Virus record (IMG/VR): IMGVR_UViG_3300048691_000182
Coordinates: 1-64,000 of that record
Direction: 5' to 3' (one strand)
Origin: a virus
DNA: 64,000 nt
Shown: piece by piece, positions 1 to 64,000 of the stretch
Numbering within the stretch: position 1 is the first letter of the stretch
Layout: the number at the start of each line of letters is the position of its first letter
Notes under the pieces: model-generated
Seen by the model: only the letters and a program-made list of their open reading frames with translations
What the model was told of the DNA's origin: nothing
The model's database searches: none
Translations under genes and position numbers: made by a program

Positions 1-1230
1 ATAGCGTACCAACCAGCTATTACTAATTATGTTTCTATAGATTCTTTTAAGAAAACATGTAAATCTTTATTTGATAGTGCTCAAAATCAATTAGGGTTTA
101 TCGCTACTGCTCAACATCATTTTAGAAGAGCTTTGTTGGAAAACATGGTAGCGAGAACGTATTGTGATATTCGTTGCACTGTTGCTTTGTTTGAAGAAAA
201 TATAGAAACTTGGAAAATTAAAAATAGTATTCCAACAACTGTTTTTTCCAAAACAGAATACTTAGATATTTATAAACAGCTTTTTGAAAATACTACCGGG
301 TCTAGTCTCAATAGTAGTAAAGATTTACAAGATCTTCAAAACGCAATGGTTGGTTTATTTTCCCAGCTATCTAGTTACAGTGTACAATTCATAACCGAAG
401 TTAATAGCTCCAATATCAAGGTATTCAACTGGGGCGCCATTAGGTTAGGTGATGTAGATGCAGAAGCTGCTGGTGGATATTTATTACCAGACTTAATAGT
501 TAACTTAGAAAATGCTGATGCTAAATCTAGCTTTGAAACTGACACTGGATTAAAATCGCCAGTAATTGAATTAGGTGAGAAAAACCCCATTACCCAAGAA
601 GGTAAATACCATATTGCTGTTACAGCTCATCCTGCTGAGCAATCTATTATTTATACAAACACTATTTCAATAGGATCGTTAAATGGATTTACTTTTTACC
701 AAGACGAAAGCAAGAATCTAAGCGACGCTACAAGTTTTATTGGGTACGATGAAATATGGCGTAAGAAAGATTTACAGATTGGAGACATCCGTGATATTTA
801 TTGTGATTGCTTCCAACTACCAACGATAAAAGGTATTGACCTTAATACCGTTATTCTTGACGGTACTTTAGGTATCTTCAAATATTTAAAGATAAACGAT
901 CCAGTGTTGAAATCTTTTGTTTACGTTGATATGGCTGGAACTACTAATGCGTTTGTTAATATTACAGATGTTAAGGAAATTGAAGCGTTCAAATCTAACG
1001 CTGGTAACGGGGCTATTAATGCTTTTAAGCCTAATGCTGAAATTACTGACCTGGAAGTATTTAATTATAACGATATACCAAACAACGTTTATGTGTCAGA
1101 TGAACAAGTTTACTTCTTAAGTGAAGGATCGTATTTAGCTTATAATTTCGATATTGAAAATTACTACGAGTCTGACACAGGCATAGTTTTCTTGTCTGAC
1201 GACGATGAAACTTTTACTCCAGATTTATAA
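1..1230 (+). CDS. Unrecognised protein, 5' end cut by window edge (probable virion protein)
   Basis: The reading frame is open from the first base of the window, so the gene begins upstream; the first internal ATG at 133 is not needed as a start. At least 409 residues are present. There is no signal peptide, membrane segment or motif that I recognise. The composition (many Asn, Thr, Asp; alternating hydrophobic beta-type stretches; acidic C-terminus ending in a run of Asp/Glu) resembles phage structural proteins. It is followed 17 bases after its stop by a fiber-like gene on the same strand, which supports a virion role by context only. Confidence 0.6.
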   Translation: MAYQPAITNYVSIDSFKKTCKSLFDSAQNQLGFIATAQHHFRRALLENMVARTYCDIRCTVALFEENIETWKIKNSIPTTVFSKTEYLDIYKQLFENTTGSSLNSSKDLQDLQNAMVGLFSQLSSYSVQFITEVNSSNIKVFNWGAIRLGDVDAEAAGGYLLPDLIVNLENADAKSSFETDTGLKSPVIELGEKNPITQEGKYHIAVTAHPAEQSIIYTNTISIGSLNGFTFYQDESKNLSDATSFIGYDEIWRKKDLQIGDIRDIYCDCFQLPTIKGIDLNTVILDGTLGIFKYLKINDPVLKSFVYVDMAGTTNAFVNITDVKEIEAFKSNAGNGAINAFKPNAEITDLEVFNYNDIPNNVYVSDEQVYFLSEGSYLAYNFDIENYYESDTGIVFLSDDDETFTPDL

Positions 1231-1247
1231 TTAAGGAAAAATAATTT

Positions 1248-1895
1248 ATGTCTACTAAGATGCTTTCGGAAATACCTTTAGTTAATTCCTTAGCCCCTGT
1301 TAAAACACTTGTTGGAACTAATAGTAACGATAAAGATATTAACGTACCTTATAGTTTAATTAAAAGTTATATTGATACTGCTGTGGCAGCTGCTGGTGGA
1401 GGGTCTACTAATAGCAAGTTGCTGATTACTTTAACTTCAGCTATTCCTTTAAACCTAGGTAGTTATTATTACACTCCTAACGGGTTCTGGGATGTTGTGG
1501 AGGCTTTAGCCTCCTCGGATGCATCCTACGATACTATTAATTCCCAAATTTTAGTGAACACGCCAGGAATATATAAAGTTTCGCTTAGTGCTAAAATGTC
1601 AGCTTCTGGAATAGACGGATCTCCAGTTGGATGGCAAACTTCCAAAGAATTTAATCTCGGTACTTCTTTACCAGGACTACCCACCATACCACCTGGTATG
1701 GAGTCATCCCGGATAACAGCTAAAAGTGTTGTTAGTGATAGTGCTAAAAATTATTTTCAATGGTCAGATGAATATTTTATACAGGTAGCTAGCGCAGGTG
1801 ATGGTTTTATGCCTAGAATTTATTGGAATTCTTACGATAACCCAAATATGCATAGTAGTTTTTTAATGCTTGTGTGTGTTGAAAGAGTTAACTAA
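1248..1895 (+). CDS. Fiber-like/decoration structural protein, copy 1
   Basis: A 215-residue protein preceded by an AAGGAA ribosome-binding site. Its N-terminus (MSTKMLSEIPLV, then TNSNDKDINVPYSLI) matches the N-terminus of the product at 2588-3190 (MATKLSEITPTT, then SNTDKDRLIPFSSL). Both have a beta-rich C-terminal domain ending in a hydrophobic strand, like the trimeric jelly-roll heads of phage fibers or head-decoration proteins. A short Ala/Gly-rich stretch near residues 44-52 may be a hinge. A glycosyltransferase gene starts 5 bases after its stop. I infer a surface-exposed virion protein, possibly a short fiber; the exact role is not identifiable from sequence. Confidence 0.6.
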   Translation: MSTKMLSEIPLVNSLAPVKTLVGTNSNDKDINVPYSLIKSYIDTAVAAAGGGSTNSKLLITLTSAIPLNLGSYYYTPNGFWDVVEALASSDASYDTINSQILVNTPGIYKVSLSAKMSASGIDGSPVGWQTSKEFNLGTSLPGLPTIPPGMESSRITAKSVVSDSAKNYFQWSDEYFIQVASAGDGFMPRIYWNSYDNPNMHSSFLMLVCVERVN

Positions 1896-1900
1896 GTTAT

Positions 1901-2578
1901 ATGGAATTAGCTGTAATAACTTTTACAAATAACAAAAGAGGCCGGTGGCTGGAAGAAACAAAACAAAGTGTTTATAAATTTCTTCCAGCCACCGCTGAGC
2001 ACTTAATTTTAAACTGCGAGAAACCAGAACACTTAGAGCCAATGAGATTGGAATGTGTTGGTATCGCCAAGTACATTACCTTTGTAGATGACGACGATAC
2101 AATAATTAAAGACAGTTTAAATACTTGTTTAGATTTATTAAATAAAACAAATTTTGGTGTTGCTTTTACTGATGAACAAAAAATAGACAGCGATTCAAAA
2201 ATTATTTTTCCTGATGAGAAAATAAGAACTGGTTTAACAACAAGATGCGTTGCTATGCATCCAAACATTGTTCACCATTTAGCAATGATAAGATCTGATG
2301 CTGTCCCTAAAGAGATTATTTCAGAGGCTTTAAAACTAGGCAGAGGGGCTGAATGGTTAATTAAGGCATCAGCAGGCCTAACAAATAAAGCTATTCATGT
2401 TAAGGATTTTGGTTATCAATGGCGGCAGCATGGGGATAATTTTCATAAAACAAAAGAATGGACAGAAAACTATAAAACAAAAATGAATGATTTAGTTTTA
2501 TGCTTATCTAAATATTCCAATTTTATTAATAGAATATTACCATTTTACAAAGATGGTAATATTCAAGGTTTGTATTAA
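1901..2578 (+). CDS. GT-A type glycosyltransferase (family 2-like), paralog 1
   Basis: A 225-residue protein starting with a beta strand (MELAVITFTNNKRGRW) and carrying YITFVDDDD at residues 58-66, the expected place of the metal-binding DXD motif in a GT-A nucleotide-sugar transferase. A later WLIKA segment and an aromatic-rich YQWRQHGDNF segment are conserved in two further paralogs in the window (3262-3921 and 3911-4573). It has no membrane segment, so it should act in the cytoplasm. It lies directly between two fiber-like genes, suggesting that it glycosylates virion proteins or a surface glycan precursor; donor and acceptor are unknown. The last 50 bases of the gene contain a 12-bp inverted repeat. 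Confidence 0.7.
   Translation: MELAVITFTNNKRGRWLEETKQSVYKFLPATAEHLILNCEKPEHLEPMRLECVGIAKYITFVDDDDTIIKDSLNTCLDLLNKTNFGVAFTDEQKIDSDSKIIFPDEKIRTGLTTRCVAMHPNIVHHLAMIRSDAVPKEIISEALKLGRGAEWLIKASAGLTNKAIHVKDFGYQWRQHGDNFHKTKEWTENYKTKMNDLVLCLSKYSNFINRILPFYKDGNIQGLY
2532..2564 (+). terminator. Hairpin embedded in the 3' end of a glycosyltransferase gene
   Basis: A perfect 12-bp inverted repeat (GAATATTACCAT at 2532-2543, complement at 2553-2564) with a 9-base loop lies inside the coding sequence just before its stop at 2578. No U-run follows. It could attenuate transcription or protect the mRNA 3' end. Confidence 0.4.
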
Positions 2579-2587
2579 GGAAACGAA

Positions 2588-3190
2588 ATGGCAACAAAAC
2601 TTTCAGAAATTACACCGACTACTGATCTCAGCACCATTAAGAATGTTGTCTGTATTTCTAACACAGACAAAGACAGATTAATACCCTTTTCTAGTTTAGT
2701 AAGACCAAATCCAGCAGTCTTTGTTTTAAACGGCGATTCTTTAGAATCAATATCTTTTCAAGATTATAGAAATTGGACTGGTTTAGAAGTCGTTACATCT
2801 GAGATTGCTAATTGGGCAGCTTACGGTACTCGCATTACATTGCAACAAGTAGGTATATACCAGGTACATGTAAGAACGGTTATTGAGTGCTTTGATGATT
2901 ATGGTCTTCAGGCGGGTTGGCCAAATGACGGTGTAACACCGACAAGCACTAGAATAGGTCTTTTCGGTGCCATAACCGTTGGTGATTTACCTAGCTTTAG
3001 TAATCAGTTTCACGCAATCAACAACAACCCCACTAGTTATTTTCTTAATTTAGATAATACATTTATAATAGCTGCTGATTCAATTGGCGATTACTTTACG
3101 CCTGAAGTTAGTTGGTTTTATGGTACTAGTGGTTATAAATTTAAACCAGGAATGGTCATAACTGTTACGAAATTAAAAGACACTATTTAA
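2588..3190 (+). CDS. Fiber-like/decoration structural protein, copy 2
   Basis: A 200-residue protein preceded by AAGGAA. It is a diverged paralog of the product at 1248-1895: the same N-terminal pattern (KLSEI, then TDKDRLIPFSSL), then a beta-rich region ending in a hydrophobic strand (MVITVTKL). The middle part differs strongly between the copies, as in phage proteins whose N-terminus docks to the virion and whose C-terminus is exposed and fast evolving. No enzymatic motif is visible. It is followed by a perfect hairpin and then two more glycosyltransferase genes. The structural role is inferred from shape and context. Confidence 0.6.
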   Translation: MATKLSEITPTTDLSTIKNVVCISNTDKDRLIPFSSLVRPNPAVFVLNGDSLESISFQDYRNWTGLEVVTSEIANWAAYGTRITLQQVGIYQVHVRTVIECFDDYGLQAGWPNDGVTPTSTRIGLFGAITVGDLPSFSNQFHAINNNPTSYFLNLDNTFIIAADSIGDYFTPEVSWFYGTSGYKFKPGMVITVTKLKDTI

Positions 3191-3194
3191 CATT

Positions 3195-3234
3195 TGTCAG
3201 AAAGCTTAGAACTTAAACTCTAAGCTTTCTGACA
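3195..3234 (+). terminator. Intergenic hairpin between fiber-like and glycosyltransferase genes
   Basis: Arms 3195-3210 and 3219-3234 are perfectly complementary over 16 bp with an 8-base loop. It begins 5 bases after the stop of the upstream gene, so it is placed as a rho-independent-type terminator, although no long T-run follows. Confidence 0.6.
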
Positions 3235-3261
3235 GTGCTATTACTTAAGAGGTATTAGTTT

Positions 3262-3921
3262 GTGAATCATGAGTTAACAGTAATTACGCTAACCAACGGT
3301 AAACGGTCCGAATGGTTAGAAAAATGTTGTGATAGCATTAATAGTTTTTTACCTAAAACAGCTAAGCACTTAATAGTTCAATGTAAAAACTATGAAGAAA
3401 CAGACACACAAAGATTAATAAGTTTAAATCATTCGAAATACATTACTTTTGTAGATGATGATGACTGGATAATAAACGATAGTTTAAATATTTGTTTAGA
3501 TTTGATTAAAAGTAAACAACTTGGTTTGGTTTTTACTGATGAAATTATAATAAACAAAAATGGCTTAGAACAACCACCACACGGCGGACGCGGTAAGTTA
3601 TTTTATTCAGATTTAATAAATAAAATAAGTACAGCCCACCAGTTAGCTATTTATAAAACTGATCCAGTGCTAGAGGAACTAAGATTAAACCCTTTAAATT
3701 GTAGTTCTAGAATAGAGTATTGGATGAAAGCTGTAGCTGGGTTACGTGAAGGTGCGCTACATGTGCCTATAAATGGTTATTGCTGGAGACATCATTCTGA
3801 TAATCGCAGCGCCAATATTGAGGAAATAAATCTATACAAAAATAAGTTCAGCATAATGAGAGACCATTTAACTAAAGCTTATGGTGATAATAAAGAGGTT
3901 ATTCCTAGACATGAATTCTGA
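3262..3921 (+). CDS. GT-A type glycosyltransferase (family 2-like), paralog 2
   Basis: A 219-residue product with a GTG start, chosen because AAGAGG lies about 9 bases upstream and the resulting N-terminus (MNHELTVITLTNGKRSEW) aligns with both paralogs. YITFVDDDDW near residues 58-67 is the candidate DXD metal/nucleotide-sugar site. HQLAIYKTD, YWMKAVAGL and GYCWRHHSDN match the corresponding blocks in the other two copies. The 3' end overlaps the next glycosyltransferase by 11 bases, so the two are probably translationally coupled. It should be a soluble cytoplasmic enzyme; substrate unknown, with the nearby fiber-like proteins as candidate acceptors. Confidence 0.7.
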   Translation: MNHELTVITLTNGKRSEWLEKCCDSINSFLPKTAKHLIVQCKNYEETDTQRLISLNHSKYITFVDDDDWIINDSLNICLDLIKSKQLGLVFTDEIIINKNGLEQPPHGGRGKLFYSDLINKISTAHQLAIYKTDPVLEELRLNPLNCSSRIEYWMKAVAGLREGALHVPINGYCWRHHSDNRSANIEEINLYKNKFSIMRDHLTKAYGDNKEVIPRHEF

Positions 3922-4573
3922 ACTAAAAGTATTTACATTTACTAATGGTAAAAGAAAAGAATGGTTAAATGAATGCATGCGGTCTGTTATTAAGTATCTT
4001 CCTTTAGCTGCCCTGCATGAGATAGTGTTTTGTTCCTCTTATCAACAAACAGACATAGAGAGAAATAATTGTCTTAGTAAATCTAGGTATATTGCTTTTG
4101 TAGATGACGACGATTATCTTTTAAATGACAGTTTAAATATTTGTTTAAAAACTATAAAACAAACTGGTGTTGGAGTAGTATTCACAGATGAGTTTTTAGT
4201 TACTGAAAAAGGGTTACCCCATCCTAGTAACCGAGAAATAAGATCAAATATTAAATACAGTGATTTATATTCCCAGCCTCTTGCTCTGCACCACTTAGCA
4301 ATAATAGACACTTTGGCTATTCCTGGTTTAATAAAGAATTCCATTGACCCTTTTATTGCAGGTAGCGACTGGTTAATAAAAGCAGGTGCGGCTCTAAATA
4401 AAGGTGCTATTCATATCCCTATTTATGGCTATGCATGGAGACAACATACAAACGGTAGATCTGTAATTAAATCAGAAGTTAAAATTTATAACGATAGATT
4501 TTCAGAATTAAAACAGATGCTTAAGCCTTATACTAATTTTAAAGATAAAGAAATACCCAGTATAAAGTTATAA
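3911..4573 (+). CDS. GT-A type glycosyltransferase (family 2-like), paralog 3
   Basis: An upstream in-frame start exists at 3881, but ATG 3911 gives an N-terminus (MNSELKVFTFTNGKRKEW) that aligns with the other two copies, so I use it; this gives 220 residues. YIAFVDDDDY is the candidate DXD site. HHLAIIDT, WLIKAGAAL and GYAWRQHTNGRS match paralog blocks. The start overlaps the stop region of the preceding glycosyltransferase by 11 bases. No membrane segment is visible. Three copies in 2.7 kb point to local duplication and divergence, perhaps with different acceptor or donor specificity. Confidence 0.7.
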   Translation: MNSELKVFTFTNGKRKEWLNECMRSVIKYLPLAALHEIVFCSSYQQTDIERNNCLSKSRYIAFVDDDDYLLNDSLNICLKTIKQTGVGVVFTDEFLVTEKGLPHPSNREIRSNIKYSDLYSQPLALHHLAIIDTLAIPGLIKNSIDPFIAGSDWLIKAGAALNKGAIHIPIYGYAWRQHTNGRSVIKSEVKIYNDRFSELKQMLKPYTNFKDKEIPSIKL

Positions 4574-4632
4574 GCTATTAAAATACTATGAGTTTATTAA
4601 ACAACAGTTTTAGTTTCAAGGATTAAATAAAA

Positions 4633-5475
4633 ATGGAAAATTTTACACGCACAGTTTACGGTAGTAATTTGCAGTCATCGCAGCTGTTGGGTATCCCTGT
4701 AGTCATTGCACCTAACACCACACTCAATCAGAAGTTTAATATTCAGGCAGCGACAGCCATTGCACCCACTGACGTACCCACTATGCGGTATGTAGCTGTT
4801 GGTAATGGTGGCCATAAACTGACTGTTGGTACAAGCGGTATTCCTTTGCCTGAACCCCTGCAACACAGCCCCACTGACGCCGCTTTGTTTAATCAGTTGC
4901 CTTTTGTGCTGCGTGAATTAACTAACGACATTCCAGCTAATGAGAGAGTTAAGTACGCCTTGCGTAGACAAGAGTCACATGGTGGAACTACATACATTGC
5001 TTACTACTTACGTAGATTGGATTATAGTGATGTAACTGCTTCTATGAAGTATAAGAGCACTACTAACGGGGTTACCACCACGACTGATTTTACACCAACC
5101 ACATCAAATTTAAACCCTACTCCTGTCGCTACTAGTTCCACAGGTGCTAATATTACAACTGGCGATTACGTTACTTCTAGCGGTAAGATTCCTTTCGAGT
5201 TAACTGAGGCCGACGTTACTGAACTAATGGAAGTGGCTAACATTATCTATGGCAGTAGCGCTTACGCTATTATTAGTGAAGTTGCATTAGTGTCAGCTGT
5301 TGACAAGGTAGTTACTGTGGCGTCTGCCAATAGCGGGTCTTTCAGTTTTACCGAGGCCATTGGTGCACAGGTTGTCTCATTTATGGAAGGTTTGTATGTA
5401 ATGAACTTTAATAATAAAGGTCTTGCTCTTACTCTTGAGGTGGGTGCTACTGAACCAATGTACATTCTGGCCTAA
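4633..5475 (+). CDS. Probable virion structural protein
   Basis: A 280-residue protein with an N-terminus rich in Thr, Asn and Pro, a central Thr/Ser-rich stretch around residues 140-180, and hydrophobic beta segments at the C-terminus. Codon use is cleaner and GC-richer than in the neighbouring glycosyltransferases, as for the abundant tail tube and sheath genes in this window, which hints at high expression. No catalytic motif is seen. A sequence AAGGATTAAATAAAA precedes the ATG. I infer a virion component such as a head or tail accessory protein; no specific role can be given. Confidence 0.55.
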   Translation: MENFTRTVYGSNLQSSQLLGIPVVIAPNTTLNQKFNIQAATAIAPTDVPTMRYVAVGNGGHKLTVGTSGIPLPEPLQHSPTDAALFNQLPFVLRELTNDIPANERVKYALRRQESHGGTTYIAYYLRRLDYSDVTASMKYKSTTNGVTTTTDFTPTTSNLNPTPVATSSTGANITTGDYVTSSGKIPFELTEADVTELMEVANIIYGSSAYAIISEVALVSAVDKVVTVASANSGSFSFTEAIGAQVVSFMEGLYVMNFNNKGLALTLEVGATEPMYILA

Positions 5476-5477
5476 GC

Positions 5478-6047
5478 GTGCTTCATATTCCCGAAGGATC
5501 GAGTTCAACTAGTTGCATAGTTGGAATTGATCCTGGATCAGAAACTATGGGGGTGGCTATAATTCATTTTGATATAACCACTCTCAAAATAGTAAAATCT
5601 CATGTAAGTACTTTCACAGGTAGTAAACTTTATGCAATGCAGAACTGGAATGAACAAACCCAGTCTGCTAGATATGCAAGAATAAATGCACATAAAGAAA
5701 ATTTACTTAGGTTATTTCAAGTAAATAACCCTGTACAAATAGTAGCTGAGGATGGTTTCTTTAACCAAAGAAGACCAAATGCTTTTGCTGTTCTGATGGA
5801 AGTACAAATAGCTATTAGACAAGCTGTGTACGAATATAGCCACTGGAGAGAGTTATTTCTCATAGATCCACCCACTGTGAAAAAAGCAGTAGGTGTAGCT
5901 GGTAATGCTGATAAATTTAAAGTAAAAGATGGAGTTTGTGCTTTGTCTGATTTAAACTACGAAGGGTTAATTCCTTTGAATGATTTAGATGAACACTCCA
6001 TCGATGCTTTAGCGGTTGCGTATGCAAAGTTAAAGTCAATAACTTAA
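5478..6047 (+). CDS. RuvC-like Holliday-junction resolvase
   Basis: A 189-residue product with a GTG start two bases after the upstream stop, probably by translational coupling because no separate ribosome-binding site is visible. GIDPGSETMG at residues 16-25 is the first RuvC motif (Asp18). VAED near 89-92 supplies the second acid (Glu91), PPTVKKAV near 131-138 the conserved Lys motif, and DEHSIDALAVA at 171-181 the final acidic cluster. This is the RNase H-fold metal site of RuvC-family endonucleases, which cleave four-way DNA junctions. In a phage it would resolve recombination or replication branches before packaging. A strong hairpin follows the stop. Confidence 0.8.
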   Translation: MLHIPEGSSSTSCIVGIDPGSETMGVAIIHFDITTLKIVKSHVSTFTGSKLYAMQNWNEQTQSARYARINAHKENLLRLFQVNNPVQIVAEDGFFNQRRPNAFAVLMEVQIAIRQAVYEYSHWRELFLIDPPTVKKAVGVAGNADKFKVKDGVCALSDLNYEGLIPLNDLDEHSIDALAVAYAKLKSIT

Positions 6048-6050
6048 CAC

Positions 6051-6080
6051 TGTTACGATAGAGCTTGCTCTATCGTAACA
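6051..6080 (+). terminator. Hairpin terminator after the RuvC-like gene
   Basis: A 30-base near-perfect palindrome: arms of 14 bases at 6051-6064 and 6067-6080. It starts 4 bases after the upstream stop and ends 14 bases before the start of the inner spanin gene. Confidence 0.6.
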
Positions 6081-6094
6081 CAAAGAAAGAAACT

Positions 6095-6568
6095 ATGTTT
6101 ACATTACCTGCGCAAGTTATTAAAGCTCTGTCTTTTATTTTAAAGTCACTCCCCTACATTTTGATTATTTGTGTTACTATTTTTGTAGTTACAAAGCTAC
6201 AATCTTGTTCTGTTTTTGGTCCCACTAAAGTACAGTTAGAACAAGCTGTAGAGAAAAAAGATATTGTTATAAAAGAAGTACAAAACGCTAACAAAGATCT
6301 TGCTGATACAATAGTAGAAATAAAAAAATCTAACAATATAACTGTTGATGTAATTGATAAGTCTAACAAAAAAGAAAAATCAATAATAGCGAAAAAGATT
6401 CAAATAGAGAATAAAGTTAAAAAACAAATAGAAGAAGTTAAAGTAGTAAACCTTGATTCAACTATTAGGTCAGAAGAAATTAAACAAACAAAAATAAGTA
6501 CTATCCAAATAGAAAGTATTTGGGATACCTACGAGTCAACTATTAAACAAACAGAAAGTCAAGTATGA
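6095..6568 (+). CDS. Candidate inner-membrane spanin (Rz-like)
   Basis: ATG 6095 is chosen over an in-frame start at 6065, because 6065 lies inside the terminator hairpin and AAAGAAAG precedes 6095. The 157-residue product has one hydrophobic segment at about residues 11-34, then a long Lys/Glu/Ile-rich region predicted to be coiled coil. This is the layout of an inner-membrane spanin with a periplasmic coiled coil. The next gene overlaps it by 4 bases and encodes a lipoprotein, the usual partner. Together they would join inner and outer membranes and complete lysis of a Gram-negative host. The call rests on architecture and context. Confidence 0.65.
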   Translation: MFTLPAQVIKALSFILKSLPYILIICVTIFVVTKLQSCSVFGPTKVQLEQAVEKKDIVIKEVQNANKDLADTIVEIKKSNNITVDVIDKSNKKEKSIIAKKIQIENKVKKQIEEVKVVNLDSTIRSEEIKQTKISTIQIESIWDTYESTIKQTESQV

Positions 6569-6867
6569 AATTAGCCCTATTATTTATTATTGCTTTATTA
6601 ACAGGTTGCAGTACTTTAACTAAAGAAGTTATAGTTTATAAGAAGGAACCTGTTTTCATCAATACTCCTGTGCATTTAACCAGCAATTGTTTAATAACTC
6701 CACCCCCTAGTAAACAAGAATATCTATTAGCATCTATGCAGAAAAGGGAAGAATACTTAGCTACTTATGTTCGTAATTTAATTACTGATCTAGGTGTTTG
6801 TAATTCTAAATTAGCAGATATCAGAACTTGGAATAAAGAACAAGAGATAGTGTTTAAACCCAAATAG
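6565..6867 (+). CDS. Candidate outer-membrane spanin lipoprotein (Rz1-like)
   Basis: A 100-residue product that overlaps the preceding gene by ATGA. The first 15 residues form a lipoprotein signal with lipobox LLTGC (Cys15), so mature protein should be lipid-anchored, probably in the outer membrane. It contains a Pro-rich stretch (TPPPSK) and two further Cys residues. Size, signal and position after a one-TM coiled-coil protein fit an outer-membrane spanin. A generic phage lipoprotein with another role is the alternative. Confidence 0.65.
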   Translation: MKLALLFIIALLTGCSTLTKEVIVYKKEPVFINTPVHLTSNCLITPPPSKQEYLLASMQKREEYLATYVRNLITDLGVCNSKLADIRTWNKEQEIVFKPK

Positions 6868-6875
6868 GAAATAAA

Positions 6876-7337
6876 ATGCCATTGCAAGACGACGCACTAG
6901 ACATTATAAAGACAATAAGAGAAACTTACGACTCAACTAAAGTAACTGCTGTAGCACAAGAGTTGACTAGTACAGCCCAGGAAAAATTTGTAATTAATAA
7001 CACAGCATCAGGTAGTCTTAGTGATCTTCCTATGTCCGACGATGCACTGCTGGCATCTTTTTATAAATTGTCTGAAAAAGATCAAGTAACCATTCTTCAG
7101 GATGCTGTACTTGCGCATCAAAAGTTTAATTGGTACAAAGGACAGAAAGTAAACACAGTTAGAGATTTAGAATTGTTTGATTTAAAAACATGGGGCATTA
7201 AAGTAATTACTTCAGGTGTAGTTTTATTTGTAATAGCTGCTGCCTTAATTACTCTGTTTGTACCTAATACACCTGCTGTTGGATTATTTCCAAATGGTGA
7301 GTTTTTGAACGATATCTTTAATTTAATATTTTCTTAA
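6876..7337 (+). CDS. Small protein with one C-terminal membrane segment
   Basis: A 153-residue product whose first 105 residues look soluble and helical, followed by a strong hydrophobic segment at about 109-129 and a short hydrophobic tail. It starts 8 bases after the outer spanin stop, preceded by AGGAAATAAA. The position next to the spanin pair makes a lysis role (holin or lysis regulator) conceivable, but the long soluble N-terminal part is not typical of a holin. I do not recognise the family. Confidence 0.55.
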   Translation: MPLQDDALDIIKTIRETYDSTKVTAVAQELTSTAQEKFVINNTASGSLSDLPMSDDALLASFYKLSEKDQVTILQDAVLAHQKFNWYKGQKVNTVRDLELFDLKTWGIKVITSGVVLFVIAAALITLFVPNTPAVGLFPNGEFLNDIFNLIFS

Positions 7338-7342
7338 AGTTT

Positions 7343-7993
7343 ATGAATAACGATCATATTGGTGTTCAGGTTACTAATATTTCCATTGAGAGTGAAATAG
7401 CTATTTACGGTAAAATTACTAATTTTGAAGGTTTGAAACAAGCCACTAAAGTTATTTACCAAGAACAACACAGCATCAAACCAAAAGAAGCTGGTGACTT
7501 AAAAGGATCTATTAGAGTACGCAAGGAAGTAATAGATGGAGTAGAAGATTATAGTTTAACAACTAAAGTTAATCAAGAATGTGGCATTCTTGATTGTAAT
7601 AAAGAATTTACTTGTAAAATAGATAGAGAGTATTTTGATGCTTTTAAATCTATTGCTGGTTCAGGTATGCACAAAACCAGATATATCTTTGAAGCTAAAA
7701 AAATAACTCTTGGTGATTTAGATATTGAAACAACCGGGACTAAGTTTGAAGTAGATGTTTTTAATGATGCTGCTGGCAATCCCTATTCGTGGTGCAAGAT
7801 AGATATTGAGCTAGATACAGTAACTAAGAAAATCTATTCTAAACTTGGTGACGACAAGCAGGTTAAGTTAAAAATACTAGCCAGTAAATTACCTTTTGCC
7901 CCAATAGATGTTTTTACGAATAAAACAGCTGACTTAACTCAAAAGCAAATACTGGATCATTTGTACAAGTACGTTTTTACAATACAAAAATAA
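7343..7993 (+). CDS. CYTH-fold (triphosphate tunnel) protein
   Basis: A 216-residue product whose spaced motifs follow the CYTH pattern: IESEIAIYGK near 15-24 (a variant of the N-terminal ExExK strand), RVRKE at 58-62, LTTK at 72-75, KTRY at 111-114, EVDVF at 136-140 and IDIELD at 153-158. CYTH proteins form a beta-barrel tunnel that binds triphosphates with divalent metal and include adenylate cyclases, thiamine-triphosphatases, RNA triphosphatases and inorganic triphosphatases. Which substrate applies cannot be read here, and the first motif is imperfect. It is the last gene of the spanin-containing unit, before a 21-bp hairpin. Confidence 0.6.
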   Translation: MNNDHIGVQVTNISIESEIAIYGKITNFEGLKQATKVIYQEQHSIKPKEAGDLKGSIRVRKEVIDGVEDYSLTTKVNQECGILDCNKEFTCKIDREYFDAFKSIAGSGMHKTRYIFEAKKITLGDLDIETTGTKFEVDVFNDAAGNPYSWCKIDIELDTVTKKIYSKLGDDKQVKLKILASKLPFAPIDVFTNKTADLTQKQILDHLYKYVFTIQK

Positions 7994-7998
7994 TCAAC

Positions 7999-8048
7999 CA
8001 TACCCCCTACCCTGGAAGCTTTTAGTGGCTTCCAGGGTAGGGGGTATG
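7999..8048. terminator. Bidirectional hairpin terminator, 21-bp perfect stem
   Basis: Arms 7999-8019 and 8028-8048 are fully complementary with an 8-base loop. The hairpin sits between convergent genes ending at 7993 (+) and 8054 (-), so it can serve both. The left arm begins with CATA and the right arm ends with TATG. Confidence 0.7.
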
Positions 8049-8053
8049 TAAGT

Positions 8054-9295
8054 TTAAAAATCTTTACCTATTTCTAGCAAATAACCTTGCGAGTTACTAG
8101 CAAACATTTCAGGTAAGTCTGAATCATTGATAATGTTTAAAAAACTCTCGGGCTGAGTAGCGTTAAGCTTATTACGTTGATAACTATTCTCTACGTTGAC
8201 AGCCCATTGGCCATCTTCAAAAACAGACCAATACTCAGCTGTTCTTCCGTGACCGACAAACATAGGGTAGTTAGGTTCAGTATAAGCAATCATCATACCA
8301 GGTCTTGCTGAACTTCTCAAAGGTATTCTATTTGTAAATAATGATTCAGTGTTTACAATACAGAAAAACGATTGCGGGAGAGTCAGATATTTGGTAAGAG
8401 TCTCGTCTGAATAAAGTTCGCTTAACTTTGTAGCCGAAGGATTTACAGTATTAACAGGTAATCCTAGAGCGGATAAATCTAAGTATTCTTTGGACTCGAA
8501 ATATCTTTCAACAAAAGGTAGCTTCATAATGTCTATTGCAAAAACATCATCACCTGTCTGCCAAAATACACCCGACTCAGGAAATACTAAATAACCACCT
8601 AAAACTAATATGACAGTTTTACCTAGTGTTGGCTGTGCAAGTTTGAGATAAATTCTTTTCTTTAAATTAGAATCAAGAGCTTGTTTGAAAATCATTGATT
8701 CAGTAATTGGTACAGACTCGATTGTCCCAATAGGTAAGAAACTTAAAACTCCTATTTGGTTTTGCTTCGACTGAAGCATAGATTTTGCACCATCTACAAC
8801 GTAAGCTGCCGTTCCGTCGAAATCAGTTTTATGGTAATATCCATTAACAGATACTAAACAGTTGTTGTAAAACACTTCCATGTCAGTAAGTGGATTAGAC
8901 TTGGTTAGTTTCAAACTAGTTCTATCAGCTACTGGTAATATGCTTGAGTCTCCTACTCCTATTTTAACAGGCTCTACTTTATAACCTGTTCTGAATGCAT
9001 CTCTATAAACTGCAAACTTAGGTTTTAAAACAGGTGGAATAGAAACAGTTGTTAAAGCTGTATTACCTAAACTTGTCAATAAGGTTGAGAAACTAGATGG
9101 GAGAGAAGAGTATTCTAATCTTAAAGTTTCAAAATCAATTGTAATATTGTTTTCCAGAAAACTATTACTAAGTGTAATAAACATTTTTCTGTATAGACTG
9201 AATAGTTGATTTACAGGTACGTTAGAAATATCAACAGTGCTCCATCTAGCACCAGCTGATTTCTTCACACCTATAGCTGTAACTAAATTGTACAT
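8054..9295 (-). CDS. Unrecognised, probable virion structural protein
   Basis: A 413-residue product with no signal peptide or clear membrane segment. It is beta-rich with scattered aromatic residues and frequent short Pro/Gly turns, including a hydrophobic stretch near the middle (TVILVLGGYLVF) that reads as a buried strand. It is a single-gene unit, convergent with the CYTH gene and divergent from the large tail fiber gene. Tail genes on its far side suggest a tail or baseplate component. No family recognised. Confidence 0.5.
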   Translation of the reverse strand: MYNLVTAIGVKKSAGARWSTVDISNVPVNQLFSLYRKMFITLSNSFLENNITIDFETLRLEYSSLPSSFSTLLTSLGNTALTTVSIPPVLKPKFAVYRDAFRTGYKVEPVKIGVGDSSILPVADRTSLKLTKSNPLTDMEVFYNNCLVSVNGYYHKTDFDGTAAYVVDGAKSMLQSKQNQIGVLSFLPIGTIESVPITESMIFKQALDSNLKKRIYLKLAQPTLGKTVILVLGGYLVFPESGVFWQTGDDVFAIDIMKLPFVERYFESKEYLDLSALGLPVNTVNPSATKLSELYSDETLTKYLTLPQSFFCIVNTESLFTNRIPLRSSARPGMMIAYTEPNYPMFVGHGRTAEYWSVFEDGQWAVNVENSYQRNKLNATQPESFLNIINDSDLPEMFASNSQGYLLEIGKDF

Positions 9296-9459
9296 ATTTT
9301 TATATTTCCAGTATTATAACGTCAGTACAAGGTTAACCAAATACTATGGTTAAACCTTACATAAACCATTTACATAAAAATGAATGGTTGAGAATTTCAA
9401 AAGTTGTATTTAAAAACACCATACAATTTATATTTCTGTGGTTACAAAGGAGTCTATAG

Positions 9460-12400
9460 ATGCCAACAAGTATAATCTATCCGTTTGACCCCACGGGTAG
9501 AGCCGCAACTAACTTAATTGCGAACGAACAACATGTAGTTACTAATAACAACTACAAAAATTATTATTTTATTGTACCTAACCTAGGACCTTTCTTTGCC
9601 GAATCAATTGTAGTTTCACACAAAGTAAATGGTAACACAGTACTATTAACAGAAAATGTTGATTATTATCCTGTGCTTCCTTTTATTGGTGCTACTCGTT
9701 CTATTGGGATGCCTGTATTTGGTGGCATTAGTTTTACTAACCTTAGCATTTCTGGTATAGTTACAGTAACCTACCAAACACTTGGTGGGGATTGGACTTA
9801 TGATGATGCTACTGTATTAGAATCTATCGCTAACCAAAGTTATAACCCTAGTTTTGCCACTTGGGAACAAGTTACTGGTTTACCAACACAGTTTCCTGTT
9901 GTTAACCATGAGTGGAATTTGGTTGACATGGTTGGGGAGACCGAACTGATAGAAAGCATAGTTTCTTTGGAGCAAGCAATTCTATCAAGACCTGTTGCAG
10001 TAGATGTCCCTACTACCAAAGCATCTATTGGTTTAGGTAATGTTGAGAACTACCCACCAGCTACTGCGTTAGAAGCTATTACTGGTACTTCAACCCAGCG
10101 TGTTATTACACCAGCTACGTTGAAGGCTGTGCTCAATCTTATTGATACGGGTGCTTCTAACTCCGACTTAACAGCTTTGACGCAAGCTATTTCTGCCACG
10201 AGTGACGGCTTAAACGTTACTACCAATGCTTTATCAGCGCACACTGGTAACACCGGTAATCCACATAACACTACCGCAGCCCAGGTGGGGTTAGGTAATG
10301 TAGAGAACATTGGAGTGGTGACAGATGCTGAACTTACAGCAAATACTGCTGTAAGAAAAGTAGTTACTTTTGATCAACTGTTAAAAACATCTACGGGCGC
10401 AGGTCAGTACAAAGTTAATATTGACTTACTGGGTGCGTCACCTTCAAGATTCTATCCAGTTTACTGGTTTGGACAATCTTTAATTAGAGCCGGTGGTGTT
10501 ATTCCTGAAATTACCATTTACAGAAAAACAGACGATACAACTGCGTCGGCTAGTGGTGCTATGTCGCTATCTGTTGAACAAGTTGGTAGTATCTGGGACG
10601 GTTATACCCAGACTTATTCCAAAGTTAAATTCTTTTCACAGACAGGTCCTACTAAGTTTATTAAATGTTTTAAACATGGCATTAAGTCTATTTATAGAAA
10701 CATGAATAAAAATGGTACAGGGCTTGCTAATTACCCAGGTACTGTTTCTGGTACTGTTGATTTAGCTGGTCCTAAGTCTGGACTGTACTTGCGTGGTGGA
10801 TTTCAGTATGAGTTTGTTACTAATAACTTAGTTATTAAGAATTCAGTGGAGTACATTAATAACGACATAGAAAAAGAAATTTACTACGCTGTGCAATCTA
10901 ACTTCGGTTTTGAAGGAGGGTGGTATGCTAGATCTTACAGTGAGAACGATTTATTCTTAGAGAATTTCTACACAAGTATGAGTAGAGATGATGCCTATTT
11001 CTCCTGGAATGGCCAACCATCTGTCTATACATTTGACGCTACAGCTAGCGCTACTTTTACTTGGGCTAGTTCTAATGTGACTATTCTTGGTGGCGCTACC
11101 CCAACGATTACTGGCACCCTCACGCTGTTACCTGGGTCAGCTAATCTTAGAGCTGTAACTACGTTTACAAAGCAGGCTAGTAACGTAGTGGTTACAGTAA
11201 ATACATTATTTACATCCAGTGCAACAGGAACTTATGCACTATCTCTTACTCCAGCATTAAATGCTGCAAGTGGCGATGTGTTTAACTATAGCACCGTGGT
11301 TACACGTGTTGATAACGGCGATACTGTTGTTACTAGCTCTACTGCCGTTGTAAGTGCCGCTTCTCCTGTTCTGAATACCACAGGTACTGCTTCAGTCTAC
11401 CTGAACCAAACAGCTACAGTTACACTGAACGTTGCCAGCTTTACACCCAATACGGCTCTCGCCTTGAAGCTTTTCTTGGTAAATCCTGCCGGTGTTAAGA
11501 GCGCTTGGGTTGATGCAAATAATACCCAATATGTTTCTAACGTTACCACCAATGGTGCCGGTGCAGCCACGACAACTGTTAACTATGTAAATAACGGTGC
11601 TCTTGTTTCTGGTGTGTGGAGTATTGCTTTTGAGATACTAAGTAATGGAACTACTTATACAAGCTCTAACCAGGCTGCTATAACTATTGTTCCTACAAGC
11701 GTAACTGTTAGTGGTACAGGCACAGCTGCAACTGGAACAGCTTTCTCTATTGCATATTCAGTAGCTGGATTCGAACCTAATGTTGGTGTATCTGGAACAC
11801 CTTATCTTGTTAACCCAAGTGGCACGCGTGTAAGTTTTGCTTCCGCCACAGCAGCAACAGGCGTAGTTAACATTACACCTATGGCTAACGGTACTGGGTC
11901 AGGTAATATCACGGGTTCATTATTAACCACGGCAGCAATTGGTACGTGGCGTGTTGGTCTTGATGTGGTGGCAGGTATTCCGGGTGGCACTAAGACTGTT
12001 TCTTCAGTTACTTTGGGCACATTGAACGTTATTGCTGTTAACGCAAGTACTGGTTCTAGCCTAACTGCTAACAGAACAGTTATGACCTCTGGTGAGGCTA
12101 TTACATACACAGGCACATGGGCTGGTTTAACGCAAGGTACTAACTTGTACCGTATTGAATTTGGCACTACGTTGAACAATGCTGCTGTTGTAACAGAATC
12201 TATCGCTGTAACACCTAACGGTAATGGTGCCTTTACTATTAGTAGAGCTGTAACTGTTGGGGCCAATAACACAGCTACCTTGATTTACGCTTACGCTAAA
12301 CTGATTAGAATAAGTGATAATGCAGTGCTTGTTGTGAATGATGCACCTACTGCTGCTATTCTTGCACCAGGACCAACAGGTAGAACTTGGGCTCCTGATA

Positions 12401-13455
12401 ATGCATGGGTTGTCCCTGGCAGCAATACTACGTTTAACGGTGCTGTTACAGGTCTGTTTGGTGCTGGACGTTACACATACCGTATTGAAGAGAGCATGGA
12501 GCCTGGTGGTGGCCAGACTGTTGTTACAACAGGTGCTATCAATCCTGATGCCAATGGTAACTGGAATATTTCTAGAGCAACCACTATTGACAATTCCACA
12601 GCAGGGGATTATTTCCGCTCTAAGTTGATGATTATCCGTGTCTCTGATGGTGCTACTTTAAACGATACTGGATTCCAGACTGTTAATATCAGCTACCCCG
12701 TTCCTACTGTGTCTTTTGTTAAGACAGGAGGAGCTAACCCAGTACAACCTGGACAAGGTCAGAACTACAGAGTTAATATTTCTAATATCCACGGTAGTAA
12801 TAAATACCATATTCGCACGTACTTCACTGTTAACGGTGGTGCTTGGCAGAGTGCTGGTGGCGAGAACATTACAAGTGTTTACACCCACATGGACAGAGGT
12901 TATACTGTACCACTTAATGCTCCATCCGGTACATTTAGAGCTTATGCTGAAGTGGTTAGAAATTCTGACAATGCTGTTGTTGCACCTGTTATGGAAATCG
13001 CTAGCACTATCCAACGTATTCCCACAGTTACGTCGTTTACAAAGGTAGATGACAGTGGTCTTTATGGCGGTACTTATGGAATCGTTTACCTAGATGGTTC
13101 CATGACACCTAATAGATTCCTTGCTTCGGTAACTGGGTTAGAACCAAGTACTTCCTACACAGCAGGCATATATCGCAGAACTGGTAATGCAAATGACGGC
13201 TATGATGGTTTTGCGTATCTTTATGTTACACCTTATACAACTGATGCTAACGGTAACGTTAACTTAAATATTAACAATACTAATGGTGGTTATTACGGGG
13301 ACTTTAGCACCTTTATATTTATAACTAGTGGGTCCACTACACAAGCTCAAATAAATGCTGGTCAGGGCTTTAACGTTATTACTAGACAAGGATTCTTAAA
13401 CGTCACTACCTATTATGAGGCATCGAACGGCGGTGGTGACCATGATTCTCAATAA
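9460..13455 (+). CDS. Large tail fiber protein with Ig-like repeats
   Basis: A 1331-residue product preceded by AAAGGAG. Residues 1-120 match the N-terminus of the fiber at 13822-15777 (shared features: I.YP/YGLD.TG, YGAF/GPFFAES, Y..LGG), so this is probably the virion-docking domain. Residues about 180-290 carry two SIGLGNVEN/QVGLGNVEN repeats with an upstream NPHNT, a motif typical of phage fiber shafts. From about residue 520 the protein is a chain of Thr/Ser/Asn/Gly-rich beta domains resembling bacterial Ig-like repeats; at least three in the last 500 residues share NG.W/F.ISRA and R.SD.A blocks. The role would be host-surface binding. Confidence 0.8.
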   Translation: MPTSIIYPFDPTGRAATNLIANEQHVVTNNNYKNYYFIVPNLGPFFAESIVVSHKVNGNTVLLTENVDYYPVLPFIGATRSIGMPVFGGISFTNLSISGIVTVTYQTLGGDWTYDDATVLESIANQSYNPSFATWEQVTGLPTQFPVVNHEWNLVDMVGETELIESIVSLEQAILSRPVAVDVPTTKASIGLGNVENYPPATALEAITGTSTQRVITPATLKAVLNLIDTGASNSDLTALTQAISATSDGLNVTTNALSAHTGNTGNPHNTTAAQVGLGNVENIGVVTDAELTANTAVRKVVTFDQLLKTSTGAGQYKVNIDLLGASPSRFYPVYWFGQSLIRAGGVIPEITIYRKTDDTTASASGAMSLSVEQVGSIWDGYTQTYSKVKFFSQTGPTKFIKCFKHGIKSIYRNMNKNGTGLANYPGTVSGTVDLAGPKSGLYLRGGFQYEFVTNNLVIKNSVEYINNDIEKEIYYAVQSNFGFEGGWYARSYSENDLFLENFYTSMSRDDAYFSWNGQPSVYTFDATASATFTWASSNVTILGGATPTITGTLTLLPGSANLRAVTTFTKQASNVVVTVNTLFTSSATGTYALSLTPALNAASGDVFNYSTVVTRVDNGDTVVTSSTAVVSAASPVLNTTGTASVYLNQTATVTLNVASFTPNTALALKLFLVNPAGVKSAWVDANNTQYVSNVTTNGAGAATTTVNYVNNGALVSGVWSIAFEILSNGTTYTSSNQAAITIVPTSVTVSGTGTAATGTAFSIAYSVAGFEPNVGVSGTPYLVNPSGTRVSFASATAATGVVNITPMANGTGSGNITGSLLTTAAIGTWRVGLDVVAGIPGGTKTVSSVTLGTLNVIAVNASTGSSLTANRTVMTSGEAITYTGTWAGLTQGTNLYRIEFGTTLNNAAVVTESIAVTPNGNGAFTISRAVTVGANNTATLIYAYAKLIRISDNAVLVVNDAPTAAILAPGPTGRTWAPDNAWVVPGSNTTFNGAVTGLFGAGRYTYRIEESMEPGGGQTVVTTGAINPDANGNWNISRATTIDNSTAGDYFRSKLMIIRVSDGATLNDTGFQTVNISYPVPTVSFVKTGGANPVQPGQGQNYRVNISNIHGSNKYHIRTYFTVNGGAWQSAGGENITSVYTHMDRGYTVPLNAPSGTFRAYAEVVRNSDNAVVAPVMEIASTIQRIPTVTSFTKVDDSGLYGGTYGIVYLDGSMTPNRFLASVTGLEPSTSYTAGIYRRTGNANDGYDGFAYLYVTPYTTDANGNVNLNINNTNGGYYGDFSTFIFITSGSTTQAQINAGQGFNVITRQGFLNVTTYYEASNGGGDHDSQ

Positions 13456-13469
13456 ACAAGGTTAACATA

Positions 13470-13829
13470 ATGAGCACAGCAAATCCTTTAATTAAAATAG
13501 AAAGACTAGACGCCGTTACCAAGGGCGACGTTAAAAGTCTTTTTTATGTTATTGAATACAGTAATCTTTCTGATAAAACTTTATACGAATCCATAGTTTT
13601 ATTAGCTTTTAGTGATAAAAAAACTATTAAGTGGTCTAAGTTTAGATTTAAAGATAGAAATACTTTTATTGCTTCTGATTTTATTGAACCTTTACCAGAA
13701 GCAAGTCAGTATAAAGTACTAATTGAGTTATCTAACAAAGAAACAGGTGAGATTCTTTTAACGGAAGAAAGAATTGTTACTAACGATATTGAAATTTTAA
13801 CGCCTGCGGAGGTTACCAGCAATGCCTAA
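13470..13829 (+). CDS. Small unrecognised protein between tail fibers
   Basis: A 119-residue, mostly beta-type product with alternating charged and hydrophobic residues and no signal or membrane segment. It starts 14 bases after the large fiber and its last 8 bases overlap the next fiber gene, so all three are likely translated as one unit. The position suggests a fiber-associated protein such as a connector or assembly chaperone, but nothing in the sequence proves it. Confidence 0.55.
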   Translation: MSTANPLIKIERLDAVTKGDVKSLFYVIEYSNLSDKTLYESIVLLAFSDKKTIKWSKFRFKDRNTFIASDFIEPLPEASQYKVLIELSNKETGEILLTEERIVTNDIEILTPAEVTSNA

Positions 13830-15777
13830 TGTTATTCGTTACGGTTTAGACACAACGGGTTTAAACTCTGACAACTTTGTCAGTGGGGAAACCCATGTGT
13901 TAGCTAACTTTCCTCTACGCACCGTAGTACCTACATACGGTGCTTTCTATACTGAATCGGTTAAAGTCTACGATGCTAACGCTAATAGGCTCTTAACCAG
14001 AGGTACGCACTACATCTGCACTGAACTAGCTGTAACTCCTAGTGAGTTGTACGGTAAAGAAATTTGCTACCTTGTTCTTATTACAGATGCCACGGTAAGC
14101 GCTAACGTTCGCTTAGATTACCAGGCTCTTGGTGGTCTTTACGGTGCTAGCACTGAAGCTATTTTGTCTGTTTATAATGCTTTCCTTAATAGCTCTTCAA
14201 ATGCTGCATGGAACAACATTCTAAATAAACCAGCTGAGTTTAACCCCTCAGCTCACCTGCACGACATTGGCGATGTTTATGGTTTTGAGTATGTTGTTAA
14301 TGCACTGGAGCGTATTAAAGAAGCTATTACTATTAGTGCTACTCCTGCTTTCCAAAGAGTACTGGGGTACATAGACGATCAAATATCGTCTATGCAAAAC
14401 ACAGTCACTATAGCTAGTAATGCTTTAAGTGACCATAGTACCGACGCTAGCAATCCTCATCAGACTAACAAAGCTCAAATTGGTTTAGCTAATGTTAGTA
14501 ACTTAAGAACAGCTAGCACTACTGACATCAACAAGGTTATTGCCAATGTAGCTGCTATTACTGACGACGCTTATGTTACTGTGGCTGGTTTATTATTCTT
14601 TAATAAGAATAATACCTCTGCCAGTACTGATAGTTTAGCTGCTGCTAAAGCTTACGCTGATAGTAAAGATAGTCAACAACTAGGTGTTGTTTATCAGTCA
14701 ATCATTGATAATGTTGCAGCTGTAAATAATGCCTGGAGAGCTGGGGATAATACTACTATTGTTAGTGCTAGAAATTATACTGACGGTTTAGTAGCTAGTA
14801 CTAAAACTGATACGGTTAACCTTATACATGCTAAGGGCATCAGATACCCTAACCATAACGGCATTGCTCTACCTGCTGCCACTAACGTTATTCTTTCAGC
14901 TAACATGGGTAAGTGGCACGAAGTGCAATTAGATGGTTCCGTGACCACTTTACCAGCTTTGGCTAGTGTTGACATAGGTGCTACTGTTACAATTACGTGT
15001 TGCATCACTAAAGCAGCTATCCAGACATTTAGCACTACTGAGTTAATTTCTATAGCTGGATCTACATATAGAACTTCTGGTATTCGTTTAGGTGAAACCA
15101 TTACATTTACTTCTAATGGCCAATGGTGGTACATTACTAGTATTGGTAGCCCTAGTTTCATGTTAACACCTGTTAACTCCATTGTCATGTTTGACGGTGA
15201 TGTTGGATTGTTACCAAGTAATTGGGCTGTCTGTGACGGCACCAGAGGTACGCCTAACCTTAGAGATAAGTTTGTTGTTGGTGCTGGTGGTAGATGGCCT
15301 TTGGGAACTACTGGTGGTACTGCTAACGCTGTTAGTGTTAACCACAACCACGCAGCCACTTCTACTTTTATTGGTAATGCTTTAGGTGGACATAGTCACG
15401 GTGTTAATGATCCAACTCACCATCACAACGTGCAGGATAATGGACATGCACACGGCGTTAATGATCCTGGTCATAGTCACGTTATTGAGGCGCCTGTACG
15501 CATAAATGATCAAGATAGAGGTGGTGGCGGATCATTATTTTCGCTAGATAGTTCTCAAAATACTGCGACCAACCACGTTGGTACAGGTATTTCTATTCAG
15601 GGATCTCTAGCTAATATTTCTATTGCAGGTAACCCCACCGGTGTTAGTATTCAAGCAAGTGCTGCTGGTACGCCAACAGGTACAGTGAGTACTTCTATTG
15701 CGCAAGACGGTGTAAGTGGTATTGACCAAAACTTACCACCCTACTACGCGTTGGTTTATATTAAGAGACTTTATTAA
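13822..15777 (+). CDS. Tail fiber with tail-collar domain and His-rich tip
   Basis: A 651-residue product. The N-terminal 120 residues are paralogous to those of the 1331-residue fiber upstream. Residues about 210-230 contain NPHQTNKAQIGLANVSN, the same shaft motif as in that protein. LPSNWAVCDGTRGTPNLRDK followed by a Gly-rich FVVGAGG near residues 463-490 is a phage tail-collar domain. Residues about 507-556 contain many His pairs (HNH, HSH, THHH, HAH, HSH), resembling the metal-binding needle tips of T4-type long tail fibers. The end (LPPYYALVYIKRLY) is typical of collar fibers. It probably binds a host receptor. Confidence 0.8.
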   Translation: MPNVIRYGLDTTGLNSDNFVSGETHVLANFPLRTVVPTYGAFYTESVKVYDANANRLLTRGTHYICTELAVTPSELYGKEICYLVLITDATVSANVRLDYQALGGLYGASTEAILSVYNAFLNSSSNAAWNNILNKPAEFNPSAHLHDIGDVYGFEYVVNALERIKEAITISATPAFQRVLGYIDDQISSMQNTVTIASNALSDHSTDASNPHQTNKAQIGLANVSNLRTASTTDINKVIANVAAITDDAYVTVAGLLFFNKNNTSASTDSLAAAKAYADSKDSQQLGVVYQSIIDNVAAVNNAWRAGDNTTIVSARNYTDGLVASTKTDTVNLIHAKGIRYPNHNGIALPAATNVILSANMGKWHEVQLDGSVTTLPALASVDIGATVTITCCITKAAIQTFSTTELISIAGSTYRTSGIRLGETITFTSNGQWWYITSIGSPSFMLTPVNSIVMFDGDVGLLPSNWAVCDGTRGTPNLRDKFVVGAGGRWPLGTTGGTANAVSVNHNHAATSTFIGNALGGHSHGVNDPTHHHNVQDNGHAHGVNDPGHSHVIEAPVRINDQDRGGGGSLFSLDSSQNTATNHVGTGISIQGSLANISIAGNPTGVSIQASAAGTPTGTVSTSIAQDGVSGIDQNLPPYYALVYIKRLY

Positions 15778-15785
15778 GTAAACAT

Positions 15786-15830
15786 ATTTCAAACACTCTA
15801 CAGGTTTTTAGTCTGTAGTGTGTTTGAAAT
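15786..15830. terminator. Bidirectional hairpin terminator between fiber and spike genes
   Basis: Arms 15786-15803 and 15813-15830 pair over 18 bases with one T-T mismatch and a 9-base loop containing TTTTT. It lies between convergent stops at 15777 (+) and 15839 (-). CATA lies at the left flank and TATG just beyond the right arm. Confidence 0.65.
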
Positions 15831-15838
15831 TATGTATG

Positions 15839-16762
15839 TTAATTTGTATTTGGTGAAGAAATACTAGTAGAAGAAGTTATAGCGCCATTAGCATGTAAGT
15901 TACCTTCCACTACAATGTTCCCGCTCAAAGTAGCCGATGTACCACCACCAGAACCAGTGCCTAAAGTAATTCCATTACTAGCAGCAATTGGACCATCCAC
16001 GTTATTGCTAGTAGCAGATAGAGTATTAATGTTACTTTTAATAGATGTTTCATTACTAGCACTTACCAAAATATCTTTACTGTTTAAACTAATAGAGTCA
16101 GTAGCAGTAAAAACAATATTAGTTTTATCAACATCAACAACAGACCCATCTCCATTTTGCATAGTGAGTCTATTTTCTTTAGAATTTAAAACAAAGAAAT
16201 TATCAGCATCATCGGTAATGACAATCATGCCGTCTTTAGCGTTGATTTGTACATCGTAAGAAAAAGGTTCACCATCTGACTTAGAAGTGTGCAGGTGCAT
16301 AAGTTTCTTATGTGTGCTTACCTCTAGAAAATAAGTACTTGTGGCACTATCTTCAGGACCTTCTTTAGCGTTGTTACTAAAGGCATAAATAACTGTTTCT
16401 AGTCTACGTAACTTAGAGTCATTAAACAAAGTATTCCACCAATACTCATCGGTATCACCAAACTTATAAATAACAACTTTCTCACCCCGTCTAACGTCAG
16501 GTGGGGTTCTTCTATTGCTATTATTAATAGGAAGCCACTTAGCATTCACAGTAACAGTAGATTTAACAGAAGTACTTTTAGCGCTGCCTTCCTTATCCGT
16601 TGTATCAGCTTTGTAGTCTACTTTGTTGTCAGATATTTCACCATCAAGCATGGGGAATTCTTCAACTGGCGTTACCTCGATTTTATCAGAGCTAAGTTTC
16701 TTATTACTAGCTACAATTCCTAAAGAATAAAACTGTAGTTTAGAAATAGATTGTTGGTCCAT
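15839..16762 (-). CDS. Baseplate central spike (membrane-puncturing) protein
   Basis: A 307-residue product. The N-terminal part up to about residue 170 contains an OB-like segment (RRGEKVVIYKFGDTDEYWW) as in gp5/gpV-type spike proteins. From about residue 170 the sequence becomes short repeating strands (MIVITDDADNFFVLNSKENR, then repeated LxVxAx/IxLxSx units) typical of the triple-stranded beta-helix of a contractile-tail spike. The end is Gly/Ser/Asn rich. It would be the tip that crosses the outer membrane when the sheath contracts. No lysozyme domain is present in this chain. Confidence 0.65.
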   Translation of the reverse strand: MDQQSISKLQFYSLGIVASNKKLSSDKIEVTPVEEFPMLDGEISDNKVDYKADTTDKEGSAKSTSVKSTVTVNAKWLPINNSNRRTPPDVRRGEKVVIYKFGDTDEYWWNTLFNDSKLRRLETVIYAFSNNAKEGPEDSATSTYFLEVSTHKKLMHLHTSKSDGEPFSYDVQINAKDGMIVITDDADNFFVLNSKENRLTMQNGDGSVVDVDKTNIVFTATDSISLNSKDILVSASNETSIKSNINTLSATSNNVDGPIAASNGITLGTGSGGGTSATLSGNIVVEGNLHANGAITSSTSISSPNTN

Positions 16763-16821
16763 TGTTAGTCCTTAAAATTATATTGAGCCTCATTATTTAT
16801 TAGGAGGCACTTAGAAGCTTT

Positions 16822-19314
16822 ATGAAATACACAGAATTAGTGTTAAGAGATTACAACCGTATGTCTCTTAACAATATTGATTATTTTTCCATTCAACCTA
16901 TTAAACCAATACAGTTAATTTTAGGTACAAACGGTAGTGGAAAATCTAGTATGGTCTCAGAAATGACTCCACTTCCACCCAATGCAAATGATTTCTCACC
17001 TACAGGTGGTAAGAAGGTATCTATAGAGTCCCAAGGCAGTGTTTATACACTAGAGAGTATCTTCACCCCTAAAACATCTCATAGCTTCTTAAAAGACGGT
17101 ATAGAGCTAAACAAGGGTGGAACTACATCTGTTCAAAGAGAACTCTGTAAACAGGAGTTTGGAATAACCCCAGAGATACATTCTATTATTACCGGTGAGA
17201 CAAAGTTTACTAACATGTCTGTGCCCGATAGAAAATACTGGCTAACTAAGTTATCTGATAAAAGCTATGATTACGCAATCAAAGTCTATAACAAACTTTG
17301 TGAGAAATCAAGGGACGTAACAGGTACACTTAAAAGGTCAAAACAAAGACTAGTTACTGAAACAGCTAAGATTGTATCCGAGGACGAGAAACAAAACTTA
17401 GTAGACCAAATTACAGACCTACACAAAGTCTTAGAAGAGATGATGGCTTTTAGGCAACCTAACAGTAAGACGACTAATGAGCTAGAGTCTAAAGCAAGTA
17501 ACTTAGAAAAACAAATTATCAGTTTTTCTAATACAGTTATTAACACCCATTTACAAAACACTGGAAAGTTTAACTTTACTTGTTTTGAAGATATTGCTAA
17601 AGAACAAATAAAGTTAGAATCAAACTCTATTGTCTTTAAACAACTAATAGATAAGTATTTTGAAGACCACAAAACACTGGATGAAACCGCTGTTGTTTTA
17701 AAACAAAAAGGTGATAATAGTACAGAAGACTTGGTGAATAAAGCTGAAAGTTTAGAGCCGCAAATAGCTAATATTTTATTCAATAGAAAACTATCGCTTA
17801 GCTTTGATAATCCCACTGAAGCTAAAAACGCTGTAGAAACTGTCTACGAGATTCTTACCAGTATTTCAGCTGAAATACCTAGTAATAAAAATAGAGAATT
17901 CAGCAGAGCTAACGCGGTTGTTTTAAACGAAAAACATATTGATTTAAAAACAAAACAAAAACACTTCTCTAATGAGCTAAGTAAATTTGTTTCCCAAAAA
18001 GAACACCAAGAAAAACACAAAGACAAAGAACTTACCAATTGTCCTAAGTGTTCATTCTCATGGTCTATAGGTTTTAATCAAGAACTTTACGATAACATCT
18101 GTTTAAACATAGAAAGTTTACAAAACAATCTTGATGAAGTTACATCAGAGCTTATTGAGGTAGAATTGAATAAGGAGAAAATGAATGATTACATTAATTC
18201 TTTTAAGCAGTTTCAGTCTTGTGTTAGTAACTGGCCTACTCTTAATCCTCTTTGGGACCACTTAAGTAGTAACAACATTCTAACAGATGAGCCTAGGTCT
18301 ATTCAGTCTATTTTAGAAAAATTAAAATACGATTTAACTCTAGAGCTAGACGCACAATATTTGCTAGATGATCTTAATAAAACCAAAGAGCTTATTAAGC
18401 TATCTAAACAACTAGGTGGTGAAAGCTTAGATAAAATACTGAAAGAGCAAAATAAGTTAGAAAATGAAATATCTTCTATTACGCAAAAACTCACAGTTAA
18501 CCAACATAACCTCAAAGAGCTTTTAAGTTATAAAAAAGATATAGAACTTATACTTGATCTAGCTGCTAAAATAGATACTTTGTCTGTAGTATTTCACAGT
18601 ACTTACGATGAACATAAAACAGTCTTAAGAAATGCAGCAATATCGGACATGATAAAGTCAGTACAAATTATTTTAGCCAGAAAAGAACAACTTTTATCTG
18701 AGATAAATATGCAGCAAGGCATTATCAACGATATTAAGAATCAAATTACTGTATTGGAACAAGAAGAAACTTCTTACAAACTCCTTATTAAGCAACTCTC
18801 TCCTACTGAAGGTTTAATAGCTGAAGGTATGTTTGGTTTTATTTCTAACTTTGTAGCTAAGATGAATTCTTTTATAAAGAAGATTTGGACTTACGAATTA
18901 GAAATTGTTCCATGTAGCGTCGAAGAAGACGGCTCTATTGATCTTGACTATAAGTTCCCACTTAAAGTGAAAGACAGTAAGAAACCTGTTCCTGATGTTT
19001 CCAAAGGCAGCACAGCAATGCAGGAGATTGTAAATCTTGCTTTCAAAATCACAGCTATGAAATATTTAAATCTAGGTAACACACCAATTACTTTAGATGA
19101 GTTTGCCAGTAGTTTTGATTCGGCACACAGAGTGTCAGCTGTAAATATTCTAAAGTCTTTGATTGAGGAACAACCTTTTACACAATTGTTTATGGTATCT
19201 CATTACGAGAACTCGTATGGATCTTTGGTAAATGCAGATATTTGTGTATTGTCTTTGTCTAACATTATTGTTCCTAAAGACGCTGTCATTAACGCACATG
19301 TGGTAATTAGATAA
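16822..19314 (+). CDS. Rad50/SbcC-like SMC-family ATPase (gp46-type recombination nuclease subunit)
   Basis: An 830-residue product with GTNGSGKSS (Walker A) near residues 35-43, long coiled-coil arms, NCPKCSF near residue 407 (the CxxC zinc hook), KGSTAMQEI near 730 (ABC signature) and ITLDEF near 755 (Walker B), then a terminal MVSHYEN block (switch region). This is the complete Rad50/SbcC/T4 gp46 layout. The family works with an Mre11/SbcD/gp47 nuclease to process DNA ends for recombination-dependent replication. No Mre11-like gene is seen in this window. It is divergent from the spike gene; AGGAGG precedes the start region. Confidence 0.9.
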   Translation: MKYTELVLRDYNRMSLNNIDYFSIQPIKPIQLILGTNGSGKSSMVSEMTPLPPNANDFSPTGGKKVSIESQGSVYTLESIFTPKTSHSFLKDGIELNKGGTTSVQRELCKQEFGITPEIHSIITGETKFTNMSVPDRKYWLTKLSDKSYDYAIKVYNKLCEKSRDVTGTLKRSKQRLVTETAKIVSEDEKQNLVDQITDLHKVLEEMMAFRQPNSKTTNELESKASNLEKQIISFSNTVINTHLQNTGKFNFTCFEDIAKEQIKLESNSIVFKQLIDKYFEDHKTLDETAVVLKQKGDNSTEDLVNKAESLEPQIANILFNRKLSLSFDNPTEAKNAVETVYEILTSISAEIPSNKNREFSRANAVVLNEKHIDLKTKQKHFSNELSKFVSQKEHQEKHKDKELTNCPKCSFSWSIGFNQELYDNICLNIESLQNNLDEVTSELIEVELNKEKMNDYINSFKQFQSCVSNWPTLNPLWDHLSSNNILTDEPRSIQSILEKLKYDLTLELDAQYLLDDLNKTKELIKLSKQLGGESLDKILKEQNKLENEISSITQKLTVNQHNLKELLSYKKDIELILDLAAKIDTLSVVFHSTYDEHKTVLRNAAISDMIKSVQIILARKEQLLSEINMQQGIINDIKNQITVLEQEETSYKLLIKQLSPTEGLIAEGMFGFISNFVAKMNSFIKKIWTYELEIVPCSVEEDGSIDLDYKFPLKVKDSKKPVPDVSKGSTAMQEIVNLAFKITAMKYLNLGNTPITLDEFASSFDSAHRVSAVNILKSLIEEQPFTQLFMVSHYENSYGSLVNADICVLSLSNIIVPKDAVINAHVVIR

Positions 19315-19624
19315 ATGGAACTAAAAAAACAACTCTATTGCAAAAGCTGCATTTGAAATAACAATCAGTGAAAGCTTGGGACTGCCCTTAGTTTTAGTTT
19401 TCAGATGGAGAGATATTGGCGTAAAAAATAGAAAATTTGTTGAAGAAACAGTTTCTATAATAAAGCTTTGTAGCACCGATTATAACTTAGAGAATTCTTT
19501 AAACTATGAAAAGAGTTTAGAGTCATGGATAACAATGTTTGAAAAATATATGGATAGATTTGCAGCTCAACAATTATTTACTAAATTTGAAATAATTGTT
19601 GTAGCTTTGAGTAAGATAAAATAG
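19315..19624 (+). CDS. Small unrecognised protein with an apparent +1 frameshift at an A7 run
   Basis: ATG 19315 follows the stop of the Rad50-like gene with no gap but reads only 13 codons. The frame one base over is open from about 19325 to a TAA at 19624 and has no ATG (first alternative start TTG 19376). The two frames meet in a run of seven A at 19323-19329; with six A the product would be a continuous polypeptide of about 102 residues beginning MELKNNSIAKAAFE. So either the run holds an indel error, or expression needs slippage, or a non-ATG start is used. The protein is helical with no known motif. Confidence 0.45.
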
Positions 19625-19631
19625 ACATAAT

Positions 19632-19670
19632 CTCTACACCAGAATACCGTAATAGTATTCTGGTGTAGAG
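19632..19670. terminator. Bidirectional hairpin terminator, 16-bp stem
   Basis: Arms 19632-19647 and 19655-19670 are perfectly complementary with a 7-base loop, between the convergent ends at 19624 (+) and 19676 (-). CATA lies just left of the hairpin and TATG just right of it. Confidence 0.65.
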
Positions 19671-19675
19671 TATGT

Positions 19676-20290
19676 TTACAGTATAGTTTTGATATAAGCT
19701 TCTAATTGAGTTACTCTGAGAAGCAATGCATCTCTCTCAGTTGTCATCTCCACAAGCTTAGCTTTATCAGATTTTGTTGTTACTCTTAAAGTATTTCTAG
19801 CAGTCTCAATACTTGTGTGTTTAACATAACTAATTAAAGCTGTGTCTGAGACAGCAACCTCTTTAATAGTAGGTGTTACTCCAAGTAGATCTTTAACTAC
19901 GTTAGACACAGAAGTCTTTAAAGCTGTTAAGTCAGTGCTATCGGGTAAAGCACCTAAACTAACACCAACCATCATAGCTGTATAAGAAACACCAGAAGTA
20001 GTTGGATAACTTAGAATAGCAGTACTAGGCACGTATAACCAGTTACCACCGCTAGAGACCAAGGATACAATACTAACATCGGCTAAAAGATCTAACTGAT
20101 AAGCAGCATCAGTTATTCCATTAGGTTCATAGTACTCTTCAAAAGGATCAAGACCTGACGCAATAATATCTGTTAACTTTCTAATACCTTTACAAGTATA
20201 GATAATTTGTGCAGGCATTAAAGCATTATAAGGAGCTTCTAGTGTAAATACCCCAGAAGCTTCCAGGTACATAGTTAAATTACTAGGCAT
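19676..20290 (-). CDS. Probable tail/baseplate structural protein
   Basis: A 204-residue product: the first 120 residues are beta-rich and include a glycine-rich SGGNWLYVPST turn, and the last 60 residues are a charged heptad-like helix (MTTERDALLLRVTQLEAYIKTIL) suited to oligomerisation. It starts 3 bases after the stop of the 434-residue gene, so the two form a transcription unit on the minus strand. The partner and neighbourhood suggest a virion role; no family was recognised. Confidence 0.5.
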   Translation of the reverse strand: MPSNLTMYLEASGVFTLEAPYNALMPAQIIYTCKGIRKLTDIIASGLDPFEEYYEPNGITDAAYQLDLLADVSIVSLVSSGGNWLYVPSTAILSYPTTSGVSYTAMMVGVSLGALPDSTDLTALKTSVSNVVKDLLGVTPTIKEVAVSDTALISYVKHTSIETARNTLRVTTKSDKAKLVEMTTERDALLLRVTQLEAYIKTIL

Positions 20291-20293
20291 GGT

Positions 20294-21598
20294 TTATGTT
20301 GGGTAGTTAATCTTACCAGCGACCATGTACTGGATATTATCATAGACTCTGGCAACATACAAAATACCATCACGGGTAAGTCTACGCATACCAACAGGTA
20401 GGTCATTAAAGGTGGTCATTTCTTCAGCAGCAATAACCATATTCTCAATCATACTAGACCATTCTCTAGTAGCAAGCGCCATTCTATTAAAATCAGTACT
20501 ACCAGTTCCAACGTCAATGAAGTCAGGAAATACGTCATTAAGTTCAAACAAGGAATCACGGTTATCTGGGTTACTAATCGTGAGTAAGGCAACGGATCTG
20601 TAAACACAAGGATGTATGGTCATATACAAATCAATGTGTGCTGCTGGCACACTTGCTACCTTAGTCTTCATAAAAGTAACTGCTTCTTTTATGTTTACAA
20701 TAGGTGAATAAACACCTTCTTGCACAGACATATTCGGAATAGCGTATTTATTCCAAGCTGGTAGAATTAGAAACTCTGTTCTTTTAAAAAGATCAGGAAG
20801 AATAACTGTCCATTCTTCTCTCGTGTGGCTACTATTAGCGAGGATGTAAGTAATAATAGCGTCTTTAACAGAATCTACATTATCGCCAGCAAGACCGTAA
20901 ATTAATAAAGACCAAGAAGTAGGAACAGTAACGCCTGGGTAAGTAGGATTACTGTAAGTAAAAACATCATTTCTGATAACAGTCTCAGGGTTTTTATTCT
21001 TAGCAGTTTGAATAGCGTCAATTGTTTGCGAGAAAGTACGTTCTTCTATTTTTGTTCTAACCACGTTAGCAGCCAAGAACATATCGTCTAAGTTTGCTAA
21101 AGGAGGAATAACAACAATGCTAAATTCATCAAACTGCTCTAAGAAAGCTTGATTAGCAAACCAAATCTTTATCTGGTTTGCACCCGCTGCCATAGTTGGA
21201 TTGGACCAGCTAATCCATGCAGGAACAGAATAGCTTCCGTTACTAACCATATCACCAAACTGAACACTACTCATTTCGCCTGTAAACTCGGCCAATAAGT
21301 CATCTCTAAAATCATCTCTTGTAATAAAAGTAGTTTGTGCCAAACCGTAGTCAGCAATCCATTTAGCTACTTGTAGAACATGGTCAGAATAAGGAGCCGT
21401 AACAGCTATAACGCCAGTAACAGAATCTACGCTACTAATGCTATTTAATTTAAAACCAGGAGAGGCGACTGAAGTGTATTCACCTTTTTCTTTGGTGTAA
21501 GTAAGACCCCATGTAGAGAGTTCACCAAACGGAGCAGTTGTGCCAACAGTGTTGTTTATTAGCGACGTTATCTCTATAAAACCTTTTAATTGGTACAT
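20294..21598 (-). CDS. Probable tail/baseplate structural protein
   Basis: A 434-residue soluble product without signal or membrane segment. It has a mixed alpha/beta sequence with many aromatic residues and Pro-rich loops (for example SNPTYPGVTVPTSWSLLIYG). No catalytic signature is visible. It is the first gene of a two-gene minus-strand unit and is divergent from the small membrane protein at 21714. Virion function is inferred from the surrounding tail genes only. Confidence 0.5.
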   Translation of the reverse strand: MYQLKGFIEITSLINNTVGTTAPFGELSTWGLTYTKEKGEYTSVASPGFKLNSISSVDSVTGVIAVTAPYSDHVLQVAKWIADYGLAQTTFITRDDFRDDLLAEFTGEMSSVQFGDMVSNGSYSVPAWISWSNPTMAAGANQIKIWFANQAFLEQFDEFSIVVIPPLANLDDMFLAANVVRTKIEERTFSQTIDAIQTAKNKNPETVIRNDVFTYSNPTYPGVTVPTSWSLLIYGLAGDNVDSVKDAIITYILANSSHTREEWTVILPDLFKRTEFLILPAWNKYAIPNMSVQEGVYSPIVNIKEAVTFMKTKVASVPAAHIDLYMTIHPCVYRSVALLTISNPDNRDSLFELNDVFPDFIDVGTGSTDFNRMALATREWSSMIENMVIAAEEMTTFNDLPVGMRRLTRDGILYVARVYDNIQYMVAGKINYPT

Positions 21599-21649
21599 AA
21601 TTCTTTAAAACTCCGGTGTATAATGATATTGTGTTGTAGTAAAAAATTA

Positions 21650-21659
21650 ACTTATTATT
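21650..21659 (+). promoter_or_regulatory. Candidate phage promoter motif ACTTATTATT
   Basis: ACTTATTATT lies in the divergent gap upstream of the gene starting at 21714. The identical 10-mer occurs in two other leaders (29520-29529 and 51952-51961), each 45-100 bases before the first gene of a plus-strand unit. It does not resemble a sigma70 pair. The promoter call is inference from position and repetition. Confidence 0.3.
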
Positions 21660-21713
21660 TGGCCGTACTTTGTTGTTTTACAAAGTTCATAGAATGTGAA
21701 AGGAATTCATCTC

Positions 21714-22040
21714 ATGGTAAAAGTATTAAATTTACTTATACCTTTTTTAATGGAGATGGTATTTGGTAAGAAAGAGGACATTGCTAAACTTGATGCTAAA
21801 TCTAGATTTAAGCGTTGGATCTTTTTAATTCTTGTTGTTTTATCGCTTGTGATAAACTATTACACTATCGAGAAAATAGCTACTATCTCTGTGAAATATT
21901 TAGCGTTAAGTAAAGAGAAAAAAGTGTTAGAAGTTAAGTTAAAAGAAAAAGATTTAGAATTAAGTAAAGCCCACAGCATTCAGGAATTATTACAAGGTTG
22001 TATTAAAACAAACTATAACAAACAAGCTAAGCAAAAGTAA
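21714..22040 (+). CDS. Small single-TM protein with coiled-coil tail
   Basis: ATG 21714 is preferred to an in-frame GTG at 21696 because AAAGGA lies 9 bases upstream of 21714. The 108-residue product has basic residues (RFKRW) before a hydrophobic segment at about 34-52, then a Lys/Glu-rich heptad region. This resembles inner spanins or membrane-tethered assembly factors, but no lipoprotein partner follows; the next gene is RNase H. Function unknown. Confidence 0.55.
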   Translation: MVKVLNLLIPFLMEMVFGKKEDIAKLDAKSRFKRWIFLILVVLSLVINYYTIEKIATISVKYLALSKEKKVLEVKLKEKDLELSKAHSIQELLQGCIKTNYNKQAKQK

Positions 22041-22090
22041 TTTTACTAGCCTTTGACATAATTTGAATTAAACAACACTCGGTATAAATA

Positions 22091-23668
22091 ATGATTACAA
22101 GCAATATTGAAATTTTAAAACCAGTTTCTAAAAATAAAAATACCAGTACCGAACCTGTTGTTATTAATAACAAAGGTTTGGTACTGTATTCTGACGGTGG
22201 GTCACGAGGAGCTCTAGGACTTAATCCAAATCCAGGTTGCATTGGATGGGGTGTGCACGGGTATGTTTTTGAAGATACCGTAGCAAAGAAAGGTGCGGGT
22301 ATTTCTGGTTATCTTGTCGGTAAGAGTGGGTATATCATCAAAGGTGAAAGTAATACCAAAGACCAATCAGTTAAGCCTTTACTATACGTAGACGGTTATG
22401 GCTCCAGCACTCAATTGGCTTCTAACAATGTGGCTGAATTAAATGGAGCAAGGTTTGCACTGATTAAAGCACAAGAACTTTGTGCGTTACACACACCACA
22501 GACCGGATCAATTGCCACAGTTGTTTTGTACACAGATAGCAAATACGTAGTTGGTGGCATTAACGAGTGGTCTAATATTTGGATTGCTAGAAACTGGATC
22601 AAGACCGACGGATCACCAGTACCTAACAAGGCTGAATGGCTACTACTTTTAGAAGCACATAAGAAATTAAAAGAGCTTTGTCCAAATGTGAAAGTAGAAT
22701 GGGTTAAGGGTCATGGTGATTCTCTTGGAAACAATACAGCAGATAAGTTAGCTACTACAGCTGTAATGTACTCGTTAAGTAAAATTGAGAAAATTGACTT
22801 TACTGTTACTAGCCCTGATGGTTACTGGAAAACTGAACCTGCAAAACATCCTTTCTTAGCACATAAAAGAATCTATTTTAACACTCTTTATTCAGCTAAT
22901 CTAACTGGAGAGTATTACATGGGTGACCATGGGCCTGACTCTTACTACCACGGTAAGAGAATGGCTGATAACTCTTATTCTCTAATACAGCTAGCTACCC
23001 CTGAACCGGCTATCGAATGCATCAAAGATAAATTTTGTATTGAAGCTGATGGTCGCAATAGCATTATTATTGTAGACGCTGCTCTTTTGTTTAGTCCAGA
23101 AGTACATAACGATATGTTAGAGCACGGTAGCAGAATTATTCCTTTCTACAAGAAAGGAATGACAGCACTTACTCTATCAGGTAAGCCTTTGACAGAAGAA
23201 CAAAACCCACCCGGACTCTCTTATCGTGGTGTTGAATCCATGGTTCTTCTTGACAGTATTCTTAAAGCATATAAAACTAATGATTTAACCAACACCATGG
23301 TTGACATCACAGATGAATTTTATGAAAAAGAAATTAAGAAGAAAAAGAATGAAGAAATAGTGGCGCTCAAACTAAAACCACAATTTGTTGTTGGGATTAG
23401 AGCTTTGCCTTATAAGCTAACCATGGTTTCAGAAAAAGGTAAAATTTGTTTACCTCTTACTTTAACTTTTGGTATTGATATGCCTGAGAGAAATGTCTTT
23501 AAGCAATTAGAGACTTTAGAGCCTAAAGTAACTTTGATTGCTTGGCAAGATTCGCCAGATGTAGTCAGGTATGCAACTGTTATTGAATCCCAGGGAAGCT
23601 TTAGCGCCTGGTGTGGAATTCATTCCAACCTTGTGATTATCACTCCTGATAAATTACTACCCACATAA
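22091..23668 (+). CDS. RNase H (type I-like) with long novel C-terminal domain
   Basis: A 525-residue product. Residues about 28-220 carry the RNase HI site in order: YSDGGS (Asp), NNVAELNGA (Glu), YTDSKYV (Asp) and GHGDSLGNNTADKLA (His and Asp). This domain would cut the RNA strand of RNA-DNA hybrids, for example replication primers or transcription R-loops. An insertion between the first Asp and the Glu is about 40 residues longer than in E. coli RNase HI. The remaining roughly 300 residues are unlike any domain I know and contain a Lys/Glu-rich linker around residue 415. Stand-alone RNase HI is about 155 residues, so this is a large fusion. Confidence 0.8.
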   Translation: MITSNIEILKPVSKNKNTSTEPVVINNKGLVLYSDGGSRGALGLNPNPGCIGWGVHGYVFEDTVAKKGAGISGYLVGKSGYIIKGESNTKDQSVKPLLYVDGYGSSTQLASNNVAELNGARFALIKAQELCALHTPQTGSIATVVLYTDSKYVVGGINEWSNIWIARNWIKTDGSPVPNKAEWLLLLEAHKKLKELCPNVKVEWVKGHGDSLGNNTADKLATTAVMYSLSKIEKIDFTVTSPDGYWKTEPAKHPFLAHKRIYFNTLYSANLTGEYYMGDHGPDSYYHGKRMADNSYSLIQLATPEPAIECIKDKFCIEADGRNSIIIVDAALLFSPEVHNDMLEHGSRIIPFYKKGMTALTLSGKPLTEEQNPPGLSYRGVESMVLLDSILKAYKTNDLTNTMVDITDEFYEKEIKKKKNEEIVALKLKPQFVVGIRALPYKLTMVSEKGKICLPLTLTFGIDMPERNVFKQLETLEPKVTLIAWQDSPDVVRYATVIESQGSFSAWCGIHSNLVIITPDKLLPT

Positions 23669-23694
23669 ACCCAACCAAAAACACCGAGATCATT

Positions 23695-24252
23695 ATGTCC
23701 ACTTTAGATTATAACTCTACTAAAGAAACATATAGAACAATCAAAAACTCTAGTTACGATCAATCTATTCAATCTAACCCTTATTATTGTGAAATACACA
23801 AACCAACCATTTTTGAAAGAGTGGGTAACTTTGTCAATAGAAAAATTAACAAAGGTTTAGCCAACACATTACCTGTTAAAACAAAGAAACTATTTTTTGT
23901 TTCGTCTTTAATAGCGAGTATAGTTGACATTAAAGATTCTGATATTGAACTACTAGAAAGAATTAATACTAAATTCCAACTAAGTAATTCATCAGAAGCT
24001 CTTGCATTACCTATTTGGATGGGTGTAAAACTATGGAAAACAAGAGTACCTAAGAACCTTTGTTTAAAATGTGTTGGTGACGAACCTTTACATGTTCTTT
24101 CTGAATTAAAAGGAAAGAAACTAACCCAAGGTGAAATGAGAGTTGCCGCTAATAGCGTTATTAACTGCGCGCCTATTTGGCTTCTTTACGGAAGCAGAAG
24201 AAGCATGCGAAATGATTTTGTAGAAGTATTGCAGTTTGTGCAGGAAATGTAG
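23695..24252 (+). CDS. Unrecognised protein
   Basis: A 185-residue product following the RNase H gene by 26 bases on the same strand, so probably co-transcribed. It is basic in the first third (ERVGNFVNRKINK) and contains four Cys residues, two as CLKC (residues near 122-125), but no second CxxC that would make a clear zinc finger. Helical overall with no membrane segment. No function can be assigned. A strong hairpin follows the stop. Confidence 0.5.
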   Translation: MSTLDYNSTKETYRTIKNSSYDQSIQSNPYYCEIHKPTIFERVGNFVNRKINKGLANTLPVKTKKLFFVSSLIASIVDIKDSDIELLERINTKFQLSNSSEALALPIWMGVKLWKTRVPKNLCLKCVGDEPLHVLSELKGKKLTQGEMRVAANSVINCAPIWLLYGSRRSMRNDFVEVLQFVQEM

Positions 24253-24262
24253 AACATAACTA

Positions 24263-24301
24263 CTCCTATACCGAATAGATTTTATCTATTCGGTATAGGA
24301 G
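24263..24301. terminator. Bidirectional hairpin terminator, 18-bp stem
   Basis: Arms 24263-24280 and 24284-24301 are perfectly complementary; the apex is AT-rich. It lies between convergent stops at 24252 (+) and 24310 (-). CATAA flanks it on the left and TTATG on the right, and these also can pair across a small bulge. Confidence 0.65.
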
Positions 24302-24309
24302 ATTATGTC

Positions 24310-25212
24310 TTAATGTATATTTTTCAACATGTTATTTACTTTTAAACCAATGTTATCAACACTAGTTGTAAAACCGAGTACTCTGAAATAAATAATAGAA
24401 AAGAACTCTACTTCCTTTGCTAGCTCAGTGGCTCCAAAAGCTAAGTTCTTTGTAGTCTCAGGAGTAACGTTTGTAATTAAACCTTTTTCTACCTGATCAA
24501 TAATCAAACTAATTAAATCTACACATTTCTTGACAGAAGCATTAATTTGAGTTAAATCAAAAGTTTCTAAATGACGCTTAATACTAGAAGCTTCACCAAA
24601 CAAAATCCGTAAATCATCTTTACGTGAAATTATTGATTCTAGCTTTACTTCAGTAGAAGAGCTGTTGGTGCTATAAGGATTTAATAAACCAATTGTTTCT
24701 TCTCTTCCTTTTGACAGGTTACCATATTTGCTTGTCAGGTCAACAGTACTTAGCTTAGCATCTTTACTAGACAGGAACTGAGCAAGATAAATATTAAAAT
24801 CATTTAGACCTTCAGTGGCACTTGCTCTATGTTTCTTCAAAGATGTTTCTAAAACCACTCCGTAGTTCAACAAATTACCTGTAAAGTTAATTGGTGTGTG
24901 TACTTTTACATCACCAATTTCAGTAAATGGAACTTGATGTGAGTTTTCAACAACAAACTTTTGTTCTTTACTGAATGACATTTTAATTGCTGGTAGTTCT
25001 TTGGTAACAGCAAACATTGTTGTTATTTTTTCTGCAATGGATGGAAATACTTTAGCAATAGTATTTGTCATGTTGTCTAAAACGCTAGACTCCATTGCAA
25101 TCATTTTCATTTCAAAATCAAACGGATTTGCTGTTTGCATATTAAGTTTCCAATAGAGTTTCTTAAGTAATAGTAGCACTGCACGAACCAGCAATGCTTC
25201 AAAATCTTTCAT
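24310..25212 (-). CDS. Unrecognised protein, possible internal virion protein
   Basis: A 300-residue, mostly helical product. The first 24 residues are hydrophobic and basic (LLVRAVLLLLKKLYWK); an alternative start at the second Met (residue 25) would remove them, and neither start has a strong ribosome-binding site. The body has many Lys, Ser and Thr residues and heptad-like helices. It is a single minus-strand gene, divergent from the recombinase operon. Internal head proteins of jumbo phages can look like this, but there is no motif to prove it. Confidence 0.45.
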   Translation of the reverse strand: MKDFEALLVRAVLLLLKKLYWKLNMQTANPFDFEMKMIAMESSVLDNMTNTIAKVFPSIAEKITTMFAVTKELPAIKMSFSKEQKFVVENSHQVPFTEIGDVKVHTPINFTGNLLNYGVVLETSLKKHRASATEGLNDFNIYLAQFLSSKDAKLSTVDLTSKYGNLSKGREETIGLLNPYSTNSSSTEVKLESIISRKDDLRILFGEASSIKRHLETFDLTQINASVKKCVDLISLIIDQVEKGLITNVTPETTKNLAFGATELAKEVEFFSIIYFRVLGFTTSVDNIGLKVNNMLKNIH

Positions 25213-25301
25213 AGCATTCGTATTATTTTACTATGCCTAGAAATAGTTTGTACAGGTAGAATTCTTAACCTTAAACTAATTTATTAAAAAGAAAGTTATA
25301 C

Positions 25302-26750
25302 ATGAGCTTAATTCAACCATTTGCACAAATACCTTCAGTAAAAGTACTTATTAACGTTGGGGCTTTGTTAGATATTCCAACAGGTACTTATCATAAAGGC
25401 AAGTACCGTGAAAGCATTCTTAACGGTGGCCTTGGTGGTGTTACAGGTGTTGTGGGTATTGGTAATAACTTTAAGAGCACTATTCTGCACTACATGATGC
25501 TTAGTGCTGCTGAGCGCATAGACTGTATGTCCGAGACAAGTATGGGCACATACGACACAGAAACAAATATTCATGAAAGTCATCTGGCTAGTTTCTTGAA
25601 ACGTTTTCCGGGATTGAACAAGCCTGATATTTTTGAAACAGGTAAATGGAACGTCACAGATAAGATTCAGTACCATGCCAATGAGTGGTATGAAGTACTA
25701 CGTGGTTTTCTTAAACAAAAACAAAAAGATGAAAAAAAGCATCTTCGCAAAACACCTTTTCTTAACCGTGACAATATAACACAGTTAGAGATTCCTACAC
25801 CCACTTTCGGTCAGGTTGATAGTCTTACAATGTTTGAACCTGAAAACGTTGCGAAGATGCAAGAAGAAAATGAATTAGGTGATTCTGGTGCTAATACAAT
25901 TCATATGCGACAAGGTGCAGCCAAGACACGATTCTTGATGGAACTTCCTGGACTCGCAGGTGCCTCTTACCATTATGTTCTCATCACAGCCCACGTTGGT
26001 AAGAAAATTGAAATGGCCACAGGCCCCATGGGTCCTCCACCCACCAAACACTTGCAGTATTTAAAAAATGGGGATGTCATTAAGGGTGTTACTGAGAAGT
26101 TTTTCTTTTTGATGAACTGTTGTTACAATTCTTACAATGCAGCCCCTTTGATTAACCAAGGTACTAAAGCCACAGAGTACCCGCGCAACCCTAACGATAA
26201 TCTTAGACTGGATACAGATTTGAACGAGGTGACTCTACGGGTACTGCGTTCCAAAGCAGGCCCTAGCGGGATGACTATTCCACTGGTTGTGTCTCAGTCT
26301 GAAGGTGTTCTGCCATCATTGACTGAATTTCACTACTTGCGCGAAAGTAAAGGTTTTGGTATGCAGGGTGCTGAGTTTAAAACTCTGGATCTTCTACCCG
26401 ATGTGAAAGTATCACGCAATACTATTCGCACTAAGATTGATGAAAATCCTGAGCTACGCAGAGCCCTTACTATTACGGCTGAAATTCTGCAAATGACAGA
26501 ACTATGGCATCATCTTGAAGAAGGTGTTCTCTGTACACCAAAGCAACTCTACGACGATCTTAAAAACCTAGGGTTTGACTGGAAAGTACTGCTGAACACA
26601 CGAGGCTGGTGGACACTCGATAATGACCAACACCCAGTGCCTTATTTGAGCACCATGTGTTTACTGAGAATGCGTTTACCTAAAACACATAAGGAATATT
26701 ATTTTCCTTATTGGATGAACGAAGACAAAACCATGAAAGTAGGTAAATGA
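25302..26750 (+). CDS. RecA/UvsX-like recombinase with variant P-loop
   Basis: A 482-residue product. GIGNNFKST at about residues 52-60 is a P-loop in the right place for a RecA-fold ATPase but has Phe where the Walker A Gly before Lys is expected. YHYVLITAHVGKK near residues 227-239 resembles the Walker B strand and following loop of RecA/UvsX proteins. phiKZ-like phages encode UvsX-type proteins, so I read it as a strand-exchange recombinase acting with the Rad50-like and RuvC-like products. GC-rich, regular codon use suggests strong expression. A helicase of RecA fold is the main alternative. It is the first gene of a coupled operon. Confidence 0.6.
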   Translation: MSLIQPFAQIPSVKVLINVGALLDIPTGTYHKGKYRESILNGGLGGVTGVVGIGNNFKSTILHYMMLSAAERIDCMSETSMGTYDTETNIHESHLASFLKRFPGLNKPDIFETGKWNVTDKIQYHANEWYEVLRGFLKQKQKDEKKHLRKTPFLNRDNITQLEIPTPTFGQVDSLTMFEPENVAKMQEENELGDSGANTIHMRQGAAKTRFLMELPGLAGASYHYVLITAHVGKKIEMATGPMGPPPTKHLQYLKNGDVIKGVTEKFFFLMNCCYNSYNAAPLINQGTKATEYPRNPNDNLRLDTDLNEVTLRVLRSKAGPSGMTIPLVVSQSEGVLPSLTEFHYLRESKGFGMQGAEFKTLDLLPDVKVSRNTIRTKIDENPELRRALTITAEILQMTELWHHLEEGVLCTPKQLYDDLKNLGFDWKVLLNTRGWWTLDNDQHPVPYLSTMCLLRMRLPKTHKEYYFPYWMNEDKTMKVGK

Positions 26751-27049
26751 ATTTTTTTATACTGAGCATTATTTTAATTATTACACCTATTATTGTAGGT
26801 TCAATAATTTATTATGGTGAAACGCATAGTCCAAACAGACGTAAAAGTTTAGACAGACGTTTAAATGACTTAAATTTTAAACAACCAGATAGACGTAAAA
26901 TATCGAGCAGAAGAATGCCCCTTGCTCGTGAAATTATGACAAAGGAATATCATGCAGAAGAAAAAAGAAATCACCCCAGGAATCTCACCGTGTATGAAAG
27001 TGGCTATTGGGGTGGCTCTGGTAGCAGTAGCGGGAATTACAGTAATTAG
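26747..27049 (+). CDS. Small membrane protein with Arg-rich tail
   Basis: The start ATGA overlaps the recombinase stop, implying coupled translation. The 100-residue product has an N-terminal hydrophobic segment at about residues 3-22, then three repeats of an RR(K/L/M) type (NRRK, DRRL, DRRK, SRRM) that would face the cytoplasm or nucleic acid, and a Gly/Ser/Asn end. The last 98 bases overlap the next gene in another frame. Function unknown; real expression is likely from the coupling but not certain. Confidence 0.5.
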   Translation: MNFFILSIILIITPIIVGSIIYYGETHSPNRRKSLDRRLNDLNFKQPDRRKISSRRMPLAREIMTKEYHAEEKRNHPRNLTVYESGYWGGSGSSSGNYSN

Positions 27050-27239
27050 TCTTTTAAAGACTAAGCCTGAATTTAGCTTGGTTAAAGGAATACACAATAT
27101 CCCTGGCTTTAACAACGACTTTGATTATACAGAACCAGATCTTTACGGACCTTATAAAGTTTGTAATATGGAACTGGCTGAAATGTATGATAAATTTGAT
27201 TGGGAAATGAGTAAACGCGTAGTAGGAGCTGTAGCATAA
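26952..27239 (+). CDS. Small membrane protein overlapping its upstream neighbour
   Basis: A 95-residue product with AAAGGA 7 bases before its ATG, so its start is well supported although it lies within the 3' part of the preceding gene. It has one hydrophobic segment at about residues 15-35 after a basic N-terminus (MQKKK), and an aromatic, acidic C-terminal half (NNDFDYTEPDLYGPYK). No family recognised. Its last base overlaps the next start (TAATG). Confidence 0.55.
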   Translation: MQKKKEITPGISPCMKVAIGVALVAVAGITVISLLKTKPEFSLVKGIHNIPGFNNDFDYTEPDLYGPYKVCNMELAEMYDKFDWEMSKRVVGAVA

Positions 27240-27580
27240 TGAAAACTAAAGAAGTTACTTTTGTAGACGAACAAACACCAGGCACCTTAATCGTTGCAGT
27301 AGCACAAATTTTAGCAAATAACGGTTTGGTGAATGAAGCTAATGAAGTATTTCTGCAAAGTCCTGTAATTGCACAAGCGTGTATTGCTGACAATAAAACA
27401 CAAAGAAATGCTCTTAATAGATTTTTCTATTCTCAACTAGCTTCGCTAGATGTTCCTACGCAAACACCAAGGTACTATCTTGTTCCAGATTGTGAGATTG
27501 ACCAATGGTTTATATTTTTTAGCACTAAAGTACTTCCTTATTTGGTAGAATACCGTTTACCTAAGAAAGATTGGAAATGA
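27239..27580 (+). CDS. Small unrecognised soluble protein
   Basis: A 113-residue product with start and stop coupled on both sides (TAATG before, ATGA after). It is helical in the first 60 residues and aromatic near the C-terminus (DQWFIFFSTKVLPYLVEYRL). No motif recognised. The position directly before the polymerase beta C-terminal gene may mean that it belongs to the same complex, but this is only context. Confidence 0.5.
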   Translation: MKTKEVTFVDEQTPGTLIVAVAQILANNGLVNEANEVFLQSPVIAQACIADNKTQRNALNRFFYSQLASLDVPTQTPRYYLVPDCEIDQWFIFFSTKVLPYLVEYRLPKKDWK

Positions 27581-28251
27581 GCAATAGAAAACAAACTGAG
27601 GATTATATTCTTGAGTATGTTACAAAAATAGCCCCTGGTGGTGAAAACACCATCATCTACCAAGGGTTGTTTAAATCAATGTCAGAAGAAGACTTTAAGA
27701 TTTTTATGGAAAAAATCGAAACAGGTGAAAACACGCTTGCTTTGATTAGTCCTAATTTTGGCAAAACAGGCATTACTGTTGCTAACAACTTAGAAGTAGC
27801 CAAAGAACTAAAGCATCCGTTCTTTGAAAGAATTTTAATTGAAAGCGACGACGATGATACGCCTACTTACTTGACGCCTATTCCTTACCTAGTTATTGAT
27901 GTTCCGCTTCGCAGACAAGCTCAACTACTCGTCAAGAAAATTTCAATACCTGAAGATAATAAAGTGGTGGATAACCTAACAGGACAACCTACTGGTAGAT
28001 CTAAGGGTAGTAGAATATCTTTACCTGAGTTACAGGTAATGGCTTCAATGGGTCTTGATAAAACATTGGAAGAATTTATTAAATACCGTGGTGGGGATAC
28101 CAAAGGCTTTAATGCAATGAACACCAGCATTCAAAATAATGGTGCCGTTGTGATGGATTCAATTAAACATCTTGCCGGTGGCGTAGAAAGTACAAAAACT
28201 CTACGCACTTATCTCTTAGGTATGATGCTAGAAAACACCCTACCTCAATGA
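27577..28251 (+). CDS. RNA polymerase beta subunit C-terminal clamp domain, encoded separately
   Basis: ATG 27577 (coupled ATGA) is chosen over TTG 27571, giving 224 residues. From about residue 125 the order of motifs follows the bacterial RpoB C-terminus: LTGQPTGRSKGS (compare VTQQPLGGKAQFGG), ISLPELQVMASMGLDKTLEE (compare [20 protein letters not shown]), KYRGGDTKGFNAMNTSI (compare the KSDDVNGRTKMYKNI segment), and a final GVESTKTLRTYLLGM helix (compare PESFNVLLKEIRSLG). This is the conserved end of beta that packs on beta-prime at the clamp. The large beta gene at 44425-48678 lacks this part. It may complete that enzyme or belong to a second phage polymerase. Confidence 0.65.
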   Translation: MSNRKQTEDYILEYVTKIAPGGENTIIYQGLFKSMSEEDFKIFMEKIETGENTLALISPNFGKTGITVANNLEVAKELKHPFFERILIESDDDDTPTYLTPIPYLVIDVPLRRQAQLLVKKISIPEDNKVVDNLTGQPTGRSKGSRISLPELQVMASMGLDKTLEEFIKYRGGDTKGFNAMNTSIQNNGAVVMDSIKHLAGGVESTKTLRTYLLGMMLENTLPQ

Positions 28252-28997
28252 TAAATTCATCGGATACTAAACAAGGTGTTTATATTGATCTTGATGCTTT
28301 ACTTGATACTAGACTAGGCACCATTATTGATAATTTTGGGCAGGATAAAGCTATTAGTATTTTATCTAACGGATACTTTACTAGGAAATCAAATACATTT
28401 GAAGGCATAACTTTAACTGAATTTGAAAACCTATACGCACTGCGGACAAAGAAAGTTTTATTAAATTCCATGGTTACTAAAGTAATGAGATTACTTGTTG
28501 ATCTTGTTGCAACCATGAACAAACAAGCCATTACCTCCCCTCTGCATAGCGGCCCTAAAGTTTATATTAATATTTATCCATATAAACTAAATGAGTTAGA
28601 AGTAAACACAATACTTAAATGTGTTGTTTTAAGTTGTAACAAAGCTTGCGATGTGGTGATGATTAATACAGCGCCCGAAAACTTAACTCCCCAGTATTGT
28701 AAAAATACTTTTGCTGTTATGTTTAAGTACGACTATGGTGAGTGGTTTGAGAAACAAGCAGCTAATTTTGATAAAGCTAGATGCCCTGGTTTGACCTGTT
28801 TTGTTCCTGCCATGTATTTTGTCAGAGAACCTACCAAAGAAGAGTTAGAGAAGTTTGTCAAAGAAGACATGCATCCTTTATCAGCTATTGAAATGGCATC
28901 TTCTGTTTTTATTGACTTGAAGCTTTATGAAACAGAATATTTCTGTGCCAATATAGCTAATGACATCATGACTTTAAAGTCTTATAAAAATGCATAA
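28248..28997 (+). CDS. Unrecognised protein coupled to the beta C-terminal gene
   Basis: A 249-residue product whose ATG overlaps the previous stop (ATGA). Soluble, mixed alpha/beta, with several Cys residues around positions 123-135 and 180-190. There is no recognisable catalytic motif. As last gene of the recombinase operon it may act in transcription or recombination. A 20-bp hairpin terminates the unit. Confidence 0.5.
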   Translation: MINSSDTKQGVYIDLDALLDTRLGTIIDNFGQDKAISILSNGYFTRKSNTFEGITLTEFENLYALRTKKVLLNSMVTKVMRLLVDLVATMNKQAITSPLHSGPKVYINIYPYKLNELEVNTILKCVVLSCNKACDVVMINTAPENLTPQYCKNTFAVMFKYDYGEWFEKQAANFDKARCPGLTCFVPAMYFVREPTKEELEKFVKEDMHPLSAIEMASSVFIDLKLYETEYFCANIANDIMTLKSYKNA

Positions 28998-29042
28998 TTA
29001 CTACAGTCAAGGAAGCTTAGTTGCTTCCTTGACTGTAGTAAT
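28997..29042. terminator. Bidirectional hairpin terminator, 20-bp stem
   Basis: Arms 28997-29016 and 29023-29042 are perfectly complementary with a 6-base loop, overlapping the stop of the plus-strand gene and just ahead of the minus-strand stop at 29054. CATA and ATATG flank it. Confidence 0.7.
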
Positions 29043-29053
29043 ATGTTTGTTAC

Positions 29054-29467
29054 TCAACCCATTTTATCGACAAATTCATTATAGCTACCAGACTGGGTAC
29101 CTATGAGTGTTTCACCTTCAACATAACCAAATTCAGGTAATTTTTCAGTCTCTAAAATTGGTGCATTGCTTGTCGGGATTGTATTCTTCACACTTTTAAG
29201 TGATACCTTAGACATAAGGTTAGCAATAGCGAGAGCTGCCGCTGCATTGCCAGAAGCATTCTTATCTTCGCTCTTTATTCTCATCTTTACCAAAGCTGGT
29301 CTGTCCATGTCAGCCAAAGCCTGTAATAGAATAGCTTTTTCGCCTTTGTCAGCAGGCACACCCTGACACATAATTGATTCTACGATCTTTTTTCTTTTGT
29401 CCTGTGTATATTGTAAAACTTCTTCTTCGGGAGTTAAATTTGTTATAGTTTCAGTATTGGTATTCAT
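29054..29467 (-). CDS. Small unrecognised acidic protein
   Basis: A 137-residue product. The first half is helical with charged residues (TPEEEVLQYTQDKRKKIVES), the middle is Ala-rich (ASGNAAAALAIANLM), and the end is flexible. It is a single-gene minus-strand unit with hairpin after its stop and a divergent promoter region before its start. It might be a small terminase subunit or other assembly factor by size, but I see no helix-turn-helix and do not assign this. Confidence 0.45.
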   Translation of the reverse strand: MNTNTETITNLTPEEEVLQYTQDKRKKIVESIMCQGVPADKGEKAILLQALADMDRPALVKMRIKSEDKNASGNAAAALAIANLMSKVSLKSVKNTIPTSNAPILETEKLPEFGYVEGETLIGTQSGSYNEFVDKMG

Positions 29468-29519
29468 GATTAGCCCAGTAAAATTAGTTTATCACTGAAT
29501 AGTGTATTTTTTTACAATC

Positions 29520-29529
29520 ACTTATTATT
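29520..29529 (+). promoter_or_regulatory. Candidate phage promoter motif ACTTATTATT
   Basis: The same 10-mer as at 21650 and 51952, here 45 bases before the GTG start at 29574 and within a divergent gap. It is preceded by a T-rich tract (TTTTTTT). Inference from position and recurrence. Confidence 0.35.
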
Positions 29530-29573
29530 AAGTAGAGTCTAAGCATTTAACTATCAACTTTTAAAGGAGAGAT

Positions 29574-30095
29574 GTGTGGGCTAAACATATAACCAAATAT
29601 AATCTTTTTGTGGAAAAGATTATAAATAATCTTAATAAACCACAAGTAGTGGAAAAGAAACTATCCTTGATTGAAAGTTTGTTAGAGTCTATTGATCCTG
29701 ACAAATTTAAAGATATCAATAGACACGAATATTCTACTTTATTTGTAAGATCACCTTTTAAGAATTTTGTTGACTTCAACAGAAAACTAAGAGAGGGTGT
29801 TATGTTTTTACAACTAAACCATAGTTTTTATAAATTATGGGGAAAAGAAGAAGTGGTCAATTTAACTGTGACTAGCTTGTTTGTAGATGCTGGGGTTTAC
29901 TTGGATGAGTTTGAGCAACTAAATTTGTTTAAACTAAAAGCTTTAGAGTTCACAAGACTTTATGAGAAAAACCAAATTACTGTGTCTACAAAAGTATCTG
30001 AACATAATAATTATGTCCTGGGTAGCTTCGTGGGTAAGTTGAGAGATTTTGTTTCTGATCTTGTTACTATTCAAGAAAAGTTAATTTTGGTCTAA
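29574..30095 (+). CDS. Unrecognised protein
   Basis: GTG 29574 is used as start because AAAGGAG lies a few bases upstream and the nearby ATG 29572 gives only a very short frame. The 173-residue product is helical, rich in Leu, Lys, Phe and Asn, with no membrane segment or catalytic motif. It heads a four-gene plus-strand unit after the candidate promoter motif at 29520. Function unknown. Confidence 0.5.
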   Translation: MWAKHITKYNLFVEKIINNLNKPQVVEKKLSLIESLLESIDPDKFKDINRHEYSTLFVRSPFKNFVDFNRKLREGVMFLQLNHSFYKLWGKEEVVNLTVTSLFVDAGVYLDEFEQLNLFKLKALEFTRLYEKNQITVSTKVSEHNNYVLGSFVGKLRDFVSDLVTIQEKLILV

Positions 30096-30115
30096 CCAAG
30101 TTAAGAAAGACTCGC

Positions 30116-30529
30116 ATGAGTAAAGAAGATGATATTGTAATTCCTGAAAATCCTTATAAAAACAAGAAAGCTAAACGTTTACTTGCTGCTATAAATTCAG
30201 GTCCTCCACATGCTATTTTAGCTGGGTTCTACCGTGATATTTTGGATGATATCAAATGTGGCCCTCAAATGTGGATGATGTTCATGAATGAATTTGTTCA
30301 CGATATTAAAAATGGGATATCTCAGAACACACGAGATATTTCTTCTGCCAGGGGTAATATCCATAAAGAATTACAGAAACCTGGTATGACGTGGAAAGTG
30401 TTTTGTAAGGGTCTACAATTTATCAAAGTAGTTCGTTTTGAAATTATTCTGAGAGCTTACCACTCAAACGGTACTATTACAGAACATTCTAAAACAGCTG
30501 ACTTTTCTTCTGAAGGAGACGATGAATGA
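30116..30529 (+). CDS. Unrecognised small protein
   Basis: A 137-residue product with a basic N-terminal stretch (YKNKKAKRLLAA), a Met/Trp/Phe-rich centre (CGPQMWMMFMNEF) and an acidic end (SSEGDDE). The stop overlaps the next start (ATGA). No family recognised; an association with nucleic acid is possible from the basic segment but not shown. Confidence 0.5.
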   Translation: MSKEDDIVIPENPYKNKKAKRLLAAINSGPPHAILAGFYRDILDDIKCGPQMWMMFMNEFVHDIKNGISQNTRDISSARGNIHKELQKPGMTWKVFCKGLQFIKVVRFEIILRAYHSNGTITEHSKTADFSSEGDDE

Positions 30530-31044
30530 GCCAAGAAAATTGTCTTACTCTTTGCCAGTTTGGTAAGGTAAAAGAAATATTTAAAGATTGTTTTGAAGTA
30601 GAGCTTAAAAAGTTAGAACTACATTCAAAAATCTTTATTACGTCTAGACTTAATGACGACTTTAGTATTTTAAAACTACACACTATTTTACGTGGTGACG
30701 TTATAAAGTCCGTATCAGAAAACATTTTCTCGCACAGTGATTTAACTGATTTTATTTTCTGCTTAACTGATAGGTTTCAGTGTTACACTGGCTTAATTGA
30801 GTTTAGTGGCGATAAGATTATTAATACTGTCATTAACTGTTTTAGTGAAAAAAATGAAGAGTTTAATAACAATTCTCTAATTCCTAAAAAGATACTTGCT
30901 AACCTAGCAATAGACAAAGATACTGCTTTAGACATATTGCGGTATAACAAACATTATCTAACGATAATTCTTCTGGTTCTTTTCTTGCATGAGACCAGCA
31001 TTTATGAACAAGTTGCAGCGGTTAATAAAACCAAAACTCAATAG
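30526..31044 (+). CDS. Unrecognised protein
   Basis: A 172-residue product coupled to the gene before it by ATGA. It has several Cys residues and a hydrophobic helix near residues 144-160 (YLTIILLVLFLHE) that could be a weak membrane segment or a buried helix. No known motif. It is followed 25 bases later by the NADAR-like gene. Confidence 0.5.
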   Translation: MSQENCLTLCQFGKVKEIFKDCFEVELKKLELHSKIFITSRLNDDFSILKLHTILRGDVIKSVSENIFSHSDLTDFIFCLTDRFQCYTGLIEFSGDKIINTVINCFSEKNEEFNNNSLIPKKILANLAIDKDTALDILRYNKHYLTIILLVLFLHETSIYEQVAAVNKTKTQ

Positions 31045-31069
31045 CTGAATATAATTTTTAAGGTAGAAA

Positions 31070-32095
31070 ATGTTTCAAACTAAGCAAAATAAAAATCGTC
31101 GTAGCTTTGGTGACCAGGTGCGTTTGCTCGCCCCGCAAATTAAAAGTCGCGCGCCTCAGTTGCCTCGTATTACCGAAATTGGCAACGATGGATGGAATCA
31201 TATTAACATTTGGGAAGACGGCGATACGCAGCTAGGTCGCGCACTGAGCCACATGGCTCATCTTCCTTTCACTCACTCTACCTTGGGTGCATTCAGCTCT
31301 ATTGAGGGTTTGTGGTTTTATGTACAGGCACAAGTTCCTGATGAGGCTCTACGCACTAAATCTGGCTTACTTGCACACTCGGCTGGGCGGCGTGTTAAAA
31401 CTAAACAAATTGAAGATTTTCGTGTAATCATTGCCCAGGCTAACTGGGAAAAGATTAATGCTTATCCTGATCTCGCCGCAGATATGTTGGCTACTAATTT
31501 GCGATTTGAAAAATACTACATTGTTAATAGCGTGGGTCCTGATAACGGCAAGCGTCAACGGACAGTTAATTCGCCATGGATGATTGCAATGTTCGAAGAG
31601 ATTCGCTATGCACTATTCCACAAAATTGATCCAGATTTTAGTTTCTTAACTGATGCTGAACAAGATCGAATTCAGAATGCTTACCGTAGTCAAGGTAGTA
31701 ATTCTGACATTCTCAATGTTTACAAGAGCAACCAACCAGCTCCTGTATTTCCCGAGATTGTTAAAGCTGAAGCACCGAAACCTCTGCCAAAGAAAAAGAA
31801 ATGGAAAGATGCACCTAAGGGTACTTACGGTGCTAAGTCAGAAGTTAAAGAAACTGAAGTTATTAGTGAGGTAGCTCAAAATACTACTTCACTAACCGAC
31901 ATTAGTGTAGCCGACCAAAGTGTAGAAAGTACTTTGGATGACACAGCAGTACTTTCTACACTTTCTCATGGTGATTCAGAATTTTCTTGCGATAAAAGAA
32001 CTAACCTTTTGTCTTTTGGTGAAATGGAATGGAAGCCTGAAGCTACCATGGTAGCACCAATATCTATTCAACCTGAACAGGAAACTTCTGTTTAA
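31070..32095 (+). CDS. NADAR-like domain protein with Pro/acidic tail
   Basis: A 341-residue product. Residues about 45-180 follow the order of the NADAR (YbiA/DUF1768) fold: a PF segment before LGAFSSIEGLWFYVQAQ (72-88, candidate catalytic Glu79), an AGRR block (105-108), DFRVIIAQANWEKINAYPDL (116-135), an ML.TN block, and a closing MFEEIR helix (174-179). NADAR enzymes are N-glycosidases that remove ADP-ribose adducts, including those on guanine made by DarT-type toxins. Similarity is distant and some positions differ. Residues 230-341 are a Lys-rich then acidic, disordered tail. Codon use is regular and GC-rich, suggesting high expression, perhaps as a virion protein. Confidence 0.4.
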   Translation: MFQTKQNKNRRSFGDQVRLLAPQIKSRAPQLPRITEIGNDGWNHINIWEDGDTQLGRALSHMAHLPFTHSTLGAFSSIEGLWFYVQAQVPDEALRTKSGLLAHSAGRRVKTKQIEDFRVIIAQANWEKINAYPDLAADMLATNLRFEKYYIVNSVGPDNGKRQRTVNSPWMIAMFEEIRYALFHKIDPDFSFLTDAEQDRIQNAYRSQGSNSDILNVYKSNQPAPVFPEIVKAEAPKPLPKKKKWKDAPKGTYGAKSEVKETEVISEVAQNTTSLTDISVADQSVESTLDDTAVLSTLSHGDSEFSCDKRTNLLSFGEMEWKPEATMVAPISIQPEQETSV

Positions 32096-32104
32096 GCTTT
32101 AATA

Positions 32105-32149
32105 TTACCTACTACACCGTGGCTTAACTGCACATGGTGTAGTAGGTAA
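32105..32149 (+). terminator. Intergenic hairpin terminator, 17-bp stem with T-run
   Basis: Arms 32105-32121 and 32133-32149 pair over 17 bases including one G-U pair, with an 11-base loop. A long T-rich stretch (TATATTTTTTTTTT) follows at about 32152-32165, making this the most canonical terminator in the window. Confidence 0.7.
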
Positions 32150-32183
32150 ATTATATTTTTTTTTTGTTTCAAGAGGTGATAAG

Positions 32184-33284
32184 ATGGGTATTAATACTCT
32201 GGCTAGTACCACATTTTCTTCTGGTCCTGACGACGAACAAGTAGTAGCGGATATTTATGACATTACAGAACCAGGTGTTATTAATAGCATTGATGCTGAT
32301 GATGCCTACAATAATGAAATTGCTAATAGGGATGTAAGTAGTTTTAGTGGTGGTGATCTAGATGCTATTCAAAATAAAAAATTAGCGGCTAAAGATGCGT
32401 TAGATGCACAACTAACAACGCGTTTGTCTAATGATGCGTCTAGCGCTTTAACACAATTAAAAAGCTTGTCTGATGTTGTTAAGAAAAATATTACCATAAA
32501 TCCAATACTAGGTAGAGTAATAACTGCTACGTTAGGAACTAAAAAAGCCAACATTTTAACACAGCATTTAAATGATGCTAAAGCAGTTACTAGACTGATA
32601 GATAACTTTGCTAAAGGCAACGGTGGTTATGGTGTTGGATTTACAGACAAGGGCGCTATAAGTGGGCTTATAGCCGGGTTAGCTACAGAGGGAAGTAGAC
32701 TTGGTCTCCCTAGTACTTTTACCAAACTTGCGGGTGCTGTTACTAGTAAAGGTCCTTTAATGGCAGCTGCCTCTATGCTGCTACCTAAAGCAGCTAAGTC
32801 TGGTGATTTAAACCTTTTAAGAGATGTGGCTGATTCGGTTATAAAAGACGATATTTATAAAATAATGCCCAGCGTAATAAGTGAAAATATAAAAAATTTT
32901 AGTTTACCGAAACCACTTAGCCTTAAGGACGCTGTATCTAAGTACGATCTTTTAAATAGTACTTTTAGTGATATTAAAACTGATTGGAATAAAGTAAGTA
33001 GAAACGGGGTTAGTACTTTATCTGGGTTAAAGCTAGGGAGTAACCCAATGATTCGCAGTTTATTAAGTTCTAAGGTTATGTCACAAACTGAAGAGGTTGT
33101 AGAGGCAGATTATGGGTTTGGTATTAATAGTAATGCTCATTCTCAAGATGAGAAATTTACCTTACCTGCCGCTTATTCCTTAACAGATGTCACCGGTGAG
33201 TTAGAAAAATCTTTTCCCAGTATAAATGTTAAAGATGATTTATTTGTAAAAGAAAAACCAGTATTTGATCCTCAGTATATTTAA
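32184..33284 (+). CDS. Probable tail/baseplate structural protein
   Basis: A 366-residue product preceded by AAGAGGTGATAAG. An acidic N-terminus (PDDEQVVADIYDITEPG) is followed by Ala/Leu/Lys-rich helices and Gly-rich turns (KGNGGYGVGFTDKGAISGL). No membrane segment is certain. It is convergent with the two large tail genes on the minus strand, so a tail role is likely by position. Not recognised as a known family. Confidence 0.5.
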   Translation: MGINTLASTTFSSGPDDEQVVADIYDITEPGVINSIDADDAYNNEIANRDVSSFSGGDLDAIQNKKLAAKDALDAQLTTRLSNDASSALTQLKSLSDVVKKNITINPILGRVITATLGTKKANILTQHLNDAKAVTRLIDNFAKGNGGYGVGFTDKGAISGLIAGLATEGSRLGLPSTFTKLAGAVTSKGPLMAAASMLLPKAAKSGDLNLLRDVADSVIKDDIYKIMPSVISENIKNFSLPKPLSLKDAVSKYDLLNSTFSDIKTDWNKVSRNGVSTLSGLKLGSNPMIRSLLSSKVMSQTEEVVEADYGFGINSNAHSQDEKFTLPAAYSLTDVTGELEKSFPSINVKDDLFVKEKPVFDPQYI

Positions 33285-33292
33285 ACAGCATA

Positions 33293-33337
33293 ATAGCCAG
33301 GAATTTATCCTGGCTATTATGCTGTTTATTACCTTCT
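33293..33337. terminator. Bidirectional hairpin overlapping both convergent stops
   Basis: Arms 33293-33312 and 33318-33337 are perfectly complementary over 20 bp with a 5-base loop. The left arm begins within the TAA stop of the plus-strand gene (33292-33294) and the right arm covers the stop of the minus-strand gene at 33329. Confidence 0.7.
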
Positions 33338-35404
33338 AGTACCTGCAAATAAACCTTCTAACATCCCAACGGGAGTATCTTCTTTTACCCATAATGCCCA
33401 TGCAGCTGGAGAAGTAAAAGCTTGTCCTGACCGTAGCTTTCTAGCAGCGTTTAAACGCAACTTAGGAATTGTGTGAAATTGCTGGTCTAACGATAGCGAA
33501 CTAAGAGTATTCATGTAGTCCGAGAATACTGTTTCTTCATCAAATACACCGTCCTCGTGTCCAAAGAATCCTCTAGATATTTGCATATGCATTACTGAAG
33601 ACATATCTACGACAGTAAAACTCACATCAATACCCATAGCCTGGTTACTACTATTAAAACCTAGATTGGTGGTTCCTCTAGTAATACTCAACGAGTCTAT
33701 CATACCTAATCTAGTCTGGTGTCTACCGTGGTCGTATAGCTCACAAATAAAAGGACTAGTGTAAGACTGCTTACCAGTAGATAATGGAAGAGCAGCAGCC
33801 AACAACATACTGAGCGGTATGTATAAATTCTGCATCTGAGAAATAACATTACCGTAAGGTGATCTTAGCTTAATAGTGTACGATGATCTTGGTAAACTAG
33901 CAGACGAGCTCTCCCAATGCTTAGGAATATCTACAAAACCGCCGCCAGCTAATTGAAGTAAACCAGACAAACCAAAAGTATCAGCTGTGCCAGCAATAAT
34001 ACCTTTTGCCGTATTAACACCCATGTCAATAACAGATCCTATTCCGCCGATATTACCGCCACCCGCAAAAGAAAAGTTAACAGATCTACCAGAGCTAGCC
34101 ATTCCGTTCATTTTACCTTGAATATCCGAATCTCTAACTGAATTACTAAAACTTTCCTGCACTGAGCCTGTGTACTCAACTTCAAAAGTTGCAAAAGCAG
34201 CACCATCATCCAATTCAGCTTTCAAGTCAGCCCAAAAATTCTTCAACCAACTTCTATTTCTGGTTGGATCATTTTGCTGCACACCTGGGGTTTCAGGTGG
34301 CGCTACGTAATCTGGATCAATTTTAATGTCTTGTTCTGAGCTAAGATCAGCTTTCTTTGAATCAGGGTCTGGCATGGTTGCTTCAGACTTTAACCAGCTC
34401 TGAAGTCTATCGTACCAGCCACGATTCATAGAACTATCGCTTAACATTTCTTGTCCAGCTTTCTGTACCACGCCAGCAAAATCTGTACTAGAAGAATTAT
34501 TAAACTGTTCCCACAATTCATTATCGGCTGCAATCTTAAACCTCTGAGCCCTATTAGCAACTGCATAAACATCAATACCGCCATCTTTAGAAAAGACTTC
34601 CGGCATTAAATCATGAAGTTGTTCTAAGAACTCTCTGTCTGCTAAGTATGCTGTGTCAATTTTTTGATCAGTGGGGTCGTCTGATTTTAAAAGAGAAGGT
34701 ATTAGACCACGCCCAACAGCAATTTTATTTACAATAGAATTTACAGCAGACCAATAACTCAGCATTGTTGGCTTAAGATAATAGTATTTACTAGTCTGTT
34801 TCCCAAAGAAAAAACTAGCTACGTGCCCAAGTGCATTTACAGCAGCAAGTTGCCAAACAGCAACACTTGCCACTAAAGAAATAACTCTACCAACAGCATA
34901 GCCTAATTTTTCTGATAAAGTAGTTCTACCGCTTCTTGATAATGCTGCTGCCTTACTGTTGTAATAACCTGTAAAGAATTGTGTAAGACTGTTGTATTGC
35001 GGGACACCAAACCGCATATGAATTTGTTGCTTATTTTTATCAATAGCTTCATGGTAATATCTACCCATACCGTTCTTACCAGTAATGGAGCCTGGCGTAA
35101 CAAGCTCTCTACCCGGTAATCTACCCATAGATCTTAAGTCCGCATATCTGGTAAACTGTGGTCTAGAATTAACAGCGTATGTACCGCCAAGTGAGGTATC
35201 TTGAAAACTCAGGCTCACAGTGGAAAAAGTTCTATTGAGCACGTCTACACTTTCTAAATCTCCTGCTGAAACAAAAAAAGCTTGTTTAGCCCATGCTGCA
35301 TCTAATACGGTGGATTGTTGGTCAGTAGCAAAAATGTTTTGTTGTTCTATTGTTGGTTCAGCAACGTTACTATCGCCCGTAGCAGATTCTTTATAAGTGC
35401 TCAT
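33329..35404 (-). CDS. Probable baseplate/tail hub-region protein
   Basis: A 691-residue product. The N-terminal 160 residues are soluble; hydrophobic Ala/Val-rich helices occur near residues 165-210 (VISLVASVAVWQLAAVNALGHVASFFF); Gly-rich segments follow at about 450-500 (SFAGGGNIGGIGSV). The C-terminal 170 residues are beta-type. It is encoded just downstream of the giant tape-measure-type gene on the same strand, as baseplate genes commonly are. It is large, has no catalytic motif and is best called a virion protein. Confidence 0.5.
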   Translation of the reverse strand: MSTYKESATGDSNVAEPTIEQQNIFATDQQSTVLDAAWAKQAFFVSAGDLESVDVLNRTFSTVSLSFQDTSLGGTYAVNSRPQFTRYADLRSMGRLPGRELVTPGSITGKNGMGRYYHEAIDKNKQQIHMRFGVPQYNSLTQFFTGYYNSKAAALSRSGRTTLSEKLGYAVGRVISLVASVAVWQLAAVNALGHVASFFFGKQTSKYYYLKPTMLSYWSAVNSIVNKIAVGRGLIPSLLKSDDPTDQKIDTAYLADREFLEQLHDLMPEVFSKDGGIDVYAVANRAQRFKIAADNELWEQFNNSSSTDFAGVVQKAGQEMLSDSSMNRGWYDRLQSWLKSEATMPDPDSKKADLSSEQDIKIDPDYVAPPETPGVQQNDPTRNRSWLKNFWADLKAELDDGAAFATFEVEYTGSVQESFSNSVRDSDIQGKMNGMASSGRSVNFSFAGGGNIGGIGSVIDMGVNTAKGIIAGTADTFGLSGLLQLAGGGFVDIPKHWESSSASLPRSSYTIKLRSPYGNVISQMQNLYIPLSMLLAAALPLSTGKQSYTSPFICELYDHGRHQTRLGMIDSLSITRGTTNLGFNSSNQAMGIDVSFTVVDMSSVMHMQISRGFFGHEDGVFDEETVFSDYMNTLSSLSLDQQFHTIPKLRLNAARKLRSGQAFTSPAAWALWVKEDTPVGMLEGLFAGTRR

Positions 35405-35436
35405 AATTTCTTTTCTATATTTTTTTTTTACAACAT

Positions 35437-35470
35437 ACTCAGAGTAAACCGTGAAAGGTTTACTCTGAGT
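35437..35470 (-). terminator. Hairpin terminator after the giant tail gene
   Basis: Arms 35437-35450 and 35457-35470 are perfectly complementary over 14 bp with a 6-base loop, between the stop at 35483 and the next minus-strand start at 35404. CATA is at the left flank. The adjacent T-run at about 35420-35429 lies on the plus strand and would be A-rich in the transcript. Confidence 0.55.
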
Positions 35471-35482
35471 GCTTTATGTTAT

Positions 35483-38400
35483 CTAAGTACGTGCCATTGA
35501 CACTGGGACAGTTTTATTGGGTGTTCTTTGTGGTTGAGCACCCTGCACATTACTCGTATTCATATCATTATTACTAGGTGTGTTTTTCTCATCTACCTTC
35601 ATTGCTTTAGGTTGACCAGAATTTTCTAATAATTTCTGTAACACAGACAACATACTAGTCTGTACATCAAGAGATTTCTTCAAAGTAGTAGAAACATCAC
35701 CAATAGCATTTGTCATATCCGCATTAGGATTAGACTGAACTTGTTTAGTGGTGGGTACATTAAATCCACCTACATCTGCTCTAGGGGTCAGAGCAGCACT
35801 AATATTTCGATCAGGCTGGCTAGAGCTAGGCGTATTAGTAGAACTACTTTGACTAGGCATCCCAGCTATAGTACTAGCTGTTGAATTAGGAGCTTTTAGT
35901 CCCAAACCAGAACTACCGGGAACACCCGGTTTAACACCTTCTAAACTAGAGCCTGGCTTCAACCCTATACCACCTACGGGATGGTATTCAACTGGGACAC
36001 CGTGTTCTTTTACTTTATTCTTGACTCTACCGTCTAATAAAGAATAAACTTCAGAAATAGTCCTAGGTGTATTACCATTATAAAAAATACCAGGATTGCT
36101 CTTTGCTGCGTCTGGTAATACGTTAGCAGCAACAGTGTTTGGATCAGCACTAAAGAATTTCTTGGCACCTGCTGCACCTAAGAAATGAGCCATGTATAAA
36201 TCAGTAGCATTTAAGTCTGATTTACTACCGGACAAGGACTTCATATTTTCTTTAATGTACTCAGCAGTCATTAAAGCATTAGCCCTTGAATCCATGGGTG
36301 AAGTACCAGGTGTGATGCCGTACTTACTGCCATTTTTCCTAATCATGTCTTCCCAAGTTTTGTCAACAAATTGACCCAAACCTGAAGCTGTGCTAGACCC
36401 AGCTCTTGCATTAGGATTAAACCCGGATTCGATAGCTATAACAGGGGCTAAGATTTTAGGATCTACTCCAGTCATCTTTGAAGCACCAAGAATAACGTCT
36501 TTCTGACTCTCCCAGCCTTTTGCAGAACTACCCTCTCCAAGAAGAGAATACTTTCCGCCCGTCCCAGGAGTAGAAGATTTTAAAGCTTCCATCTTGTCGC
36601 CAGGGGCTGGTGCTCTAGACGAAGTAGACATCATTCCCTTACCTGATTCACTATCAGCACTGGATGTAATTCCTGCTAATCCAGAAGGTCCATCAGATTT
36701 AACTTGTGGTTTATCAGGGATAGTTTTCTTAGTAATATCAATCATTGTTCCGGCGTTACCCGCTTTTGCACTTTTATCAATAGCTGTTAATACTTTTGAA
36801 TTATCAGTGATTGCCGGTGACTCTGCTTTAGCAACAGCGCTTGGTGTTACATTCATGTCCAGTAGTTTCTTGGCTAATACTGGGTCTCTTGTAGCTAGTT
36901 TACTACCAGCAACAGTACCTAGACCGCCACCACCTTTGCCTAAAGAAGCCTGAATAGCTTTTGTGGCTGCTTGAGGATTTTGTTTAAATCCTTGAATATC
37001 AGTTTGAATACCAGCAGGCTCCATATGCCACTTTTCACCCCCAACAGGTCTGGTAAAACCATACTTACGCATTAGGCCTAGCTTTTCCATTTCATCAAGA
37101 GTAGCTGAATTTATATCCACAGCTAAACCAGACTCATGCATACTAGTACCAGGTTTAGCCGCCTTACTTGAGTCAGCGGCATACAGTTGTTGTTGCTGAG
37201 CAAAAGTTCTAAAACCATCGTTGATATAAACAGTCTTACCTGTCAGTTTACCAAACTCTTCAATCATACCGTTTAAGTTAGCTTTAAAGGCAGGATTTAA
37301 GTTATCAATATTAACACCTGGTTTTAATTTTGTAAACTGAGAAGCATTTCTACCATCAGAAATAGCACCTCCAGCTAAAACTAATCCATTAGGTGCCGCG
37401 CCACTAGTAGTATCAAAACCACCACTTCCTTTAGCACCTAGAGAACTAGACTCTGAATCAGGACCTCCTTGGGGTTTTCCTGATTCATAAGCGGAAGGAT
37501 TATTGCCTCTTGCTCTTGGAGATGTATCGGTTGAAGGTTTAACCTTACCTGCATCACTAGTCTGAGGGGTTAGTTTTTTCTTTATGGCTTCAGCTGCTAA
37601 TTCATTCTTAGCATCTTCTTGTAATGATTCTAATATATCTTTTAAAATACTAGAATTACTTCCTAAGCTATAACCATCCCAAGGTGAACTAGTAACACCC
37701 CATATTCCAGGTAAAGAAACTAGCTGATTTACAATGGTTAATTCTTGACTAGGTTTTAGTTGAGGTAGTTTACCTTTGACTAATTCGGACCCAGACATTT
37801 GTTTTACTAAACCTAGATAAGTTAAGTAAACAGGTAAGAATCTTTTCTGAAACCAATTAATCCAATCTTCACCCTTATCAGTGTTTCTAGAAACCCCAAA
37901 AACACCACCTATGGAGTCTATAATTATATTTGCATCAGCCTTGAGACTTGCTTTTCCATCAGCTCCATAAATACTGTTATCAGTAATTAGATCTTCTAAT
38001 TGGCGAAGACAGTTTACTTTCATGGTCTCCATTTTGTGTAAACCATATGCTCTAAATCTAGCGCCCTCTAAAGCCTCGATGGTGCCTGCTTTTCTATATC
38101 TTGGTGCAGAGCCCTTGGCTGATATATTGCGGGCCTCTGAGGCTGCTGTAGCTGCATCTCCTAAGCCATCAGCTTTGGTATTCTTAGCAGTAGAGTTAGT
38201 ATTTTTCTGATTTAGTTTATTTACTACATCTTCACCTAATTGTGCAGCGGTTGCCACACCTAAACGGGTAGAATCTTTCTTTTGTTTTAGATCTCTATCT
38301 GCGGCAGCTTTAGCTACTTTGAAAGCAGCTTCAACATCAGCACCGTTAGTTACTTTAACATCCGAAGTAATGTCAGGCCTATACTCAGAATCGTAAGGAC

Positions 38401-41400
38401 CTTCAGGAAAATGAACTAATTCTAAATATTTAACTTTAATGGCTGGTTTAAAATCATCAACCTCAGCTAAAGGTGTTTTATTATCTAAAGCAGCAATAGC
38501 GGTATAGTGCGTTAAGTAAACAGGTTTGAAACGATTAGTAAACCACGCTGTCCAGTTATTAAGAGCAGAGCTATCGTCCTTAGAAACATTGAACAAAGAC
38601 AAAGCTTTTTCCATGTCAAAGTTTTTATCGGATAATGAAGCTCTACCAGCTTTCACCATGGTTATTTTCTTTAGCATGTCTTCTAATTCAAGTATTTTTT
38701 GTATACCTGAATTATCATCTTGCCTATAACCGTACTGCACCATTCTGAAAGCAACTAAAGGACTAACTTTAGCTTTCAGGTATTTGTACGCTTTGTAACC
38801 ACCATAACTTAGTGCAGCCGCTGCGACTAAACCTAAGGTAATAGGTGATGTCAGAATAGCGCCTATAGTTGTTAAAGTACCAGCTAGTCCTGCCACTATT
38901 GTCGCACCTAAAGTACTGCCTGTTGCTGCTGTAGCCGCAGCCGTGGCACCTGTAGCAGCCGCTGCGCCACCACCAGTTGCACCTGCGGCTATTGTACCAG
39001 CGCTAGCTGTTGCTGCGCCAGTAGCTAAGGCACCCGCACCCATACCAAATAAGCGCATACCAGCAAGGCTAGTACCGACAGACTTTAAAGCAGAAGCACC
39101 TTTACGCAACCAACCCTTACCACCTTTTTTCTTAGATCCATCACCAATATCGAAGAGATCAGTAAGTGTATCCATAAGACCTGATAAAAGACCACCTTCT
39201 TTTTCGCTTTTCTTTACAGCTTCATCTGCTTTCTTAGCACCTTCTGCGACACTTTTACCTTTGGTACCAAAACCTTTTTGTTGCTTTCTCCACGAACCTT
39301 CACGCACACCGTCACCATCTGTATCGTTGAAAGCTTGTTTCTTCTTACCAGGTAATCTGTCGTTGAGAACCGTATAAATTTGAGTAAGTACGTTTACAGA
39401 AGCCTGACCATAGCCACCTATGTCAATCCCATTAACACCTCTGGTTATTAAATTAGCAGCTCCCTTTACTACATTTTTAACAACAGTACCAATACCTCTT
39501 GTAAACTTTAATCCAGAAATAATGGTGTTTTTAACCATTGCTAATATTTTCTGAATAGGTAGTCTAATTGGATCTCCTTTAGAATCTACTAAACCCATTT
39601 TTATTTGCTCGGTAGTTAAGACAACCTCACCGGTGCTATTTTTAATGACGCCATCAATATCAGAAGGCCTCATAACTGGTCCATTGTCAGAAGCTCTGAA
39701 ATAACCACCATTTCTCATAATGAGAGCCGTCATTACTGGGTTTTCAATACCTTTGACATAAATGTCAACTGGTTCATTGAGAATGTTTTTAGCTTTATTA
39801 ATTATAAATTTAGCTGTATCAAAACCCAATTTTAAAATAGGTGGAATAACTAAATTACCAAGATTAGATATTCTTCTAACATTTTTACCTAAGAAATTAC
39901 TTACGCCGGTAACGGTTTTAGATAAGAGGTTTCTAGAAACTAAATTCTTTAACTCGCTTGCTTCTAAAATAACATTGCCTGCTTTATCTCTTACTTCACC
40001 GGTAATATCCGAAATCTTTTCAATTACTTTTTTACTGTTAACGTCAATGTAAGCGCCTGCTTTCAGTAACTCAGCCCTTAAAGCGACCCCGTCCCTACCA
40101 GTAACGTAAAGATCACTTATCTCATTGTAAGCTTCTTTAGTTTTATTCCAAAGAAAACTTCTTGCTGGTTGTGTAAAGTCTTTTGCAATATTAAAAGCGC
40201 CTTTGGCAGTGTCTTTAACAATACCAGCAGTTTCAAAAGGTTTCTTTGCAACCCAAACGGTGGCGTTCTTAGTCTTTCTAAGGAAATTCACTATGTTGAT
40301 ATTTCCGCGAGAGAAAATATCCTTAGCATCGGTTTTTAAATCAGCATAGCTATTATTTCCAGAACCACCAGGCATTCCACGCGCCAGCATCTCAATCAAC
40401 GATCCAAAATAAATAGATTGATCTTGACTGTTAAGGCTGGTAGTAGATTCAATTTTCTCTAATAATTTTCTCATTAGAGTAGCTTCGCTAATGAGCGTGG
40501 TGTTTTCTTCTTTGGTAAGAATAGCCTCACCTTCGTGAATCTTTGCAAACATGTCATGCGGTACTTTGTCCACGCCCACTGCAAACGAAGGAACTCTTAC
40601 GTTTTTACCATTTTTACCTCGTGGTTTCTTTTTCTGTCCCGGCTTATCGTCCTTGCTTCTGAATACAAGATCATCCGCAGAATCCATACCACCAACACCA
40701 CCTGCGTAATTAAGTAGTTTCTCAATGTTAATGTTTCCATTTTCATTGACTAGGTCATTATTAGAGAGAAAATCATTCATTCCTAAATTGATCATCTCTT
40801 GTATTTTTGATGCAGGGTTTTCTAAATATTGTCCAACACTTTTTTGCTTATCTGTAAAAGCATTATGCTTAGAAAGTGTTTCGTTATCTAAGCCAAAACC
40901 TACCTTGGTGTGTTCTTGAACTTTGAAGAACTTAAGCATAACGTTATGTATTTCGTCAGCGTATTTCTCAGTTATTTTATCATTCGTAAAAGTATCTTTA
41001 TTAGTAACGCTACCAATACCTGAATTAGTGTTGTCTAGGTTCTGAGAAAGAAGCTTCTTACCTAATGCTACTCTTGCGTCAGGTGACATTTTACCACCAG
41101 GATCAACCATCTCTAGCAATTCATCTAACTGACGCCCAGTGGCGTTCTTGCCGCTAGACATATAGTTTTTACTTGCTTGCTTTATTTGTTCCTTGGTAAG
41201 TTTTTTATCTGGATCAATTTTCTTTAAGTGTTTCTTAAGGTCTTCATCTGTTGGATTACCTTCAACAAGATTATTCAGAAGATTCTTCTCAGCAATTTTA
41301 GCATCTAAAAACTTATTTTTAGTAACGTCGTATGTGGTGAGATTGATATTCTCGTCACCTGTGCGCATTACTTGGAGTTCTCTAAATATTCTTGATAGAT

Positions 41401-42739
41401 AACCAGGAATTACCTCGTTAATAGATTTATGTGTCTGCTTAGTAAAGATGTGTGGTTTATTTAAATCACCTAACTTGTCTTCTTTAACGCCAGTATCGGG
41501 ACTGAGATCAGGAACTAACTCTTGCAGAAGACTAATAAGCTTTGATCCTATATTGTCTTTATATAAGAGTTGCTTATTGTTTTTGAATTCGGTTAACTTA
41601 GCAGGTGCATTTCCAACAAAATCTTTAAGTAGTTCATTACCTTTAGCAATTGTTTTATGTTTACCTAGAAAATCTTTTTGTCCCTTAGCTAACTTCTCAG
41701 CTAACCAGGTAATAAAAGCACTGGAAGCCGTGTTGCCTGCTAAACCTAACTTATCATCAACTTGTTCTAAAGTTTCTTTAGCTTCGCCAGCTTGCTCCAG
41801 AGCACCTGTGGCCTCATTTATTTTATCTTTAAATAAACTTACCTTATCTTTGGCTAGTTTAGTAATGTGGTCACCAAATTTCTTACTGATGTTGCTATCA
41901 AATAACTTATTGGCCATTCTAGTACGCAACATCATATCTAGTCGTTCACTATTTGTCTGTTTGACAAAATCTGGTAGACCTGTATTCTTTTGAATAGCGT
42001 CTAAACTAGTTCTGAGAAAAGCATTTTGCTCTTTAGTTTCACTAAGTAAATCCATCATCACAAACTGCGTGCGCATTTGTGTTTCTAAAGATTTACGTTG
42101 AAAGTTAATAGTTATTTTATCCTGATACTGAGCAAGTCTATTAGTAGCGTTACCAATTCTATTAAGCATTCCAAACACATCTCTGTGTCTACCAATTTCA
42201 ATGCCTTCTTGTAGTCTTTCTCTTACTTCCTTACGAGCATCTTGCTTAGCATTATGCGTCATTTGGAATTTAAAAGTATCAGCTAAACTAATACCAAGAC
42301 CCTCTGTTCTCTGGTCTTCCTTACTAGCGGCTGACTGAGTTAATGCTTTTTGCTGATCAGCCCATTTATTAATAGAACTAAGAGTATTCTTTAAATAAGG
42401 AGCGCTAGTAGGTACTAATTTATCAGCCGCTTTGCTCATTTCAGCAATACTGGGCTTAATTTCCCTGGCAGCGTTATTGTATAGCTGCTTAGCTGTAGTA
42501 CCTACTTCATCTGCAAAATCCATCGCTTGGCCGTACCCTTCAGGTAGGGCTATGCGCAATAACTTCTTTATAAAAGAGGCATCTTTGATAGTAGATGTGG
42601 CACCTTCATAGACGCCATGCGCTAGTTTTGTAACTGGGGTTCTGTCGTCTTTGCCTTCGAGAGAATCGAAGTCGAAATCTGGTACATCAAAATCATCCTC
42701 CACAGGACGAGACGTATTTAGTTTGTCTGTCTTTGCCAT
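35483..42739 (-). CDS. Giant tail protein (tape-measure type) with M15 peptidase and lytic transglycosylase domains
   Basis: A 2418-residue product. Residues 1-1220 are long charged helices; about 1226-1320 is a Gly/Ala-rich stretch with several hydrophobic helices (possible membrane insertion). Near residues 1815-1910, SMHESGLAVDIN and EKWHME are the zinc-site motifs of a D-Ala-D-Ala carboxypeptidase-type M15 peptidase. Near 2075-2210, AIESGFNPNARAGSS, SGLGQF and a following TAEYI helix mark an SLT-type lytic transglycosylase with catalytic Glu. So one chain carries both peptide- and glycan-cutting domains for local cell-wall entry. It lies next to the polymerase beta-prime gene, like phiKZ gp181 next to gp180. 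Confidence 0.8.
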   Translation of the reverse strand: MAKTDKLNTSRPVEDDFDVPDFDFDSLEGKDDRTPVTKLAHGVYEGATSTIKDASFIKKLLRIALPEGYGQAMDFADEVGTTAKQLYNNAAREIKPSIAEMSKAADKLVPTSAPYLKNTLSSINKWADQQKALTQSAASKEDQRTEGLGISLADTFKFQMTHNAKQDARKEVRERLQEGIEIGRHRDVFGMLNRIGNATNRLAQYQDKITINFQRKSLETQMRTQFVMMDLLSETKEQNAFLRTSLDAIQKNTGLPDFVKQTNSERLDMMLRTRMANKLFDSNISKKFGDHITKLAKDKVSLFKDKINEATGALEQAGEAKETLEQVDDKLGLAGNTASSAFITWLAEKLAKGQKDFLGKHKTIAKGNELLKDFVGNAPAKLTEFKNNKQLLYKDNIGSKLISLLQELVPDLSPDTGVKEDKLGDLNKPHIFTKQTHKSINEVIPGYLSRIFRELQVMRTGDENINLTTYDVTKNKFLDAKIAEKNLLNNLVEGNPTDEDLKKHLKKIDPDKKLTKEQIKQASKNYMSSGKNATGRQLDELLEMVDPGGKMSPDARVALGKKLLSQNLDNTNSGIGSVTNKDTFTNDKITEKYADEIHNVMLKFFKVQEHTKVGFGLDNETLSKHNAFTDKQKSVGQYLENPASKIQEMINLGMNDFLSNNDLVNENGNINIEKLLNYAGGVGGMDSADDLVFRSKDDKPGQKKKPRGKNGKNVRVPSFAVGVDKVPHDMFAKIHEGEAILTKEENTTLISEATLMRKLLEKIESTTSLNSQDQSIYFGSLIEMLARGMPGGSGNNSYADLKTDAKDIFSRGNINIVNFLRKTKNATVWVAKKPFETAGIVKDTAKGAFNIAKDFTQPARSFLWNKTKEAYNEISDLYVTGRDGVALRAELLKAGAYIDVNSKKVIEKISDITGEVRDKAGNVILEASELKNLVSRNLLSKTVTGVSNFLGKNVRRISNLGNLVIPPILKLGFDTAKFIINKAKNILNEPVDIYVKGIENPVMTALIMRNGGYFRASDNGPVMRPSDIDGVIKNSTGEVVLTTEQIKMGLVDSKGDPIRLPIQKILAMVKNTIISGLKFTRGIGTVVKNVVKGAANLITRGVNGIDIGGYGQASVNVLTQIYTVLNDRLPGKKKQAFNDTDGDGVREGSWRKQQKGFGTKGKSVAEGAKKADEAVKKSEKEGGLLSGLMDTLTDLFDIGDGSKKKGGKGWLRKGASALKSVGTSLAGMRLFGMGAGALATGAATASAGTIAAGATGGGAAAATGATAAATAATGSTLGATIVAGLAGTLTTIGAILTSPITLGLVAAAALSYGGYKAYKYLKAKVSPLVAFRMVQYGYRQDDNSGIQKILELEDMLKKITMVKAGRASLSDKNFDMEKALSLFNVSKDDSSALNNWTAWFTNRFKPVYLTHYTAIAALDNKTPLAEVDDFKPAIKVKYLELVHFPEGPYDSEYRPDITSDVKVTNGADVEAAFKVAKAAADRDLKQKKDSTRLGVATAAQLGEDVVNKLNQKNTNSTAKNTKADGLGDAATAASEARNISAKGSAPRYRKAGTIEALEGARFRAYGLHKMETMKVNCLRQLEDLITDNSIYGADGKASLKADANIIIDSIGGVFGVSRNTDKGEDWINWFQKRFLPVYLTYLGLVKQMSGSELVKGKLPQLKPSQELTIVNQLVSLPGIWGVTSSPWDGYSLGSNSSILKDILESLQEDAKNELAAEAIKKKLTPQTSDAGKVKPSTDTSPRARGNNPSAYESGKPQGGPDSESSSLGAKGSGGFDTTSGAAPNGLVLAGGAISDGRNASQFTKLKPGVNIDNLNPAFKANLNGMIEEFGKLTGKTVYINDGFRTFAQQQQLYAADSSKAAKPGTSMHESGLAVDINSATLDEMEKLGLMRKYGFTRPVGGEKWHMEPAGIQTDIQGFKQNPQAATKAIQASLGKGGGGLGTVAGSKLATRDPVLAKKLLDMNVTPSAVAKAESPAITDNSKVLTAIDKSAKAGNAGTMIDITKKTIPDKPQVKSDGPSGLAGITSSADSESGKGMMSTSSRAPAPGDKMEALKSSTPGTGGKYSLLGEGSSAKGWESQKDVILGASKMTGVDPKILAPVIAIESGFNPNARAGSSTASGLGQFVDKTWEDMIRKNGSKYGITPGTSPMDSRANALMTAEYIKENMKSLSGSKSDLNATDLYMAHFLGAAGAKKFFSADPNTVAANVLPDAAKSNPGIFYNGNTPRTISEVYSLLDGRVKNKVKEHGVPVEYHPVGGIGLKPGSSLEGVKPGVPGSSGLGLKAPNSTASTIAGMPSQSSSTNTPSSSQPDRNISAALTPRADVGGFNVPTTKQVQSNPNADMTNAIGDVSTTLKKSLDVQTSMLSVLQKLLENSGQPKAMKVDEKNTPSNNDMNTSNVQGAQPQRTPNKTVPVSMART

Positions 42740-42780
42740 GTTTTATAAACTCCAAGTGGAATATTTTAAGAAAGATAGAA

Positions 42781-44421
42781 ATGAGTAATAATGAAATTCC
42801 GTTTAATATAAATATATTAAACCTTACAGATGATAAACTGACGGGAATGAAGCCTGTTAGGTCACAAGACATTTTTGATGGAGCAACTCGGAACTTTCAC
42901 GAAGACGGTATTTATAGTACCAGTATTTTTGGAAAAGTGGGAGATGAGAGAAGAAATAGACGTTTCTCTTATATTGACATCAAACTAGGTATTCTTCACC
43001 CTGTAGTTTACAGAGCTTTAATTAAAATAAAAGGTTTATACCAAGGCATTATTAACGGTACAGAATTTGTACTATGGAATAATGAAATTAAAGACTTTGA
43101 GAAAACAAATGCGTTAAGTGGTAAGACTGGTTATAGTTATTTCTTAGACCATTGGAAGGATATTAACTTTATTGAAAATGATAGCGATAGACGACAATTC
43201 AATATTGATATCTGTAAACGTTTTGCTAACAAAGCAATTCTTACTAAAATCACCGTCATTCCAGCAGGCGTAAGAGATCTTCAAGATAATGGTGGAGGTA
43301 GAACTGAAGAAGATGAAATTAATGTACTTTATAGAAAATTACTTTCATTTGCTAACTCTGTTCCCGCTACAGCTATTGAGACTAATCCAGAAATTTTAAA
43401 TAAAGCAAGAGTGGGTCTACAAAGAACCTATAATGAGATTTATGAATTAATAGAAAGTTTTGTTGAAGGTAAGAAAAAATTAATTACTGGTGGGTGGGCT
43501 GCCCGTAAGGTATTTAACGGAACACGTAATGTTCTTACCGCCATGAACTTTAACTCAGGCGACATGGGTTCACCCACTAACGTTGGTTTTAACGACACAG
43601 TGGTTGGTCTGTATCAGTTCCTAAAAGGCACGCTTCCTGTTAGTAAATACAATCTTAGAAATGGTTTCTTAAGTAAAGTATTTAGTGGTCCTAACTCTCC
43701 AGTTTACTTAACTAATATTAAAACAAGAAAACGTGAAGCCGTTAGAATTAATTCTAAACTTAGGGATATTTGGGATAGTGCTGAAGGTATTGAGAAAGTA
43801 ATTACTTCTTTTCAAGAAACTTCATTTAGATCAAATCCTGTTATTATTGAAGGTTACTATATTGGTTTAGTTTATAAAGGACCTGACGGTACATATAAAC
43901 TATTTCAAGATATCGAAGAGCTTCCTAAAACTAGGTCTGTCGATGATGTCCATCCAATTACTTTTACGGAGCTTTTATATTTATCTGTTTATAAAACAGC
44001 TAACAAATATCCTGCTTTTGTAACTCGTTACCCGATTACTGGTTACGGGTCAATATATCCTAGTAAGGTATTTTTAAAACCAACTATTAAAACAGAAATT
44101 AGAACAGAGCTAGACGACAACTGGCAACCAATGGATGACTCTAACACAGCTTATCAGTTTCCTATCACAGGTAGCTCGTTTGTTGACTCCATGGCTCCGC
44201 ATTCCACCCACCTGAGTAGACTGGGTGCTGACTATGATGGGGATACTGGAAGCTTAAATATAGCCTATACCGACGACGCAGTGGCTGAAATTGATAATTA
44301 CTTAAAAGATAAAAGTTACTATATTGGTACAGATGGTAGCATTAGTTTTAGTGCTAACACGGATACCATCACTTACGTTTTACACAACATGACTACTAAC
44401 GTAGAACAACCACAGGAATAA
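42781..44421 (+). CDS. RNA polymerase beta-prime subunit, N-terminal half
   Basis: ATG 42781 (after AAGAAAG) is chosen over 42733, which would overlap the divergent tail gene; the product has 546 residues. GGWAARKVFNGTRNVLTAMN near 238-258 corresponds to the RpoC segment with LGKRVDYSGRSVI. YPAFVTRYPITGYGSIYPSK near 418-438 corresponds to the RpoC segment with LLNRAPTLHR. GADYDGDTGSLNI at 482-494 is the catalytic NADFDGD motif with its three Mg-binding Asp residues. The chain ends about 60 residues later, so the bridge helix and trigger loop must be on another polypeptide, as in phiKZ-type split polymerases. The beta gene starts 3 bases after its stop. Confidence 0.85.
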   Translation: MSNNEIPFNINILNLTDDKLTGMKPVRSQDIFDGATRNFHEDGIYSTSIFGKVGDERRNRRFSYIDIKLGILHPVVYRALIKIKGLYQGIINGTEFVLWNNEIKDFEKTNALSGKTGYSYFLDHWKDINFIENDSDRRQFNIDICKRFANKAILTKITVIPAGVRDLQDNGGGRTEEDEINVLYRKLLSFANSVPATAIETNPEILNKARVGLQRTYNEIYELIESFVEGKKKLITGGWAARKVFNGTRNVLTAMNFNSGDMGSPTNVGFNDTVVGLYQFLKGTLPVSKYNLRNGFLSKVFSGPNSPVYLTNIKTRKREAVRINSKLRDIWDSAEGIEKVITSFQETSFRSNPVIIEGYYIGLVYKGPDGTYKLFQDIEELPKTRSVDDVHPITFTELLYLSVYKTANKYPAFVTRYPITGYGSIYPSKVFLKPTIKTEIRTELDDNWQPMDDSNTAYQFPITGSSFVDSMAPHSTHLSRLGADYDGDTGSLNIAYTDDAVAEIDNYLKDKSYYIGTDGSISFSANTDTITYVLHNMTTNVEQPQE

Positions 44422-44424
44422 ATT

Positions 44425-47400
44425 ATGCTTGCTTATGATCTATTCTACAGACACTCAGGTGTTAGAATACCACAACAATTAATGACTCCCATCATAACTT
44501 CTATGGAGAAGTTTGAGTTTCCTAAAAACTCTTTGTTTAACAGCATTTCTTACGATGGTGTACGCTCTGCCCCCAGTAGTGATGAATATTTGTTTAGACT
44601 CATTACTAAACAAATACTGATGGACCACGTTATTAATTTAACTGAGTTCACGGGTAACCCTAGAAGAATCAACACACAAATAACACCTTATATTCGTGAG
44701 TACCATGTTCACAATAGAAGGTTCAGGCTAAGCAAGGATATGGTTAAAACCGATAGAGAACAAAATACTCTAATGGTTACTAACTACGACTTCTTACCTA
44801 AGGCATATCGGTACACAAGAAATAAGTTTACAGAAGCATATATCTGGCATAACCTTACTAAGACTTTATGCGACACCATTGAGTCCCAAGCTAAAGTTAG
44901 TCAAAGACAACAATTCATTCTTATTGATCTTCCTACCATTCTACCGAGTGTTACATCTTTAGATCTTTATTCTAAGGTATTTAATACTAATTATTTAAAT
45001 ATTTTCAATACTGCTGAATCTAAAATGATTTTGGAGATTTGGAAGTGGTTAGGTGAAGACAGTAGAAAAGATTCTATTCTAAATACGTTATCTAAAGATT
45101 CTTTATCTAAAGTTAACATTATTTACAGAGATGTAAATAAGTGGTTAGTAGTGAATCTTGGAGTTTTGAATAGTTGGAGATATGTTAAAGTTGAGGATAG
45201 TGAACCAGGTCAGAAAATCAAGATAACGCCCGCTGATCTACAGAAACGGTTCTTGAGAATGTTGATGGGTTTAATGCATCTTAGAAGTACGCCTAGTGCT
45301 TCTGAAACTGAGAATCCAGAAACCACCGCCGATACAGCTGCTTCCGCACCTGAAGAAGATCCATTAAAGAATGAATTAAAACCTATTGTTGCTGAACAAG
45401 AGTTAACTGACGGAGTAGCTCTTAATAACGAAGAGACTAGACTAGAGGCTTCAAACAGACTCTTAGCCAGTATAGACGATGACTTAAAACAACTCGACGT
45501 TATTGAAAGCTTAAAATTAAGTGCTTTGGTAAATGCTGATTCTGAACAAGGTGATCAAAGTTTTAATGACTCTAGTGCTTCTTTAGAAGATTTTAACAAA
45601 GAAGTTAAACCGGAAGACGCCATTATTAAGATTTGTAATAAACAAGCTGATGACGGTATTATTACAGCAGCTGTTTTTAAGAATCTCGTAAGCGCAGCTT
45701 CTACTTACAAAACGCTAAAGGCACCAGGCACGGATGTTTCTCTAGAAGAGTACATTAACATACCTCCTGAGGACTTAGCCATTAACGAATCTAAGCCTAT
45801 CAAGAGTATTGCGACTGTACTTGATAAGTCAATGTTAAAAAGTAGTCTATTAACTTTTGATGAAAAGTATGTAGAGAAGGTTCTGTCTAAGGACATTGCT
45901 GGTATGGTAGTGGGGGTTCAGAAAGCTGGTGTCATTCTTAATGACTACTCTATCGAACGCCATAACGAATTACTTGGTGAGTACGAAGTCCACACAATGC
46001 GAGTAAGACCCGTTGAAGGTGTTAGTTCAGTTTTGCATTTTAGAATACCAGTTGTGCAAGAAGACGGAACACTAACCATTGCTGGTAATCGCTACAGACT
46101 TAGAAAACAGAGATCTGATTGCCCTATTAGAAAAATATCACCTAGGTCTGTTGCTCTCACTAGTTATTACGGTAAAACGTTTGTTAATAGAAACGATAAA
46201 AAAGTAAATGATTACGGAAATTGGCTCTGTAATAACATTATGCTTAAAGGACTAGATAGTACAGATGAAACTGTTTCTAACATAGCAACAGGTGATGTTT
46301 TTAATAATGATGCATCTGTACCTCGTGTTTACAGTGCCATCTCTCAAAACTTTATTAGTTTTAATTCACAAGGTTATAGTTTTAATTTTGATATTAACTC
46401 TATTGAGAAAATTCACGGTAAAGAAAATTCTGATAAACAAAAAGAGTTTGGTGTTACTTTGGTTGCTATTAATAACAAAGATGAAAGTCTTGGTATTGAT
46501 ATCGACAACAACATTGTTAAGATTGAAAAATCTGGTAATAAAATACTGGGTACTATTGAAAACTTTCTTGGTCTGAATCCTATTAATTCACCAATAGATT
46601 TTTCTGAACTCAAAGTAATGGGTAAGAATATTTCTGTAGGTTTAGTACTTGCTTACGACATTGGACTTAGTGAACTCTGCGAACGTTTAAAAGTAGAACC
46701 TAGAAAAGTTCTTGCTGGTAATAGATTAAACCTAGAACATCATGAGTACGCAATTACTTTTAGTGACGTAAGTTTAGTATTCAGCAAAAAAGATAAGTTA
46801 GCTACCTTAATTCTAGCTGGTTTTAATGAATACGATAAAGTCATTAGAAGATATTCTGTTGCAGCAATGGATAAACCAAATGTTTATCTAAATATTTTAG
46901 AATCCGCCGGAATGACAGTTAGGCACTTGCGCGAACTACAGAACTTAAATGGTTTGTTTGTTGACCCTATCACTAAAGAGCTTTTAGTGGAGATGAAAGA
47001 ACCTACCACGTTCCATGGTCTGTTAGTCAGAGGCAGCGAATTACTTTTAACAGACGAACATCCCGATCAACTCGATATGCGATACATGCGCATTAAGGGA
47101 TATGAACGTATTGCTGGTGCTGTTTATTCTGAGTTAGTACATTCTGTTCGTTCACACAGTAACCGACCTGGTAAGCACACTAAGCCGTTAGAACTACACC
47201 CTTACGCAGTATGGAAAAGAATTACTGCTGATCCAGCAATGGCTTTAATTTCAGATCTTAATCCAATCGAGAATTTGAAACAAATGGAAGCTGTGACTTA
47301 CAGCGGTGAAGGTGGTAGAAATAGTAGGACAATGACCAGAGATACAAGACAGTACCATGAGACAGATATTGGTGTTATCTCGGAGTCCACTGTTGATAGT

Positions 47401-48678
47401 TCTGGAGTTGGTATTAATATTTTTACTAGCGCCGACCCTCAATTTAAATCTGTCAGAGGAACTACCAAACCTTTTGTTTTAGAAAAAGCTGGTCCAGCTG
47501 CCATGCTTTCTACTTCGGCTTTAATGTCGCCAAGTAGTGATCACGACGACCCAAAACGAGTAAACTTTATTGCTATTCAACACTCGCACGGTATTGCTTG
47601 CTCTGGTTATAAACAAACTGGTTTACGCACCGGATACGAGCAAGTCATTGCGCACAGAACAAGTGATATGTATGCTTTTACAGCCAGACAAGATGGCGAG
47701 GTAATTTCATCTCAACCTGACGGTATACAAGTTAAATATAAAGACGGTACTGTAAAAGGTTTTCAAGTAGGTAGAAGATTTGGTGCAGCGGCAGGTCTTA
47801 CAATCCCGCATGACTTAGTTACCGATTTAAAGACAGGGGATAAGTTTAGCTTTGGTGATCCTATTGTTTACAATAAAGGTTTCTTTGAAAAAGACATACT
47901 TGACCCTAAACAAATTGTTTGGAAAGCGGGTGTTAACGCTAAGGTTGTGTTGTTTGAATCTACTGAAACTTTAGAAGATGCTTCCAGTATTTCTGAAGAG
48001 CTAGCTCAGCGCTTGAAGACTAAAACCACTAAAGTTAAAACCATTGTAGTTAACTTTGACCAAGTGGTGAGGTCTATGGTTAATGTTAACGACATAATGA
48101 AACCAGACACACCACTATGCATAGTTGAAGATGCTACAACACACGGTGCTAATTTGTTTGATGAAGAAACTTTAAATACTCTTCAACTACTCAGTAACCA
48201 AGCACCTACAGCTAAAGTTAACGGAGTATTAGACAGAATTGAAGTGTATTATCATGGTGATATTGACGACATGAGTGATAGCTTAAAGAAGTTAACTAAT
48301 CAATTTAACAAATCAGCTAGTGTTAGATCTAAAGCTATTGGTAAAGAAAATGTATCTGGTAGCGTAGCAAGTGGTATGAGTATTGACGGTGAACCTCTTG
48401 CGCTTGATACTCTTGCTATTAAGTTTTATATTACCGGCGACGTACCGGCCGGCGTCGGAGATAAAGGCGTTTTTGCTAATCAGTTAAAGACTGTATTTAG
48501 TAAGGTATTTGCTAATAAAATGAGGACTGAGTCAGGCACTATTATTGATGCTGTGTTCGGTCAAAAGAGCGTACAAGACCGTATTGTTACTAGCGTAAAC
48601 ACTATTGGTACTACCAATACCCTTTTGGGTGTTATTGGTAAACGCGCTGTACAAATTTATAAACAAGGAGTTAAGTAA
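44425..48678 (+). CDS. RNA polymerase beta subunit, N- and C-parts in one chain but lacking the C-terminal clamp
   Basis: A 1417-residue product. The first 290 residues form the N-terminal lobe; about 290-480 is acidic and low-complexity. DGTLTIAGNRYRLRKQR near residue 545 matches the RpoB GTFIINGTERVIVSQ segment. Near 1020-1085, SPSSDHDDPKR and GLRTGYEQVIAHRTS match the EHDDANR and LVGTGMEYVVARDS region. VPAGVGDKGVFANQ near 1340-1353 matches the GDKxxxxHGNKGV catalytic lysine region in shortened form. The sequence ends soon after (VNTIGTTNTLLGVIGKRAV), before the beta C-terminal clamp, which is found at 27577-28251. In phiKZ the N- and C-parts are separate genes. Probably virion polymerase. 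Confidence 0.85.
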   Translation: MLAYDLFYRHSGVRIPQQLMTPIITSMEKFEFPKNSLFNSISYDGVRSAPSSDEYLFRLITKQILMDHVINLTEFTGNPRRINTQITPYIREYHVHNRRFRLSKDMVKTDREQNTLMVTNYDFLPKAYRYTRNKFTEAYIWHNLTKTLCDTIESQAKVSQRQQFILIDLPTILPSVTSLDLYSKVFNTNYLNIFNTAESKMILEIWKWLGEDSRKDSILNTLSKDSLSKVNIIYRDVNKWLVVNLGVLNSWRYVKVEDSEPGQKIKITPADLQKRFLRMLMGLMHLRSTPSASETENPETTADTAASAPEEDPLKNELKPIVAEQELTDGVALNNEETRLEASNRLLASIDDDLKQLDVIESLKLSALVNADSEQGDQSFNDSSASLEDFNKEVKPEDAIIKICNKQADDGIITAAVFKNLVSAASTYKTLKAPGTDVSLEEYINIPPEDLAINESKPIKSIATVLDKSMLKSSLLTFDEKYVEKVLSKDIAGMVVGVQKAGVILNDYSIERHNELLGEYEVHTMRVRPVEGVSSVLHFRIPVVQEDGTLTIAGNRYRLRKQRSDCPIRKISPRSVALTSYYGKTFVNRNDKKVNDYGNWLCNNIMLKGLDSTDETVSNIATGDVFNNDASVPRVYSAISQNFISFNSQGYSFNFDINSIEKIHGKENSDKQKEFGVTLVAINNKDESLGIDIDNNIVKIEKSGNKILGTIENFLGLNPINSPIDFSELKVMGKNISVGLVLAYDIGLSELCERLKVEPRKVLAGNRLNLEHHEYAITFSDVSLVFSKKDKLATLILAGFNEYDKVIRRYSVAAMDKPNVYLNILESAGMTVRHLRELQNLNGLFVDPITKELLVEMKEPTTFHGLLVRGSELLLTDEHPDQLDMRYMRIKGYERIAGAVYSELVHSVRSHSNRPGKHTKPLELHPYAVWKRITADPAMALISDLNPIENLKQMEAVTYSGEGGRNSRTMTRDTRQYHETDIGVISESTVDSSGVGINIFTSADPQFKSVRGTTKPFVLEKAGPAAMLSTSALMSPSSDHDDPKRVNFIAIQHSHGIACSGYKQTGLRTGYEQVIAHRTSDMYAFTARQDGEVISSQPDGIQVKYKDGTVKGFQVGRRFGAAAGLTIPHDLVTDLKTGDKFSFGDPIVYNKGFFEKDILDPKQIVWKAGVNAKVVLFESTETLEDASSISEELAQRLKTKTTKVKTIVVNFDQVVRSMVNVNDIMKPDTPLCIVEDATTHGANLFDEETLNTLQLLSNQAPTAKVNGVLDRIEVYYHGDIDDMSDSLKKLTNQFNKSASVRSKAIGKENVSGSVASGMSIDGEPLALDTLAIKFYITGDVPAGVGDKGVFANQLKTVFSKVFANKMRTESGTIIDAVFGQKSVQDRIVTSVNTIGTTNTLLGVIGKRAVQIYKQGVK

Positions 48679-48866
48679 TGGATGTCTCTAATAAGACTGA
48701 GGAAACTCAAAAGGTATTGGGTAATGCAACTGAGTTCGCAACCAACATTATTTTGAATGTAGTTGGAAACGATGTTTCTGATTCTCTTAATGGTGAAGTG
48801 GTTGGTCGCACTATTTTGAATGGTATTATTCAAAATCGTTTCGCCAGAGAACTCAAGTTAATTTAA
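48678..48866 (+). CDS. Very small unrecognised protein downstream of beta
   Basis: A 62-residue product whose ATG overlaps the beta stop by one base (TAATG). Helical, no membrane segment, ends with a basic patch (QNRFARELKLI). The tight coupling suggests that it is made with the polymerase and may be a small partner or assembly factor. No family recognised. Confidence 0.55.
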   Translation: MDVSNKTEETQKVLGNATEFATNIILNVVGNDVSDSLNGEVVGRTILNGIIQNRFARELKLI

Positions 48867-48878
48867 GGAATTATAAAA

Positions 48879-50324
48879 ATGATTAATGTCGATACAATGC
48901 AAGCTTGTTCTAGTCTTGCCATTAAGGCAACGGGTAAAGATAAACGAATTATTGCTGTAACTGGCACTCCTCTAGCTTCATTGGTCAAAGCTACTAACCT
49001 TTGTCTAGCTAGTTCTAATGTTTGCGCTGCTACCGATGATGTTTTTAGCGGCTCTAGTGTAGCTTATGCAACTGGTGCGGAAAGCAAACTTGAAGAAACT
49101 ATCCATGATAAAACAATGGATGATTTAGTTAATGATGTTTCCAAGGCTGTAGCCACACATATTAGTTTTGCTAAAAATGTAGTTAGTCCAATGGTGGTTA
49201 AGTATATTGATTATGTTGTAAAACAAATGTCAATTGACTTGAATTCAGCCGCTACTAAATTTTCTGTTGAAGTTATCGACTTACCTGAACCTTTAACTAA
49301 TGGTTCTTTTGAGCAAAGTTTGGAAAGATTTAAAGAAAAGACTTTCTATGAACCAGAAGACAAATTGAAACTAGGCGCCCGCACTAGTGAAGAAATTTTT
49401 GCTTTGTTGCAAAGCGGTTCTAAAGATTTTGATGCAAAAGTAGCTGTTTGGTATGGAACTCTTTCACCACGTTTTATTGACGATGTCTGGAGCCAGTATT
49501 TTGGAACACCCAGTATTGTTACTACTAACGACTGGGGTACTAGCTCACTTAGTCTGAACTCTATTAACAATAGAGATACTTCTATTTTGGTATTTTTACT
49601 TGCTCAGCGTCTTGGTCAAGATATTCCAGAGTCAACTAGTATGACTCTGACACAATACCGTGACACTATTTACAATTTGACAGAAGCTAGCGCTTTACAA
49701 ATTTTAGGTATTTACGATAGACATGTGTTATCTATTAAAACTAATACTTTAGTTGAATTTGTTTCTTTTGATGGAAGATCAATTAAAGTAAACGGTACTG
49801 TTTATCGTGATTGGTTAGCTGGTGGTGGGTCTAACGAGATTATTCTCGGTATGGCTGCTAGTAGCTCTAAAGCAAGAGTAGTTTCAGAATTTACTGAGAA
49901 AGCCGATTCTTTCAAAGCTTCTTGGTATCAGTTTGAGGAACTTAACAATACTCTTGCACGTAATAACAAATACGCTCGTTTTGTTCAGGCTTTAGAAACT
50001 GGTTTTGAATATATTCAAACAGGTGAACAATCAGAACAAGAACGTGTTTTGATGCAAGAAAAACCAACAGTATCTGAAGAAATAAAGAAATATTTCAAAG
50101 AAGAGTTGGAAAAGATCAAGAACGCAGATGTTGAGAATGTTAACGATACATGCATGCGTTTGTTGTGCCGTAGCCGTTACTTCTACACTGATGCTGAAAA
50201 GTTCTTGACAAGCATCAATGAGGCACATAAAGCTAATCCTGAAGTTGATGTTCGTGTAGCAGCTTTGATTGCAACTATTGAGTATGTTGCTGATTATGTT
50301 GCTGACCAAATGCAAGTAGTATAA
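48879..50324 (+). CDS. Unrecognised protein, probable virion component of the polymerase block
   Basis: A 481-residue product preceded by AAGGAATTATAAAA. Mixed alpha/beta, soluble; the last 120 residues are a Glu/Lys-rich helical region (SEEIKKYFKEELEKIKNADVENV). It lies between the beta gene and the protease gene, the interval occupied by virion proteins gp176-gp177 in phiKZ, so a virion role is plausible. No catalytic motif or RNA polymerase signature was found, so it is not the missing beta-prime C-half as far as I can see. Confidence 0.5.
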   Translation: MINVDTMQACSSLAIKATGKDKRIIAVTGTPLASLVKATNLCLASSNVCAATDDVFSGSSVAYATGAESKLEETIHDKTMDDLVNDVSKAVATHISFAKNVVSPMVVKYIDYVVKQMSIDLNSAATKFSVEVIDLPEPLTNGSFEQSLERFKEKTFYEPEDKLKLGARTSEEIFALLQSGSKDFDAKVAVWYGTLSPRFIDDVWSQYFGTPSIVTTNDWGTSSLSLNSINNRDTSILVFLLAQRLGQDIPESTSMTLTQYRDTIYNLTEASALQILGIYDRHVLSIKTNTLVEFVSFDGRSIKVNGTVYRDWLAGGGSNEIILGMAASSSKARVVSEFTEKADSFKASWYQFEELNNTLARNNKYARFVQALETGFEYIQTGEQSEQERVLMQEKPTVSEEIKKYFKEELEKIKNADVENVNDTCMRLLCRSRYFYTDAEKFLTSINEAHKANPEVDVRVAALIATIEYVADYVADQMQVV

Positions 50325-50336
50325 AAGAGGTAAGGC

Positions 50337-51062
50337 ATGGATATTAAACAATTAGAGCGTAACGCTGCTAAGGTCCATGCTTGTCTTCAAGAAACACCAG
50401 ATGGTCGTCTAATAGCCTTGGAGGAATGTAAAATATACGTTCCTTCAAGGTTTGAAGAACGTGGTCTGATGGAACATGGCGTAGAAACTTATATTGTTGG
50501 TATTTATGCTATTGTTGTAGAAGACAAGTACTTAGCTGTTTCAATGGTTAACGCAATGATGCGTATTAAACCATCCTCAGCAATGAAAGTAAAAATAAGA
50601 GGTACTGAGTGCTATGAATTTACTTTTGATGCTGGTAGTACTATAATCGCTTCTCTTAATCTTGTTAAGAATGACGTTTTAGTTTATAAAATTTATAATG
50701 AAATTTTATCTAACGGTGAGATACCTTGGTATTTAAACTACAGTGATCTTGGTAAACTTTTTGATACAGCTAAACTTCACGCTGGTGCTAACGTCGGACA
50801 AAACTCCGAAGTTACAGAATTGATTATTTCGCTGATAGCAAGAACTCCTGAAGATAAAGTTAAATACTACAGAACGATAGCACAAGACGAAGACATTATT
50901 CAAAATAAACCAGCTACATACGTGGCTTTAAAGAACGTACAATATTCTGCAACTAACACTACAGATAAGCTAGCAGGTTCTTATTTTGGCGATGCGCTTA
51001 CATCTGCTCTTATAAACCCATCATCAAAAAGAGAGCGTTTAGAATCACTGCTATTAAAATAA
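50337..51062 (+). CDS. Unrecognised protein upstream of the prohead protease
   Basis: A 241-residue product preceded by AAGAGG. Mixed alpha/beta with an N-terminal segment of charged helix then strands (ALEECKIYVPSRFEERGLM). No membrane segment or motif recognised. It sits directly before the prohead protease gene on the same strand, so an assembly role is possible. Confidence 0.5.
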   Translation: MDIKQLERNAAKVHACLQETPDGRLIALEECKIYVPSRFEERGLMEHGVETYIVGIYAIVVEDKYLAVSMVNAMMRIKPSSAMKVKIRGTECYEFTFDAGSTIIASLNLVKNDVLVYKIYNEILSNGEIPWYLNYSDLGKLFDTAKLHAGANVGQNSEVTELIISLIARTPEDKVKYYRTIAQDEDIIQNKPATYVALKNVQYSATNTTDKLAGSYFGDALTSALINPSSKRERLESLLLK

Positions 51063-51116
51063 TTTATGTAAAAATAAATTATGCTATGATTTCTATTTAA
51101 TTTATTTTGGATCATT

Positions 51117-51875
51117 ATGGACAATATTCGTTTTACTTGTACTAGCCTTGCTAATACTAATAAAGTAGGGATTATTACACCCGATACAGATGGCTACTAC
51201 GACATGGTTGTAGGCGGTTTAAACGTTTTCAATAGCGTGGGTCAGTATTATGAATACGAAGGTGCTAAAGCACTGTTTGAGAGCTCTAGTCCTTTTATGC
51301 GGCGTATTAAGCGTGGCGCTCTTCGTGGCGAAGTAGGTCACCCTAAACAAATGCCTGGTGAAAAGGACGAAGACTATCTTGACCGTATTTATGTAATTGA
51401 CGAACGTAACGTTTGTGTGCATTTTAAAGAAATCTATCTTGATTTCAACTCTAAGAAAATGCCTAACGGTGATCCCGTAATTGCTATCATGGGAAAGCTT
51501 ACTCCTAGCGGACCTAAGGGTGATTATTTAGCTAAGCAGATAGCTAATAAAAATGAGAATGTTTGTTTTAGCATTCGCTCTCTCACACAGGACACAATGG
51601 TGAGAGGTCGTTACACTAGAACAATCAAACATATTGTTACGTTTGACCATGTTAATGAACCAGGCATTTCTATAGCTAATAAATACGATGCGCCTGGCTT
51701 AGAATCTCTCACTCCTTTAGTTGACAAGCCTGTTACAAAGAACCAAATTCTAAGAAGCGTTAATAAATCAGTAGCTACAATCGGAACAGAAAGTGCTGTG
51801 ATGGATGCTAATGAATTGTTTTCTTCTTTTGGTTGGAGTAGCAACACTGGTAAGCCTGCTTATTCTAAATGGTAA
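51117..51875 (+). CDS. Prohead protease (gp21/gp175-like serine protease)
   Basis: A 252-residue product. GALRGEVGHP with His75 and NVCFSIRSL with Ser152 are the catalytic His and Ser blocks of prohead (assemblin-type) proteases, and IVTFDHVNEPGIS is the conserved segment after the Ser strand. The length is normal for this family. It would cleave scaffold and internal head proteins during capsid maturation and then itself. It is placed near the polymerase genes, as in phiKZ. An 18-bp hairpin follows the stop. Confidence 0.8.
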   Translation: MDNIRFTCTSLANTNKVGIITPDTDGYYDMVVGGLNVFNSVGQYYEYEGAKALFESSSPFMRRIKRGALRGEVGHPKQMPGEKDEDYLDRIYVIDERNVCVHFKEIYLDFNSKKMPNGDPVIAIMGKLTPSGPKGDYLAKQIANKNENVCFSIRSLTQDTMVRGRYTRTIKHIVTFDHVNEPGISIANKYDAPGLESLTPLVDKPVTKNQILRSVNKSVATIGTESAVMDANELFSSFGWSSNTGKPAYSKW

Positions 51876-51881
51876 TATAAC

Positions 51882-51925
51882 TACTCACAGTACAGGAACT
51901 TATTATAGTTCCTGTACTGTGAGTA
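51882..51925 (+). terminator. Hairpin terminator after the protease gene, 19-bp stem
   Basis: Arms 51882-51900 and 51907-51925 are perfectly complementary with a 6-base loop; TATG(T) follows immediately. It lies 7 bases after the protease stop and before the leader of the next unit. Confidence 0.7.
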
Positions 51926-51951
51926 TGTCTGTATTTTAAAATATTTCAGAT

Positions 51952-51961
51952 ACTTATTATT
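51952..51961 (+). promoter_or_regulatory. Candidate phage promoter motif ACTTATTATT
   Basis: The same 10-mer as at 21650 and 29520, here after a terminator hairpin and 100 bases before the ATG at 52061. It would start a new unit downstream of the protease. Inference only. Confidence 0.35.
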
Positions 51962-52060
51962 AAATTGGTAAAGCAAGTAGAAAAAGCTTGTAATAAACCA
52001 GTGTAAATTTTACACAAACCACATCTTCTATAGTTTAAACTTTTTAAGGAATAATTTTCT

Positions 52061-52504
52061 ATGACCAAAACTGTTCGTTTCAACAGTATCAATTACAGCG
52101 TTGAAAAGCTCATTGCATTCAAAGGACAGGGAACTCTTGTCGATGTCGGAGATGCCAAGGTTGTAGAGAATCCTCAAACTGCAACTGTGACTGAAGAACA
52201 ACTAAAACACCGTTTGGTGGTTTGTGTTAATGGTAGCTTTATTGTCCTAGTAAAGCCTGAGAAATCTTCAGATTACGCCAATTCTAAAGTAACTATTATC
52301 ACCAAGTTGGTACTGAAGAAAGTAGCGGCACCTGCTCTTCCTGCAAACGATCTACGTCCACCTTACGTACCTCCTATGGATCTTCAAAATCGCTACGAAG
52401 GACGACACGCAAGCCAACCTCGTCAAGATTCATATCGTGCGCGTAGCCCGCAACCACAATCTAGTGATAACGGGTACGGTAATCGCAACAACCGTGGTTA
52501 TTAA
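52061..52504 (+). CDS. Small protein with disordered Arg/Gln/Asn-rich tail
   Basis: A 147-residue product preceded by AAGGAATAATTTTCT. Residues 1-95 look like a small beta domain (VRFNSINYSVEKLIAFKG, then KVTIITKLVLKKV). Residues 96-147 are Pro/Arg/Gln/Asn/Tyr-rich and disordered, ending in NRNNRGY. Such tails often bind RNA or DNA or drive weak assembly; there is no acidic SSB tip. Codon use is regular (abundant product). Function unknown. Confidence 0.5.
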   Translation: MTKTVRFNSINYSVEKLIAFKGQGTLVDVGDAKVVENPQTATVTEEQLKHRLVVCVNGSFIVLVKPEKSSDYANSKVTIITKLVLKKVAAPALPANDLRPPYVPPMDLQNRYEGRHASQPRQDSYRARSPQPQSSDNGYGNRNNRGY

Positions 52505-52506
52505 AA

Positions 52507-52773
52507 ATGTTTACAAATAATCCAGCTTTTAAAAAGCTTTGTTATCTTATCCTTGCTCTTGCTTTTGCTGTGTTTATAACATCTATGCAAAAAGAAAGTC
52601 ACGTAAAAGATGAAGTCAATCAGCTGCGATATGAATACATTGTTAGCAATAGTTCTGATGAAAGAAAAGAAAAGGCTAAACAATTGATTGGTAAAATTGA
52701 TAGTTTACCTAAGCACTTAGTTACTCCTGATATGGAAGACCTTGTAAGTAATTTAAAAAGTAACTTGCAGTAA
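52507..52773 (+). CDS. Very small one-TM protein
   Basis: An 88-residue product starting 2 bases after the upstream stop. A hydrophobic segment at residues about 10-26 is followed by a charged helical region. A short inverted repeat (7 bp, about 52788-52827) with an internal TTCTTAAGAA palindrome follows its stop and may end the unit. No family recognised. Confidence 0.5.
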   Translation: MFTNNPAFKKLCYLILALAFAVFITSMQKESHVKDEVNQLRYEYIVSNSSDERKEKAKQLIGKIDSLPKHLVTPDMEDLVSNLKSNLQ

Positions 52774-52887
52774 CTAAGAACAAAATTTGTTACCTAGTGT
52801 TTATTCTTAAGAAAATATTGGGTAACATTTAAGCAGGTCAATGACCTAAATACCAACCGCTAGAAATAGCAAATGAAGTGAGTTATT

Positions 52888-53355
52888 ATGTCCGTTAAAG
52901 AATTGAATCCCGCTACCGCTGCTTTGGCTGTTTTGCTTGCTGACAAATTCAACTACGATAAGAAGGAAAACACGATTAATCGTGCTGACGATACCTTTAC
53001 AGGTACGCTTCCAGAAGATCTTACACCTGCCATCGTGGAACGTGTGTCTGAGCATTACACTACTTTTGCCGCAGCTTCCGCCAAGGTGTATGGTGATTTG
53101 GCCATCAAGGCATTGACCGCTGACGAAAAACTGGATCGTGTGAGCATTGAAATTCCTTTGACCGGGAAAGATTCTTTGAGCTTCTCTATGGATCGTTCTG
53201 TTACCAGCCCAATTCCTGGCAAACCAGGTGAGTCAGTTACCAAATACGGTGTGCTGCGTCCTAAGTTCGACTTTGTTGCTGGTAATAACTCTGGTCAACT
53301 CAAACTGGCACGCACGCAACTCAATGAGCTGGCTGAAGCAGCTTTGTGCAAGTAA
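52888..53355 (+). CDS. Unrecognised, probably abundant protein
   Basis: A 155-residue product with GAAGTGAG before the ATG. Its codon use is GC-rich and biased toward common codons (CTG, CGT, GGT, GAA), unlike neighbouring hypothetical genes but like sheath and tube, so it is likely abundant in the cell or virion. Sequence is Ala/Asp/Leu-rich helix, then a beta region with FSMDRSVTSPIPGKPG. A head or internal virion protein is a fair guess; there is no motif. A strong hairpin follows about 45 bases later. Confidence 0.5.
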   Translation: MSVKELNPATAALAVLLADKFNYDKKENTINRADDTFTGTLPEDLTPAIVERVSEHYTTFAAASAKVYGDLAIKALTADEKLDRVSIEIPLTGKDSLSFSMDRSVTSPIPGKPGESVTKYGVLRPKFDFVAGNNSGQLKLARTQLNELAEAALCK

Positions 53356-53400
53356 TACACGTATTTAATTAACCTCTTAGCTGAGGCGCCTAAAGTCGAT

Positions 53401-53442
53401 TACACACTACCTAGAAGATTAATTTCTTCTAGGTAGTGTGTA
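53401..53442. terminator. Bidirectional hairpin terminator, 18-bp stem
   Basis: Arms 53401-53418 and 53425-53442 are perfectly complementary with a 6-base loop and followed by TGG. It lies between convergent stops at 53355 (+) and 53458 (-). Confidence 0.65.
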
Positions 53443-53457
53443 TGGTTTATTTATTTT

Positions 53458-53949
53458 TTATTTTAAATTATTGCTAAAATCACTATTTGGTAAGTAAATT
53501 TCGCTTCTATGGTGAAGTACATTTCCACCGTAGATATCCTTTAGCATATACCAAATACCATTAGGACCTAAAAGATGTGGCTTAGATAATCCAATCGAAG
53601 CACCTATTGATTCTGAACAAAACCATTCGTTTTCAGTATGTTTGACAAGACCTGTGAAGAACTTAATATTACCCATAATGTCGTAAGGTTTACCATCGTG
53701 TTTAATAAACCATTCCGTTGTTCTATCGGATAAGTAGTCAGGTAATTCTAAGAAATCCCATGCGTTAGGTGTAGAATAACCAATTCTTTTTGTTCTTACA
53801 CCTCTGTCAATATAACTACTACTGCGACTGAGTCCATCAGTACCTATTAATTCTACATGAATATAAATACCATCATCTAGTGCTCTACCAAGTCTATCCA
53901 TGACTCCTTGGAGACCTCTGTGTTTTCCTTTGTATGCCGCTAAATACAT
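53458..53949 (-). CDS. Permuted papain-like amidase/peptidase (YiiX/NlpC-P60-like)
   Basis: A 163-residue product. IYIHVELIG with His31 near the N-terminus and NEWFCSESIGASIGL with Cys111 near the C-terminus follow the circularly permuted order of YiiX/YaeF-type papain-fold enzymes (His before Cys, with Glu after the Cys). The family cleaves amide or peptide bonds. Encoded next to tail tube and sheath, it may act in cell-wall entry or lysis, or be an enzyme packaged in the virion. Alternative: a catalytically inactive structural relative. Length is typical of a single catalytic domain. Confidence 0.6.
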   Translation of the reverse strand: MYLAAYKGKHRGLQGVMDRLGRALDDGIYIHVELIGTDGLSRSSSYIDRGVRTKRIGYSTPNAWDFLELPDYLSDRTTEWFIKHDGKPYDIMGNIKFFTGLVKHTENEWFCSESIGASIGLSKPHLLGPNGIWYMLKDIYGGNVLHHRSEIYLPNSDFSNNLK

Positions 53950-53982
53950 TACTATTTCCTTTAAAATTTATAGGCATAAACT

Positions 53983-54021
53983 CCATACAACCAATAAAGC
54001 TTTTGCCTATTGGTTGTATGG
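53983..54021 (-). terminator. Hairpin terminator between tail tube and amidase genes
   Basis: Arms 53983-53996 and 54008-54021 are perfectly complementary over 14 bp with an 11-base loop. It lies just downstream of the tube stop at 54036 on the minus strand. CATA begins the left arm and TATG ends the right arm. Confidence 0.6.
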
Positions 54022-54035
54022 GTTTAAACTAGTTT

Positions 54036-54905
54036 TTAAGCACGACCAATGGACGAGCTAGCCAGAGTATCTACACCTTCTTTGTAACCAGAGGCTGCTG
54101 CTGCATCAGCAGAGATACCAGACACAAAAGCTGCACGCATGTTAGGGTTTGCATTGTTTAGCACAATGTTATCCAACATACGCTGAGCGAGTACGTTACC
54201 GCCAAGATTGTATTGGCAGATGCTAGAGAAAGGAATTGACAATGAAGGCATTTCCATAGCAGCTGTCAAATCACGTTTACCTTCAATTGCACCAGTGCCC
54301 TTGGGGAACATATTAGTAGCTAACCACGAATGAATAACCTTGCGTCCTGTGGCATCAGGTTCAATGAAGATGCATGTAGCTGAATACATATCAGCCAACA
54401 TGTCATCTGGTTTATTGCCAGTTAAAGTAGCGATGCCTGGAATCTTTGAGTCTGGATTCATCATACCCATGGTAATCCAGTCAGAGATGAAAGTCTGAAT
54501 AGGGCGACCATATTTATCATGACCAAAGTTAAACGAAATGCTACTAGGGGCACGCTTAACGTCAACGATTTCTTCTTGTACTTCACCAGCACCGCCAACA
54601 GGTGTACTGGTTGTTTCCACAGTCAGTTCAGCATTCAAACCTTCGATTGACTGGGCATGCAGTTCAAACAAAGCTTTAAGCGCACTAACCCATTTATCTT
54701 TATTTGTCAGATAATCGAAGAATTTAGGTGCTTCGATTAAAATACAAATAATATTGCGACGCACATACGCACCGTTACTAACCCACTGGGTCAAGTCTGG
54801 CGCGTAACCATGTTGACCGCCATAAGTCAGGTCCAACATCTTCGCATTGGCATTTTCACTATATGCTTGGCTATCAAGCAAAGCAGCAGTTACACGACCT
54901 GTCAT
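54036..54905 (-). CDS. Tail tube protein
   Basis: A 289-residue product preceded on its strand by AAGGAG. Located directly after the sheath gene, with the same regular GC-rich codon use, as expected for the abundant tube subunit. The sequence is beta-rich and contains a mostly hydrophilic insertion (ETTSTPVGGAGEVQEE). The length fits the tube protein of phiKZ-type phages. No signal peptide. I name it by position, size and expression signature; a sheath-associated protein would be the alternative. Confidence 0.7.
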   Translation of the reverse strand: MTGRVTAALLDSQAYSENANAKMLDLTYGGQHGYAPDLTQWVSNGAYVRRNIICILIEAPKFFDYLTNKDKWVSALKALFELHAQSIEGLNAELTVETTSTPVGGAGEVQEEIVDVKRAPSSISFNFGHDKYGRPIQTFISDWITMGMMNPDSKIPGIATLTGNKPDDMLADMYSATCIFIEPDATGRKVIHSWLATNMFPKGTGAIEGKRDLTAAMEMPSLSIPFSSICQYNLGGNVLAQRMLDNIVLNNANPNMRAAFVSGISADAAAASGYKEGVDTLASSSIGRA

Positions 54906-54930
54906 AGAAAAACTCCTTAAAATGTTTGGA

Positions 54931-54962
54931 ATAAAAACAAGATATTTCTACCTTGTTTTTAT
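54931..54962 (-). terminator. Short hairpin between sheath and tube genes
   Basis: Arms 54931-54941 and 54952-54962 are complementary over 11 bp with a 10-base loop. Transcribed right to left it follows the sheath stop at 54977. It may be partial, letting the polymerase read through to the tube gene. Confidence 0.45.
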
Positions 54963-54976
54963 TTATTTTTTTTTTA

Positions 54977-57073
54977 TTAGGCGGCAACAAAGTCGCTAAT
55001 ACGGTAAGCTTGTACGCTAGTAGTCATCACTGTCTTCATGTTGGACGCGTAAATCTTTACAGGCAGAGTCCAGCTATAACCACGTTGATCGTCAGCACTA
55101 CTGACGTAAGCTGCTGGTTGCATGATAAAGCGGTTATCAAAACGACCTTCAAGCAAGCTGGTGGTTTTAGCATTAACTTTCTCAACCAGTTGATCGTTGC
55201 TTAGATTAGCGCCAGAGCTACCGCTGTAGAAACGCCAAACACGCTCAGCTACCTTATTGATTTCACAAATGGCCATAGCTGTAAAGAAGCTATTAAGCAC
55301 AGAAGTGTCATCAGAACAAACTGTTTTCAAAGCAGGGAAGAAGTAACTACGCAGATCATAAGACTGGACCCAATTCAAACCAACATCCCAGTCTTTATTA
55401 CGCGCAGTTGCTGGCGTGAACGTAACATTGAAGTTAGTCATGTTATCCAGAACAGAGCCAGGAGCACCATCAAAGTTAGAACCAGCTTTCCACTTACCAT
55501 TTGCAGCACCCATGTACTTAGCTGCTTTCACAGCAATTTCCATAGTGGTGGGAACGTCTTGTGTGAATTGGCTATTACGCAGTTTACCACTACGACCCAT
55601 GATCATACCGCGTACCACAGGGGTGCCAAAGTAATCCGATTCAGGAGTAAGCTGTAAACGAGTGCGCAAAGCAACAGCCAGTGAGTGCTCTTCTGATGCA
55701 GTCAAAGCAACCGCACCAACGGTGTGGGTACCGAGCACAACAAACGTGTCTTTACGTACTGCAATAAAATTACAGAGCGCTTTCTTGGTGTCCAGAGGAA
55801 AACCACTATCGTAAATAATGGATTCAACGTTAACCGCTGTGTCCATCAGTTTTGAGTTAGAATTGCTGTACTCGTTAACTTCAGCTGTGACTAAGTCAGC
55901 AAACAATGCGTCGCTCATTGTGCCATCAGAACCAGACTTAGCGTAAATATTGGTATATTCGCTAGGACGAACAACGCCAGTACCTGTGCTCAAGATCTGG
56001 AAAGTGTTATAGTAGTTACCATTAGACGACTGACCAGACACCATGTTAAACAAATAGGATTCATTTGCAACACCAGTAAAATCTGACGAATCAGTTTTAT
56101 TTGGATATTCAGCAGCGTAGAACATATCAACTAAAGTTTTGATATTGTTTTTGTAAACCACCATATCACCAAAATCGCAATACTGGATTGGGTATGTTGG
56201 ATCTGTCAAGTTACGGTACTTATCCAAGAACACATCACCGACATAAAGTTGTGAGTCAGTGACTGGATCAATAACACCTGGCTTCAGGGTCAGAGTAACG
56301 CGTTGCTCAGCAAAGTTAGTTTCAATAACTTTAGGGCTAGAATTAACATCGTCACGGCGAATCAGAGCCATAAAGAAAGGATAAGCCTTTTCTCTGGTTA
56401 ACAAAGCTTCACTCACCAAAGTGTTAACTTCGTTGGTAGGTGCCCACAGACGCAAACCAACATCATTACCAAAAGCACCTTTACTAAAGGCTTTCAGTTC
56501 CATGATAGGGTATCGCTGTGATTGAGCGGCTGTAGTGGTGTCAGTTTGATCGCCAGCAACAATACCAGCTGCACCAAACGTCTGCATAAGGACGTTAGTG
56601 TTACGAGTCGTGACTACCCATTTAACTGTATAACCTGCAACTGTTGAACCAGTAGGAACTTTAGCTCCTTGGGCATCAGTGACAAAGCTACCATCGGCAT
56701 TACGGGTATATAAAGGAACCGTAGTTGGAAGTACGTCCAAGGACAGTAACAAATTAGATTCTGGACCAGCATCAGCAGGAATAACACGCTGATACATACA
56801 CTGATTACCTTCGGCGTTAACCAAATTAGCCAGCACAGTAGCATGGTTAGCCCAAGGCTTGCGCAGATCAAAAGAGTCTGCATGAAAAGCTTCAGACCGG
56901 GTATCTCCAACCAGCAACTGAGGAAGAGTAACGCCTTTCTTTGCGTAAAGATAAATCTTTGGCAAATGTTGGGGGATGTTTACAGCTTCTCTTACTGGGG
57001 GGCGTGTACTCAGATCCTGCGTGCCTTGAAGCACTGTTTGTGGCGACGCATTAATGATTGTCGTTTGGGTCAT
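54977..57073 (-). CDS. Tail sheath protein
   Basis: A 698-residue product. The C-terminal region contains WDVGLNWVQSYDLRSYFFPA and INKVAERVWRFYSG, typical of the C-terminal core of contractile sheaths that polymerises around the tube. The N-terminal and middle regions hold beta-rich insertions. High, regular codon use fits the hundreds of copies per virion. It is upstream of the tail tube gene on the same strand. A 373-base noncoding region separates it from the divergent gene at 57446. Confidence 0.8.
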   Translation of the reverse strand: MTQTTIINASPQTVLQGTQDLSTRPPVREAVNIPQHLPKIYLYAKKGVTLPQLLVGDTRSEAFHADSFDLRKPWANHATVLANLVNAEGNQCMYQRVIPADAGPESNLLLSLDVLPTTVPLYTRNADGSFVTDAQGAKVPTGSTVAGYTVKWVVTTRNTNVLMQTFGAAGIVAGDQTDTTTAAQSQRYPIMELKAFSKGAFGNDVGLRLWAPTNEVNTLVSEALLTREKAYPFFMALIRRDDVNSSPKVIETNFAEQRVTLTLKPGVIDPVTDSQLYVGDVFLDKYRNLTDPTYPIQYCDFGDMVVYKNNIKTLVDMFYAAEYPNKTDSSDFTGVANESYLFNMVSGQSSNGNYYNTFQILSTGTGVVRPSEYTNIYAKSGSDGTMSDALFADLVTAEVNEYSNSNSKLMDTAVNVESIIYDSGFPLDTKKALCNFIAVRKDTFVVLGTHTVGAVALTASEEHSLAVALRTRLQLTPESDYFGTPVVRGMIMGRSGKLRNSQFTQDVPTTMEIAVKAAKYMGAANGKWKAGSNFDGAPGSVLDNMTNFNVTFTPATARNKDWDVGLNWVQSYDLRSYFFPALKTVCSDDTSVLNSFFTAMAICEINKVAERVWRFYSGSSGANLSNDQLVEKVNAKTTSLLEGRFDNRFIMQPAAYVSSADDQRGYSWTLPVKIYASNMKTVMTTSVQAYRISDFVAA

Positions 57074-57445
57074 GTTTTATCCTATTAAAAAACAAATTTG
57101 AAATTTACTCTTTTTATAAACCTCAGGCATACAGATAATTCTTATTGAACATTTCGAATAAACCCTGCCGACTAACTAGTCTGTCGCCAGCATATGATGG
57201 CTCTGACAAACACTTGGGGTCCATTTAATGCTATGAATAGAATTAGTAGAAATATCCTTACTAATTAGTTTGCATTAAGTCATAAAGTTATCAGATTAGT
57301 TGCTGATACCTCCAGTGTAAATTAATAAGTTACAAAATATTTTTACCCATCAAATCAGGCTCTGTCTGAAATGATGAAAGCTCATTCTATAATGTATAAA
57401 AATTACACCAACACCTTATTAAATTAAATTTTAGGATTGACTTAA
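57074..57445. other. 372-base intergenic region, divergent leader
   Basis: Between the sheath (-) and a structural gene (+). No ORF with a plausible start, no tRNA. On the minus strand an AT-rich leader and TAGGATAAA precede the sheath ATG. On the plus strand TATAATGTATAAAAATT (about 57389-57405) and a TTAAATTAAATTTTAGGATTG stretch precede the start. An imperfect inverted repeat CGACTAACTAGTCTGTCG lies near 57170-57187. Two promoters are expected here; the elements cannot be fixed by eye. Confidence 0.5.
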
Positions 57446-58390
57446 ATGACAGTATTCAAATCGGCTTATGAAACCACTATTGGTACTGGTCTTCATACTA
57501 AAAATATAGCTTTACAATTACGACAAGTATTAGTATCGACATCGTCTAATTCTATTTTTTCTGGTGACCAAGAACCCTATCTTGAATCAATCACAGGTAA
57601 GGATGTTAGCCACGCATCTGTTCCTGTGTTTGTTCACCCTTACTTAGTTGACGGTATTGATAAAAAGAATTATCTGTTTATTGACTACCGCCCATTTGTT
57701 AAAATAGATTCTGTTGATAAATGGGAACCTAAGGTAATTGTTAAAAATACCGTTGAGTATAATTTTGCTAAAGCAAGATTACTTATCAACAAAGTTTTAC
57801 TCACGCAAGGGTCTGGAAGCTTATCTGGTTTGTCTTCTCTTCCAATGGGTGTTTTTGCCTCATGGATCAGTGAGGCTGTTACACACAGATTTGCTCTCGA
57901 TATGTCTGAACAGGTTAAGTTAACTGTTTTGGCTTGTATTTATTACCAAACTTTGTTTGTTGAAAATGAAGACTTGGATGAACAAATGTTGAATGTCTTT
58001 AAAGCCAATGCTATCAGAGTACTTAAAATACCTGCGACAATTGTTTATGAAGTAACAGACAACATTCCTTTGTTCACTAACATTAAATCTCTTTGTGAAG
58101 TAATCAAAACTAAGTTAGAGAATTCTAGATTAGAAGATTTTAACGAAGGTATATTAATCACCATGCTAAAGAATACATGGTACGGGAGTAACGCTGCCGA
58201 GATTTTAGCTGTAGCTTTAGAACACACCCCTACCTGGGTTTCTCTGGTTTATACCTCTATTTCAGAGAGAACATTTAAAAACTCCACTATTGCTAAAATA
58301 ACAGAACGTTATTCTAAAGGTGGGGCGGGCGAAGCATTTCAAAAAAGCTTTGTTACCTTAGCTTTAAGTGTTGATACAGAAGTCAAATAA
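57446..58390 (+). CDS. Probable virion structural protein
   Basis: A 314-residue product preceded by AGGATTGACTTAA. Mixed alpha/beta, no membrane segment. The N-terminal half has beta strands and an acidic patch; the rest is helical. It begins the plus-strand unit that leads to two large structural genes. No family recognised; the tail/head location is inferred from neighbours. Confidence 0.5.
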   Translation: MTVFKSAYETTIGTGLHTKNIALQLRQVLVSTSSNSIFSGDQEPYLESITGKDVSHASVPVFVHPYLVDGIDKKNYLFIDYRPFVKIDSVDKWEPKVIVKNTVEYNFAKARLLINKVLLTQGSGSLSGLSSLPMGVFASWISEAVTHRFALDMSEQVKLTVLACIYYQTLFVENEDLDEQMLNVFKANAIRVLKIPATIVYEVTDNIPLFTNIKSLCEVIKTKLENSRLEDFNEGILITMLKNTWYGSNAAEILAVALEHTPTWVSLVYTSISERTFKNSTIAKITERYSKGGAGEAFQKSFVTLALSVDTEVK

Positions 58391-58396
58391 CCACTC

Positions 58397-58432
58397 TATA
58401 CTCCAGTGAGTTTTAAAACTCACTGGAGTATA
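58397..58432 (+). terminator. Perfect 36-base palindrome terminator
   Basis: Arms 58397-58414 and 58415-58432 are perfectly complementary over 18 bp, with TTTTAAAA forming the apex. It begins 6 bases after the stop at 58390 and is 29 bases before the next ATG. Confidence 0.65.
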
Positions 58433-58460
58433 TCCTCATTTTTATCATGGGATTTTATAC

Positions 58461-61049
58461 ATGTATGATTACTTAGTAGACCATGCAATTAAAAATGTAT
58501 GGTGCACTCCAAACCAAGACAACCAAAGAATCTATGCACCTAAGAGATTAACCCCTAACGGTGGTGTGAGAAATAGCTTTAGAGTACTTTGGCGCTTACT
58601 TGCTATGCCTGATTTAGTTTCACAGTGGCATGTTTACCAGGTGGGTCAAGTGCATCCTGTAATTCTTAATCTTTTACCCGATGAAGGTAAGTGGACTAGT
58701 TTTACCGAGGCTATAAATACTAGAAAATTAATTTGTGATATTTATACAGATCAAGGTGTTCAGATACCTAGGTTTAATAGCTTCTTTCAATTCACAGAAG
58801 ACCATAATTTAATTATAGCCATTAGAAAGAATGTTAAGCTACCTATTGATTTTAATAACGATCAGCCTTTTATTCGTTTATATTCTAATGCTTATTTTGC
58901 AAGTGAAAGAGCAGATGTAACAGATGAATTAATTTATTCAGAAGGGTCTATTGTTACTAATACTGAACAAATTCTAGATTTACAAAATGCTTATACGCGT
59001 TATAGTTTACTTACTGAAGGTGCAGCATATGCATTTGTAAATGGCTATAAGGTTTCTGGAATTAATTTGTTCACAGCTTCTGTAGGTGATACTTGCGAAT
59101 TTGTATATGATTCGTCTATTTACAAAGTAGTTGATTTTAAAGTAGGTGATCTTGGTGTTTTTAACAGCACACTTGACACTACATTAAAGTATTTCCTTCA
59201 TTATCCAGGTGTTGATAATCAGACAATTGATTATAGAGACGATATTGATTTCTTTTTGGTATATCCAGGAGAACCTAATAGTAAAGGTTTATGGTACCAT
59301 AAAAATCAAGACGCTAGCGTTAGGATGATAACACATAGAGATTACTCACTGCCTACTGCTTTTATTGCAGGTTATCAAACTCAATTAGCGGCAATGATAG
59401 GTACGGGTAATGAATACATACCCCAAAATCTTATTGTACGTCTACATATTAGAAAATCAGGTTACGATAGGGCTTTAGTTTTTGATGCTAATAAAATTAA
59501 AGAACTATATAAATTACCACCTAACCTCATACCTAGAGCTATGCTTGGTATTGACGCCACACTTCCTAATTGGCAGGTAGATACATTAGAGAGTTCTGGG
59601 TATACAGAAATTATGTCAGCTGATTGCTGCGATATTACTAACGCTTTGGTAAATAAAGCTTATGGTTATAACGCTTTGAGTAAACTACTTGGCAGTACCC
59701 CGCAGTTTACTAGATATGAATCTAATCGTAAGCTGGTGGATTTACCTTATGGATTACAGTCTAAAAGCACTGTTTATGAATACGATAGCGAAGGTATTCT
59801 AACCCACTGGGATACACACTTAACAGGGTCTAGATATGATTGTGTTAATTTAACAACTAACATGATCGAGGTGTTTTCTGGTACTGGTGGTAACGAGCTA
59901 TCGGATAGATTTACATTAGACTCCATTAACGTAGATGCCACACAGAGCTATAGAGTATATTACAATCCTTTAAGTACAGTTGGTATTCCTGGTGACTGGA
60001 CTGACATTACAGGTACTGATAAATACATTGTTACTAACGGTTTATTAACTAGAAGTAATGATATAATTTTAGGTACTTTAATGGTACGTACTGAAGCTAA
60101 ATTCTTGGCTTACGACTTAGAGTTAAACATGGTGCGGGGCGAGCTTCGTTTTGGACTACAACAGTTCAGAATGGTAGGTACTGTTAACACCAGTGTTTCG
60201 ATGGAAGTGCCTTGTGGCCAGTTAGATTTATTTCTAAATGGTAGATCTCTAATCCGTAATCTTGATTATTTTATTAAATTCCCTGAAATAGTCATTATTA
60301 ATAAAGAGTATTTAAACGATCCTTTAAACACTAAACAAAAAATTCATGTGAGAATGTCTGGTTATTGTGAAGAAACTTTATCTGTTAATACACCTAGTGA
60401 TATGGGTTTTATTGAGCACGGTTTATTGTCTAACAACGATAAGTTTGATTTAAGAGATGATAAAGTCTTACGCATAGTTGTAGATGGGAAACTCTATGAC
60501 AAAAGTGAGATGATTTTCTCTGAAGAACACTCGGGTGTAAGTATACAAAACCCTATTAATGGTAAACCTTATTCTGTTCAAGATATTGTTGTGCCTTTAA
60601 GGGATTATGTTGCTGAACCTACTTTTACTGTTAGAAATAGAGCCGTCTTAGTTGACAACGCAGTTAAGCAATACTTAACTCTTAAAATACCTCAACCTGT
60701 AAGAAATCCTATTAGCTCTATTGAAAGACGCTATACGGTTTTTAGTCCTTTTATCTGTAAGATTATTTATGACCTGGAATCAGGTTTATTAGACGATTCC
60801 AGATACAAGACAAATTACAATGACATGACAGCAAGAGCTGTTTGCCAACCCTATGAGTATTTACTTGAATATGACCCAACTCAACAAGATCAGGCTGTTA
60901 ACGATAGATATGTTGTCGTTCACCCGCATAATCTGACAACTACAATAGACTTAGATTTATTTAGTTACAGATTTGTTGAAAGAGTTCTAAAGATATATAC
61001 AAATAACTTAGTCAAACTCTCAGGCTACGTAACACTATCCTCAACTTGA
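58461..61049 (+). CDS. Large virion structural protein
   Basis: An 862-residue product with no signal or membrane segment. It is dominated by beta-type sequence with aromatic residues (Tyr, Phe, Trp) and regular Asn/Asp turns along its length. The size, single ORF, beta composition and next gene (561 residues, also beta-rich) suggest a virion component such as a head-completion, neck or baseplate protein. No specific family is recognised. Confidence 0.55.
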   Translation: MYDYLVDHAIKNVWCTPNQDNQRIYAPKRLTPNGGVRNSFRVLWRLLAMPDLVSQWHVYQVGQVHPVILNLLPDEGKWTSFTEAINTRKLICDIYTDQGVQIPRFNSFFQFTEDHNLIIAIRKNVKLPIDFNNDQPFIRLYSNAYFASERADVTDELIYSEGSIVTNTEQILDLQNAYTRYSLLTEGAAYAFVNGYKVSGINLFTASVGDTCEFVYDSSIYKVVDFKVGDLGVFNSTLDTTLKYFLHYPGVDNQTIDYRDDIDFFLVYPGEPNSKGLWYHKNQDASVRMITHRDYSLPTAFIAGYQTQLAAMIGTGNEYIPQNLIVRLHIRKSGYDRALVFDANKIKELYKLPPNLIPRAMLGIDATLPNWQVDTLESSGYTEIMSADCCDITNALVNKAYGYNALSKLLGSTPQFTRYESNRKLVDLPYGLQSKSTVYEYDSEGILTHWDTHLTGSRYDCVNLTTNMIEVFSGTGGNELSDRFTLDSINVDATQSYRVYYNPLSTVGIPGDWTDITGTDKYIVTNGLLTRSNDIILGTLMVRTEAKFLAYDLELNMVRGELRFGLQQFRMVGTVNTSVSMEVPCGQLDLFLNGRSLIRNLDYFIKFPEIVIINKEYLNDPLNTKQKIHVRMSGYCEETLSVNTPSDMGFIEHGLLSNNDKFDLRDDKVLRIVVDGKLYDKSEMIFSEEHSGVSIQNPINGKPYSVQDIVVPLRDYVAEPTFTVRNRAVLVDNAVKQYLTLKIPQPVRNPISSIERRYTVFSPFICKIIYDLESGLLDDSRYKTNYNDMTARAVCQPYEYLLEYDPTQQDQAVNDRYVVVHPHNLTTTIDLDLFSYRFVERVLKIYTNNLVKLSGYVTLSST

Positions 61050-61061
61050 AAGAAATAAATA

Positions 61062-62747
61062 ATGGCAACTTCTGATATAAGTACGTCAGGTATCACAGGT
61101 TCAGACGGTGTTACACCGTTGTACTCTCCTAACGAAAGATGGTGTATTTGGAATCTTGATGAAATTTATGTTGGTACTGTTGGTACTAAGCGGTATGTTC
61201 CAAAGATAAATGATTATGTTGTAGATATTACTTCTGGTACTTTTTACAAAGTAAGAACCATTGATCCGGTTACTCTTATATGCACTTATGACCAAGTAAA
61301 CATTAATACCGTTGATACCTCTCTGAGTGAAAATGATATTTTATTTGGTGTTGGCCCAGGTACTCAGTCTGACACGTATCTCGCTTATGTAGATGCAAGT
61401 GTGGTTCCTAGTATTCTAGCTGTTGATGCCAGACTTCGCATTGGTGGCAGTATGGCTAGTTACTGTAAAATCTTTAAGGGTGCTGATGTTTCTAGCTCTG
61501 GCAAGGTAATCAGTAGAGTATACGATCAAAACGGAACTTTGTTAACGCAGAACATTCCTCTTGAATTAGCAGCAATTGATTCACACACTAACCACAGTAT
61601 CAAAATTGTAAGCGTAGCACACACCGTTGAAACTTTGACTGATGGTGAAATTGTAACTGTTGTTGTTTATGATGATGTTGGGCACGTTGTATCTAAACGG
61701 CAATTACTGGTAGAAAATACTGCTTTTATTCGTTCTATCAATGTATCTCAGAAATATATTTCGCATATTTCTTTAGCCAGTCCATTCATGTCTTCTTCAG
61801 ATAACACTCTGATTGAACTACCTATCAACGTTCTTGTTGAAGGTTTGGATTTATATGGCATTGTGCATTATTCCGATGGTACGACCTTGAAGTTACCTGT
61901 AGACGGTACTAAGTTTAGAATGTTTGGGCTTGAGCAGTATTTAGGTACTGTTGTTGGGCAGCGCGTCCAGCTTGTGTTACGTTATGCTTTAAGCACTGGT
62001 GAAACTGCCTATGGCGCAGTAAGCGGTGATGGTAAATCAATAACTAAACAATTTACTCTTAATTCACTTGTTCAAAACGGTGCTTATGCTGTTAAACTGT
62101 TTGGTTATCCTGTTTGGGTGGACACAGTAACCGGTTACAAGATGGAGTGGTTCCTCTACAGCTTAGATAGAAACATTGTCTACAATGTAACTGATTACGT
62201 TAGATATAGTGCTGTAACTGGAGCTTTCAGACCCAAGGCTTATGGTTTCTCTCAGGACTTAACTGTAAGTATTAATTTGCGTGACGTTAGTGGTTCATTC
62301 AAATCCTATATCCATGCACAAAACTATAATGTTGTGTTAGTTGACAATGGAGCAGCAAGAACTACTAACTGGACTGTTACTTATGAGCCAGGACAAGTTC
62401 CGTTGTTTGGTGTTGGTCTTCACGCACAAGCTACTTTGGTTAGTGCTAATAACTACAAACTGACTGTGCACTCTGGTTTAACTACCAAGGCTGATTGGCT
62501 CAATAGAGTTTATTATGCATCTAAACCTATTATTGATTTAGAGCGGGAAATTACTGCACCTGAACCAAATTTCTTTGCTATTATTGCTGGTAATAATCGT
62601 GTTGAATTCAGTATTGATGACTGGGATAAAAACTTGACAATTGGGTCGGGTCCAGTTATTAACGGAACTGTATTTATTGAGTTCTTTAAACGTGTTTCAA
62701 CTAACGATATTCAGTTAGCTATTGCTGGCATGCCTATCTATAATTAA
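61062..62747 (+). CDS. Virion structural protein
   Basis: A 561-residue product preceded by GAAAGAAATAA. Beta-rich with tandem Ig-like-sized segments (for example ISVAHTVETLTDGEIVTVVV-type strands near residues 180-210), no catalytic motif. It follows the 862-residue structural gene by 12 bases, so both are probably one unit. It may form part of a neck, whisker or baseplate structure; the exact role is unknown. Confidence 0.55.
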   Translation: MATSDISTSGITGSDGVTPLYSPNERWCIWNLDEIYVGTVGTKRYVPKINDYVVDITSGTFYKVRTIDPVTLICTYDQVNINTVDTSLSENDILFGVGPGTQSDTYLAYVDASVVPSILAVDARLRIGGSMASYCKIFKGADVSSSGKVISRVYDQNGTLLTQNIPLELAAIDSHTNHSIKIVSVAHTVETLTDGEIVTVVVYDDVGHVVSKRQLLVENTAFIRSINVSQKYISHISLASPFMSSSDNTLIELPINVLVEGLDLYGIVHYSDGTTLKLPVDGTKFRMFGLEQYLGTVVGQRVQLVLRYALSTGETAYGAVSGDGKSITKQFTLNSLVQNGAYAVKLFGYPVWVDTVTGYKMEWFLYSLDRNIVYNVTDYVRYSAVTGAFRPKAYGFSQDLTVSINLRDVSGSFKSYIHAQNYNVVLVDNGAARTTNWTVTYEPGQVPLFGVGLHAQATLVSANNYKLTVHSGLTTKADWLNRVYYASKPIIDLEREITAPEPNFFAIIAGNNRVEFSIDDWDKNLTIGSGPVINGTVFIEFFKRVSTNDIQLAIAGMPIYN

Positions 62748-62754
62748 ACATACT

Positions 62755-62793
62755 CTACTACTACACAAGCTATAAATGCTTGTGTAGTAGTAG
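62755..62793. terminator. Bidirectional hairpin terminator, 16-bp stem
   Basis: Arms 62755-62770 and 62778-62793 are perfectly complementary with a 7-base loop. It lies between convergent stops at 62747 (+) and 62806 (-). CATA flanks it on the left and TTATG on the right. Confidence 0.65.
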
Positions 62794-62805
62794 TAGTTAT
62801 GCTTT

Positions 62806-64000
62806 TTAATATCTTTGTCTATAATTGCTGTAATTTTGAGTATTGTGTTTTGCTACTCTATTGGCTCTTTTAGACTCTCTAACATTATTAATAAGTTCAT
62901 CAACAGAGAAGACTTCACCCTCTTCTAAAACAATAGACCTATTTAAAGATCTTAATTTTTGTTCTAGTTTAAGTATAATAAAATCATCGTTTGTTTTACT
63001 TAGCTCTTCTTCAATAGCAACTATTTCTTGTCTGATATAATTTTGCTCCATTAGAAAATCATATTCAGCCTGGGTAGTTACTTTATTCTTATTTGAAGCT
63101 GAGAATATTTTCTTACTGTCAATCCCATAAAAAGAAAGATTAGTAGCTTTAGTTAAGAACCAAAATATCAACAACCACGCAATTACCATATCGTCATGCA
63201 TACCTTTTAAATGGTCCACACGATTATTAATAATTAACAAACTTGTTATCTGGTCTATGGTTGTCTTATCTCTAACTAAGTTTCCACCTTGTTTAGCGGC
63301 TAGTTGTAACGTAGTTGAATAAAGCTCACTTCGACTAGTTAGGCCTGAACCCGTAGTAATAAATCCAAATGTTTTCTTATTAGTAGTGTAGACGTGCGAA
63401 GGTCTTCTCCCAAAAGGAATATTTAAATCTCTCCAGGTCTCTTTATCTTCATCACCTTTTTGAACAGCCATATTAAATAATCTTTTAAATGGGTCAATAC
63501 CTTTTGCAGGTAACATTAAAAGTAAATAATCAATAATAGCCACACCAGATGATTTTCTTTCAATAATAACAGTTAGATTGTCGTATTTAACAATCCAATC
63601 ACAGATCCATTCAGCAAAAGTAATTAAATTAGTTTCATTGTAATTACCTGCACAGATAGTACCACCGTCGACAATATCTGCTAATAATAAAGATATATCA
63701 TCACCACCAGAAGCATCGCTGGTATCCAGCGCCATTACAAAGTTACTAGATGACATTATTCTACCTAGTTCGTCTTGATTCACATACCACTTTGTAATGT
63801 AGTTGTAGGGTGCGGCTATTTTGGTAGTAAAGTTTAAGTCTTGTGAATTTCTGATTCTAGTAAGTAGTTCAACAGACAACGGAGACGATTGCGAACCAGA
63901 AGTCCAAACGTTAAAGAAGTCTCTGTCTGCATCCTCACCTTTTTGGATAGCATCTTCAATAGCGCGCTTTAACCACTCGTCGTCCTTACCTAGCTGAGTG
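62806..64000 (-). CDS. Terminase large subunit, nuclease end (5' end beyond the window)
   Basis: The frame is open through the right edge of the window, so the TTG at 63879 is not the real start; about 397 residues are present. FVMALDTSDASGGDD (first Asp cluster), VIIERKSSG (Glu) and HDDMVIAWLL (last Asp pair) are the three blocks of the RNase H-fold nuclease of phage large terminases that cuts concatemeric DNA at packaging. The ATPase half lies outside. The final 100 residues are Glu/Lys/Asn-rich coil. Identification of the nuclease part is firm. Confidence 0.85.
   Translation of the reverse strand, partial: TQLGKDDEWLKRAIEDAIQKGEDADRDFFNVWTSGSQSSPLSVELLTRIRNSQDLNFTTKIAAPYNYITKWYVNQDELGRIMSSSNFVMALDTSDASGGDDISLLLADIVDGGTICAGNYNETNLITFAEWICDWIVKYDNLTVIIERKSSGVAIIDYLLLMLPAKGIDPFKRLFNMAVQKGDEDKETWRDLNIPFGRRPSHVYTTNKKTFGFITTGSGLTSRSELYSTTLQLAAKQGGNLVRDKTTIDQITSLLIINNRVDHLKGMHDDMVIAWLLIFWFLTKATNLSFYGIDSKKIFSASNKNKVTTQAEYDFLMEQNYIRQEIVAIEEELSKTNDDFIILKLEQKLRSLNRSIVLEEGEVFSVDELINNVRESKRANRVAKHNTQNYSNYRQRY

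Follow-up and report, generated by a model that had tools for sequence, protein, structure and literature searches.

Genes and hairpins of the locus

The window analysed here spans the first 64 kb of a virus record of 96,279 bp and carries near its left end five genes on the + strand in the order fibA-gt1-fibB-gt2-gt3, in which two genes for fibre-like proteins alternate with three for predicted glycosyltransferases (GTs; fibre-GT-fibre-GT-GT). All five open reading frames of a preliminary description of this DNA were recovered on that strand at the coordinates it gave, and the alternation it had read is borne out by their order. The locus, with its hairpins and the genes on either side, comprises the following features.

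1..1230, + strand: left flank; conserved virion-region protein of phiKZ-like type (phrog_3222), of which the C-terminal 409 aa remain after truncation at the contig start
1248..1895, + strand: fibA; fibre-like protein, 215 aa, with a short conserved N-terminal segment and a beta-rich C-terminal part
1901..2578, + strand: gt1; predicted GT2-type glycosyltransferase, 225 aa, with DDDD at residues 63-66
1943..1994, + strand: hairpin after fibA; perfect 16-bp stem, 48 nt past the fibA stop and within gt1, resembling the 3'-end hairpins of this phage
2532..2564, + strand: hairpin at the gt1 3' end; 15-nt arms, 93% complementary
2588..3190, + strand: fibB; fibre-like protein, 200 aa
3195..3234, + strand: hairpin after fibB; perfect 16-bp stem, 5 nt past the fibB stop, z -5.05
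3262..3921, + strand: gt2; predicted GT2-type glycosyltransferase, 219 aa, with a GTG start
3911..4573, + strand: gt3; predicted GT2-type glycosyltransferase, 220 aa, with an 11-nt overlap with the end of gt2
4633..5475, + strand: right flank; DUF7208 protein of the phiKZ gp139 type, a conserved virion structural protein of phiKZ-like phages
5478..6047, + strand: RuvC-like protein in the phiKZ gp140 position; neighbour of the DUF7208 gene in a conserved arrangement

For gt3, translation could also start at an upstream ATG (3881), which would yield a protein of 230 aa, whereas homology to the other family members starts at 3911. The left-flank protein is 30% identical to gp79 of phage FLC9 (E 7e-23), and is also related to SURPRISE13_101 and to an Eowyn protein.

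The three GTs are paralogs, as had been claimed, with identities of 41.5% between gt1 and gt2 (E 8e-43), 37.5% between gt1 and gt3 (8e-48) and 43.7% between gt2 and gt3 (2e-57), all at E < 1e-40 and with an invariant DDDD motif. The claimed paralogy of fibA and fibB is real but weak, amounting to 25.6% identity over 195 alignment columns (BLAST E 3e-8); their Smith-Waterman score of 116 was reached by 0/2000 shuffles, the maximum among which was 63. The diverged middle parts that the preliminary description had pointed out are visible in both families. Identity between the two fibre-like proteins drops from 16/36 in the first 38 columns to 18/74 and then 4/35, before a C-terminus with 15/50, and in the GTs the stretch that follows the FTDE motif is 20-27% identical, as compared with about 40-58% elsewhere.

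Across the 96-kb record we detected 33 strong perfect-stem hairpins (stem of 12 bp or more), as compared with fewer than one in shuffled sequences, and 28/33 of them occurred at gene 3' ends, as compared with 17% of random positions. Most of these hairpins lack a long T-run. Apparently they serve this phage as its signal for transcript 3' ends. Examples lie at window positions 6051-6080, 7999-8048, 28997-29042, 51882-51925 and 62755-62793. Within the locus, the hairpins after fibA and fibB would fit high expression of the fibres along with lower expression of the enzymes.

Predicted enzymes and fibre-like proteins

When the AlphaFold model of gt1 (pLDDT 90.3, pTM 0.88) was compared with solved structures over residues 1-211, the top matches were all GT-A enzymes: the K4 chondroitin synthase K4CP (Z = 18.3 over 197 residues), TarP (15.6), GalT1 (5hea; 15.4), which we take to be a protein glycosyltransferase, and SpsA (14.2). 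TarS was also among the closest solved folds, and one GT of mycobacteriophage Che8 was found among the weaker matches to gt1. The DDDD motif, a metal-binding motif of the DxD type, is invariant in 5/5 sequences of the family, and a single aligned column, located before the last helix, holds an acidic residue in each of the five (E, D, E, D and E), which, from general knowledge of GT2 enzymes, is presumably the catalytic base. The motifs G-x-[DE]-[WY] (R-x-E-Y in gt2) and G-Y-x-W-x-x-H are conserved in the family with small exceptions, G-Y-x-W being present in 5/5. The predicted structure and the conserved catalytic positions support that gt1, gt2 and gt3 are GT-A/GT2 enzymes, and the conservation suggests that they are probably catalytically active.

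The proteins thus resemble GT2 enzymes such as K4 chondroitin synthase, TarP/TarS, SpsA and GalT1 in their GT-A fold, DxD-type motif and acidic base position, but they are minimal single-domain proteins of about 220 aa, which share ~10-16% identity with these enzymes and are devoid of extra domains. No membrane helix was predicted in the GTs. Matches to the Pfam GT2 family PF00535 scored 14.6-22.4 bits, as against a curated cut-off of 23.3, and were confined to the DDDD region, and weak NCBIfam matches were to the teichuronic-acid GT TuaG. The best PHROG for all GTs was phrog_19440 (E 7e-4 to 3e-14), a family that carries no function; it is the structural model that supports the GT2 label.

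Three features led us to call fibA and fibB fibre-like, namely a short N-terminal segment, a prediction rich in beta structure and the position within a virion locus in two unrelated phages. Judging by the position of their genes among those for virion structural proteins, both are probably virion components. The AlphaFold model of fibA reached a pLDDT of 45, and a fold search with it was dropped since this confidence was too low. A weak PHROG match assigned fibA to phrog_746 (minor tail; E 3e-4); Pfam families and solved structures yielded no match to the fibre-like proteins, a result that does not count as evidence for a new fold. The motif pattern would allow one to guess at a C1q/TNF-like head on fibA and fibB.

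A variable slot and a recurring gene pair

By its gene content, the source of the window is a fragment of a phiKZ-like jumbo phage, an assignment based on the DUF7208 and RuvC-like genes and on RNA polymerase, tail sheath and head genes (beta-type RNA polymerase subunits, a tail sheath and a head protease were detected in the record by PHROG). Relatives of the DUF7208 gene at 4633-5475 occur in 273 annotated phages, mainly phiKZ-like, the best being that of Burkholderia phage FLC9 (53%), followed by phiKZ-type phages at about 39-40%. Elsewhere in the window, positions 35483-42739 (- strand) encode a 2418-aa tail protein (phrog_3201), whose C-terminal part also matches endolysin and transglycosylase families.

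The same two genes that flank the block here also flank the corresponding slot in FLC9, SURPRISE13 and Eowyn; they are directly adjacent in the first two and separated by two virion proteins in Eowyn. We surveyed 83 related loci, in 64 of which the left flank was recognisable. The slot was empty (gap below about 130 bp) in 44/64 of these and held other genes in the remaining 20/64, typically tandem DUF7941 proteins and once a GIY-YIG-like gene. No relative of the GTs or of the fibre-like proteins was found in the 83 loci (no GT match at E 1; best fibre match E 0.57), so that the slot of the relatives, which is empty or filled with DUF7941 virion proteins or other small genes, differs from the one described here in holding fibre-GT units in 0/83 cases. 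Because relatives have this slot empty or otherwise filled, we regard positions 1248-4573 as an accessory segment that was inserted into a variable slot between virion genes. Across phiKZ-like phages (L046, L085, L103, L005 and others), the slot before the DUF7208 gene acts as an accessory site; in that set it contains tandem diverged DUF7941 genes in several phages and a GIY-YIG-like gene in L099, and is mostly empty.

The fibre-GT pair does recur outside this group. Apart from the GTs of this phage, a profile scan of viral contigs retrieved two close family members, on contigs L010 and L011; scans of viral contigs and annotated phages with single GT or fibre sequences gave no match, and the profile was needed. 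On L010, a 177-kb contig that is not phiKZ-like, a single relative of the fibre (28% to fibA) and a single relative of the GTs (41% to gt1) are adjacent, the stop codon of the former overlapping the start of the latter as TAATG. The chance that sole relatives of both would adjoin is roughly 1 in 150 at about one gene per kb. The L010 fibre relative is located after baseplate genes of the gp25-like and J-like types and after further fibre-like genes. On L011, a 139-kb contig, the GT (40% to gt1) starts inside the 3' end of a collagen-like fibre gene, and in the phage studied here the gap between fibA and gt1 is 5 nt. The GT is positioned downstream of the fibre in all three phages, and the other neighbours differ. 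A comparison across phages for gain and loss of the modules, which had been suggested earlier, thus found them absent from the 83 related loci and the fibre-GT pair present in L010 and L011. The C-terminus of the L011 fibre was not accepted as a homologue of fibA and fibB, for an hhalign E of 0.008 was accompanied by a shuffle p of about 0.01 to 0.2.

Since the pair recurs while its other neighbours differ, a functional link between fibre and GT is the simplest reading, and gene order in the three phages supports it. It is highly improbable that independently mobile fibre and GT genes came to lie side by side by chance: three phages are all that are known, and the slot readily takes up unrelated genes in relatives, but the same order and tight coupling are seen in three phages with different neighbourhoods, and in the 177 kb of L010 the sole GT relative directly follows the sole fibre relative. 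We found no publication that describes a pairing of fibre and GT genes in jumbo phages.

The comparison with L010 also bears on the age of the block, which the preliminary description had ascribed to local duplication. Paralogy holds, but recent local copying does not, as the paralogs of this phage, both fibres and GTs, are about equally distant from one another and from their L010 homologues. It follows that the module either is old or was built from separate acquisitions, rather than being a fresh duplication; the GT tree does not settle which is closer to L010, gt1 or the gt2/gt3 pair.

Other GT2 loci were not counted as recurrences. Loci L012-L019, L023-L028 and L031-L034 hold distant GT2 families, without an adjoining fibre relative in those inspected. 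Among three human-gut 'phage' fragments that matched the L011 GT (L035-L037), two carried large bacterial-type GT2 genes and no fibres, and in the third the match fell on no convincing gene. A scan of prokaryote genomes returned distant GT2s only, and no match was obtained when 398 genomes from a single phylum were searched with a profile, which, as there was no positive control, is uninformative. Several smaller phage contigs (L014, L016, L019, L026 and L033) carry a different GT gene pair just 3' of a likely major capsid gene, encoding proteins of about 560-750 aa and about 190-240 aa with the motif YIAFVDDDD, which is possibly a capsid-glycosylation cassette. At L023:6998-10562, a GT gene is located just after likely capsid genes and has a GDP-mannose-dehydratase-like gene and other sugar-type genes downstream of it, and some phages would seem to bring their own sugar-nucleotide pathway.

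Candidate acceptors of the glycosyltransferases

As the fibre-then-GT pairing recurs in unrelated phages, the GTs probably decorate the fibres of the phage itself, and on balance we lean towards the reading that they glycosylate the neighbouring fibres using host sugar nucleotides. The block would then be an accessory cassette among virion-protein genes, consisting of two fibre-GT units and one extra GT, in which each enzyme, predicted to be soluble and of the GT2 type, probably moves a sugar from a host NDP-sugar onto the fibre encoded just upstream. Glycosylation of the fibres inside the infected cell would yield progeny that bear sugar-modified fibres, gt3 may lengthen the glycan or act on either fibre, and the benefit may lie in shielding or in tuned adsorption. 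A host origin of the sugar nucleotides would be required because no PF00483 nucleotidyltransferase was found in the three records, which may be incomplete. The variability of the GTs after FTDE, beyond the donor-binding core, would be expected if their acceptors differ. Two recurrences are few, and the relatedness of the L011 fibre to fibA and fibB is not demonstrable, both of which count against fibre glycosylation, as do the low-confidence fibA model, the lack of a clear family match for the fibre-like proteins and the Pfam GT2 scores below the cut-off. Of the virion sugar-modification system that had been proposed for this locus, the functional link of fibre and GT is supported by the recurrence of the pair in L010 and L011; the fibre is the presumed virion acceptor, and evasion or altered adsorption the putative benefit.

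The main rival, somewhat unlikely in our estimate, is that the GTs alter a host surface polysaccharide during infection (LPS core, O-antigen or another envelope glycan) and so change the receptor of the adjacent fibre, which would keep progeny from re-adsorbing and prevent superinfection; a shared glycan would then be what links fibre and GT. The closest solved folds do include polysaccharide and teichoic-acid GTs (K4CP, TarP, TarS), but GalT1, which presumably glycosylates proteins, is just as close in fold. The weak TuaG matches agree with an action on host glycans, as does the proposal of host-polysaccharide modification for the GT clusters of jumbo cyanophages (PMC7824862). The tight one-to-one coupling of a GT downstream of each structural gene speaks against it, as do the three records, in which the only GT2s detected with PF00535 are these GTs and no sugar-nucleotide gene was detected with PF00483. 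In addition, the GTs have no membrane helix, unlike Gtr-type serotype converters, and a lasting change of the surface would be a smaller gain for a lytic phage.

Glycosylation of virion proteins by phage enzymes has a precedent in mycobacteriophages, where phage-encoded GTs accompany an O-glycosylated capsid or tail (Freeman et al. 2023, as outlined in PMC12619734 and PMC11652166). The mycobacteriophage GTs are believed to act on structural proteins of the phage itself, as we propose here, but the acceptors there are capsid and tail-tube subunits, whereas the putative GTs of the present jumbo phage are paired with small fibre-like genes. This documented glycosylation of capsid and tail tube, along with the placement of the slot within a virion gene region, would also suit another virion protein as acceptor (e.g., baseplate or capsid), the fibres being mere neighbours in a shared virion-surface cassette; we think this unlikely, for L010 and L011 have only a fibre in common at the locus and their remaining neighbours differ. 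Still less credible is glycosylation of hypermodified phage DNA, a role in which phage-encoded GTs exist (cited in PMC12619734), since no DNA-modification gene adjoins the GTs, which in each of the three phages come after structural genes.

Under fibre glycosylation, fibre and GT could form a portable unit of cognate partners, every fibre being accompanied by a GT dedicated to it, and an exchange would swap fibre and glycan together; we put this forward tentatively. If true, it would represent a modular sugar-coded system of adhesion or shielding common to jumbo and other tailed phages. Glycosylation of phage virions is already known, the mycobacteriophages being the case that we traced in the literature; the compact fibre-GT pair in unrelated phages places an enzyme and its candidate acceptor side by side, which makes their relation directly testable. 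Action of the GTs on the fibres would also give phrog_19440 a role, and would help explain why GT genes are frequent in large phages.
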